NCBI GenBank assembly: GCA_028287395.1
Contig: JAQBPR010000098.1
Span: forward strand, 1-36,466
DNA from: Bacilli bacterium
Lineage (GTDB): Bacteria; Bacillota; Bacilli; Paenibacillales; NBRC-103111
Reading direction: 5' to 3'
Length of the DNA: 36,466 nt
This document shows positions 1 through 36,466 of this stretch, in pieces. How positions within the stretch are numbered: position 1 is the first letter of the stretch; each line of letters begins with the position of its first letter. Under the pieces are notes generated by a model that searched no databases, had not been told where the DNA came from, and saw only the letters and a program-made list of their open reading frames with translations. The position numbers and the translations under genes were made by a program.

Positions 1-529
1 CCGTTTGTCCAAGCGACATAAGTCGCAACGCACTATTAATGCAATGCGTCATATTACAATAGAGATAGCCTTCCACGACTTTTGAAAGAGGGATACCGAT
101 CTGCCAGCCAATCCAACCGTGAACAATTGCATGGGTTCCGTAGCATTCACCACTGCGGATGGCTTTATCCAGCGGCTCCCATAGAAAGTTCGGATACAGC
201 GCATGTGCCAAACGATGCAACCGACGCCCCATTTTTTGCGAGCCTTCACGTGTCTCCATAGCTGCTCTTTGTACATGCTGGATTTGATCGATAAGCCAGA
301 TATTGGACCAGTTTTCGTTTGGCGCGTAAGTAAATACGGCTTTAATCGCCATTAAATCCATGGGCGCCCAAGTATGAAAAAGCATGGTCTCCACATAAGA
401 GCGTAAATCATTCAACGAAACTAGCTTACCAGCCTGCACCATGGATTCCAGTCCAAACGAATGGGAGAAACCGCCAACAGGTAATGCAGAGTCGAGAAAC
501 TGCGCATACTTCAGCCAATGATAATCCAA
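1..529 (-). CDS. ureF: Urease accessory protein UreF (partial, C-terminus beyond window)
   Basis: UreF works with UreD and UreG to deliver nickel to apo-urease in the cytoplasm. Translating the minus strand from a TTG at 529 gives an open frame of about 176 codons running off the window edge. It contains the UreF signature LPVGGFSHSFGLE near residue 20, and later GTHAIVHGW and a CINSALRL-like helix. The frame has an in-frame TGA 12 codon-bases upstream and no ATG or GTG, while GAGGTGAG lies 6 nt before the TTG, so TTG is the likely start. It begins 17 nt after the ureC stop, so it is cotranscribed with ureC. Full UreF proteins are about 220-230 residues, so roughly 50 residues are missing here. 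ureE, often found between ureC and ureF, is absent. Confidence 0.93.
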   Translation of the reverse strand, partial: MDYHWLKYAQFLDSALPVGGFSHSFGLESMVQAGKLVSLNDLRSYVETMLFHTWAPMDLMAIKAVFTYAPNENWSNIWLIDQIQHVQRAAMETREGSQKMGRRLHRLAHALYPNFLWEPLDKAIRSGECYGTHAIVHGWIGWQIGIPLSKVVEGYLYCNMTHCINSALRLMSLGQT

Positions 530-545
530 GCAGCTCTCACCTCAT

Positions 546-2261
546 TTAAAATAAAAAGTAACGCTGCGCCATCGGCAATACCTTTGCAGGCTCACAAGTT
601 ATAGGTACGCCATCGACTTTAACCTCATAGGTTTCCGGATTGACTTCAATTAGCGGTGTCACATCATTATGGATCATATCTTTTTTGGTAATGGATCGAC
701 AGTTTCGAACCGGCATCATTCTTTTTTGCAATTGAAACCGTTGTTTTATTTGAGCAGAAAATGCCACCTCAGATACGAAGGTAATTGAGCTTTCGTAAAG
801 CGATCTGCCAAAGGCACCGAACATTGGGCGCCCAACCACGGGCTGCGGGGTCGGAATGGATGCGTTCGGATCCCCCATCTGCGCGTAAGCGATCGTTCCT
901 CCCTTCACTACTATCTCTGGCTTCACCCCAAAAAACATCGGCTGCCAAAGCACAAGATCTGCAAATTTGCCTACTTCAATCGAACCCACAATATAGGAAA
1001 TGCCATGTGTAACGGCCGGATTGATCGTATATTTAGCAATATACCGTTTGATGCGGAAGTTATCATTTAATTCCGAATCAGGAGCAAGCGGTCCCCGTTG
1101 TTTTTTCATTTTATCTGCCGTCTGCCATGTGCGAATAACAACCTCGCCAACACGTCCCATCGCTTGCGAATCCGAGCTTATCATACTAAAAACACCCAGA
1201 TCATGGAGGATATCCTCCGCAGCTATCGTTTCCGGACGAATTCGCGAATCAGCAAAAGCTACATCCTCGGGGATTCGGCTATCCAAATGGTGGCAAACCA
1301 TCAGCATATCCAAATGCTCTTCAATTGTATTCACAGTATAAGGCCGTGTTGGATTGGTCGATGAAGGCAGAATATTCAGTTCCGCCGCTGCCTTGATAAT
1401 ATCCGGCGCATGACCTCCACCCGCCCCTTCTGTATGATAAGTGTGGATTGTACGCCCACCAATCGCCGCCAGCGTATCTTCAACAAATCCCGCTTCATTC
1501 AATGTGTCCGTATGGATAGCAACCTGTACATCATATTGATCCGCTACCTCTAAACACATTCGAATCGCAGCAGGCGTTGTTCCCCAATCCTCATGCAGCT
1601 TGAGACCAATGGCTCCAGCTTCAATTTGCTCCGCTAACGGATCTGGAAACGAAGCATTTCCTTTGCCGAGAAAGCCAAGGTTGACCGGAAACGCTTCTGC
1701 AGCCTCCAGCATCCGGCGAATATGCCATGCGCCTGGCGTGCAGGTCGTCGCATTTGTTCCCGTCGCCGGACCCGTACCCCCGCCAATTAGGGTCGTTATG
1801 CCTGAAGCTAAAGCAACTTCGATTTGCTGCGGACATATAAAATGAATATGCGAATCAACTCCACCTGCCGTGACAATTTTCCCTTCTCCGGCAATAACCT
1901 CCGTACATGCGCCTACAATCATAACCTCATCTACGCCATCCATGATATCGGGGTTACCCGCTTTTCCGATCCCAACGATCATGCCGTCGCGAATGCCAAT
2001 ATCCGCCTTAATTATTCCCCAGTGGTCTATGATAACCACATTTGTAATGACTGTATCTAACGCTCCGGCTGCACGTGTTATCCCACTGGATTGGCCCATG
2101 CCATCACGAATAACCTTCCCCCCGCCAAATTTACATTCATCGCCATAAATTGTATAGTCCTGTTCTATTTCCGCCCATAATTCCGTATCAGCCAGTCGAA
2201 TCTTATCTCCAGTTGTCGGACCGAACATCGAGGCATAAGCTTTTCGTTCCATTAGACTCAT
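546..2261 (-). CDS. ureC: Urease alpha subunit UreC
   Basis: Catalytic subunit of the nickel urease, hydrolysing urea to ammonia and carbamate. With the start chosen here (571 aa, normal length), the metal ligands and active-site residues are all present: His138 and His140 (SHIH), the carbamylated Lys221 and His223 (GLKLHED), His250 (AIHTDT), His276 (HTEGAGGGH), the flap Cys323-His324 (MVCHH) and Asp364 (SSDSQAMGR). The chosen ATG at 2261 overlaps the ureAB stop as ATGA and has GGGAGG about 10 nt upstream. A GTG six codons earlier and an ATG three codons later are possible but fit the ribosome binding site less well. Second gene of the leftward ure operon. Confidence 0.97.
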
Positions 2262-2959
2262 TCCGGTTTCGCCTCCCACTCACGCAAAGCATGGAGCACT
2301 ACGTCCGACATTTGTCCATTTACCGCTTCGCCTTTGGTCAATCCATTCAAGCCGTGTGATATTTTCGCACCGCCAAGCTCTACTAATTGCACAGGCTTCT
2401 CTTCCCCCGGCTCGAAACGAACGGCTGTACCTGCCGGAATATCCAATCGCATGCCGAATGCTTGCTCACGAGGAAATAGCAGGGCTCGATTCACTTCAAA
2501 AAAATGAAAATGCGAACCTACTTGAATCGGTCGATCTCCCGTATTGCCTACAAGCACCCTCACCGTTTGACGATTTATATTCATTTGAATTTCACCTGGT
2601 TTCACGCGATATTCTCCAGGGGTAACAGGCGAAGTAGACAGCGTCATTTCCCCCTTGCCCGCAATCGGCTGATGAACGGTTACAAGCTTTGTTCCATCTG
2701 GAAAGGTTGCTTCAACCTGCACTTCTGCGATCATTTCAGGCACGCCTTCCATGACTTGCCCAGCCGTCAAGATTTGCCCTCCCATCGCCATCAATTCGGC
2801 TACAGTTAATCCATCCCGTGCACCCTCCATTATTTCGGAAGTGATAAGTGCAATACTTTCCGGATAATTAAGCTTCACTCCACGCTGCTGCCTTTTTCGC
2901 GCCAAATCCGCCGCAACCGTAATCCAAAGCTTCTCTTTTTCCCGTTCCGTAAAATGCAA
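2258..2959 (-). CDS. ureAB: Fused urease gamma-beta subunit UreAB
   Basis: Structural urease subunit combining gamma (UreA) and beta (UreB) chains in one 233-residue protein, the arrangement known from Helicobacter UreA and some other bacteria. Residues about 1-100 are the gamma domain (start [10 protein letters not shown], then [10 protein letters not shown] and [12 protein letters not shown]). Residues about 110-233 are the beta domain ([47 protein letters not shown]). I chose the TTG at 2959 because GGGAGGTG lies 8 nt upstream and the protein then begins exactly where UreA proteins begin. An upstream in-frame start at 3007 would add 16 atypical residues and overlap the predicted promoter. 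First gene of the operon. Confidence 0.95.
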
Positions 2960-2996
2960 TGATAGTACACCTCCCACTTTATTTGGATTTAAACTT

Positions 2997-3025
2997 ATTA
3001 TATTCACTTTTCACATTGATGTAAA
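2997..3025 (-). promoter_or_regulatory. Predicted housekeeping promoter of the ureAB-ureC-ureF operon
   Basis: On the minus strand TTTACA (3025-3020) and TATAAT (3002-2997) are separated by exactly 17 nt, giving a sigma-A type promoter with transcription starting near 2990, about 30 nt before the TTG start of ureAB. A GlnR/TnrA box centred at 3051 lies about 61 nt upstream of the predicted start. Confidence 0.6.
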
Positions 3026-3042
3026 CTAAATTGTATTTAATA

Positions 3043-3059
3043 TGTTATATATAATAACA
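3043..3059. promoter_or_regulatory. GlnR/TnrA-type nitrogen box, ure-proximal
   Basis: The 17-mer TGTTATATATAATAACA is an exact match to TGTNAN7TNACA, the box bound by GlnR and TnrA in Bacillota. Its six-base arms TGTTAT and ATAACA are perfect inverted repeats. It lies upstream of the predicted ure -35 element, a position compatible with activation one helical turn further out than the usual -50. Binding itself is inferred. Confidence 0.7.
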
Positions 3060-3157
3060 TTAAATTTCCTGTATTAAGTAATAACAATAATTATTGAATA
3101 TATTTAGTGTTATTTTCCTAATTTAAATTAAAAATATTTTAAATTTTCTAGAACACA

Positions 3158-3174
3158 TGTAAATATTATTGACA
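3158..3174. promoter_or_regulatory. GlnR/TnrA-type nitrogen box, urt-proximal
   Basis: TGTAAATATTATTGACA is a second exact match to TGTNAN7TNACA. Its right half overlaps the TTGACA -35 element of the predicted urtA promoter, a geometry typical of repression by occlusion. Being 115 bp from the first box (centre to centre), the two could also cooperate across the divergent intergenic region. Confidence 0.65.
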
Positions 3175-3198
3175 TATAAATAACACAGGAGCTATAGT
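3169..3198 (+). promoter_or_regulatory. Predicted housekeeping promoter of urtABCDE
   Basis: TTGACA (3169-3174), an 18-nt spacer and TATAGT (3193-3198) form a sigma-A type promoter, with a start near 3205 and a leader of about 35 nt before urtA. The -35 is embedded in the urt-proximal nitrogen box. Confidence 0.65.
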
Positions 3199-3239
3199 AG
3201 CAATGTAAACCAAAATTAATTAGGGGAGTGGATCCAACG

Positions 3240-4517
3240 ATGATTAGAAAAAGAGGAAGCATACTGGCAATGATTATGTGTTTAACGGTCATGACATTCA
3301 TCACAGCTTGCGGAACCAAAGACAAACCGACAGCAGCTACTATGACAGATGCGAGCAGCGCAACCCCGGCAGCTTCACCGTCAGGTGCAGCAGGTGAAGC
3401 CATTTCGGTAGGCGTGTTACACTCCCTCACAGGCACCATGTCGATTAGCGAAGTATCTGTAAGAGATGCTGAATTAATGGCTATTGATGAAATTAATTCG
3501 GCTGGAGGCGTTCTTGGAAAACAAATAAAGCCCATTGTTGAAGACGGTGCCTCTGATTGGCCTACCTTTGCAGAGAAAGCAAAGAAACTGCTGCTAAAAG
3601 ATAAAGTAGCCGTCGTATTTGGCGGATGGACATCGGCAAGCCGCAAAGCCATGCTGCCTGTTTTCGAAGAAAACAAAGGCCTGCTCTTTTACCCGCTTCA
3701 ATATGAAGGCTTAGAAGCTTCACCGAATATTTTCTATACTGGAGCTGCTCCAAACCAACAAATCATCCCATCTGTTACCTGGTTGTTAAAGAATAAAGGC
3801 AAGAAATTTTATCTGCTCGGCTCCGATTATGTATTCCCAAGAACAGCAAACAAAATCATTAAAGAACAGTTGAAGGCAGAGGGCGGAACTCTCGTCGCTG
3901 AAGAGTATACTCCGCTTGGTTACACAGATTACAACTCCATTATCGCTAAAATCAAACAGGCAAAGCCCGACGTTATTTATAACACTTTAAATGGGGATTC
4001 AAATGTTGCCTTCTTCAAGCAATTGAAGGACGCCGGAATTGGACCGAACGACATTACAACGATGTCTGTCAGCGTAGCTGAGGAAGAAGTACGCGGCATT
4101 GGTCCATCCGTTATGGCGGGTCACTACACCGCCTGGAATTATTATCAATCCACAGATAATCCGGCTAACAAAAAATTCGTTGCAGCTTACAAGGCCAAAT
4201 ACGGCCAAGACCGAGTAACAGATGATCCGATTGACGCAGCTTATAACGCTGTATATTTATGGGCAGCCGCAGTAACTAAAGCAGGTTCCACGGATGTAGA
4301 GAAGGTGAAAGCAGCAGCCAAAGGGATTGAGATTGATACACCTGAAGGCAAGGTGAAAATCGACGGAGAAAACCAACATGTGTATAAAACTTCGCGGATT
4401 GGTCAAATTCAAGCAGATGGCACGATTAAAGAAATATGGAGTTCAGGCGATACCACACTGAAGCCAGATCCATTCTTAAAAACATATTCATGGGGTGCGG
4501 AAGTTACTAAAAAATAA
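3240..4517 (+). CDS. urtA: Urea ABC transporter substrate-binding lipoprotein UrtA
   Basis: Extracellular lipid-anchored receptor that hands urea to the UrtBC permease. The 425-residue product begins with a lipoprotein signal: KR near the N-terminus, a hydrophobic stretch, and ITAC as the lipobox, followed by an Ala/Ser/Pro-rich linker to about residue 50. The mature part is a periplasmic-binding-protein type 1 fold with UrtA hallmarks: [27 protein letters not shown] and [13 protein letters not shown] chose ATG 3240, with AGGGGAG upstream; a GTG at 3228 lies inside that ribosome binding site. First gene of urtABCDE and divergent from urease, so its substrate is very probably urea. Confidence 0.95.
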
Positions 4518-4539
4518 ACGATCCCGTTTCAAATAACAA

Positions 4540-4563
4540 AGGACTGCCCAAGACGGCAGTCCT
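4540..4563 (+). terminator. Intercistronic hairpin between urtA and urtB
   Basis: Perfect 9-bp stem AGGACTGCC / GGCAGTCCT with a 6-nt loop, followed by CTGTTG and no run of T. It lies in the 104-nt gap after the binding-protein gene. The lack of a U tract suggests an mRNA-stabilising or partially terminating hairpin that lets urtA be expressed above the membrane subunits, rather than a full terminator. Confidence 0.55.
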
Positions 4564-4621
4564 CTGTTGCATCATTACCAGCAAGTTTCCATGAGTTAGA
4601 AGTCTTTTTGGAGGTGTTCGT

Positions 4622-5527
4622 ATGAGTATGATTTTATCGCAATTGTTTAATGGCGCAAGCTTAAGCTCCATTTTGCTGTTAATTGCTTTGGGGCTGTCGA
4701 TCACCTTTGGATTGATGAATGTGATCAATATGGCTCATGGCGAATTTATCATGATTGGTGCTTATATGGCCTACTTAGCTCAGCAATTTTTCCAAAAAAA
4801 TGTGCCGCATGAATATTTCAGCTTGTACTATGTAGTCGCAATTCCTCTGGCGTTTGGAGTTGCTTTTGCAGTGGGTTGGTTATTGGAAGTAATCCTTATT
4901 CGCCATCTATATGGCCGCCCTTTAGACAGCCTTCTCGCCACTTGGGGGGTCAGCTTAGTGATGCAGCAGCTTGCCAGAACTATTTTCGGGGCACAGAATG
5001 TTGCCGTTCAAGCCCCTGCCTGGCTCGAAGGCGGACTGAAAATCAATGCAGATTTAATCTTGCCGTATAAAAGGTTGTTTATCATCGGACTAGCCGCTTT
5101 TTGCATCGTGATCATTTATTTCTATCTTTATCGCAGTAAAGGCGGGCGAAAAACCCGCGCCGTCATGCAAAATCGCAATATGGCCGCATGCTTAGGGATC
5201 TCCACCCGCAAGCTTGATGCTCAAGCGTTTGCTTTTGGTTCTGGTATGGCTGGGATTGCGGGCTGTGCTTTATCGCTTTTAGGCTCAATCGGCCCCACTA
5301 TAGGCAGCAACTATATTGTCGATGCGTTTATGGTCGTAGTGCTTGGAGGGATAGGCCAAATTGCTGGCGCTGTTGCCGGAGCACTTGGTATTGGTGTGTT
5401 TAATACCGCTTTTGAATATTTAACGTCCGCCTCGCTCGGAAAAGTATTGGTATTTACCTTGATTATCGCATTCCTGCAATGGAGACCGTCCGGTTTAGTC
5501 TCCGTCAAATCAAGAACGCTAGATTAA
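4622..5527 (+). CDS. urtB: Urea ABC transporter permease UrtB
   Basis: One of two membrane subunits of the urea importer, in the branched-chain amino acid permease (LivH-type) family. The 301-residue protein is almost wholly hydrophobic with about eight membrane segments. It shows the family motif GLSITFGLMNVINMAHGEF near residue 25, a cytoplasmic GRKTRAVMQNRNMAACLGI segment, and a C-terminal VVVLGGIGQIAGAVAGA stretch. GGAGGTG precedes the ATG by 5 nt. It lies 104 nt after urtA, the gap holding a hairpin, and 44 nt before urtC. Confidence 0.95.
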   Translation: MSMILSQLFNGASLSSILLLIALGLSITFGLMNVINMAHGEFIMIGAYMAYLAQQFFQKNVPHEYFSLYYVVAIPLAFGVAFAVGWLLEVILIRHLYGRPLDSLLATWGVSLVMQQLARTIFGAQNVAVQAPAWLEGGLKINADLILPYKRLFIIGLAAFCIVIIYFYLYRSKGGRKTRAVMQNRNMAACLGISTRKLDAQAFAFGSGMAGIAGCALSLLGSIGPTIGSNYIVDAFMVVVLGGIGQIAGAVAGALGIGVFNTAFEYLTSASLGKVLVFTLIIAFLQWRPSGLVSVKSRTLD

Positions 5528-5571
5528 TGATGATAAAAAGTTTTCTACAGAAAACTTTGGAGGGTTGAAAG

Positions 5572-6639
5572 ATGATACGAAACCAAAGAAAACTAAAGAT
5601 TGTGCTCAGTGTCCTTTTTTTATTGATCATTCTCGCGGCGCCCATATATTTATCTGAATTTCGACTATCGCTTCTAGGCAAATTTTTAACGTATGCGATT
5701 CTTGCGATTGGCCTGGATCTCATTTGGGGATACACCGGCATCCTCAGCCTCGGACATGGCGTATATTTTGGATTGGGTGCCTATTGTATGGCGATGCATT
5801 TAAAGCTCGTCGCTTCCCACGGTGATCTCCCGGATTTCATGTCATGGAGCGGTGTGGACAAATTGCCTTGGTTTTGGGTTCCTTTCTATTCTCCTTGGGC
5901 GGCCATTTTCTTCGCTTTGCTCATTCCGATGATTGTCGCAGGACTTCTCGGTTATTTAACCTTTCGCAATCGGATCAAAGGCGCCTTCTTTTCGATTTTA
6001 TCGCAGGCTTTAGTCATTATAACCGTAACATTATTTATCGGACAGCAAGGAAAAACCGGGGGTACTAACGGCTTAACCAATTTCGATCGTTTTCTTGGTT
6101 TGCGGATATCGGCACATTCCACTAAGCTGCTTTTCTTTTATGTGACGATCGTTGTATTGGTGCTTGCCTTTTTCCTCGCGGTTTGGTTTACCTCCAGTCG
6201 CTTGGGTAAAATTTTAATCGCCATTCGCGACGGAGAAAATCGCGTTCGCTTTATCGGTTATAATCCGTTGACTTACAAAGTATTTATATACATGGCTTCC
6301 GCAGGATTAGCAGGCCTGGCTGGAGTGCTTTTCGTTCTGCAAGAAGGCATTATATCACCGGCACAAATGGGCATTGTACCCTCCATTGAAATGGTGCTTT
6401 GGGTCGCTATCGGAGGTCGCGGGACAATTTACGGAGCTGTATTAGGCGCAATTCTGACGAATTCAGCAAAAACCTCATTTAGTGAAGCTTTTCCCAATAT
6501 ATGGCCCATCTTCTTAGGCGCTCTATTTATTATTGTTGTACTTTTCCTGCCCAAAGGAATTATTGGCACTTTAATCGACACGAAATTAAAATGGAGCAAA
6601 AGACCATGGACCAAAGCGATTTTTTTAAGGAAATTATAA
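5572..6639 (+). CDS. urtC: Urea ABC transporter permease UrtC
   Basis: Second membrane subunit of the urea importer (LivM-type permease), 355 residues. Visible features are the N-terminal membrane anchor after a KLKI basic start, the motif DLIWGYTGILSLGHGVYFGLG, the cytoplasmic coupling region IRDGENRVRFIGYN and the late motif WVAIGGRGTIYGAVLGA. GGAGG lies 9 nt before the ATG. The order B-C-D-E and the tight spacing are those of known urt operons. Confidence 0.95.
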   Translation: MIRNQRKLKIVLSVLFLLIILAAPIYLSEFRLSLLGKFLTYAILAIGLDLIWGYTGILSLGHGVYFGLGAYCMAMHLKLVASHGDLPDFMSWSGVDKLPWFWVPFYSPWAAIFFALLIPMIVAGLLGYLTFRNRIKGAFFSILSQALVIITVTLFIGQQGKTGGTNGLTNFDRFLGLRISAHSTKLLFFYVTIVVLVLAFFLAVWFTSSRLGKILIAIRDGENRVRFIGYNPLTYKVFIYMASAGLAGLAGVLFVLQEGIISPAQMGIVPSIEMVLWVAIGGRGTIYGAVLGAILTNSAKTSFSEAFPNIWPIFLGALFIIVVLFLPKGIIGTLIDTKLKWSKRPWTKAIFLRKL

Positions 6640-6688
6640 TCACGTACATCTTTTGGACAGATTCCCACAAAATGAAGGAGGTTTTCTA

Positions 6689-7483
6689 ATGCTGAACAAC
6701 GGTACATTAACCGAGGCAATAGAGCCCGAAGTGATTTTGTATACCGAGAAGCTTGAGGTTGATTTCGACGGTTTTAAAGCAATCAAAAATGTTGATTTCT
6801 CTTTAAAAGCAGGCGAATTGCGTTTTTTAATCGGTCCGAATGGAGCAGGTAAAACAACGCTGCTGGACGTCATCTGCGGAAAGGTTAAACCGTATAGCGG
6901 GCGCGTGATTTTTAAAGCACAAACGGATTTAGCGAAGCATCAAGAACATCAAATAGCCCAATTGGGTATTGGTCGTAAATTTCAAGCTCCATCTATCTTC
7001 GTCAATCTAACCGTGATGGAAAATTTACTGTTATCCATGAAACAAAAACGCGGTTTATTCACGTCTCTCATGGTTAAAACGGATCATGCGCAAAGAGAGC
7101 GGGTATTCATCTATACAGAAATGATCGGATTATCCGCCAAAGCCAAAGAAAAAGCCGGCTCCCTCTCCCATGGTGAAAAGCAATGGTTGGAAATCGGCAT
7201 GCTGCTGATGCAGGAGCCTGAACTGCTTCTGTTGGATGAGCCCGCAGCAGGAATGACAGACCATGAAACCGAAAAAACAGGTGAATTGCTTCATAAAATC
7301 AGTGACAATCAATCGATTATTGTGGTTGAACACGATATGGAATTTGTGCGGCAATTTGCCAAAACAGTTACCGTCATGCATGAGGGTTCGATTCTTCGTG
7401 AAGGAACTATGACAGAAATCCAAAATGACGAAAAGGTTGCCGAAGTGTATTTAGGAAGACGGGTGGTGGATCAGCATGCTTAA
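6689..7483 (+). CDS. urtD: Urea ABC transporter ATP-binding protein UrtD
   Basis: Cytoplasmic ATPase of the urea importer (LivG-type), 264 residues from the chosen start. Walker A is GPNGAGKTT, the ABC signature is LSHGEKQ, Walker B is LLLLDEP, and the switch histidine is in VVEHDMEF. The ATG at 6689 has AAGGAGG 7 nt upstream, whereas an earlier GTG/ATG-type start at 6653 would place that ribosome binding site inside the gene. Its end overlaps urtE by 8 nt, implying translational coupling. Confidence 0.95.
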   Translation: MLNNGTLTEAIEPEVILYTEKLEVDFDGFKAIKNVDFSLKAGELRFLIGPNGAGKTTLLDVICGKVKPYSGRVIFKAQTDLAKHQEHQIAQLGIGRKFQAPSIFVNLTVMENLLLSMKQKRGLFTSLMVKTDHAQRERVFIYTEMIGLSAKAKEKAGSLSHGEKQWLEIGMLLMQEPELLLLDEPAAGMTDHETEKTGELLHKISDNQSIIVVEHDMEFVRQFAKTVTVMHEGSILREGTMTEIQNDEKVAEVYLGRRVVDQHA

Positions 7484-8171
7484 AATCGAGCATCTGAAAG
7501 TCGGATATGGGGAAAGCATGATTTTACGAGATGTCACCCTGCGTGTTAAACCAGGGCAGGTCGTTTGCCTCATGGGACGAAATGGCGTGGGTAAAACGAC
7601 TTTAATGAAAAGCATCATGGGCTTGCTCCGCCCCAAACTTGGTACCATTCAATGCCGTGATCAAGCCATCACTACGCTATCCCCAGATCGTAGAGCCAGG
7701 ATGGGAATAGGCTATGTTCCGCAAGGGAGAGAAATATTCTCTCATTTGACTGTTGAGGAAAATTTACTCTTAGGCTTAGAAGCCTGTACTCAAAAAACAC
7801 AAACAATACCGGAATCGCTTTTCACGATGTTTCCTATCCTGAAATCGATGTTAAAAAGACGCGGAGGAGATCTGAGCGGTGGTCAGCAGCAACAATTATC
7901 GATTGCCCGGGCACTCGCTTCTACCCCAAAGCTGCTTCTGTTGGATGAACCGATGGAAGGAATCCAACCTTCTATCGTCATGGAAATCGAGCAAGTCATT
8001 GCAGCTATCAAGCAAAAACGCGAGGTTGCCGTACTGCTTGTTGAGCAAAGTCTTGCTTTCGCTACCCTAATCGCTGATTATTATTATGTGCTGGATAAAG
8101 GCATGATTGTTGCTGAAGGTAATTCTGCTGAATTAAGTGAAGAACTAGTCAAACAACATTTGTCTGTTTAA
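7476..8171 (+). CDS. urtE: Urea ABC transporter ATP-binding protein UrtE
   Basis: Second ATPase of the urea importer (LivF-type), 231 residues. Walker A is GRNGVGKTT, the Q-loop region reads GYVPQGREIFSHLTVEEN, the signature is LSGGQQQQLSIARAL, and Walker B is LLLLDEPMEGIQP. The start ATG lies within the last codons of urtD. Last gene of the operon, followed at once by a strong terminator. Confidence 0.96.
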   Translation: MLKIEHLKVGYGESMILRDVTLRVKPGQVVCLMGRNGVGKTTLMKSIMGLLRPKLGTIQCRDQAITTLSPDRRARMGIGYVPQGREIFSHLTVEENLLLGLEACTQKTQTIPESLFTMFPILKSMLKRRGGDLSGGQQQQLSIARALASTPKLLLLDEPMEGIQPSIVMEIEQVIAAIKQKREVAVLLVEQSLAFATLIADYYYVLDKGMIVAEGNSAELSEELVKQHLSV

Positions 8172-8176
8172 GTCAT

Positions 8177-8216
8177 GAAAGTGAAGCAGGTTTATTACAC
8201 TGCTTCACTTTCATTT
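8177..8216 (+). terminator. Intrinsic terminator of urtABCDE
   Basis: Perfect 13-bp stem GAAAGTGAAGCAG / CTGCTTCACTTTC (8177-8189 and 8200-8212), 10-nt loop, followed by ATTTTT. It starts six bases after the urtE stop. Confidence 0.9.
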
Positions 8217-8286
8217 TTAAAAGCATGAGCCTATAATAGAGGACGTACTATGATCATGTTTTTAAAACGCTTAGGAGGTCAATTGA

Positions 8287-9288
8287 ATGCACGCAAAAAA
8301 ACTTCGTTGGGGCATCATGGGGTGCGCTAATATCGCGATTACCGCTGTTATTCCAGCTATTTTACAATCCAAAACGGGTGAGGTTACAGCAATTGCGAGC
8401 CGTCAAGAACAAAAGGCCAAAGAAACCGCAGCAAAGCTAGGTATCCCTAAGACTTATGGCAGCTATGAGCAAATGCTCGCCGATGCGGATATTGATGCCA
8501 TTTACATACCGCTGCCGAATCATCTCCATTACGAATGGATGATCAAAGCAGCGGAAGCAGGTAAACATGTATTATGCGAAAAGCCACTGGCACTGGATGC
8601 ACAGCAAGCTGAAAAAATGATTCAAGCCAGCAGTAAGGCTGGCATTCTGCTTGTAGAAGCTTTTATGTACCGTCATCATCCCCGCTATGACCAAATTAAA
8701 CAAATAATGGTTTCTGGAGAAATCGGTGTGCTCCGCGGTATCAGAGGTGCTTTCACCTTCAATAATGCAGAAGATTTGGCTAATGTCCGTTTTCAATCCA
8801 GTATGGGTGGAGGCTCGCTTTATGATGTAGGATGCTATCCTATCCATGCTGCGCGTTATTTGCTCGATTTGGAGCCGGAAGCCGTTACAGTTCAAGCTTT
8901 CTATTCACAGGAGCACGATAATGTGGATATGATGGTTTCAGGTCTCATTGAATTTCCCCATCAAATTGGTTTAACATTTGACTGCGGGATGTGGGCGGAA
9001 TTTCGCAATACCATTGAATTATTGGGCACAGAAGGTCGGATTGAAATTCCCTGCGCTTTTCTCAGTCCACTTTCACCCGAATCGAATTTTTTCGTCACAG
9101 TAAAAGGAAAACGTCGAGAAGAGCAAGTTGAACACGTGAATCAGTATGTATTGCAAATAGATGATTTTGGACATAGTGTTTTAAATGGAACGCCCTTTCG
9201 CTTTCCCGCAGACGATGCTGTCAAAAACATGCGAGTGATCGATGCTTGCATGAAATCAGCGAATGAACGTAGTAGAGTGACCCTATAA
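8287..9288 (+). CDS. Gfo/Idh/MocA family NAD(P)-dependent oxidoreductase
   Basis: Cytoplasmic dehydrogenase of the glucose-fructose oxidoreductase/inositol dehydrogenase family, 333 residues. The N-terminal Rossmann fold shows WGIMGCANIA, a variant of GxGxxA. The catalytic lysine is in HVLCEKPLALD (about residue 98), and the family DVGCYPIHAAR segment supplies the active-site Asp and His in the C-terminal domain. Closest in pattern to the trans-dihydrodiol/D-xylose dehydrogenase branch. The sugar or polyol substrate cannot be read from sequence. TTAGGAGG lies 8-9 nt before the ATG. It is flanked by terminators on both sides, so it is probably monocistronic. A TATAAT at 8232-8237 may be its -10, but no good -35 is seen. 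Confidence 0.9.
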   Translation: MHAKKLRWGIMGCANIAITAVIPAILQSKTGEVTAIASRQEQKAKETAAKLGIPKTYGSYEQMLADADIDAIYIPLPNHLHYEWMIKAAEAGKHVLCEKPLALDAQQAEKMIQASSKAGILLVEAFMYRHHPRYDQIKQIMVSGEIGVLRGIRGAFTFNNAEDLANVRFQSSMGGGSLYDVGCYPIHAARYLLDLEPEAVTVQAFYSQEHDNVDMMVSGLIEFPHQIGLTFDCGMWAEFRNTIELLGTEGRIEIPCAFLSPLSPESNFFVTVKGKRREEQVEHVNQYVLQIDDFGHSVLNGTPFRFPADDAVKNMRVIDACMKSANERSRVTL

Positions 9289-9308
9289 AAACTGAACTCA
9301 TCCTTAAG

Positions 9309-9335
9309 AAGAAGCGCTTATAGCTTCTTTTTTTT
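9309..9335 (+). terminator. Intrinsic terminator after the oxidoreductase gene
   Basis: AAGAAGC / GCTTCTT stem (9309-9315 and 9323-9329), 7-nt loop, followed by a run of T to 9335. Confidence 0.85.
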
Positions 9336-9356
9336 GTCACCAAATATGCATCCGCC

Positions 9357-9364
9357 CATACACT
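9357..9364 (+). promoter_or_regulatory. Sigma-E/sigma-K-like -10 element before gerQ
   Basis: CATACACT fits the mother-cell sigma-E -10 pattern CATACANT exactly. No convincing sigma-E -35 lies 14-15 nt upstream; ACC at 9339-9341 could serve as a sigma-K type -35. Assignment to mother-cell expression agrees with gerQ in Bacillus subtilis, but rests mainly on the -10. Confidence 0.4.
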
Positions 9365-9392
9365 GTATTAGAAAGTTAAAAGGAGGATTTTC

Positions 9393-9878
9393 ATGTTAAA
9401 CTATAGTCCAACCAATTTTGCCGCGAATGGGCAAGGGTATTACAGCTTTCCTGCTTATCGTGCAGTAGGCGGGGGTGCTCCCGGTGGAATGCAGACAGCA
9501 CCACAAGGTACAATGCAGGGTACTTACGCTCCATACACCACACCACCGACTCCCGCAGGATCGACAATTCCAGGCGTTCCGCCTGCAACTCCCACACCAG
9601 GAACACCTGGCTTACTGCCCCTCGAGCAATCTTATATTGAAAACATACTTCGAATGAACCTAGGTAAAACCGGCACCTTCTACATGACATACGAAAACAA
9701 TTCGCAGTGGAATGCAAAAATATTCAAAGGCAAAATCGAAGCCGCAGGTCGGGACCATATTATCATTAGCGAACCGAAAACAAACATGCGAATTCTATTG
9801 CTCATGGTTAATCTGGACTATGCTACTTTTGATGAAGTACTCAATTACACTTCCCCTTATCAACAAGGCACTCGTTAA
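9393..9878 (+). CDS. gerQ: Spore coat protein GerQ
   Basis: Coat protein needed for proper localisation of the cortex hydrolase CwlJ and so for germination; in B. subtilis it is cross-linked by the transglutaminase Tgl. The 161-residue product has a low-complexity Gly/Pro/Thr/Ala/Gln-rich N-terminal half (to about residue 74). A conserved C-terminal GerQ domain follows: LPLEQSYIENILRMN, TFYMTYENN, FKGKIEAAGRDHIIIS and LDYATFDEVLNY. AGGAGG lies 7 nt before the ATG. Oddly, the first lysine is residue 92, whereas the B. subtilis cross-linking lysines are at the extreme N-terminus. Monocistronic, followed by strong hairpins. Confidence 0.93.
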   Translation: MLNYSPTNFAANGQGYYSFPAYRAVGGGAPGGMQTAPQGTMQGTYAPYTTPPTPAGSTIPGVPPATPTPGTPGLLPLEQSYIENILRMNLGKTGTFYMTYENNSQWNAKIFKGKIEAAGRDHIIISEPKTNMRILLLMVNLDYATFDEVLNYTSPYQQGTR

Positions 9879-9892
9879 AAATCTTTTTTTAA

Positions 9893-9950
9893 CCTCACTG
9901 AAAACACCTCCTAATTTTGATCGTTTAGGAGGTGTTTTCAGTGAGGCTTT
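9893..9950. terminator. Very long perfect hairpin, probable terminator of gerQ
   Basis: A perfect 22-bp inverted repeat (9893-9914 and 9925-9946, arms beginning CCTCACTGAAAACACC) with a 10-nt loop, followed by CTTTTATT on the plus strand. On the minus strand it is followed by TTAAAAAAAG rather than a T run, so it acts best rightward. Twice the usual terminator stem length. Confidence 0.75.
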
Positions 9951-9974
9951 TATTAAGTTAATATTGGCCTATTT

Positions 9975-10009
9975 ATCTTCACTGACCGTAGATGTCAGTG
10001 AAGATTTTA
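9975..10009. terminator. Second hairpin after gerQ
   Basis: Perfect 12-bp stem ATCTTCACTGAC / GTCAGTGAAGAT with a 7-nt loop, followed by TTTTAT. Likely a backup terminator. It shares the hexamer CACTGA/TCAGTG with the 22-bp hairpin just upstream. Confidence 0.6.
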
Positions 10010-10092
10010 TATACTAAAAATAGGATTCATAAATAACCCCCAATAGTTGTATTTCGTATACCATAATGAAAATAACTGATCCTTTACTCTAT

Positions 10093-10401
10093 TTACTTCA
10101 TCAGACGTTCGATGCATACCTCCACTTTACTGAAATGCCAAATATGTATTTTCTCCACTCCACCGGTAACAAAAGGAATCAATGGCTTCCAGATCGATTC
10201 ATCCTTTGGATTCAAACGTTCTCTTTTAAAATCTAAAAACGCAGAATAATTCAGATTCGACCAAATTTCTATGAAGAGCCCTGGTTGATCCGTCCCCTCA
10301 TATAGCAAAAGTCCGGTTTTATCGATTATTATTTGCATATACTGAAGATAGTTGGTTCGCATTCCCTCACTTATGGTATACTCCACAAAAACTTTACACA
10401 T
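10093..10401 (-). CDS. Conserved hypothetical protein, small alpha/beta fold
   Basis: A 102-residue protein I cannot name. It begins MCKVFVEYTISEGMR and has alternating strands and helices that recall a dimeric ferredoxin-like barrel of the NIPSNAP/antibiotic-monooxygenase kind (beta strand, helix with YLQYMQ, then LYEGTDQPGLFIEIW). No membrane segment or metal motif is evident. GAGGAGG lies 6-7 nt upstream of the chosen ATG; a start nine codons earlier would cover that site. It is divergent from the yfhP-like gene, about 93 nt apart. Confidence 0.75.
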   Translation of the reverse strand: MCKVFVEYTISEGMRTNYLQYMQIIIDKTGLLLYEGTDQPGLFIEIWSNLNYSAFLDFKRERLNPKDESIWKPLIPFVTGGVEKIHIWHFSKVEVCIERLMK

Positions 10402-10494
10402 TTCGGACCTCCTCTTATGCTGAATCAAGTTTATCTTTTACTGCAATAAATGGTACAATCATTTTATAACAGATTTCAACTGGAGGGAACCTAA

Positions 10495-11478
10495 TTGGAT
10501 TCAGGCACACATCTAGTCATCGGACTCGGACTTGCAGGGCTCGCTTATATTGATCCTGTCATTGCTTCCGACACCACTGTTTCTACCGCCGTACTAATTG
10601 GAACTGTACTCGGCTCACAAGCGCCAGATGCCGATGGTCTTTTGAGAATCAAGGGCAACGCAGCGTATATCAAAAATCACCGCGGACTTTCGCATTCTCT
10701 ACCTGCCGTCCTTTTGTGGACGTTATTTATCACCTTTTTCCTATCTATCGCTTTCCATGACCTTCCGTTAGCCCATGTCGGGATCTGGGTGCTAATTGCG
10801 GTTAGCTTTCATGTTTTTACCGACTTGTTTAACACCTATGGAACGCAAGCGGCTCGTCCCTTTTCGGAAAAATGGATTGCTTGGAACATCATTCATATTT
10901 TTGATCCCTTTATATTTGTATCACATTTGTTGGCTATCTTCATGTGGTCCGTTCATCTTGAAAAACCAGCGATTATTTTTCCCACATTATATGTAGTTAT
11001 TGCGCTTTATTATGTGGTTCGCACGATTTATCACAAGGTACTGACAAAAGGTCTCTCTATACAAGATCTTAATCATCAAAACGGAGATCAATATTTACTT
11101 ATACCTACGATTAATTTGTATGTTTGGCATGTGGTGAAGAAACAAAAAAGCGGTCAATATGTATTAGGAGAATATAAAAATCACCAATTAAAATGGATTG
11201 ATTCCATTTCTTGTGCGGATCATCCCGCAGTGGACGCTTCTAAGCAGCATCCAGATATTGCTTCCTTTCTTTATTTTTCTACCTATGCCTGTGCAGAATT
11301 AAAAGAACGGACCTGGGGCTACGAAGTGCGATGGGTCGATGTAAGATATCGGCATCGCAAGCAATATCCATTCGTCGCGGTGCTGCTGCTTACTCCCGAA
11401 TTGGAGCCTATCGATTCCTATGTCGGTTGGTTAAGTGAATCTCGTATCGAGAAAAAATTCCGCATCAATCCGCGTTAA
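10495..11478 (+). CDS. yfhP: YfhP-like membrane-bound metal-dependent hydrolase family protein
   Basis: Member of the YdjM/DUF457 family of membrane proteins annotated as metal-dependent hydrolases; molecular function is unproven. The 327-residue product has a start resembling B. subtilis YfhP (MDSGTHLVIGLGLAGLAY) and conserved acidic/histidine motifs SQAPDADG, IKNHRGLSHS and FHVFTDLFNTYG interleaved with about four or five membrane helices in the first 190 residues, then a soluble C-terminal domain. The start is TTG at 10495, with GGAGGG 7 nt upstream and no competing ATG. Followed closely by a small membrane-protein gene. Confidence 0.88.
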   Translation: MDSGTHLVIGLGLAGLAYIDPVIASDTTVSTAVLIGTVLGSQAPDADGLLRIKGNAAYIKNHRGLSHSLPAVLLWTLFITFFLSIAFHDLPLAHVGIWVLIAVSFHVFTDLFNTYGTQAARPFSEKWIAWNIIHIFDPFIFVSHLLAIFMWSVHLEKPAIIFPTLYVVIALYYVVRTIYHKVLTKGLSIQDLNHQNGDQYLLIPTINLYVWHVVKKQKSGQYVLGEYKNHQLKWIDSISCADHPAVDASKQHPDIASFLYFSTYACAELKERTWGYEVRWVDVRYRHRKQYPFVAVLLLTPELEPIDSYVGWLSESRIEKKFRINPR

Positions 11479-11542
11479 AACTTAGATTATGCTTACGATG
11501 CCAGTTTTGCAAAGAACGCAAAACTTTAAGGAGTGTTTGTTT

Positions 11543-11722
11543 GTGACTCGAATGCCAGCTTTACTGTTTGCCGTTTTGGGCACCTTATTGCTCGTTAGTA
11601 TTAGCTTTTTTATGAGCACTCATCAACCGTGGTTGGCCTTGGCCGCTTCTGTAGTCTCGATTTTTTTCATTGGCTTCGGATTTGTCGTCAAAGCAAAGAT
11701 GCGCAGAAAATCCCAAAGCTAA
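11543..11722 (+). CDS. Small two-TM protein, DUF5325/YlaF-like
   Basis: A 59-residue protein with two membrane helices (about residues 6-25 and 31-50) and a basic tail ending KAKMRRKSQS. Size, topology and the FIGFGFVVKAKMRRK ending resemble the DUF5325 (YlaF) family of Bacillota; function unknown. I chose the GTG at 11543 because AAGGAG lies 9 nt upstream. A more upstream ATG would overlap the ribosome binding site and add non-hydrophobic sequence. It lies 64 nt after yfhP and may be cotranscribed. Confidence 0.65.
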   Translation: MTRMPALLFAVLGTLLLVSISFFMSTHQPWLALAASVVSIFFIGFGFVVKAKMRRKSQS

Positions 11723-11746
11723 ACGGCTACGCCGTATTTTAAAAAG

Positions 11747-11786
11747 AAACCCGTCTTTGGTCGTTATGACCTCAGTCGGGTTTTGA
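11747..11786. terminator. Shared terminator between the YlaF-like gene and trpS
   Basis: Stem AAACCCG/CGGGTTT with an inner GGTC/GACC pairing, followed by T on the plus strand; the convergent trpS stop is at 11788. Read leftward, it follows trpS and is preceded by the A-rich complement. Probably bidirectional. Confidence 0.6.
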
Positions 11787-11787
11787 T

Positions 11788-12780
11788 TCATTTATCTTTC
11801 AACTGTAAGAAGCCCATTCGCTCTTTAACTTCTCGTAAAATCGGGCCGGCAATCTCTTCGGCTTTCTCAGCGCCCTGAAGCAAAATATCATAAATTTCTC
11901 CACTCGCGCGAATTTCATGATAGCGCTGTTGAATCGGCTCTAAAGTCGCTATGATACGTTCGGCCAAATCCTTTTTGAATGCGCCATAGCCCTGCCCTTC
12001 ATACTTAGCTTCGATTTCAGCTAAACTCAAGTCGGAACAATGTGTATAGATGCCCATTAAGTTACTGATTTCCGGTTTATTCATGACATCATATTTCACT
12101 TCTTTGCCGGAGTCTGTCACCGCGCGACTCATTTTTTTACGAATCACATCCGGGGGATCCAGCAAAGCAATAAAGCTTGCCGGATTGGGATTGCTTTTGC
12201 TCATTTTTTTAGAAGCATCGTCAAGTGACATAATTCTACCACCGACTTGCGGAATATAAGGCTCGGGTATGGTAAAGGTTTGTCCAAAGCGCTGATTGAA
12301 GCGATGCGCCAAATCGCGAGTGAGCTCCAAATGTTGTTTTTGGTCCTCTCCAACTGGGACAAGATCGGCATTATACAACAAAATATCTGCGGCCATCAAA
12401 GCAGGATAAGTAAATAAACCAGCGCCGACAGATTCCTTGCCTGCCGATTTATCCTTAAACTGGGTCATCCGCTCCAACTCGCCCATATAAGTCAACGTCG
12501 TTAACAGCCAACCTAACTGAGCATGCGCCGGTACGCTCGATTGCATAAATATGCCCGCTTTATTTGGTTCAATCCCCGCTGCAATATAGAGTGCTGCTAC
12601 GGATTCCGACTGCTCCCTTAATGCCTTTGGCTCTTGAGGAACCGTAATCGCGTGTAAATCGACCACCATAAATAAACAGCGGTGGGTATGCTGCAGTTTG
12701 ACGAAATTATGAATTGCACCCACATAATTACCGATGGTCAGCTGTCCGCTAGGTTGAATCCCGGATAAAACTTTTTTCAT
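11788..12780 (-). CDS. trpS: Tryptophanyl-tRNA synthetase TrpS
   Basis: Class I aminoacyl-tRNA synthetase charging tRNA-Trp, cytoplasmic, 330 residues. The nucleotide-binding HIGH-type motif is QLTIGNYVGA near residue 15, and the second signature KMSKS occurs in KKMSKSNPN near residue 195. The ATG at 12780 gives the expected MKKVLSGIQPSGQ start and has AGGGGG 7-8 nt upstream; a longer reading would run into the T-box leader. Transcription is controlled by the T-box riboswitch just upstream. Confidence 0.96.
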   Translation of the reverse strand: MKKVLSGIQPSGQLTIGNYVGAIHNFVKLQHTHRCLFMVVDLHAITVPQEPKALREQSESVAALYIAAGIEPNKAGIFMQSSVPAHAQLGWLLTTLTYMGELERMTQFKDKSAGKESVGAGLFTYPALMAADILLYNADLVPVGEDQKQHLELTRDLAHRFNQRFGQTFTIPEPYIPQVGGRIMSLDDASKKMSKSNPNPASFIALLDPPDVIRKKMSRAVTDSGKEVKYDVMNKPEISNLMGIYTHCSDLSLAEIEAKYEGQGYGAFKKDLAERIIATLEPIQQRYHEIRASGEIYDILLQGAEKAEEIAGPILREVKERMGFLQLKDK

Positions 12781-12810
12781 TTTATGACCCCCTATAGCAA
12801 TTTGAAAACA

Positions 12811-13081
12811 GAAAAAAGACCTCTCGCCGCAAGGGACGAGAGATCGTGGTACCACCCTAATTCGCTTTCCGCAGAAAGCCTTAAAATTCCGTTAACGAGG
12901 AACAGCCGTTCCGCTTACTTCCATTCACCGAAACAACATCGGAAATCGGTTCAGCATTATGCTCCGGGACCCATTCAGTCAACCCGCCACACCGATTCGC
13001 ACCTGCCATCGGTTCTCTGAAAGAAGCGCATGCTAACCTACTTGTTCCCTTCCATGCATTTGGTTCATTTAGTTTAAAGTT
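12811..13081 (-). ncRNA. T-box riboswitch leader of trpS
   Basis: On the minus strand the conserved T-box AGGGTGGTACCACG lies at 12858-12845. It is followed by a terminator stem (CTCTCG/CGAGAG) and a T run ending at 12811. Upstream is the Stem I region with an AGTA-type bulge (CAAGTAGG) and the GGTGCGAATCGG distal element. A TGG codon at 12973-12971, within GAATGGG on the 3' side of Stem I, is the likely specifier and matches tRNA-Trp. Uncharged tRNA would favour the antiterminator and read-through into trpS. Exact Stem I boundaries were not folded. Confidence 0.92.
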
Positions 13082-13087
13082 GTTTTT

Positions 13088-13115
13088 ATTATACAATGAT
13101 TCATAGGAAAGTCAA
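13088..13115 (-). promoter_or_regulatory. Promoter of the trpS T-box leader
   Basis: TTGACT (13115-13110), a 16-nt spacer and TATAAT (13093-13088) on the minus strand, placing the transcription start near 13081, about 220 nt before the T-box sequence. Confidence 0.75.
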
Positions 13116-13123
13116 ACTAGATC

Positions 13124-14083
13124 CTAAAGCTCCAGCATAAATTGAACTATTTTATCATGCAATCCCGGAAGACCCTCATGTCCAAAGTCCGGGAAAATCT
13201 CAAGGTGTTTATTCGCAGTAATTTTGTTATAGGCAGCAAACTGAGTGGAAGGCGGGCAAATGGTATCCATTAAGCCGACTCCCATCAAGACATCGCCTTT
13301 AATACGCAAAGCTAAATACTGATTATCAATGTAACCTAATTTCGTAAAAATTTCTTCCTCTCGCAAGTGCTGCGGATCATGATGACGGAAAAAATCGCGT
13401 AACTCGTGATAAGCATCCTTTGCCAAATCCATTTCCCAAACTCGCTTGAAGTCCGATAGAAAAGGATATACCGGAGCAAGCTTTTTAATTCTTGGTTCTA
13501 ACGCTGCGCAAGCCAAAGTTAAAGCCCCGCCTTGAGACCACCCCGTTGCCCCAACACGGCTCACATCCACCTCTGGGAAGTCCATCACAATACCCGCTAG
13601 CTGTGCCGTGTCCAGATAGATATGCCTGAACAACAAATTATCAGCGGCATCATCCAAGCCGCGAATAATATGTCCTCGCAGCGTGGTGCCTTTTACTCCG
13701 CCCGTATCCTCCGAAGTACCGCCTTGACCGCGGGCATCCATAGCAATAACAGAAAAACCTAGTGCAGCATAACTTAATTTATCGGTCCAGTCTCCGGCAT
13801 CTCCCGTGTAGCCATGAAAATGAATAATCGCAGGATGAGGTTGCGGCACATTTTTCGGGCGAACATATTTAGCATGAACACGAGCGCCTCGCACACCTGT
13901 AAAATATAAATCGAAGCAATCCGCAAAAGGTACACTAAAATCGCTCTTCACTAGCTCCACATTTGCTTCCACAGCTTTCATTTCATCCAGAGCGCGGCCC
14001 CAATAGGCGTCAAAATCATCAGGTCGCGGATTGCGTCCTCCGTATTGTCTTAATTGCTCTAAGGGCATATCAATTAATGGCAT
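13124..14083 (-). CDS. Carbohydrate esterase family 7 acetyl esterase (cephalosporin-C deacetylase type)
   Basis: Alpha/beta hydrolase removing acetyl groups from xylo-oligosaccharides and similar esters. The 319-residue protein lines up with B. subtilis Cah from its first residues (MPLIDMPLEQLRQY). The CE7 signatures are present: RGQGG (118-122), the nucleophile Ser183 in GWSQGG, Asp273 in GLMDTICPP and His302 in GHEG. No signal peptide, so cytoplasmic. An ATG two codons earlier (14089) is also possible; GAGAGG lies 4 nt before that one and 10 nt before the chosen one. A MITE-like element begins just upstream and separates it from the manA-ROK operon. Confidence 0.92.
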   Translation of the reverse strand: MPLIDMPLEQLRQYGGRNPRPDDFDAYWGRALDEMKAVEANVELVKSDFSVPFADCFDLYFTGVRGARVHAKYVRPKNVPQPHPAIIHFHGYTGDAGDWTDKLSYAALGFSVIAMDARGQGGTSEDTGGVKGTTLRGHIIRGLDDAADNLLFRHIYLDTAQLAGIVMDFPEVDVSRVGATGWSQGGALTLACAALEPRIKKLAPVYPFLSDFKRVWEMDLAKDAYHELRDFFRHHDPQHLREEEIFTKLGYIDNQYLALRIKGDVLMGVGLMDTICPPSTQFAAYNKITANKHLEIFPDFGHEGLPGLHDKIVQFMLEL

Positions 14084-14114
14084 AAACATTGAACCTCTCT
14101 CTTTTCAATTTTTA

Positions 14115-14361
14115 GAGTGTGTTTAATAGGTAGGGTTGCGGCATATGAGGGATGTGCCAAAGCATATGCTCCCGAAGAGAGTTTTCTAACGAAAACTTTT
14201 ACTGCTCTTGAAAATAAGTTTCCTTTATTAGAATAAGGGCGAAACTCATTTTCAAAGGCAGCTCGAGGCATATGCTTACGAAGCCAGATTTGCTAAAGCA
14301 AAACTTTCAACTCTCCGGTCACATTCCCTCATATGCTCTCCACCACTTATTAAACACACTC
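14115..14361. mobile_element. MITE-like palindromic element with 14-bp terminal inverted repeats
   Basis: A 247-bp non-coding unit bounded by near-perfect inverted ends GAGTGTGTTTAATA (14115-14128) and TATTAAACACACTC (14348-14361). Flanking pentamers TTTTA (14110-14114 and 14362-14366) look like a target-site duplication. Internal inverted pairs include CATATGAGGGA (14142-14152) with its complement at 14325-14335, and GAAAATAAGTTTC (14210-14222) with GAAACTCATTTTC (14241-14253) at the apex, so the RNA can fold into one long interrupted hairpin. There is no transposase. Copy number cannot be judged from this window. Confidence 0.6.
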
Positions 14362-14363
14362 TT

Positions 14364-15371
14364 TTAGTAAAATGTTTTCAATAAAGTAATCTTTGAAGTG
14401 GTGGAAATGGAATATTGCGAAATGGTCGATGGGATCAATATTGTATCGCCATTTTTGATCGCTAAGCTTGGTTTTGTTCCCTCTTTTTCAGTCCATTCCA
14501 AAGTTCCTTCGCCGCTGGCAATAACTAAAATATCCGGATTTCCCTGTCTGCCTAAGCTGATTTCATAGCTTTTGTCGCTCAATGTAATTTTTTCTATCGA
14601 AAAATAGGGGCAGGTAACCAAGTGTTCATGAAGGACATGTTCCGTCTTTGCAATGGCAAATCGTTTCGTATCCGTAGCTTGCTCCACCATTGCATTCTTG
14701 CTGCCATACAGCATCACATCCGCCGCTTTTTCAATATGCAGCTCTCTGCCTTTACCTGAGCTATCTAGACGATCCCAATCATATACTCGGTAGGTTACAT
14801 CTGAGGTTTGTTGAATTTCAATGAGTGTCGTCCCGGCAAGCAAAGCATGCATCGTTTGCGAAGGCACGTGAACAAAATCATCAGCAGAAACCGGAAGCTT
14901 AACTAAATACGGCTTAATATTGTGATCCGCTACAGCTTGTAAATATTGCTCCCTGCTCCTGAATGTATCTCCATAAATAATTTCGCCGCCCGGCTTGCTA
15001 TCTAATATGTACCACGCTTCTGTTTTTCCATAATCGCCTTCATGCTTCAAACCATATTCATCATTCGGATGAATTTGCACCGATAAATCGTCCTCAGCTT
15101 CCAAAAACTTGATCAAAAGCGGAAAACGATCTTGCTTCGATTGTCCCAAATAGGCCTGTGGATATTCAGCAATAATCTCATTTAAGTTTTTTCCTGCCAA
15201 AGTACCGTTCGAGATCATCGACGTTGCATTCGGATATCCGGATAACACCCAGTACTCTCCAATGGGTTTGTTCGTTTCCACTTCAAATAGACGCTTTAAT
15301 CGCGACCCGCCCCAAATGCGTTCTTGGGCAATCGCCTTGAATTTTAAAGGATATAAATGCAAATCTATCAT
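14364..15371 (-). CDS. manA: Mannose-6-phosphate isomerase, class I
   Basis: Zinc enzyme interconverting mannose-6-phosphate and fructose-6-phosphate. The roughly 335-residue cupin protein shows KAIAQERIWGGSRL at its start, the metal-binding QIHPNDEY and KTEAWYIL motifs, and a later MHALLAGT. These match the short Bacillus-type enzymes. Start choice is uncertain: ATG 15371 has no spaced ribosome binding site, whereas TTG at 15362 (giving HLYPLKFK) has GGAG 9 nt upstream. TTG starts are common here. It begins within a few bases of the ROK kinase stop, so the two are coupled. Its stop codon coincides with the target duplication of the MITE-like element. Confidence 0.92.
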   Translation of the reverse strand: MIDLHLYPLKFKAIAQERIWGGSRLKRLFEVETNKPIGEYWVLSGYPNATSMISNGTLAGKNLNEIIAEYPQAYLGQSKQDRFPLLIKFLEAEDDLSVQIHPNDEYGLKHEGDYGKTEAWYILDSKPGGEIIYGDTFRSREQYLQAVADHNIKPYLVKLPVSADDFVHVPSQTMHALLAGTTLIEIQQTSDVTYRVYDWDRLDSSGKGRELHIEKAADVMLYGSKNAMVEQATDTKRFAIAKTEHVLHEHLVTCPYFSIEKITLSDKSYEISLGRQGNPDILVIASGEGTLEWTEKEGTKPSLAIKNGDTILIPSTISQYSISTTSKITLLKTFY

Positions 15372-15377
15372 CTCCAA

Positions 15378-16295
15378 TCATGAGTTAAGAACTATTAAAG
15401 CGGCCGCACCGATAAAACCTGCATTTTGATTAAGCAGAGCAGGAACAATTTGTGTCTCTCTGCCTGCAGGACTTAAAGCATATGTCTTCACATAAGAACG
15501 AACTGCAGTAAACAAGGGCTCGCCAACTTGAGAAACCCCACCGCCAATAACGAATTTTTCAGGATCAAACGTATTAATTAAACTCACCACACCCATGCCA
15601 ATATATTCAAACACCTGCTCAACTAGTGCAACCATTTGCGGGTCACGACGATCATATCCGGCAAAAACTTCCTTCGTCGATGTTTCCCGACCCAAACGTT
15701 CTGTCGCTAAACGTGCTATTGCTGTTCCAGAAGCAACCCATTCAAAACAACCATTTTGCCCGCATTTGCATGTACCCATTGCAGGATCAATGACAATATG
15801 ACCGACATCGCCTGCATTTCCGTAAGATCCTGCAAACAAAGCACCATTTAAAAATAAACCCGCTCCAATGCCCGTACTGATCGTCATATAAATAAAGTTG
15901 CGATTTTCTTGAGCCGCACCTAACCATTTTTCAGCTAAAGCTGCTGCCGTCGCATCATTTTGCAATTGAATCGGGCATTTAAAAAACTGCGCAAACTGCT
16001 CCACCACTTTAAAATTGCTCCAGCTTGGCAAGTTCGGCGGGCAAGTGAATTTACCGGAGGCTGTATCCAACGGACCTGGACCTCCGATACCGATACCTAA
16101 GATATCTTTATCTGATATTTCATTCTGCTGCTGCAATAGTTTAACCACTTCAGCTATAATTTGAACCATTTGTTCAGGTGTTTTCGTTAAATCGGTGTGA
16201 ATCGTTTGTTGCGCAGCAATGGTTCCTTTTTCATCTACTATACCGATGGCGGTCTTCGTTCCGCCAATATCGATTCCAACTGCAAACTTCACCAT
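15378..16295 (-). CDS. ROK family sugar kinase (glucokinase/fructokinase type)
   Basis: Cytoplasmic ATP-dependent hexose kinase, 305 residues. The phosphate loop is GIDIGGTKTA, the sugar-binding region includes QNDATAAALAE, and the ROK zinc site reads GHIVIDPAMGTCKCGQNGC with FEWVASGTA following. No DNA-binding domain, so a kinase rather than a ROK repressor. AGAAGGAG lies 7 nt before the ATG. Cotranscription with manA suggests it feeds fructose or glucose, possibly mannose-derived, into glycolysis; substrate cannot be fixed from sequence. Confidence 0.92.
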   Translation of the reverse strand: MVKFAVGIDIGGTKTAIGIVDEKGTIAAQQTIHTDLTKTPEQMVQIIAEVVKLLQQQNEISDKDILGIGIGGPGPLDTASGKFTCPPNLPSWSNFKVVEQFAQFFKCPIQLQNDATAAALAEKWLGAAQENRNFIYMTISTGIGAGLFLNGALFAGSYGNAGDVGHIVIDPAMGTCKCGQNGCFEWVASGTAIARLATERLGRETSTKEVFAGYDRRDPQMVALVEQVFEYIGMGVVSLINTFDPEKFVIGGGVSQVGEPLFTAVRSYVKTYALSPAGRETQIVPALLNQNAGFIGAAALIVLNS

Positions 16296-16700
16296 TACTC
16301 GCTCCTTCTAAGTTACTGTCTTGAGTACTAATCGCTGTAGCATCATTTTGTATGATTATAACGATCATTTTCCAAAAGGGAAAGCAGCATATCTGTTGTA
16401 ACTGTAATATCTCACTTTCCAGTTTAAAAGAATACACTTTGCCAAGCAAGCCATTTTTCACCAAAATGGTCACTTCGTGCGCGAATCCCGAAACATTTAT
16501 ATTAGCCGAAGCTAGAATATGTCGAAGAATCGCTTTAAGAAAAGCCGTAATTTTCTTAGCAAAGTTTGTCGAAACATCTCGAAACCGTATAATATGCCTA
16601 GTCCCATAGTCTCAAAAAAAAATAGTCAAATTATTTATCTTATGATAAGATTAGGTAAATTCGAATGGATATCCATTTCATTGTATTTACAAACTTTATA
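16296..16700. other. Intergenic stretch without a supported gene
   Basis: About 400 bases between the ROK kinase start and the c-di-GMP riboswitch. Open frames here lack ribosome binding sites and recognisable protein features. A TATAAT on the minus strand near 16357-16352 may be the -10 of the ROK-manA operon, without a clear -35. The promoter of the riboswitch RNA must lie near its right end, but no convincing element was identified. Only the 7-1-7 palindrome at 16637 stands out. Confidence 0.5.
16637..16651. repeat. Perfect 7-1-7 palindrome upstream of the riboswitch
   Basis: ATCTTATGATAAGAT is a perfect 15-bp palindrome with a single central base, lying about 60 nt upstream of the c-di-GMP aptamer. 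It could be an operator for a dimeric repressor. It is not a good Fur box. Confidence 0.35.
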
Positions 16701-16710
16701 TGAATCGATA

Positions 16711-16788
16711 AAGGCACACCCATTGAAAAATGGCGTCGCAAAACTATAGGGGCTTAAGTGTTTTACACTATGCCAGCCAGTAAACCGA
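16711..16788 (+). ncRNA. Cyclic-di-GMP-I (GEMM) riboswitch aptamer
   Basis: The segment shows the GEMM-I architecture in order. First comes AAGGCACACC. Next is a stem capped by a GAAA tetraloop (CCATT-GAAA-AATGG, 16719-16732). The conserved core CGTCGCAAAACTATAGGGG follows, then CTTAAG and a short stem (GTGTTTTACAC). The terminal TGCCAGCCAG and ACCG close it. This matches the c-di-GMP-I family (RF01051) in layout and in the CGCAAA and GCCAG elements. A terminator follows 12 nt later, so it most likely controls read-through into the MreB-like gene. Whether ligand turns expression on or off, and c-di-GMP versus cGAMP preference, cannot be settled by eye. Confidence 0.85.
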
Positions 16789-16800
16789 AATTTCGAAGAA

Positions 16801-16826
16801 AACCTCCGAAATCGGAGGTTTTTTTC
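16801..16826 (+). terminator. Riboswitch expression-platform terminator
   Basis: AACCTCCG / CGGAGGTT stem (16801-16808 and 16813-16820), AAAT loop, then TTTTT. ATTTCG at 16790-16795 can pair with CGAAAT at 16807-16812, offering a simple competing antiterminator adjoining the aptamer's 3' strand. The pairing is inferred and not folded. Confidence 0.8.
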
Positions 16827-16877
16827 GTTTAAGGGTAAATAACAAGCGAAAAATGGCTATAGCGAGGAGAATGTATA

Positions 16878-17873
16878 ATGTTATACAGAGATATTGGCAT
16901 TGATTTAGGTACGGATAATATACTGATTTACATTCGTAAACAAGGCATTGTTTTAAACGAACCCGCCGTCGTAGCCATAGATAGTATAACTAAAGAACTG
17001 CTCGCCGTAGGAGAAGAGGCCTACCGTATGATCGGTCGTACCCCTAAAAACATATTAGCTATTCGACCGTTGCGCGATGGCGTCATCGCAGATTTTGAAT
17101 TTACTGCAGCCATGTTGAAACACTTCCTCAAAAAAATAGGTGCATCCCATTTTTTTTATTCACAACGCATACTTGTATGCTGCGGAGCGAAAAGCACCTC
17201 TTTAGAGAAACAATCCATCAAAGATGTTACTATCCATGCTGGGGGAAAGCAAATTGTTCTAGTGGAAAAGATCAAAGCCGCTGCCATCGGAGCAGGAGTA
17301 AATATGTGCCTGCCTTTCGGGAGCATGGTAGTGGATATTGGCAGTGGAACGACGGATATTGCTGTTTTATCTATGGGGAGCATTGTTACTTCATCTTCCA
17401 TTACAACGGCTGGAAATCAATTTGATCGTTATATTGAACGGTATATGAAAGAAACTTATAATCTTTTAATCGGAGAATCAACCGCAGAAAAAATCAAACT
17501 TAATATAGTTGTGTTTCCTCATCCAAACCAAGCTGTCCTGGAAATACGGGGGAGAGATCTAATGACGGGTTTACCCCGTACTGTACTTATTGAACCGCAG
17601 GAGCTTACACCCGTTATAGTTGAATGGACTCATGCAATTGTGCAAGCTTGCAAAGCCGCATTGGAGCAAACCCCCCCAGAATTATCAGGAGATATTCTGA
17701 GTAAAGGGATCACAATTACAGGGGGAGGGGCATTATTGCACGGGTTAGATCAAATATTAGCGAAGGAACTGCAGGTGCCTGTAACTATGGCCGAAAGACC
17801 ATTGTACAGTGTCGTGTACGGAATGAAACAGATGTTGGAAAGCAAAACTATGTGGAAAAGGAGGAAAAACTAA
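16878..17873 (+). CDS. MreB/Mbl-family actin homologue under riboswitch control
   Basis: Bacterial actin of the MreB family, normally forming membrane-associated filaments that guide elongation of the cell wall. The 331-residue product keeps the nucleotide-binding motifs DIGIDLGTDNILIYI (phosphate 1), VVDIGSGTTDIAVLS (phosphate 2) and ITGGGALLHGLDQIL (adenosine), plus NEPAVVAID and AVGEEAYRMIGRTP near the N-terminus. Length is normal. No mreC, mreD or mbl neighbours are present, so it is probably an accessory paralogue and not the housekeeping mreB. GAGGAG lies 8 nt before the ATG. It follows the c-di-GMP riboswitch and precedes a zinc-ribbon gene by 4 nt. Confidence 0.92.
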   Translation: MLYRDIGIDLGTDNILIYIRKQGIVLNEPAVVAIDSITKELLAVGEEAYRMIGRTPKNILAIRPLRDGVIADFEFTAAMLKHFLKKIGASHFFYSQRILVCCGAKSTSLEKQSIKDVTIHAGGKQIVLVEKIKAAAIGAGVNMCLPFGSMVVDIGSGTTDIAVLSMGSIVTSSSITTAGNQFDRYIERYMKETYNLLIGESTAEKIKLNIVVFPHPNQAVLEIRGRDLMTGLPRTVLIEPQELTPVIVEWTHAIVQACKAALEQTPPELSGDILSKGITITGGGALLHGLDQILAKELQVPVTMAERPLYSVVYGMKQMLESKTMWKRRKN

Positions 17874-17877
17874 ACTC

Positions 17878-18348
17878 ATGAGATCAACTAAACAATTACA
17901 ATATTCTAAAGAAAGTCTTGAATATTTAGTTTTTATATCCGGTGTTAAGGGGGCATGTATTGTTCGAGATTTAAGACAACACTACCAAGTTATAGATTCG
18001 CGAATTTGTCCGACCTGTCCGATATGCAGCAGTAATCTTCGTTATATTGTTCTTTGGGGAGATCAGAACGGTTATTGTCAAATATGTGGTTATAACTCGT
18101 TAGAAGCCACAAAAGAAATAGAAGAGGTGTGTACCTCAATAAGTGCAACTGACTTAATTATCAGACAAAAATATGTCATAACCGATCTGTTTGGCGCAAC
18201 ATTTACTTTAAGTTTCATGAAATACATCAACACTCCATCGGGTACAATCTTGTTTTTTGAAAATAAAAAAGAACCCCTTGTTTCGGAATTTATTCAGATG
18301 AGTTTAACAGAAATTAAAGCGATCAAACCACAATCCCACAACATATAG
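17878..18348 (+). CDS. Unrecognised zinc-ribbon protein, operon partner of the MreB-like gene
   Basis: A 156-residue protein I do not recognise. Residues about 44-75 hold a Cys-rich knuckle pair, CPTCPIC and later CQICGY, typical of a structural zinc ribbon. The rest looks like a mixed alpha/beta domain (DLFGATFTLSFMKYINTPSGTILFFENK). No membrane segment or signal peptide. AAGGAGG lies 11-12 nt before the ATG, at the far end of useful spacing. It begins 4 nt after the MreB-like stop, so it should share the riboswitch-controlled transcript and may act with the actin homologue. That functional link is inference. Confidence 0.75.
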   Translation: MRSTKQLQYSKESLEYLVFISGVKGACIVRDLRQHYQVIDSRICPTCPICSSNLRYIVLWGDQNGYCQICGYNSLEATKEIEEVCTSISATDLIIRQKYVITDLFGATFTLSFMKYINTPSGTILFFENKKEPLVSEFIQMSLTEIKAIKPQSHNI

Positions 18349-18370
18349 CCGTAAAACCAAGGTCTGTCGT

Positions 18371-18526
18371 TTAATTTTGCAATTGATAACCTGAAAAAGA
18401 GATAGCCATAGCCGTCCAATTCACGCCAATCTTTGTCATTTCATGAATAGGCTTAGCAGCCTCTTCCGTCTGCCAGGTTCCTCGTACTCCGACCCAACCC
18501 CAAGTCATCCCTTTGATAAAATTCAT
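18371..18526 (-). pseudogene. Remnant of a glycoside hydrolase (N-terminal fragment)
   Basis: Translation gives a 51-residue peptide, MNFIKGMTWGWVGVRGTW then TEEAAKPIHEMTKIGVNWTAM, which matches the first beta strand and helix of TIM-barrel glycoside hydrolases common in Paenibacillus (GH113-like, typically over 300 residues). It then ends at TAA after YQLQN. No convincing ribosome binding site precedes any of the three in-frame ATGs. This looks like the leftover 5' end of a deleted gene. Family assignment is from memory of the KGMTWGW-type start and is tentative. Confidence 0.5.
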
Positions 18527-18568
18527 GCTGCACATATCCATTTCTGTAGTTCAAATATAAGTCAGGGG

Positions 18569-19057
18569 CTATTCCGCCTCCTCCAAAGCATTTAAAAGCA
18601 TTTTCACCACGATCACGGTATCTTTGAAAAAAGGGCGATAATCTAAATCACGAACATATTGCAAAAATTGCTTCGCAATGATTTGTACCTGGTTTCGATA
18701 TTCTGCTAAGGAAACGATATATTCTCCAGCCACTCGGTAATGATCGTTAAGACGTTCATCTACCTCACTAATCTGAATCCATTCATGATCAATGTGATTT
18801 ACAACAAACGAAAAAGCTCTGCATTCAGCATCACCGCAACCACATACGAAAAAGGGCATGCTCTGCCACTGCTCCGCATCAGCCCACCGATTAGGCATGG
18901 TTGTTTCATGCGCGCTTAGCAGCAATGCAGGCATACCTACATCAACACATAATGGTTCATTAATGATCTCCTGCCCATCCATTAAAAGTTTTACATCGGC
19001 ATGAATAATTTGCAGATCCGGATCAAATGACCACTTAGTCATGGAAAGTAAAACCAT
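18569..19057 (-). CDS. Conserved hypothetical protein with a CGCG-x3-C motif
   Basis: A 162-residue soluble protein of unknown function. Its middle carries FFVCGCGDAECRAFSF, where three closely spaced cysteines could bind metal or form a structural knuckle. The first 60 residues look like beta strands (WSFDPDLQIIHADVKLLMDG), and the last 60 are mostly helical. GGAGG lies 8 nt before the ATG, supporting the start. It lies just downstream of the SASP gene's promoter region but on the opposite strand, and has no obvious operon partner. Confidence 0.8.
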   Translation of the reverse strand: MVLLSMTKWSFDPDLQIIHADVKLLMDGQEIINEPLCVDVGMPALLLSAHETTMPNRWADAEQWQSMPFFVCGCGDAECRAFSFVVNHIDHEWIQISEVDERLNDHYRVAGEYIVSLAEYRNQVQIIAKQFLQYVRDLDYRPFFKDTVIVVKMLLNALEEAE

Positions 19058-19178
19058 TCGAGCGGCCTCCTAAGACGAATTTAAAACACGTCTATTCATT
19101 TGCGCCCTATTATATGAAAAAAAAACAGCAATGTCTATGCTATCCCTAAAGTATGGTTCCATTTACCAATCTTTTACT

Positions 19179-19208
19179 CGTGTAAAATCCATCTTTTAAC
19201 TCATACTA
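19179..19208 (+). promoter_or_regulatory. Candidate sigma-G promoter of the SASP gene
   Basis: CATACTA (19202-19208) matches the forespore sigma-G -10 exactly. Seventeen bases upstream is CGTGTA, a weak match to TGAATA. SASP genes are classic sigma-G targets, which supports the call. Confidence 0.55.
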
Positions 19209-19230
19209 CTCTCAACAGGAGGTGATAAAT

Positions 19231-19464
19231 ATGGGATCAGGACAAAGCCGCTCCAGTAATGTGCTTGTAGTTCCACAAGCTAGCCAAGCTTTAGACCAAT
19301 TGAAATATGAAGTTGCACAAGAATTAGGCATTCAAATTCCTCAAGATGGATACTATGGATATATGGCTACTCGTGACACAGGCGCGATCGGGGGACACAT
19401 AACTCGTCGTTTGGTGCAAATTGCCGAACAACAATTAGCAGGACAATTTGGTGGTAATAGATAG
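19231..19464 (+). CDS. Alpha/beta-type small acid-soluble spore protein
   Basis: Forespore DNA-binding protein that coats and protects spore DNA and is degraded by GPR at germination. The 77-residue product has the two conserved family blocks: LDQLKYEVAQELGI, which contains the GPR cleavage region, and GAIGGHITRRLVQIAEQQL. AGGAGGTG lies 6 nt before the ATG at 19231. An ATG three codons upstream would sit inside that ribosome binding site. Preceded by a sigma-G -10 element and followed by a terminator. Confidence 0.95.
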   Translation: MGSGQSRSSNVLVVPQASQALDQLKYEVAQELGIQIPQDGYYGYMATRDTGAIGGHITRRLVQIAEQQLAGQFGGNR

Positions 19465-19484
19465 TATCACATATGGATGAGGCC

Positions 19485-19516
19485 AAAAAGGTGACTTAAA
19501 ACGTCGCCTTTTTATA
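19485..19516 (+). terminator. Terminator of the SASP gene
   Basis: AAAAAGGTGAC / GTCGCCTTTTT stem with one G-U pair (19485-19495 and 19503-19513), followed by TAT. Confidence 0.8.
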
Positions 19517-19571
19517 TTTGTACTTTTTTATAATTCAAAAAAAGCCCGTCCCGCCAGCAGAATAGGCTTAG

Positions 19572-19880
19572 TTATCTGAATATTCGGGCGATATCATCCA
19601 TTCGGATCCATTCGCAGTCATCTTCCGTTTTTAACTTCACTCTTCTCAAGCCTTGGTCGATCTGCGTGACAGTTCCGCTTATCTGCTTCATATTAAATGC
19701 GTCAAACAGGATAAAAATAATAGGGGAACGGCTCCAATATGATTCTGCTATAGCTGAATTAATCGTCGCCATATCCTCAACGCGAATAAAAAGTTTTTCT
19801 TTTTTCACGAGATCTATATGCTCGGCGGAAAGAAAGTGCGATCCTTCCCATAATTGGTCAATCTCAATTTTTCTAGTCAT
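19572..19880 (-). CDS. YolD-like family protein
   Basis: A 102-residue protein with the pattern of YolD-like proteins: an N-terminal segment, then YWSRSPIIFILF, followed by ISGTVTQIDQGLRRVKLK and a final EWIRMDDIARI strand. YolD proteins are often paired with Y-family DNA polymerases, but no polymerase gene is next to it. Function is not established. AAAGGAGG lies 7 nt before the ATG. Confidence 0.65.
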   Translation of the reverse strand: MTRKIEIDQLWEGSHFLSAEHIDLVKKEKLFIRVEDMATINSAIAESYWSRSPIIFILFDAFNMKQISGTVTQIDQGLRRVKLKTEDDCEWIRMDDIARIFR

Positions 19881-20014
19881 CCTACAGCCTCCTTTGTAAT
19901 ACTTTTTCCCAAAATGAAGTGTTTTATCCCTGCTTAGAGTTTAACCGCAAAAGATTAGTGTTTACTTAATGAATGATTAAATAAATATTAAGTTGCGAAT
20001 TTCTGTCTTTTCAC

Positions 20015-20055
20015 AAAATTAGGCCAATACCTTGTACAGGTATTGGCCTAATTTT
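20015..20055. terminator. Strong orphan hairpin
   Basis: Perfect 17-bp inverted repeat AAAATTAGGCCAATACC / GGTATTGGCCTAATTTT with loop TTGTACA, followed by T on both strands. It lies between two leftward genes, downstream of the one at 20178 and upstream of the YolD-like gene. The gene at 20178 already has its own hairpin at 20120, so this may be a second terminator or an independent RNA structure. Confidence 0.55.
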
Positions 20056-20115
20056 TATATTACAATGGGGGTATTCATATATTAACCAATTCAGATTCAA
20101 TTGAAACAATTTGAC

Positions 20116-20153
20116 GAAAAAGCCTCACAAACCGAATTCGGTCTGTGAGGCTT
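20116..20153 (-). terminator. Terminator of the 20178-20573 gene
   Basis: AAGCCTCACA / TGTGAGGCTT stem with inner ACCGAATTCGGT (one A/C mismatch), read leftward into a T run at 20121-20117. Starts 25 nt beyond the stop codon. Confidence 0.8.
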
Positions 20154-20177
20154 CCGGAATGATAAGAAATATGAGTG

Positions 20178-20573
20178 CTAATGCATTTCACGCAAGTCTT
20201 TTCGAGGATCTTTGTTAATTAAAAAATTCGCCATGTTGTAATTGGATTCAAATTGAACACTTGCACAGAGCGTACCTTGCTTAACAGCAAATTCAAAGCA
20301 AATTTCCCCATACGACCAATTGATCTTGTGACGAAGTGATTCTATCGCCATTTGACGAAAAGAGCGTATGTGCGCTTCGGTTAAGCCGCTTCCGGATGCT
20401 TGAAAAACGCCGCCTTTACTTTCTAACGGATTATGTCTCGCTCCAAATTTACCAATAATATTATTACGTATTTGCATAAAAACAATACCCGAAGAAAGAT
20501 GATACAATTCGTCTTGAATCTCACGGAATACAATATCAACTTGCTTAGCCAAAGACAGCTGTTCTAAAGTCAT
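20178..20573 (-). CDS. Conserved hypothetical protein
   Basis: A 131-residue soluble protein I cannot assign. The N-terminal 40 residues look like a long helix (QVDIVFREIQDELYHL), the middle holds GKFGARHNPLES and RSFRQMAIESLRHKINWSYGEI, and the end has a strand-rich FEFAVKQGTLCASVQFESNYNMAN. No catalytic motif or membrane segment is evident. AAAGGAGGG lies 5 nt before the ATG. It is monocistronic with its own terminator. Confidence 0.75.
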   Translation of the reverse strand: MTLEQLSLAKQVDIVFREIQDELYHLSSGIVFMQIRNNIIGKFGARHNPLESKGGVFQASGSGLTEAHIRSFRQMAIESLRHKINWSYGEICFEFAVKQGTLCASVQFESNYNMANFLINKDPRKDLREMH

Positions 20574-20769
20574 GAAATCCCTCCTTTCATCATTTTCTGC
20601 TAATAATTATGTAATATTTGTAAGTCTTATGACTCATTATACTGCGCTGTTATTCCTATTTCAACATAAATTTACAGCATTTTGGCATTTTTATTCAATA
20701 ACGACAAAAATAGACCCTTTTAGGATCTATAATTAGATTAAAATATTATGTAGTTGGTTCATTTGTTCA

Positions 20770-20994
20770 TTAGCTGCGAAAAGTGATATATTGTTCTTTA
20801 TTTAATTCTAGAATTTTGCCGAGAGGTATGCCTGTTTTTTGCGCTACTTCCCACACAGTGCTGCTTGGATGCGCACGTAAATAATTACGCACTTGAAAAA
20901 AACGGTGATCCCGTAAACTTTGACATTCGGCACAATAGTCCGTTTGACTGCGAAGAACAAGCTTTCCACATTCTTTGCAATTCATTAAAGTCAT
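20770..20994 (-). CDS. Small zinc-ribbon protein, YvyF/TIGR03826-like
   Basis: A 74-residue protein with an N-terminal zinc ribbon (CKECGKL then CAECQSL) and a C-terminal helix-turn-helix-like segment (TVWEVAQKTGIPLGKILEL). This matches the flagellar-region YvyF/TIGR03826 family, whose role is not settled. In many Bacillota such genes sit near flagellar or competence loci; here the next gene is a methyl-accepting protein on the other strand. The ATG at 20994 has GGGAG 8-9 nt upstream. An ATG three codons downstream is also possible. Confidence 0.65.
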   Translation of the reverse strand: MTLMNCKECGKLVLRSQTDYCAECQSLRDHRFFQVRNYLRAHPSSTVWEVAQKTGIPLGKILELNKEQYITFRS

Positions 20995-21120
20995 CGCAAT
21001 CACTCCCTTGGATTATCGTAAAAGCATTCGTATAAGCCGCCAATTATCAGGGGGTATTTTCCTAATTAAAATTATAATTCAACAAATTTTATTCATCTAG
21101 GGTAGTGAGTACTAATTCCA

Positions 21121-21149
21121 TAGACCAAATGCCCTGTAAATGCTATAAT
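21121..21149 (+). promoter_or_regulatory. Candidate promoter of the methyl-accepting protein gene
   Basis: TAGACC (21121-21126), a 17-nt spacer and TATAAT (21144-21149). The -10 is perfect and the -35 moderate. No sigma-D-type motif was seen. Confidence 0.45.
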
Positions 21150-21192
21150 CAAAACATAATTAGCAAATATATTCAAAAAGGAGCATATCCAA

Positions 21193-22443
21193 ATGAATGG
21201 GTTTTTATCTTTATCCTTTACAAAGAAGCTTTTAGTAGGTTGTTATGCCATTGTCGCTGTTTTCTCAATTCTTTTGTTAATATTAAGCAGTGCCAATCTA
21301 TTCCTTAATATTATTATTATCGCTGTCGTTGCTGGGGTTTGCTTTCCTTTTATTAAGTGGATTGAGAGAGCGCTTACAGATTCCATTGACAGTATGGCAA
21401 GAATTGCTATGAACATCTCTAAGGGAGATTTCACACAAAAGGTACATGTTACTTCTAATGATGCGATTGGTGAATTAGGTAATTCCTTTAATAAAATGCT
21501 GGAAAAGCTTCGCGATATTCTAGGCGAAACTACATCCATCTCCAAACAGGTTGCCGAATCCAGTCGTGATATTTACCAAAAAAATCTTAATTCCAAAGAA
21601 GTTTTAGCACAAGTGACTTCATCAACACATGAGCTTGCAACGGGTGCTAATCAAATTACAGAAGGGATCTCGAACATCTCTGTCGCAATTAAAGATATTG
21701 AGAATAAAATCATGTCTTATGCTCATTCGACAAAAGAAATGAATTCGTTATCTGAGACAATGATTGAGCTGGTAGCAAAAGGAAGAAAAGCTGTCGAAAG
21801 TCAAGGCGCTGGAATGAAACGAAACGTAGAAGCGACTGCTAACGTGTCGACTGCCATTGATCAGCTTGCTGCAAAAGCCAATGATATTTCGCAAATCACG
21901 AAAAGCATTTCTGAAATTGCCGAACAAACCAACCTGCTTTCCCTTAACGCTTCAATTGAAGCGGCACGTGCCGGAGAGCATGGGCGCGGATTTGCCGTGG
22001 TTGCTCAAGAAGTTCGGAAGCTGGCAGAAGAATCAACAACCTCTACTAAAGAAGTATTTAATCTCGTCAAAAGTATTGAACTAGGTATTCGCGATGCCCT
22101 ACATAATATTGGTACGAACGAAGAAATCGTACAGGTCCAAACAAAAATGATTGAAGAAACAGAAAAAATATTCTCCGAAATTGTAACCAGTATTCAATTT
22201 GTAACCGATCAAATTTATGCCTTTGCTAAAGAAAGTGATTTCATGTTGGAAAGCGCACAAACGATCTCCTCCACAATGGAAAGCATTTCAGCCATTACTG
22301 AGGAATCAGCTGCTGGTACGGAAGAGGTTTCCGCCGCAATGAATGAACAAATTTCTGCAGTAGATACGATGGTACAACAGTCTGAGCACATGACTGGAAT
22401 TGTTACGGAGCTTCAAAAAACAATTCAAGTATTTAAATTCTAA
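21193..22443 (+). CDS. Methyl-accepting chemotaxis protein lacking an extracellular sensor domain
   Basis: Signal transducer for CheA/CheW. The 416-residue protein has two adjacent membrane helices (about residues 12-32 and 35-55) with almost no loop between them, then a HAMP-like segment (about 56-110, [25 protein letters not shown]) and a long coiled-coil signalling domain. The hairpin tip [41 protein letters not shown] is intact in residues about 240-280. With no extracellular domain, any input would have to come from the membrane, the HAMP region or partners. AAAGGAG lies about 9 nt before the ATG. Monocistronic. Confidence 0.93.
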
Positions 22444-22459
22444 TAAATGTATCATGGTT

Positions 22460-22512
22460 AAAGGACTGTTTTACAAGTAAGTAACTTTACTTGTAAAACA
22501 GTCCTTTTCTTT
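22460..22512 (+). terminator. Long terminator after the methyl-accepting protein gene
   Basis: Perfect 21-bp stem (22460-22480 and 22487-22507, arms starting AAAGGACTGTTTTAC) with a 6-nt loop, followed by TCTTTTT. Also convergent with the peptidase gene whose stop is at 22532. Confidence 0.88.
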
Positions 22513-22531
22513 TTCAAACAAAATCAAGCAC

Positions 22532-24310
22532 CTATTCCGTCATAGCTAAGAATTGTCTAACGTCTTCTACGGATACTTGTACAGCACTCTGCCAAAAATC
22601 AGGCTGCGTCAAATCGACATTCAAATGCTTCACAGCTAATTCTTCTGTTGTCATACTGCCAGTATCACGGAGAAGCGAGATATAACGATCTTCAAAGGCA
22701 CTTCCTTCCTTAAGAGCAAGCGCATAAATCCCGGCGCTAAACAAAAAGCCGAAGGTATAGGGGAAATTATAAAATGGAACATCGGTTAAATAAAAATGCA
22801 GCTTGGCTGCCCAAAAATGAGGGTGGTCATTACTTAAAGCCCCATTAAACGCTTGATTCTGCGCTTCCGACATTAATACATTCAAACGCTCCACACTAAC
22901 CAAGCCCTTTTTCCGTTCGCTATAAAAGTTCGTTTCAAAAATAAACCGTGCATGGATATTCATAAAAAAGGCTACCGCACGTTGGATTTTATCTTCAAGC
23001 AAAACTAAACGTTCTTGGGCATCTGTCGCTTGCTTGACCGCGGCATCGCTAACGATCATTTCCGCAAACGTAGACGCTGTTTCAGCGACGTTCATCGCAT
23101 ATTCCTGCGCTAATGCAGGCAAATCATTCATTACGTGCTGATGATAAGCGTGCCCTAGTTCGTGGGCTAGCGTTGAAACATTGGAAGCTGTTCCAGCATA
23201 GGTCATGAAAATTCTCGTTTGTTCACTTAGGGGAAACGAGGTACAGAACCCTCCCGGTCTTTTACCAGCACGGTCCTCTGCTTCTATCCATCCCGATTCA
23301 AAGGCTTGTTTAGCGAAGTCTGCCATTTTGGGGCTGAATTGGCGAAACTGGTCCGTAATTATTTGCGCGCCTTCATTGTAAGTATAGGTTTTATTCACGT
23401 TTCCTAATGGTGCATCCACGTCTGACCATGCAAGTTGTTTCAAACCGAGCAGCTTTGCTTTTCGCTGCAGATAAGCAACAAAAACATGCTTATTCTGTTC
23501 AATCACTTCCCACATCACTGCTAAAGTTTTTGCTGACATCCGATTGATCGCTAATGGTTCTTGATGCACGGAATTCCATCCACGCCGCTTATAAAGCTGC
23601 AAACGAAATCCGGCCAAATGATTCAATGCATCTGCACAAAAATCAGCTTGCTCAGCCCAAGATTCCTCCCATTGCTGGAATAAACGCTGCCGCTGTTCCC
23701 GATCAGGATTATGTAATTTATTGAATGCTTGCCCTGCCGACAGCTGCACTATCTGCCCATTCTCTTCATAAGGAATACGAATTCGCCCAACCGTTGTATT
23801 GTATAAATCTCCCCAGCCATGATAACCGTCAACCGCTAAATCATTGATTAAGGATTCCTGCTCCGGCGGCAGCTTTAGCTGTGCCAACGCTCTACGTTCA
23901 TCAAGGGGAAAGACGATCGATTTTAACGTATCCGTTTGAAGCAATAATTGCCAAACCCCATCAGGTATGCGACGAAGTATTTCATCAAACAAAGTGAGTG
24001 CGGATAAAAAATCAGCGTAATCGCTTTTTACTCTTCCATTTAACTGAACCGCTTTTTTATCATTCACCTGCTCTGCCATTAAACAACTTGTAAACGACTC
24101 CGCTTCGCGAAAACGTTTTAAATTCATTTGCAATGTATTCAACAGTGGAACAAAACGTATGGCGTCTTCCTGTGCAGAAGGAGGCTCAAATTGTTGCAGA
24201 AGTGTGAGGAAATGAGCAGTTTCCTGTTCGATTTGTTCGAGAAAAGCATTAAATTGGACTGAATTGCTGCCTCCGGGAAAAATAACATCTAAATCCCATT
24301 TTTGTTTCAA
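22532..24310 (-). CDS. M3 family oligoendopeptidase (PepF-like)
   Basis: Cytoplasmic zinc metallopeptidase cleaving short peptides, 592 residues. The zinc site HELGHAYH lies near residue 385, followed by the third-ligand region AETASTFAEMIV. The C-terminal fold motif is YNFPYTFGFLFSAGIYALA, and family start and length fit. The assigned start is TTG (KQKWDLDVIFPGG), which aligns with PepF N-termini. However, the best ribosome binding site, GGAAGGTGG, is 19 nt upstream of it. An in-frame CTG or ATT nearer to that site is a possible alternative start. Confidence 0.93.
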   Translation of the reverse strand: MKQKWDLDVIFPGGSNSVQFNAFLEQIEQETAHFLTLLQQFEPPSAQEDAIRFVPLLNTLQMNLKRFREAESFTSCLMAEQVNDKKAVQLNGRVKSDYADFLSALTLFDEILRRIPDGVWQLLLQTDTLKSIVFPLDERRALAQLKLPPEQESLINDLAVDGYHGWGDLYNTTVGRIRIPYEENGQIVQLSAGQAFNKLHNPDREQRQRLFQQWEESWAEQADFCADALNHLAGFRLQLYKRRGWNSVHQEPLAINRMSAKTLAVMWEVIEQNKHVFVAYLQRKAKLLGLKQLAWSDVDAPLGNVNKTYTYNEGAQIITDQFRQFSPKMADFAKQAFESGWIEAEDRAGKRPGGFCTSFPLSEQTRIFMTYAGTASNVSTLAHELGHAYHQHVMNDLPALAQEYAMNVAETASTFAEMIVSDAAVKQATDAQERLVLLEDKIQRAVAFFMNIHARFIFETNFYSERKKGLVSVERLNVLMSEAQNQAFNGALSNDHPHFWAAKLHFYLTDVPFYNFPYTFGFLFSAGIYALALKEGSAFEDRYISLLRDTGSMTTEELAVKHLNVDLTQPDFWQSAVQVSVEDVRQFLAMTE

Positions 24311-24407
24311 TGTGGTTTGCAGTGGAATTCCACCTTCCGTTTAATTTTGATATCCTGCGTTAATTATGTTTAAATAAAATCTATACCGATAAAAAAGGAG
24401 CTGTTTT

Positions 24408-24608
24408 ATGAGACCTTTACCTATATCTGCAGAAACTGCGATCAAACTTGCGGAGCAACTGAATATTCCAATCGAAAATTTAATGCATATGCCTCAGCAT
24501 ATTTTACTCCAAAAGCTTGCAGAACTTGCAAAGAATGAACCAGTAAATAATTCCGATCCAAATATCAACAAAGAGACCCAAGCATCAACGACGGAGCCAA
24601 AAAAATGA
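24408..24608 (+). CDS. yycC: YycC-like small protein
   Basis: A 66-residue protein with the YycC family pattern: MRPLPISAETAIKLAEQLN, IPIENLMHMPQHILLQKL, then a variable Asn/Thr/Lys-rich tail. Function unknown. AAGGAG lies 7-8 nt before the ATG. Its stop overlaps the next gene's ATG, so the two are translationally coupled. Confidence 0.75.
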   Translation: MRPLPISAETAIKLAEQLNIPIENLMHMPQHILLQKLAELAKNEPVNNSDPNINKETQASTTEPKK

Positions 24609-24850
24609 TTCCTTTTCGCAACACTTGGCCCTATGAAACGATTCAAAACGATGTTTATGTAGCTGAATGTCCTTACTGTTCGCAAGAAAATATACTGATT
24701 CCCATCCGTAAGCACGAACTGCAAGAAATACACGAAGGACGCAAAAGACTGCTTGTTTTCCCCTGCTGTCATAATAAAACCATGCTCATTGACGTAGATC
24801 GCGATTATATCCTTGCCGATCAGCCATTGCGAAAAGCACCCCAGGTTTAA
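24605..24850 (+). CDS. Small cysteine-motif conserved hypothetical protein
   Basis: An 81-residue soluble protein, starting with an ATGA overlap with the YycC-like gene. It carries CPYCSQ (residues about 22-25) and FPCCHN (about 53-54), so two Cys pairs may bind a zinc ion. The body reads as alternating strands (NILIPIRK, LLVFPCC, MLIDVDRDYIL). No named family was recognised. It ends 2 bases before the convergent DUF2225 gene's stop, leaving no room for a separate terminator. Confidence 0.75.
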   Translation: MIPFRNTWPYETIQNDVYVAECPYCSQENILIPIRKHELQEIHEGRKRLLVFPCCHNKTMLIDVDRDYILADQPLRKAPQV

Positions 24851-24851
24851 T

Positions 24852-25553
24852 TTATTTCATTTCCTTAATATCTTCCGTTAGCTGCACATTAGCTGCTATC
24901 ATATCTTCTCTAGTTGTTGCCCATTGATCCCGCGACGCTTTAATCATCGAAGCGTCCATAATTTTTTTGTCGTTGACTACCCTTGCAAACCATTTAACTG
25001 CTTCGTTATATTCCCCAAGTCTTCTGTGCAGCTCACCGATTAAATACATCAGCCTCGCATTATTAAGGCTGACCCCTTCGGTTTCATAAACTTGTATATA
25101 GGCGTTTAGAGCAAAGCGAAGAAACCGAGTTTCCTGTTCCACATCTTCTTTTTCCCTATAAAGCCACGCAATATGATGTAGTATTCCCGCGATAATACGT
25201 TCCTTCTCACCTTTTACTTGTGCGCAGACCAAAGCAAGCTTGTAGGTTTGCATGGCTTCTTCCCAAGTGCGTTCGCCTGAATAATCCTTCATACTCCAAT
25301 TTTGCTTCACTTTCTCCTCAAATGCTCTTTTTTGATCTTTGCTTATGGTTTCTGTCGAGCTTTCCGTAGTGGCAAGTCCACAAAACGGACAAACTCGTAC
25401 AACATAATAATCTGGATTGATATCCTTGAAATGAACGCCAAAATCCGCGTCCGTCTTAATTGATTTCTTAAAGCTTGGACGCACTCTTGAGGTCTGAAAT
25501 TCCACCTCACAATAGGTGCAATTAATTTTCACACTAAATAACGGTTCAACCAC
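24852..25553 (-). CDS. DUF2225 family protein
   Basis: A 233-residue cytoplasmic protein of the DUF2225 family, function unknown. The N-terminal zinc-binding module holds CTYC and VCPFCG, with DADFGVHFKDINPDYYVV between them, as is usual in this family. The remainder (about 90-233) is a helical repeat region resembling TPR helices (EEAMQTYKLALVCAQ, LGEYNEAVKWFARVV). The GTG start at 25553 has GAGAGGATG about 8 nt upstream. The trHb gene lies 19 nt upstream on the same strand, so these form an operon. Confidence 0.9.
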   Translation of the reverse strand: MVEPLFSVKINCTYCEVEFQTSRVRPSFKKSIKTDADFGVHFKDINPDYYVVRVCPFCGLATTESSTETISKDQKRAFEEKVKQNWSMKDYSGERTWEEAMQTYKLALVCAQVKGEKERIIAGILHHIAWLYREKEDVEQETRFLRFALNAYIQVYETEGVSLNNARLMYLIGELHRRLGEYNEAVKWFARVVNDKKIMDASMIKASRDQWATTREDMIAANVQLTEDIKEMK

Positions 25554-25572
25554 GGAAAAACATCCTCTCTCT

Positions 25573-25953
25573 TTATGAATTCACAAAATGATATGCTGTT
25601 CCTTTTAAACGTTCCAAGATAGCAGCTTGCAAGTTTACATCTATTTTCAGCTCAGCTAATGCGTTTTTCATGCAAGCAAGCCATGCGTTTGCACGTTCTG
25701 TTGTAATTGGGAAAGGCATATGTCTAGCCCGCATCATAGGATGACCGTAGAGATCCGAATATAAACTGGGACCACCGAAAAATTGGCTCAAGAATAAAAA
25801 CTGTTTATCCACTACAGGTCGAATATCCTCCGGAAACAGCGGCGCGAGTAGAGGTTCATTCAGTACCTTAGGATAAAAAGACTCTACCAATTGGCGAATG
25901 CCCTGTTCACCACCCATCATTTCATATATTGAATTTGCATTTGAATTTAGCAT
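25573..25953 (-). CDS. Group II truncated haemoglobin (YjbI-like)
   Basis: Haem protein binding O2 or NO, of the trHbO class found in B. subtilis as YjbI. The 126-residue product has the expected signature residues: Tyr27 (B10, in ESFYPKV), the proximal His78 (MRARHMPF) and Trp91 (G8, AWLACM). The Gly motif is MGGEQGI. GGAG lies 6 nt before the ATG. Upstream of, and probably cotranscribed with, the DUF2225 gene. In B. subtilis yjbI is near the NAD kinase gene yjbN; here an NAD kinase is also about 1.5 kb away. Confidence 0.93.
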   Translation of the reverse strand: MLNSNANSIYEMMGGEQGIRQLVESFYPKVLNEPLLAPLFPEDIRPVVDKQFLFLSQFFGGPSLYSDLYGHPMMRARHMPFPITTERANAWLACMKNALAELKIDVNLQAAILERLKGTAYHFVNS

Positions 25954-26007
25954 AAGTTCTCCTTAATGCTGATTTAATTCTATTGTATCATAATCAACCG
26001 TTGCATG

Positions 26008-26036
26008 TAATATTAGTCCGATATTGGACATATGGT
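26008..26036 (+). promoter_or_regulatory. Candidate sigma-E promoter of ylbJ
   Basis: TAATATT (26008-26014) fits the sigma-E -35 KMATATT, followed by a 14-nt spacer and CATATGGT (26029-26036), fitting CATACANT in six of its positions including CATA and the final T. ylbJ is a known sigma-E gene in B. subtilis. Confidence 0.65.
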
Positions 26037-26065
26037 AATGATAAAATTATGAGGAGGCTAAAGAG

Positions 26066-27286
26066 ATGCGTTCATATCGAATAGGAATGCCAGAACTGAT
26101 CGCAGTTATGGCGCTGACTAGCCTTTTTATGCTGTTGAAATATCCTGAGCAAGGCTTGGAAGCAACTTTACGCGGCATTGCGATTTGGTGGGATATTTTA
26201 TTCCCTGCTTTATTTCCTTTTTTAGTCATTTCAGAAATGCTTTTGGGGTTTGGTATGGTGCATTTTCTCGGAACTTTACTTGATCCACTCATGCGTCCAC
26301 TGTTTCGTATTCCCGGTATCGGCGGTTTTGTTGTTGCTATGGGTTTTGCTTCCGGTTATCCCGTCGGTGCCAGATTAACCTCGCAATTGTGGGAGCAGGG
26401 GTTACTTAACAGAGAAGAAGGCGAGCGTTTAGTTGCTTTTACTACTTCTTCCGATCCGATTTTCCTAATCGGCGCTGTTTCGATTGGCTTCTTTCACGAT
26501 GCCAAATTGGCGGTTATACTTGCGATTTCACATTACGGTTCAGCTTTTATTCTAGGATTACTCATGCGGTTTCATGGAAAGCCAGCTCTCCCCAAGCTAA
26601 TCAAACAAACAGCTGAAGCAAAAGGCTCCTTATGGGTTCGCGCTTTCGAAACCATGCATATAGCTCGCTTAAAAGATGGACGGCCCTTAGGAACATTATT
26701 GCAGCAAGCTATTCGTACCTCTGTCGAGCTCATCTTCGTCATTGGTGGATTAGTTGTTTTTTTCTCAGTGATTCTGGAGTATTTAAGTCTTAGTCCGATT
26801 ATGGATATTTTATCCTCTATTGTGCGTTCAATGCTCCAATTTTTCCATCTGCCCACACCGTTATCGCCCTCTTTAGTCAAGGGATTTTTCGAAGTCACTT
26901 TAGGTACTAAAGCGACAGGACAAGCAAATGATTCGATAGCTTTAATGTACAAAGTTGCTGCTGCTGCCTTTATATTGTCTTGGGGCGGACTTTCCGTACA
27001 TGCCCAAATCGTTAGTATTTTACATCGGACCAACTTGCGTTATACAACGTTTGCTATTGCGCGTTTGATTCATGCAGTTCTAGCTGCAAGCATTGTATTC
27101 ATCATTTGGAAGCCTCTACATCCTGTTCGTGACACTGCTGCTATTGTATTATCTGAGAAAACGACACCGGTTTTTTCGGCTTGGAACGTTTGGGAATCAT
27201 CGGCCTTTTTCGCAACATTTTGTTGTTTGGCATTATTGTGTTTTTATTTTTTGCTGCCCGCCATTCGACCGAAGCGGCAATATTAG
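26066..27286 (+). CDS. ylbJ: Sporulation integral membrane protein YlbJ
   Basis: Mother-cell membrane protein required for heat-resistant spores. The 406-residue protein has about ten hydrophobic segments with the YlbJ motifs WWDILFPALFPFLVISEMLLGFG, MGFASGYPVGARL and TSSDPIFLIGAVSIGFF, and a nucleoside-recognition (Gate)-type repeat near WGGLSVHAQ. GAGGAGG lies 8-9 nt before the ATG. It follows a candidate sigma-E promoter. It is about 120 nt upstream of nadK on the same strand. Confidence 0.93.
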   Translation: MRSYRIGMPELIAVMALTSLFMLLKYPEQGLEATLRGIAIWWDILFPALFPFLVISEMLLGFGMVHFLGTLLDPLMRPLFRIPGIGGFVVAMGFASGYPVGARLTSQLWEQGLLNREEGERLVAFTTSSDPIFLIGAVSIGFFHDAKLAVILAISHYGSAFILGLLMRFHGKPALPKLIKQTAEAKGSLWVRAFETMHIARLKDGRPLGTLLQQAIRTSVELIFVIGGLVVFFSVILEYLSLSPIMDILSSIVRSMLQFFHLPTPLSPSLVKGFFEVTLGTKATGQANDSIALMYKVAAAAFILSWGGLSVHAQIVSILHRTNLRYTTFAIARLIHAVLAASIVFIIWKPLHPVRDTAAIVLSEKTTPVFSAWNVWESSAFFATFCCLALLCFYFLLPAIRPKRQY

Positions 27287-27408
27287 CAGGATAGATATAA
27301 GGAGTTATTGTGTTATTTTAGATAATTGATTATGATAATAAAACGGATAGTGCGATCAATAAGCATGTCGACTATTGTTCTTAACATTTCATCAAGGAGG
27401 CGCGGTAT

Positions 27409-28221
27409 TTGAAGTATTGTGTTGTGGACCGTGGTGATGAGCTCTCCCAGCAATTAGCTCAGCAATTTCATGCACTTGCAGCTTCGTATGAAATGGAACT
27501 GGACGAGCTAAAGCCCGAAATCGTCTTGTCTATTGGCGGTGACGGCACCTTTTTACAAGCCTTTCATCGCTTCGAGCCCGAATTAGGTAATTCCGTTGCT
27601 TATGTTGGCATACATACAGGTCGACTTGGCTTTTTCGCTGATTGGAAGCCGGATGAAATTGAACTTCTAGCTCAGTTGATGAGCGTTGCTGCCAAAGATA
27701 ATGAACTGAGAACGGTACAATACCCTTTAATCGAGATCGAAATCACTACCCATCAGGGTGTAGAAACCCACCTTGCTGTGAATGAATTTACACTTAAAGG
27801 TATCGAAGGCACACTTGTTGCTCAATTGAATATTAATGATGAGCTGTTTGAGATGTTTCGCGGAGATGGCATCTGTATTTCCACTCCATCCGGAAGTACA
27901 GCTTATAACAAAAGCTTAGGTGGGGCCGTGATTCACCCTTCCATTGAAACACTGCAAATAGCCGAAATCGCTTCACTAAATAATCGAATTTATCGTACCT
28001 TAGGTTCTTCCATGGTGCTGCCAAAGCATCATCATTGTGATATTTACCCCCAGTCCAATAAGCATCTATTGCTTTCATTAGACCATCTGAATATGCAGCG
28101 CAACGATGTGATTTCAATCCGCTGCCGTGTAGCTGACCAAAAAATCCGCTTTTCCCGTTTTCGCCCCTTCCCTTTCTGGAATCGAGTTCGCGAAGCATTC
28201 ATCGGATTTGATGTGAAATAA
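27409..28221 (+). CDS. nadK: NAD kinase
   Basis: Phosphorylates NAD to NADP in the cytoplasm. The 270-residue protein closely resembles B. subtilis YjbN. It has GGDGT at residues 43-47, the NE/D region LAVNEFTLKGIEG, and FRGDGICISTPSGSTAYNKSLGGAVIHP, and the conserved ending FSRFRPFPFWNRVREAF. The start is TTG at 27409, with AAGGAGG 8 nt upstream. A strong terminator follows. Confidence 0.95.
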   Translation: MKYCVVDRGDELSQQLAQQFHALAASYEMELDELKPEIVLSIGGDGTFLQAFHRFEPELGNSVAYVGIHTGRLGFFADWKPDEIELLAQLMSVAAKDNELRTVQYPLIEIEITTHQGVETHLAVNEFTLKGIEGTLVAQLNINDELFEMFRGDGICISTPSGSTAYNKSLGGAVIHPSIETLQIAEIASLNNRIYRTLGSSMVLPKHHHCDIYPQSNKHLLLSLDHLNMQRNDVISIRCRVADQKIRFSRFRPFPFWNRVREAFIGFDVK

Positions 28222-28264
28222 AAAAGATCCTTCCTTTATAAAAAAAGGAGGGATCTTTTTTTGT
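28222..28264 (+). terminator. Terminator of nadK (shared with yutD)
   Basis: AAAAAGATCC/GGATCTTTTT outer stem with inner TCCTTT/AAAGGA and one bulge, then a T run. yutD converges from the right with its stop at 28278. Confidence 0.85.
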
Positions 28265-28277
28265 AATTTGTAACCGA

Positions 28278-28589
28278 TTATTCTGCAACAGAAACAGTAG
28301 GTTCCAATATTTTTTTGTCATTTGTTTTCTCAATCACAAAATAGGCGCAGCCAAAGTTACAATATTCATTTAAGTAATCTTGAATACTGGAGATGAAGAA
28401 CTCTTTGCTCCCCTTTGAATTATTATCTTTAAAAAATCCGCGCAGCCTTAATTGGTTATAGCCCCAATCGCCGACAATATAATCATATCTTTCCAATACT
28501 TCGCTGTACCGTTCCCGAAAAACTTCAAAATTCCAACCGCTTTTATTATCTTGCACCAGCTCGTAGTTATTTCCACCGATAAAATACAA
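28278..28589 (-). CDS. yutD: YutD family protein
   Basis: A 103-residue cytoplasmic protein of the YutD (DUF1027) family, function unclear. Diagnostic motifs are RYSEVLERYDYIVGDWGY, LRLRGFF and DYLNEYCNFGCAYFVIEK. The start is TTG at 28589, with AGGAGG 8 nt upstream; no in-frame ATG or GTG is nearer. In B. subtilis yutD lies in the same stretch as yunB, as here, with the lar genes placed between them. Confidence 0.9.
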   Translation of the reverse strand: MYFIGGNNYELVQDNKSGWNFEVFRERYSEVLERYDYIVGDWGYNQLRLRGFFKDNNSKGSKEFFISSIQDYLNEYCNFGCAYFVIEKTNDKKILEPTVSVAE

Positions 28590-28691
28590 AGCTTATTCCT
28601 CCTAGCACTCAGAATGCAGAATAATTTCGTTCAAATTATATTGTCTTATTATAGCATGAAAAATGCAACTTTCCACTTGTTCGATTTTGAA

Positions 28692-28706
28692 TGTAAATAT
28701 GTTACA
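28692..28706. promoter_or_regulatory. TGTAA-N5-TTACA palindrome before larB
   Basis: TGTAAATATGTTACA is a perfect palindrome with a 5-bp core, 48 bp upstream of larB, in the region where its promoter should lie. It is two bases short of a GlnR/TnrA box. It could be an operator for an unknown regulator of cofactor synthesis. Confidence 0.35.
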
Positions 28707-28753
28707 CTATTGAAGTTAATCAAAAATCAGATAGATCGGGTGATGCAACCACG

Positions 28754-29530
28754 ATGTTAAATATGGAACAAATTTTAAAATTAGTGCAATCAGGTGAATT
28801 AGATATTCAAGAAGCACAGAAGCAATTAAAAGAACATCTTGTTTCGTCTACCGAAGACAGTAACAATCTTGGTTTTGCTAATCTGGATCTGCAGCGTGAA
28901 AAACGAACCGGATTTCCGGAGGTTATTTTTGGCGAAGGTAAAACGACCGAACAGATGATTGCCATTATGGGAAAGCTCATGCAGCATACGGAGCGAGTGC
29001 TTGCTACACGGGTAGATGCAAGCAAAGCAGAAGTCATTGCAGCAGCTATTCCAGGGGTTACATACCATTCTACAGCACGAGCCTTGACCTGGTTTAAAAA
29101 ACCGATTTTACAAGTATTCGAAGGTTATATTGCCGTTGTTTGCGCAGGAACTTCCGATCTGCCTGTCGCTGAGGAGGCTGCACTAACAGCTGAATGTATG
29201 GGCAGTCACGTAGAAAGAATTTATGATGTTGGCGTGGCCGGCATTCATCGTTTATTTGAAAAGCTTCCCCTTATTCGCGGTGCGAATGCAATTGTGGTTG
29301 TCGCTGGTATGGAAGGCGCATTAGCCAGTGTTGTGGGCGGACTTGTTTCCAAACCGATCATCGCAGTGCCAACAAGCATTGGCTATGGCGCAAGCTTTCA
29401 CGGAATAGCAGCACTTTTAGCTATGTTAAACTCTTGCGCTCCCGGCGTTTCTGTAGTCAATATCGACAATGGTTTCGGAGCCGGCTATAATGCCGGAATC
29501 ATTCAACAAAATATGGGAAAAAGGTTGTGA
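28754..29530 (+). CDS. larB: Nickel-pincer cofactor biosynthesis protein LarB
   Basis: LarB carboxylates and hydrolyses nicotinic acid adenine dinucleotide, making pyridinium-3,5-biscarboxylate mononucleotide, the first step of nickel-pincer nucleotide synthesis. The 258-residue product has a LarB N-terminal helix (VQSGELDIQEAQKQL), then the PurE-like domain with PEVIFGEGKT, VVCAGTSDLPVAEEA, GVAGIHR and AVPTSIGYGASFHGIAALLAML. The ribosome binding site is weak (GGGTG about 10 nt upstream of the ATG). An ATG three codons later is also possible. It ends 6 nt before larC1. Confidence 0.95.
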   Translation: MLNMEQILKLVQSGELDIQEAQKQLKEHLVSSTEDSNNLGFANLDLQREKRTGFPEVIFGEGKTTEQMIAIMGKLMQHTERVLATRVDASKAEVIAAAIPGVTYHSTARALTWFKKPILQVFEGYIAVVCAGTSDLPVAEEAALTAECMGSHVERIYDVGVAGIHRLFEKLPLIRGANAIVVVAGMEGALASVVGGLVSKPIIAVPTSIGYGASFHGIAALLAMLNSCAPGVSVVNIDNGFGAGYNAGIIQQNMGKRL

Positions 29531-29536
29531 AAGCAG

Positions 29537-30439
29537 ATGAAAATGGCTTACTTTGATTGCTTTTCGGGTATTAGCGGAGATATGTCTTTGGCTGCATTAG
29601 TCGATGCTGGAGCCGATCTGAACTATATTAATCAGGAGTTAGCCAAAATTCAAATCGAACCTTTTTCTTTAACATGGAAAAGAGTTACAAAATGCGGGAT
29701 CTCCGCATTAAAGGTCGATGTCATTTTGGATCCTCATGAACTACCTAAGCACCACCGACATTATTCAGCTATCGTTGACATGATTATAACTGCAGGGTTT
29801 AATGAACGGGTTACTGCACTTAGCTTATCCATTTTCGAAAAAATTGGCTTAGCGGAGTCAAAGATACATCAAATCCCCATTGAAAAAGTGCATTTCCACG
29901 AAGTAGGCGCAATTGATTCGATCGTGGATGTGATTGGTGTGGCTTTGGCACTTGATTCTTTGGAGATTGAACGCATTCTCTCCTCACCTGTGCCGCTTGG
30001 ATCGGGAACTGTTCATTGTGATCATGGGATTTATCCGGTTCCCGCTCCAGCGACGTTAGAAATGATGCGCGGCCTTCCCATAGCGCCAACTGTTTATGCC
30101 TTGGAAATGACAACGCCTACCGGCGCTGGAATTATTTCCGCTCTCGTCAATGAATTCTCATCCAGTTTGCCACCGATGATCATTGAAACAGTAGGCTATG
30201 GCGCAGGAACTCGCGATCTGCCAAATCAACCTAATGTACTTCGCGTCATCGTTGGTAAAATAGATGCGCAAGCAGTCGATTGGCCTCATCACCAAGATAT
30301 ATTGCAGCATGAAGTGCATCACCATGGACATCATCATCATGCTCATCACCATAACGAGGAAGTAAAAGAATCGCCGGAAATGAACAAAGAGAGCCACACG
30401 CACTCACACGAGCACTCCGATCATCACCATAAACATTAG
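29537..30439 (+). CDS. larC1: LarC1: N-terminal half of the nickel insertase LarC, with His-rich tail
   Basis: LarC is the CTP-dependent enzyme that inserts nickel into the pincer cofactor. This 300-residue product carries the LarC1 part: YFDCFSGISGDMSLAALVDAG, VHFHEVGAIDSIVDVIG, PVPLGSGTVHCDHGIYPVPAPAT and EMTTPTGAGII, ending about residue 245. A tail of roughly 53 residues follows with 21 histidines (VHHHGHHHHAHHHNEE then HTHSHEHSDHHHKH), probably binding nickel. There is no LarC2 domain in any frame downstream on this strand; that domain is on the opposite strand at 30484-30957. The start at 29537 lacks a strong ribosome binding site and probably relies on coupling to larB. Confidence 0.94.
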   Translation: MKMAYFDCFSGISGDMSLAALVDAGADLNYINQELAKIQIEPFSLTWKRVTKCGISALKVDVILDPHELPKHHRHYSAIVDMIITAGFNERVTALSLSIFEKIGLAESKIHQIPIEKVHFHEVGAIDSIVDVIGVALALDSLEIERILSSPVPLGSGTVHCDHGIYPVPAPATLEMMRGLPIAPTVYALEMTTPTGAGIISALVNEFSSSLPPMIIETVGYGAGTRDLPNQPNVLRVIVGKIDAQAVDWPHHQDILQHEVHHHGHHHHAHHHNEEVKESPEMNKESHTHSHEHSDHHHKH

Positions 30440-30445
30440 CCTAAC

Positions 30446-30492
30446 GAAAAAAATCCCCACGCATTTTAGAAAAGTGCTAGGGATTATTTATT
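30446..30492. terminator. Hairpin between convergent larC1 and larC2
   Basis: AATCCC...GGGATT stem (30453-30458 and 30480-30485) with an internal GCATTTT/AAAAGTGC-type pairing, followed by ATTTATTTT on the plus strand. It overlaps the larC2 stop, so one element may end both converging transcripts. Confidence 0.6.
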
Positions 30493-30957
30493 TTGCATTA
30501 AAAATTGCCTGCGAACTTCCTCGTATACTTCCTTGAGTGGAATTCCAAATTGTTTAGCCACTTGCTCGCATTCTTTAAATTCCGGGGCATATTGCACCAT
30601 TTTACCGGCTTGATAACCTGTTTTCACTATCATCTCTCCCCACGCTGTGTTGACCTTCTCAAATGTCCGGGAAAGTCGATGTACGATGGCTGGGATATAA
30701 CGCAGTCCTAACGTTGTAGTTTCACGGAAAATAATACTCTCCATTGCTTCTAACTGTGATGCAGCGGTAATCACTTGCAATTGCAATCCGGGCCTGCCCT
30801 TTTTCATTATAATCGGAACCCAGCAAACATCATTCGCCCCTTGTTCAAACAGCAAGTCCATCACATACGAACAAAGCTCCGGATTCATATCATCGATATT
30901 CGCTTGGATAATCATCATATTTTCATCGATATGCTCTTTTTCATGGTCAAACTCCAT
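30484..30957 (-). CDS. larC2: LarC2: C-terminal domain of the nickel insertase LarC, separate gene on the opposite strand
   Basis: A 157-residue protein corresponding to the LarC C-terminal domain, the CTP-binding cyclometallase part: IIQANIDDMNPELCSYVMDLL, GANDVCWVPIIMKKGRPGLQLQV and FRETTTLGLRYI, with WGEMIVKTGY and LKEVYEEVRRQF at the end. It is a complete gene: AAGGAG lies 9 nt before the ATG. The yunB stop is 18 nt upstream, so it is probably transcribed with yunB. Splitting LarC across two strands removes any possibility of making the usual frameshift fusion. The two halves must associate after translation if the enzyme works. Confidence 0.93.
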   Translation of the reverse strand: MEFDHEKEHIDENMMIIQANIDDMNPELCSYVMDLLFEQGANDVCWVPIIMKKGRPGLQLQVITAASQLEAMESIIFRETTTLGLRYIPAIVHRLSRTFEKVNTAWGEMIVKTGYQAGKMVQYAPEFKECEQVAKQFGIPLKEVYEEVRRQFLMQNK

Positions 30958-30975
30958 TTTGCTTGACTCCTTATT

Positions 30976-31776
30976 TTAAGATGACTTTGTTGATTCCTTA
31001 GTTTTGCTGTTATTCCCTTCTTGTTTGACCACTGGTGTATCCGCAGATCCTTCTATAGTTGGCGCTATATTTAGATTAGGCAATGAAATGCCTGGGGGAA
31101 GCGGACTGGAGTTCCCGACCGGGTTTCCTTTTCCATCTACATAATACATCGGTGTGTCTCCCACTACCAACACGTAAGAAATGGGAATTTCCGATTCGAC
31201 GGTTTCGGGCTCGGCATCAAATGGAATGATGATCGTAACTTCGGCAATAATCCGAATATAGACCTCCACTAAAATCATATTGATGCCCGCATTTTGCACA
31301 CGGGTATTCAAATCAATTTTTGCTGCTGCTGTAGGAACGAGACGAACGGGAATATCCGGACCAAATGAAGCCAATAGCACACTATTCATTGCTTGCCCCA
31401 AAGGAATATGCTCTGTGCTCGTTTTCAGATGATCGAGTACATTCTGTACAGTGTTAATCGTATCCGATGTGACTTTCATATGCTCGGCATAATTCAGCAT
31501 AAAGCCTGAAATTTTTCCGTTCTTATCCATCTTCCAATCAATCAGCTTATCAATATTAGTCCCTTGCGTGATTTGTGCAGTAATCCCTTTATTGATCGAT
31601 TGTGTGGCAATCTGTTGGATCCTGATCTTGGCAAGATTCATCAATGGCGGTCTTAAATTTTTCTCGACATAAATAAAAGACTGTAAGGAAAACAGCATAA
31701 GTATGATCAAAAAGAAAAAAATAAATCTTTTTCGACTTTTTGAACGTGTTCCTCTGCTCCGCCATTTTTGAGCCAT
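30976..31776 (-). CDS. yunB: Sporulation protein YunB
   Basis: Sporulation protein of unknown biochemical role, expressed in the mother cell in B. subtilis. The 266-residue product has a very basic start (KWRSRGTRSKSRKR), one membrane anchor (about residues 18-35, FIFFFLIILMLFSLQSFIYV), an extracytoplasmic domain with AKIRIQQIATQSINKGI, SFGPDIPVRLVPTAAAKID and IIAEVTIIIPFDAEPETVE, and a Ser/Thr/Lys-rich tail. GGAGTG lies 8 nt before the ATG. CATAGGTT about 45 nt upstream resembles a sigma-E -10 but lacks a good -35. Followed 18 nt later by larC2. Confidence 0.93.
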   Translation of the reverse strand: MAQKWRSRGTRSKSRKRFIFFFLIILMLFSLQSFIYVEKNLRPPLMNLAKIRIQQIATQSINKGITAQITQGTNIDKLIDWKMDKNGKISGFMLNYAEHMKVTSDTINTVQNVLDHLKTSTEHIPLGQAMNSVLLASFGPDIPVRLVPTAAAKIDLNTRVQNAGINMILVEVYIRIIAEVTIIIPFDAEPETVESEIPISYVLVVGDTPMYYVDGKGNPVGNSSPLPPGISLPNLNIAPTIEGSADTPVVKQEGNNSKTKESTKSS

Positions 31777-31819
31777 TGCTTATTCACTCCTGTACCAAGG
31801 CATTACTTCATTCTAACCT

Positions 31820-31921
31820 ATGCCATCAGGAATAAAAAAAGTCTTAACGGTAATTATGCAAGCATTTATATACTTCGCTATTTGTTTGGCTTTCCCTGCA
31901 ATAGTGGAATTTATGGAGTGA
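31820..31921 (+). CDS. Possible tiny membrane protein (first of a tandem pair)
   Basis: A 33-residue reading frame, MPSGIKKVLTVIMQAFIYF then AICLAFPAIVEFME, with one strong membrane helix. Bounded upstream by an in-frame TAA. No convincing ribosome binding site. It ends as TGATG, sharing one base with the next frame. Low confidence; recorded because both frames encode single-helix peptides in tandem. Confidence 0.3.
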   Translation: MPSGIKKVLTVIMQAFIYFAICLAFPAIVEFME

Positions 31922-32016
31922 TGGAAACATCAGAAATCATGATTATAATATTTGGTTGGATCGTAATATTTACCGCTGGATTTGTACAAGGGATAACTAC
32001 CAAAGCCATTTATTAA
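31921..32016 (+). CDS. Possible tiny membrane protein (second of a tandem pair)
   Basis: A 31-residue frame (METSEIMIIIFGWIVIFT then AGFVQGITTKAIY) with one membrane helix, beginning at the stop of the previous frame; GGAG is only 3-4 nt upstream. Its last 20 bases overlap the end of the opposite-strand CLC_0170-like gene. Low confidence. Confidence 0.3.
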   Translation: METSEIMIIIFGWIVIFTAGFVQGITTKAIY

Positions 32017-32200
32017 ATACCCAATAACCGAAAAATAAAAAAAAACCAAGGCATATGTTAAGCCACCCTAAAACCCGGGCTCCTTTTTGTACTTTATATA
32101 TCTTAGTCTTCTCGTCGTAGCGTTTAGCGTCGAAAGTTAAAATAAAGATCCCCGTGATGAATAGTAATGAAATGACGTAATAGGCATAAGTAACGATTAT
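31997..32200 (-). CDS. Small two-TM protein resembling the CLC_0170 family, no canonical start codon
   Basis: Reading the minus strand gives a 67-residue frame with two membrane helices: TYAYYVISLLFITGIFILTF, a basic linker FDAKRYDEKTKIYKVQKGA, then RVLGWLNICLGFFLFFGYWVF. This resembles the small CLC_0170 proteins found near Ger genes in clostridia and paenibacilli. AAAGGGGGAG lies just upstream, but between the in-frame TGA and the first helix there is no ATG, GTG or TTG. Candidates are ATA at 32200 or ATC at 32206. The gene follows the GerC-type gene on the same strand by about 75 nt, so it looks like the fourth gene of the Ger operon. Confidence 0.6.
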   Translation of the reverse strand: MIVTYAYYVISLLFITGIFILTFDAKRYDEKTKIYKVQKGARVLGWLNICLGFFLFFGYWVFNKWLW

Positions 32201-32274
32201 CTTGATCTCCCCCTTTAATTCTTGTGATCAAAGCCACAGCAATCAGTTTCAGGATATGAGCTAGGCTTATAGGA

Positions 32275-33510
32275 TTAATTAACTTTCGTGCCAATTCGTC
32301 GAATCTTAACTCTGAGATTCACATCGAAGGAAATGTCTTGATACATGCTTTCCCATTTCTCCTTGCTCTTGATTTCCCGATTCCAGTAAGCAGGTTGAGT
32401 GGCGCGTATATATTCCCCGAAGCCGAAAATGTCGCTGCCGTCCTTTTGAGTCTGCTTAATTAATTTCTTGAAGGCCTTTACCCCGTCCTCTTTCACTTTT
32501 TCCTCTATTTTTTTACTACTCTCTTCCGTCAGCTTGAAATTTTCATTGGATTTTTCCCGCACATCCCCCTCTATCAGGCATTTTATTGTGGCGTGAGGCT
32601 TGCCATCTTTAATATCTACAGTAATTTTCGCTTTGCGATGAGTGGATTGAAACATGACCGCAGTTTCCGTTCCGGGTATTTGTTCGAGAACGTTATAACC
32701 TCCAGGATTCATTTGCTTCATCGTCATAAAATTTCCAATTTGCAATGCATTGGTGGCACCTACCATTTTATCGCTTTTAAAATAAGCCAGTCCGGCAATT
32801 TCAATGTTGGATTGTTTCTTTAAATTTAGATAGGGGAGATATCCTTCTTGCCCCTTTGCTGAACTGGAGCTAAAAAAAATACCGAGGAAATCGTTCGGTA
32901 ATTTACCCATTTTCACAGCTTGGTCCATGGTAGCCAATAAATATAAGGTAGGAACCCGCTCCAATTCGGGAGTAGCTGTCATGAACTCTCTGGCTTCCCC
33001 CTTAGACACCGCCATCCAGGCCGTCCTTCGCACCTCAGGTTGACGCCGAAAGTAATCGTTCAGATTTACAATTCCCTTCCTTGCCACAGACTCCGATACC
33101 ACAATCACCCGCAAGTGGCCGAAAAAGAGCCGATCCGCCAGCTGCTGCTGAAGATTCATCAAAGCCTCATCGATAGTTTCCCCTGCACTACTTAACACCC
33201 AAACCGGTCTTTTCGCGCTTTCAGTTTGACCGCCGCCGCCGCCGCCCGGACCTAGAGGTATGCGTCCGGGAACAGCAATTTGCACAGTAATACGTACACT
33301 CCCTGCTGTTGGTTCAGTAAAACTTTTTTTATTGAGGTGCGTTGCATTGCTTCTTTCCATTTCGTGCTCTGGCTTTGCCTCGTCAATGCCAATGGCTAAT
33401 ATGACAGCTCGTGTTTCGATTTCCAGTCGGTCCCAGCATCCCGTTAGAAGCGGGAAGATACATACGAGAATAAGAAACAATTTAAACCGGCTTTGCAGCG
33501 CGTCGGTCAT
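32275..33510 (-). CDS. Spore germination lipoprotein, GerAC/GerKC family
   Basis: C subunit of a nutrient germinant receptor, anchored by lipid to the inner spore membrane. The 411-residue product has a lipoprotein signal ending LLTGCWD, then GerC features ILAIGIDEA, VPGRIPLGP, LADRLFFGHLRVIVVSE and LNDYFRRQPEVRRTAWM. A Gly run (GGGGGG) lies near residue 90. It ends with the mixed alpha/beta domain (YIRATQPAYWNREIKSKEKW). The ATG at 33510 has GGGGGG spaced 6-7 nt upstream; an ATG two codons earlier is too close. It overlaps the GerB-type gene by about 29 nt. Confidence 0.92.
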   Translation of the reverse strand: MTDALQSRFKLFLILVCIFPLLTGCWDRLEIETRAVILAIGIDEAKPEHEMERSNATHLNKKSFTEPTAGSVRITVQIAVPGRIPLGPGGGGGGQTESAKRPVWVLSSAGETIDEALMNLQQQLADRLFFGHLRVIVVSESVARKGIVNLNDYFRRQPEVRRTAWMAVSKGEAREFMTATPELERVPTLYLLATMDQAVKMGKLPNDFLGIFFSSSSAKGQEGYLPYLNLKKQSNIEIAGLAYFKSDKMVGATNALQIGNFMTMKQMNPGGYNVLEQIPGTETAVMFQSTHRKAKITVDIKDGKPHATIKCLIEGDVREKSNENFKLTEESSKKIEEKVKEDGVKAFKKLIKQTQKDGSDIFGFGEYIRATQPAYWNREIKSKEKWESMYQDISFDVNLRVKIRRIGTKVN

Positions 33511-34603
33511 TCCCATCCCCCCTTTTTTTCTTGCGAATGAGGGCTACGACCAACAAAACAAAAGGATATGCGATCGTGATAGTCAGTCCCCAACGGCCAA
33601 CGATTTGAATGATTTGATACATGTTCAGAAGGTTTTGCGGGAGCATGGCAATCACAAAGATAAACGGAAAGACAAAAAATGAAAATCTCTTTTGATCACC
33701 TACTCGAAACAACTGGTTTATAGAGCGAATAGTCAAGTAATAGGTGGAATAGATCGTTGTAAACACAGCCATAACCCAAACGGCAAGAAATGCGCCATCC
33801 AATCGTTCCAAAACGTTGGCAGGCAGTGATGTCGTCTTTGCTAATTCCAGTGTGGGCCAAACCAACTTCTTAATTTCCTCCGCCCCGAATACGGCAACCG
33901 TAGCAACTACAATGAGCAAATACAGTCCTCCGGCAATTGTCATGCCCGCTGCGCTTGCGATCAGCGCTTTTTCTGGCCGACGCATGGCGGGGATAACGAT
34001 CGTCATGATGAAGAATCCCTGAAAGAGGGCAGCCATGGTGAGGATTCCAGTGAATATTCCGCTTGATTGATTTCCCATTATAGGCAATAAATTAATGAGA
34101 GTCGCATTTTTTAGCGAAAGGACGACGATCAACAAACCCGGAAACAAAATGACCGGGAAATAAAAATGATGGATATAAGTAAAGATGGTTATGTCTGCAC
34201 GCGAGGAAATGGCGGCTAGCAGCAGCATCACGATAACGGTTACTTCCAGCGGTGTTTTTGGCAGAATGGACGTGAGCACGACTTCTCCGAATTCGCGCGC
34301 AGCCAATGCTGTTATGACAGCGAAGTGAAGAATGATGATGACACTGCCTGCGCGCGCAAGCCATTTGCCAATTAAATCTTCACTATATTCAATAATAGAT
34401 TTGGTAGGGAAACGCATCCCGAGTAAGGTAATGAAACATAGACCGAGCGAGGCAATAAAGATGCCCAATAAGGTAACGAGCGGCCCACCCGAATCGGCAG
34501 ACCTGACGGCAAAAAGCGAAAGGGCTAAGACTCCTACTCCGATAATTGTACTAAAGAGAATGATCGCCGCTTGAATCGCCGTTACCTGACGAGGATAATC
34601 CAT
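33482..34603 (-). CDS. Spore germination permease, GerAB/GerKB family
   Basis: B subunit of the germinant receptor, an APC-superfamily membrane protein thought to bind the nutrient. The 373-residue protein has about ten membrane helices with GerB traits: TAIQAAIILFSTIIGVGVL at the start, LGMRFPTKSIIEYSEDLIG, TYIHHFYFPVILFPGLL and SINQLFRVGDQKRF near the end. The ATG at 34603 has GGAGGG 9 nt upstream; an earlier ATG would sit on that site. It overlaps the GerA-type gene by 53 nt and the GerC-type gene by about 29 nt, so translation of all three is coupled. The germinant cannot be predicted. Confidence 0.93.
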   Translation of the reverse strand: MDYPRQVTAIQAAIILFSTIIGVGVLALSLFAVRSADSGGPLVTLLGIFIASLGLCFITLLGMRFPTKSIIEYSEDLIGKWLARAGSVIIILHFAVITALAAREFGEVVLTSILPKTPLEVTVIVMLLLAAISSRADITIFTYIHHFYFPVILFPGLLIVVLSLKNATLINLLPIMGNQSSGIFTGILTMAALFQGFFIMTIVIPAMRRPEKALIASAAGMTIAGGLYLLIVVATVAVFGAEEIKKLVWPTLELAKTTSLPANVLERLDGAFLAVWVMAVFTTIYSTYYLTIRSINQLFRVGDQKRFSFFVFPFIFVIAMLPQNLLNMYQIIQIVGRWGLTITIAYPFVLLVVALIRKKKRGDGNDRRAAKPV

Positions 34604-36266
34604 CTGATGTTTCCCTCCTCTCATTTCCTACTTTCAATGGATCCAATGTATTGTTTGGCTTTTGATTCATTCCCTTCGTTTTCTCACCGATGCGGTTATC
34701 ATTCGGCGTATGGAGGAAGGACGGTCTCTTCGGCATGAACCATAAAGGCATCCGGGCAAGCGTATCCTTCATACCCTGAAAATTGCCTGGAACAATCGGA
34801 CTCATGTAAGGCACCCCAAACGATTTTAACGAGAGCATATGATTAGCGATCAGGATTAACCCGATCATCACCCCGTACAGACCAAAAATTCCGGACAAAA
34901 TAATAAGCGGAAAGCGCAGCATCCTGAGCGCCAGTGCCGCATTAAAAGCCGGCGTGGCGAAGGAGCCGATCGTTGTCAAGGCGATGATAACGACGGTAAT
35001 GGGACTGACAAACCCTGCAGCAACGGCCGCCTGTCCAATAACCAGCACACCGACAATGGAGAGCGCGCCCCCAACCTGCTGCGGCAACCGCAGCGTCGCT
35101 TCTCTTAGCACCTCCATGGAAACCTCCATCACCAACACTTCGATTACAGCGGGGAAGGGTACTCCCGATCTCCCGCCTGCAACGGCCACCGCGAACGCCG
35201 TCGGGATGAGCTCCGGGTTAAAGGAGATCAAGGCCACATATAACGATGGAAAAATCAAGGAAAAAACAAGGGCAACCAAACGCGCCAACCGAATAAAGCT
35301 AGACAATACAAATCGCTCTGAGTAGTCTTCGATCGTCTGATATAACTGGCTGAAAACGATTGGCAGCATAAGGGCAAATGGGGAACCGTCAACCAATATG
35401 ATCACTCTGCCTTCCAGCATGTTAGCAACTGCCTTGTCGGGCCGTTCCGTATTTTGGATCTGCGGGAATGGTGAGATGTGGTTATCTTCAATAAATTGCT
35501 CCAGATACCCTACATCGAGTATTCCATCAATGTCAATCAAAGAAAGTCGGCTGAACACTTCTTCAACTAGCTGAGGATTCACTATGCCATCTAAGTAGCA
35601 GACAGCCACTTTGGATTTGGTTACAGACCCGATACGAAGCGTTTTCACCCGAAAGTCCGGAGTCGGGAGACGATAGCGAAGCAAAGAGAGGTTCGTGTCC
35701 AAGATTTCGATGAATCCTTCCCGCGCTCCGCGGATGACCTGTTCCGTTTCCGGCTGTGTGATAGCTCGCTTGTCCACAATACGTGTGCTGAAAAGGAACG
35801 CGTCCTCCATCCCTTCTACCACAAGAACTGTTTTTCCCTCAAGGATCGACTGGATTATTTCGGGCAAACGGTTTTCCGTTTTCCCATCACCGGCATATAA
35901 GACATCGTTCAATAAAATATCCTTCAACGAACGACTACCCTTCTCCTTACCTTGATGCTCTGATGGCGTTAACATCAACGGTTTTAAAATATGCTGGTTT
36001 AAATATACTTTCTCGATTAAATTGGAAAAATACATGATCACAGCGGGATACTTATCGAACACGTTAAAACGGCGTATGACGAAATCGTCACTTTCACCCA
36101 ATATTTTTTCGACGAAAGAGATAGTTTCCTCCATACGGGAGTTCATTTCCGCAGCTTTATTTTCTTCCAAAACTTGATGTGCAGGCGGCTTTGGCGAATT
36201 CATTTGAGGTTGTCGGCTTTTTGATACTTTTTTAGACTTTCGTTTAAACCATTGCCATATTGCCAT
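34551..36266 (-). CDS. Spore germination protein, GerAA/GerKA family
   Basis: A subunit of the germinant receptor in the inner spore membrane. The 571-residue protein has a basic hydrophilic N-terminus and a soluble domain to about residue 290 (DDFVIRRFNVF, RGAREGFIEILDTNLSLLRYRL, IDIDGILDVGYLEQFIED, RPDKAVANMLEGRVIILVDGSPFALMLP). Four to five membrane helices follow, with FPSLYVALISFNPELIPT, PFPAVIEVLVMEVSMEVLREA and LPQQVGGALSIVGVLVIGQAAV, then a polar tail of about 60 residues. AGGAGG lies 10 nt before the ATG. First gene of the operon, behind a sigma-G promoter. Confidence 0.95.
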   Translation of the reverse strand: MAIWQWFKRKSKKVSKSRQPQMNSPKPPAHQVLEENKAAEMNSRMEETISFVEKILGESDDFVIRRFNVFDKYPAVIMYFSNLIEKVYLNQHILKPLMLTPSEHQGKEKGSRSLKDILLNDVLYAGDGKTENRLPEIIQSILEGKTVLVVEGMEDAFLFSTRIVDKRAITQPETEQVIRGAREGFIEILDTNLSLLRYRLPTPDFRVKTLRIGSVTKSKVAVCYLDGIVNPQLVEEVFSRLSLIDIDGILDVGYLEQFIEDNHISPFPQIQNTERPDKAVANMLEGRVIILVDGSPFALMLPIVFSQLYQTIEDYSERFVLSSFIRLARLVALVFSLIFPSLYVALISFNPELIPTAFAVAVAGGRSGVPFPAVIEVLVMEVSMEVLREATLRLPQQVGGALSIVGVLVIGQAAVAAGFVSPITVVIIALTTIGSFATPAFNAALALRMLRFPLIILSGIFGLYGVMIGLILIANHMLSLKSFGVPYMSPIVPGNFQGMKDTLARMPLWFMPKRPSFLHTPNDNRIGEKTKGMNQKPNNTLDPLKVGNERRETSDGLSSSGNGDSSGDHSL

Positions 36267-36389
36267 GCTGTCTCTGCCTCCTGACCATTAAGCTTGCATA
36301 TTTCAAGAAAGGAGTTCTTGGTATCATGCACGGCTCCCCATATATAATTTTTCTCTGTTATTTAGAATTATCCTGATATCATTTCTTAT

Positions 36390-36419
36390 TAAGATGTTAT
36401 ATTAATCCGAAAATATTCA
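36390..36419 (-). promoter_or_regulatory. Sigma-G promoter of the Ger receptor operon
   Basis: On the minus strand TGAATA (36419-36414) is a perfect sigma-G -35, followed by a 17-nt spacer and CATCTTA (36396-36390), close to CATACTA. The start would be near 36383, leaving a leader of about 117 nt before the GerA-type gene. Forespore expression is what is known for ger receptor operons. Confidence 0.75.
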
Positions 36420-36466
36420 TATTTTTTTATTTATTTATTTATTTTCAATGTGAGAAGACAAAAAAA

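Follow-up and report, generated by a model that had tools for sequence, protein, structure and literature searches.

A predicted c-di-GMP-I riboswitch in front of an Mbl-type actin gene with a rebuilt nucleotide pocket in a member of the Paenibacillales

Two systems of Clostridioides difficile and one of Spiroplasma come close to parts of the locus described here. First, Cd1, which controls flagellar genes, consists of a class I c-di-GMP aptamer with a downstream terminator that is compatible with the aptamer; its antiterminator is built from the 3' strand of the aptamer, and Cd1 is a transcriptional OFF switch, as laid out in the available part of PMC9262584. Second, the CmrRST locus, which alters cell length and chaining, lies downstream of a c-di-GMP riboswitch and is the nearest idea that we found in print. 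Its effect works through response regulators, MrpAB and division proteins and, in the available part of PMC12694794, without direct control of an actin gene. Third, Spiroplasma MreB3 is a natural MreB paralogue with an altered catalytic motif, for which slow Pi release was measured; it polymerises, and stable filaments have been proposed (PMC9597168, excerpts). The initial annotation of the present locus, made from the letters alone, had remarked that it knew of no well-described case of a c-di-GMP riboswitch controlling an actin-like gene. Among the papers listed from a largely open-access literature, to which the original GEMM gene list did not belong, no such riboswitch was recognised, nor does one appear in the available portions of PMC12694794, PMC6143707, PMC6200980 and PMC7266159.

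The locus lies in the window, i.e. the whole 36,466-nucleotide stretch of DNA analysed, which is an entire contig of a 4.56-Mb assembly (89% complete) of a genome with spore genes. On the plus strand, an RF01051 leader is followed by a terminator hairpin, an MreB/Mbl gene (16878..17873, 331 aa) and a zinc-ribbon gene (17878..18348, 156 aa). The hairpin ends 52 nt before the actin start, and 4 nt separate the actin stop from the zinc-ribbon gene. Upstream, the intergenic region is bounded by a divergent ROK gene at 16295. Ribosome-binding sites are plausible by eye for both genes, GGAGG preceding the second. The two structural claims of the initial annotation are confirmed: the GEMM-I leader with its adjoining terminator by an Rfam score of 58.0 bits (gathering cut-off 35) and a hairpin z of -4.65, and the MreB-family gene placed 4 nt before a zinc-ribbon gene by ORF calls, Pfam and NCBIfam.

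The c-di-GMP-I (GEMM-I) aptamer occupies 16703..16788 (+). Its match to Rfam RF01051 covers the full model (positions 1-87) with an E-value of 5.5e-9 and lies 23 bits over the cut-off; the element had been recognised rightly, with a proposed start at 16711 that was 8 nt late. The GAAA loop and the CGCAAA segment are kept, and GGCACA stands in place of the consensus GGCAAA. The first G of AAAGGCA is likewise kept, a position that we take to be G20, the column deciding between c-di-GMP and cGAMP. A G20A variant of the c-di-GMP-I aptamer is described as binding cGAMP (PMC6274999, excerpts). The window riboswitch is probably a c-di-GMP sensor. Its ligand binding may be weakened, because none of the 17 RF01051 matches of the genome scores lower and because an additional nucleotide, seen in no other of the 17 leaders, precedes the conserved CC. 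The outermost P2 pair is also broken, as it is in L021 (by eye). The same peculiarities would suit a decayed or non-responsive riboswitch copy, or an ON switch, either of which would leave the actin without negative c-di-GMP control. For Bc1, a riboswitch of class I, an apparently locked OFF state in vivo is described (PMC11218506, available part). The closest leader, that of a response-regulator gene, is 83% identical over 90 nt. We judge decay or ON switching to be unlikely in view of the margin over the cut-off, an intact terminator, and a compensatory change in P2 (C-G for U-A relative to the response-regulator leader, by eye). The preferred reading is that of a functional aptamer, possibly a weaker one, and this is where the main doubt lies on the RNA side.

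An intrinsic terminator hairpin with a U-run follows at 16796..16825 (+; -16.7 kcal/mol). None of 200 shuffles was equally stable, and the leader as a whole has a z of -4.79. A simple pattern scan missed this terminator, probably because the U-run is paired within the stem. Terminator and closed aptamer have no bases in common, and the minimum-energy fold of the full-length leader contains both; ligand binding alone would therefore leave the terminator intact, and an antiterminator is needed. The predicted antiterminator hairpin, at 16785..16815 (+), has nine pairs (16785-16788/16812-16815 and 16791-16795/16807-16811) and joins the CCGA at the 3' end of the aptamer (16785-16788) to part of the terminator. 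The strand layout is the same in Cd1, whose transient antiterminators refold into the terminator (PMC9262584, available part). Of the transcript ends tested for the window leader, only 16815-16817 have the antiterminator in their best fold, and in the full-length transcript it is disfavoured by about 12 kcal/mol.

Support for this pairing comes from the leaders taken together. Across 12 of the 17 (four had no terminator found, and L019 has a weak one only), the aptamer 3' end pairs better with its terminator than with shuffles of that terminator, with a combined p of 0.003 (0.006 minus a near-copy). By eye, L010 combines CCA in the aptamer with UGG in the terminator in place of the CCG and CGG of most leaders, a pattern expected of a compensatory change. 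For the window leader alone, pairing is not above that with shuffled terminators (p 0.36), and further controls are split, a linker shuffle giving p 0.024 and a dinucleotide shuffle of the strand p 1.0. The window shares with Cd1 the class I aptamer and the compatible terminator, and it may share an antiterminator from the aptamer 3' strand and transcriptional OFF control. It differs from Cd1, as far as the excerpts of PMC9262584 go, in its target (an actin instead of flagella), in an antiterminator that is only transiently favoured and in the extra nucleotide beside the CC. Overall, we find an OFF switch somewhat likelier than an ON switch.

A candidate promoter, TTGTCG-16-TATAAT, lies at 16566..16593 (+), in a region where promoter-like sites are no commoner than in shuffles (6 found, against a mean of 6.8). 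Its -35 element overlaps a Spo0A-box-like TGTCGAA at 16567-16573, and a second TGTCGAA lies at 16520-16526. Two such sites within the 250 nt before the aptamer compare with 0.058 expected from 95 kb of the genome. TGTCGAA is the core motif of the Spo0A box (PMC3485338, excerpts). Across the genome, the motif occurs on either strand within 250 nt before 5 of the 17 riboswitches (L015, L018, L019, L020 and L022), with 7 sites against about 1 expected, two of the five leaders being near copies of each other. The pattern was seen post hoc, and Spo0A control of the leader is a lead that it offers.

The genome carries 17 RF01051 matches above the cut-off (L006-L022) and 16 GGDEF matches, and RF01051 occurs in 102 of the 104 family genomes, with up to 24 matches per genome. 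Behind 10 of the 16 other leaders, the genes encode GTP cyclohydrolase I, FapA (two genes), a Cu-amine-oxidase-N/MORN protein, a PilZ protein, an NRPS condensation domain, a DUF192 protein followed by two short pilin-like ORFs (by eye), a response regulator, an HD_5 (HD-GYP-type) protein and a 97-aa ORF without a match. Judging from these first genes, the actin sits in a c-di-GMP regulon whose gene kinds are otherwise mostly expected. Other mbl and mreB genes showed no Rfam match in 20 loci with flanks of up to 1.5 kb, i.e. 20 of the 38 MreB-family loci in whole genomes, the window's own excluded. Within the same riboswitch set, two pairs of leaders are near-identical (L012/L014 and L019/L020), L012 being the one that precedes the NRPS condensation-domain gene. 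The L015 aptamer, before one of the FapA genes (contig C218), has an A where the other leaders have the G of the putative specificity column, presumably the position deciding between c-di-GMP and cGAMP; it may sense another dinucleotide.

The first gene behind the window leader encodes a member of the MreB family, scoring 416.1 bits against Pfam MreB_Mbl (cut-off 27) and 372.6 against NCBIfam TIGR00904 (cut-off 365.75), and its predicted fold is the MreB actin fold. MreBH was considered as an identity and rejected, NF010540 scoring 367.9 against a curated cut-off of 515. Within its own genome, the protein is 54% identical to the product of mbl (contig C57), 49% to that of mreB (C167) and 45% to a fourth member (C156). 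We assigned the names mbl and mreB from the tree and from neighbouring ORFs as judged by eye: SpoIIID-like and flagellar-hook-like ORFs adjoin the former, and mreC/mreD-like ORFs follow the latter. Among 5.8 billion proteins, the closest are five metagenomic sequences at 63-64% identity and a 64% fragment; the next-closest stand at 60% or below and are canonical at the pocket sites discussed below. A maximum-likelihood tree of 48 rows unites the window actin and its five full-length relatives in a single clade (100/100), which has a long stem of 0.94. This clade falls on the Mbl side (100/97), with the mreB of the same genome and C156 on the other side under a midpoint root. A profile of the clade gives the window gene 647 bits, against 417 for the best match in any other of 392 order genomes, so the clade is present in 1 of the 392, its own.

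The departure from ordinary Mbl lies in the nucleotide pocket. In an alignment with solved MreBs, K131 falls on the glutamate of their DEP/EEP motif. Through the residue numbers of the solved chain, it corresponds to Caulobacter E140, which positions the attacking water (PMC4051119, excerpts). D13, I132 and S156 lie in or beside the same pocket. We compared the clade with its relatives in an alignment of 211 rows, comprising 7 clade rows and 203 others, the window's second copy being left out and L005, L031 and L072 yielding no usable row. The 203 comparison rows (192 of them distinct) were gathered by similarity to the window actin and are consequently Mbl-leaning. Lysine occupies the catalytic-glutamate site in 7/7 clade rows, against glutamate in 203/203 others. 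The P-loop alanine (201/203 others) is aspartate in 6/6 clade rows, the third glycine of GGGTT (203/203) is serine, lysine or arginine in 7/7, and the EEP proline (202/203) is isoleucine or valine in 7/7. N180 is not called clade-specific, since asparagine also occurs there in 19 of the 203 others. The E...T-X-[D/E] motif, present in 95.8% of non-Spiroplasma MreB-family proteins (PMC9597168, available part), is incomplete in the window actin with K131 in place of E, while its T158 and D160 are retained in 7/7 clade rows.

These changes are set in an otherwise well-kept protein. Out of 137 positions conserved in at least 95% of the others, 120 retain their residue in one or more clade rows, while 17 differ in every one of them. 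In this respect, as in fold and length, the window actin resembles the Mbl and MreB of Bacillota (Geobacillus MreB, 7zpt; integrative Mbl models, 9a51 and 9a5t), from which its clade differs by the Glu to Lys, P-loop Ala to Asp and third GGGTT Gly to Ser/Lys/Arg exchanges. Because the same few sites are changed in seven sequences and the rest is kept, decay is unlikely, and a specialised, slow or dead ATPase fits. ATPase activity is probably strongly reduced; some may remain, because T158 and D160 are kept. Spiroplasma MreB3 offers the natural parallel, by a different route: its changes are Glu to Asp, Thr to Lys and Asp/Glu to Ser/Thr (PMC9597168, excerpts), whereas the window actin has Glu to Lys, keeps Thr and Asp, and has a riboswitch in front. 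In B. subtilis, the MreB pocket mutant D158A has fewer, wider and less dynamic filaments and is dominant negative (PMC11279060, available part).

The family scores and the retained T158 and D160 would also agree with an ordinary additional elongasome actin, Mbl- or MreBH-like, with a slow but real ATPase whose dose the riboswitch just tunes; it is usual in the family for a genome to carry several MreB-family genes, with 2-6 matches in each of the 104 genomes, distant ones included. Set against it are the Glu to Lys exchange throughout the clade together with three more changed pocket sites, all of them fixed or nearly so elsewhere, and a genome already supplied with mbl, mreB and a fourth member. 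We hold this explanation to have a low probability. The initial annotation had spoken of a dedicated actin paralogue linking c-di-GMP to cell shape or wall synthesis. The paralogue stands, and since its nucleotide pocket is rebuilt, the link would depend on a predicted non-hydrolysing Mbl instead of an additional MreB of the normal type.

For the zinc-ribbon protein, neither Pfam nor NCBIfam gives a match up to an E-value of 0.1. Its two cysteine pairs, C47-x2-C50 and C67-x2-C70, are invariant in 4/4 aligned sequences, which have 21 invariant columns overall. Searching 5.8 billion proteins returned two, the protein itself and, on an 11-kb metagenomic contig, one relative at 87%. A profile of these two rows matches 5 of 398 class genomes. 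One is its own; two more contain short relatives that are convincing (E 1.5e-14 and 1.6e-8), and the last two give weak rows (E 1.1e-4 and 8.1e-4), which were located by eye in unrelated ORFs and rejected. Counting the metagenomic protein, the convincing relatives number three. With further profiles, the 392 order genomes yielded no additional carrier bar a 21-residue scrap, and G453 is the sole carrier among the 11 genomes of its own family. A proposal that the C-terminal half is a YolD domain was dropped after BLASTP gave no match, and an AF2 model from 2 sequences reached a pLDDT of 36, with no usable fold.

The two short relatives, 41% and 34% identical over the N-terminal half (BLAST), are ORFs of 72-80 aa, each directly downstream of a stand-alone EAL ORF (PF00563, 154 and 170 bits). 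These loci (L094:1334-2274 and L095:3101-4007) lie on contigs with TubZ and PemK-like genes or topoisomerase and nuclease genes and are apparently plasmid-borne. As both neighbourhoods are alike in kind, they may represent one inherited module and not independent cases. No Rfam match was found in either.

The riboswitch-mreB-zinc-ribbon order was looked for elsewhere in the family and not found: of 104 family genomes, one contains the zinc-ribbon gene, and of 392 order genomes, one contains the actin clade, in each case the genome of the window itself. The pairing of riboswitch and actin is seen in one genome only, the metagenomic relatives of the actin being known as proteins alone. In a congener (G013), the genes flanking the pair are present on both sides, with 61-86% identity, and about 10 kb of sugar-transport/use-like genes occupy the place of the pair. 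This congener, the one that was searched, lacks the actin clade as well as the zinc-ribbon gene, both at the site and genome-wide. Because G013 lacks the pair while having the flanking genes, the pair is either a recent gain or an ancient pair with widespread loss.

This distribution raises the question of a mobile origin, in which actin and zinc-ribbon protein would form a separate cytomotive or scaffold system, the actin making a filament of its own with a zinc-ribbon adaptor and having no role in wall synthesis. The replacement of the pair in the congener, the rarity of the actin clade in the order, and zinc-ribbon relatives on contigs with TubZ or topoisomerase genes all speak for it. It accords poorly with the strongly supported position of the actin on the Mbl side and with its largely conserved sequence. 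Moreover, inspection of the window ORFs by eye revealed no gene recognisable as belonging to a mobile element. A phage or plasmid origin was looked into and rejected: no relative of the zinc-ribbon protein was found in phage, plasmid and viral collections, nor any member of the actin clade in viral contigs. In PHROGs, the actin matches actin-like or unknown families and the zinc-ribbon protein has no match. We regard a separate mobile system as improbable.

As a working model, we favour an OFF switch of the Cd1 kind, controlling an Mbl paralogue that is predicted to be non-hydrolysing and that would alter the normal Mbl/MreB filaments, a proposal that, taken as a whole, remains tentative and falls somewhat short of an even chance. 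At low c-di-GMP, the CCGA at the 3' end of the aptamer would pair with part of the terminator, forming the antiterminator, and both genes would be transcribed. At high c-di-GMP, the aptamer would hold the CCGA strand, the terminator would form and transcription would stop, as in Cd1. The actin would bind nucleotide and polymerise while hardly splitting ATP, giving stable filaments, alone or mixed with normal Mbl/MreB, and these would slow or relocate the wall-synthesis machinery. The zinc-ribbon protein could be a partner drawn from c-di-GMP signalling, two of its relatives adjoining genes with EAL phosphodiesterase domains. The net effect of a fall in c-di-GMP would be the addition of a low-turnover actin, and a change in shape or wall growth. 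A bolder version can be drawn from the same elements, in which an ATPase-dead Mbl, kept by selection and released when c-di-GMP falls, enters or caps Mbl/MreB filaments and freezes wall growth, its zinc-ribbon partner stems from mobile phosphodiesterase modules, and the Spo0A boxes tie the switch to entry into sporulation or biofilm. As a complete reading, we consider it rather unlikely.

If the working model is true, the locus would provide a one-step RNA link from c-di-GMP to an actin that guides wall synthesis, and hence a new connection between a second messenger and cell shape; in CmrRST, by contrast, the link to cell form runs via response regulators (PMC12694794, available part). It would also provide a natural Mbl without its catalytic glutamate that evolution has kept, through which the purpose of ATP hydrolysis by MreB-family proteins could be probed in walled cells.

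Three further features of the window were recorded. A T-box leader (12829-13063, minus strand, 107 bits) precedes a tryptophanyl-tRNA synthetase-like gene. At 1814-2113 (+), Rfam reports a 5_ureB_sRNA match of 73 bits, antisense to a urease-alpha-like gene (546-2279), which perhaps reflects mere coding conservation of the urease. Finally, a short protein encoded at 20770-21003 (-) matches half of the flagellar-region family YvyF with 50 bits, against a cut-off of 124, and is a short or cut-down member of that family.
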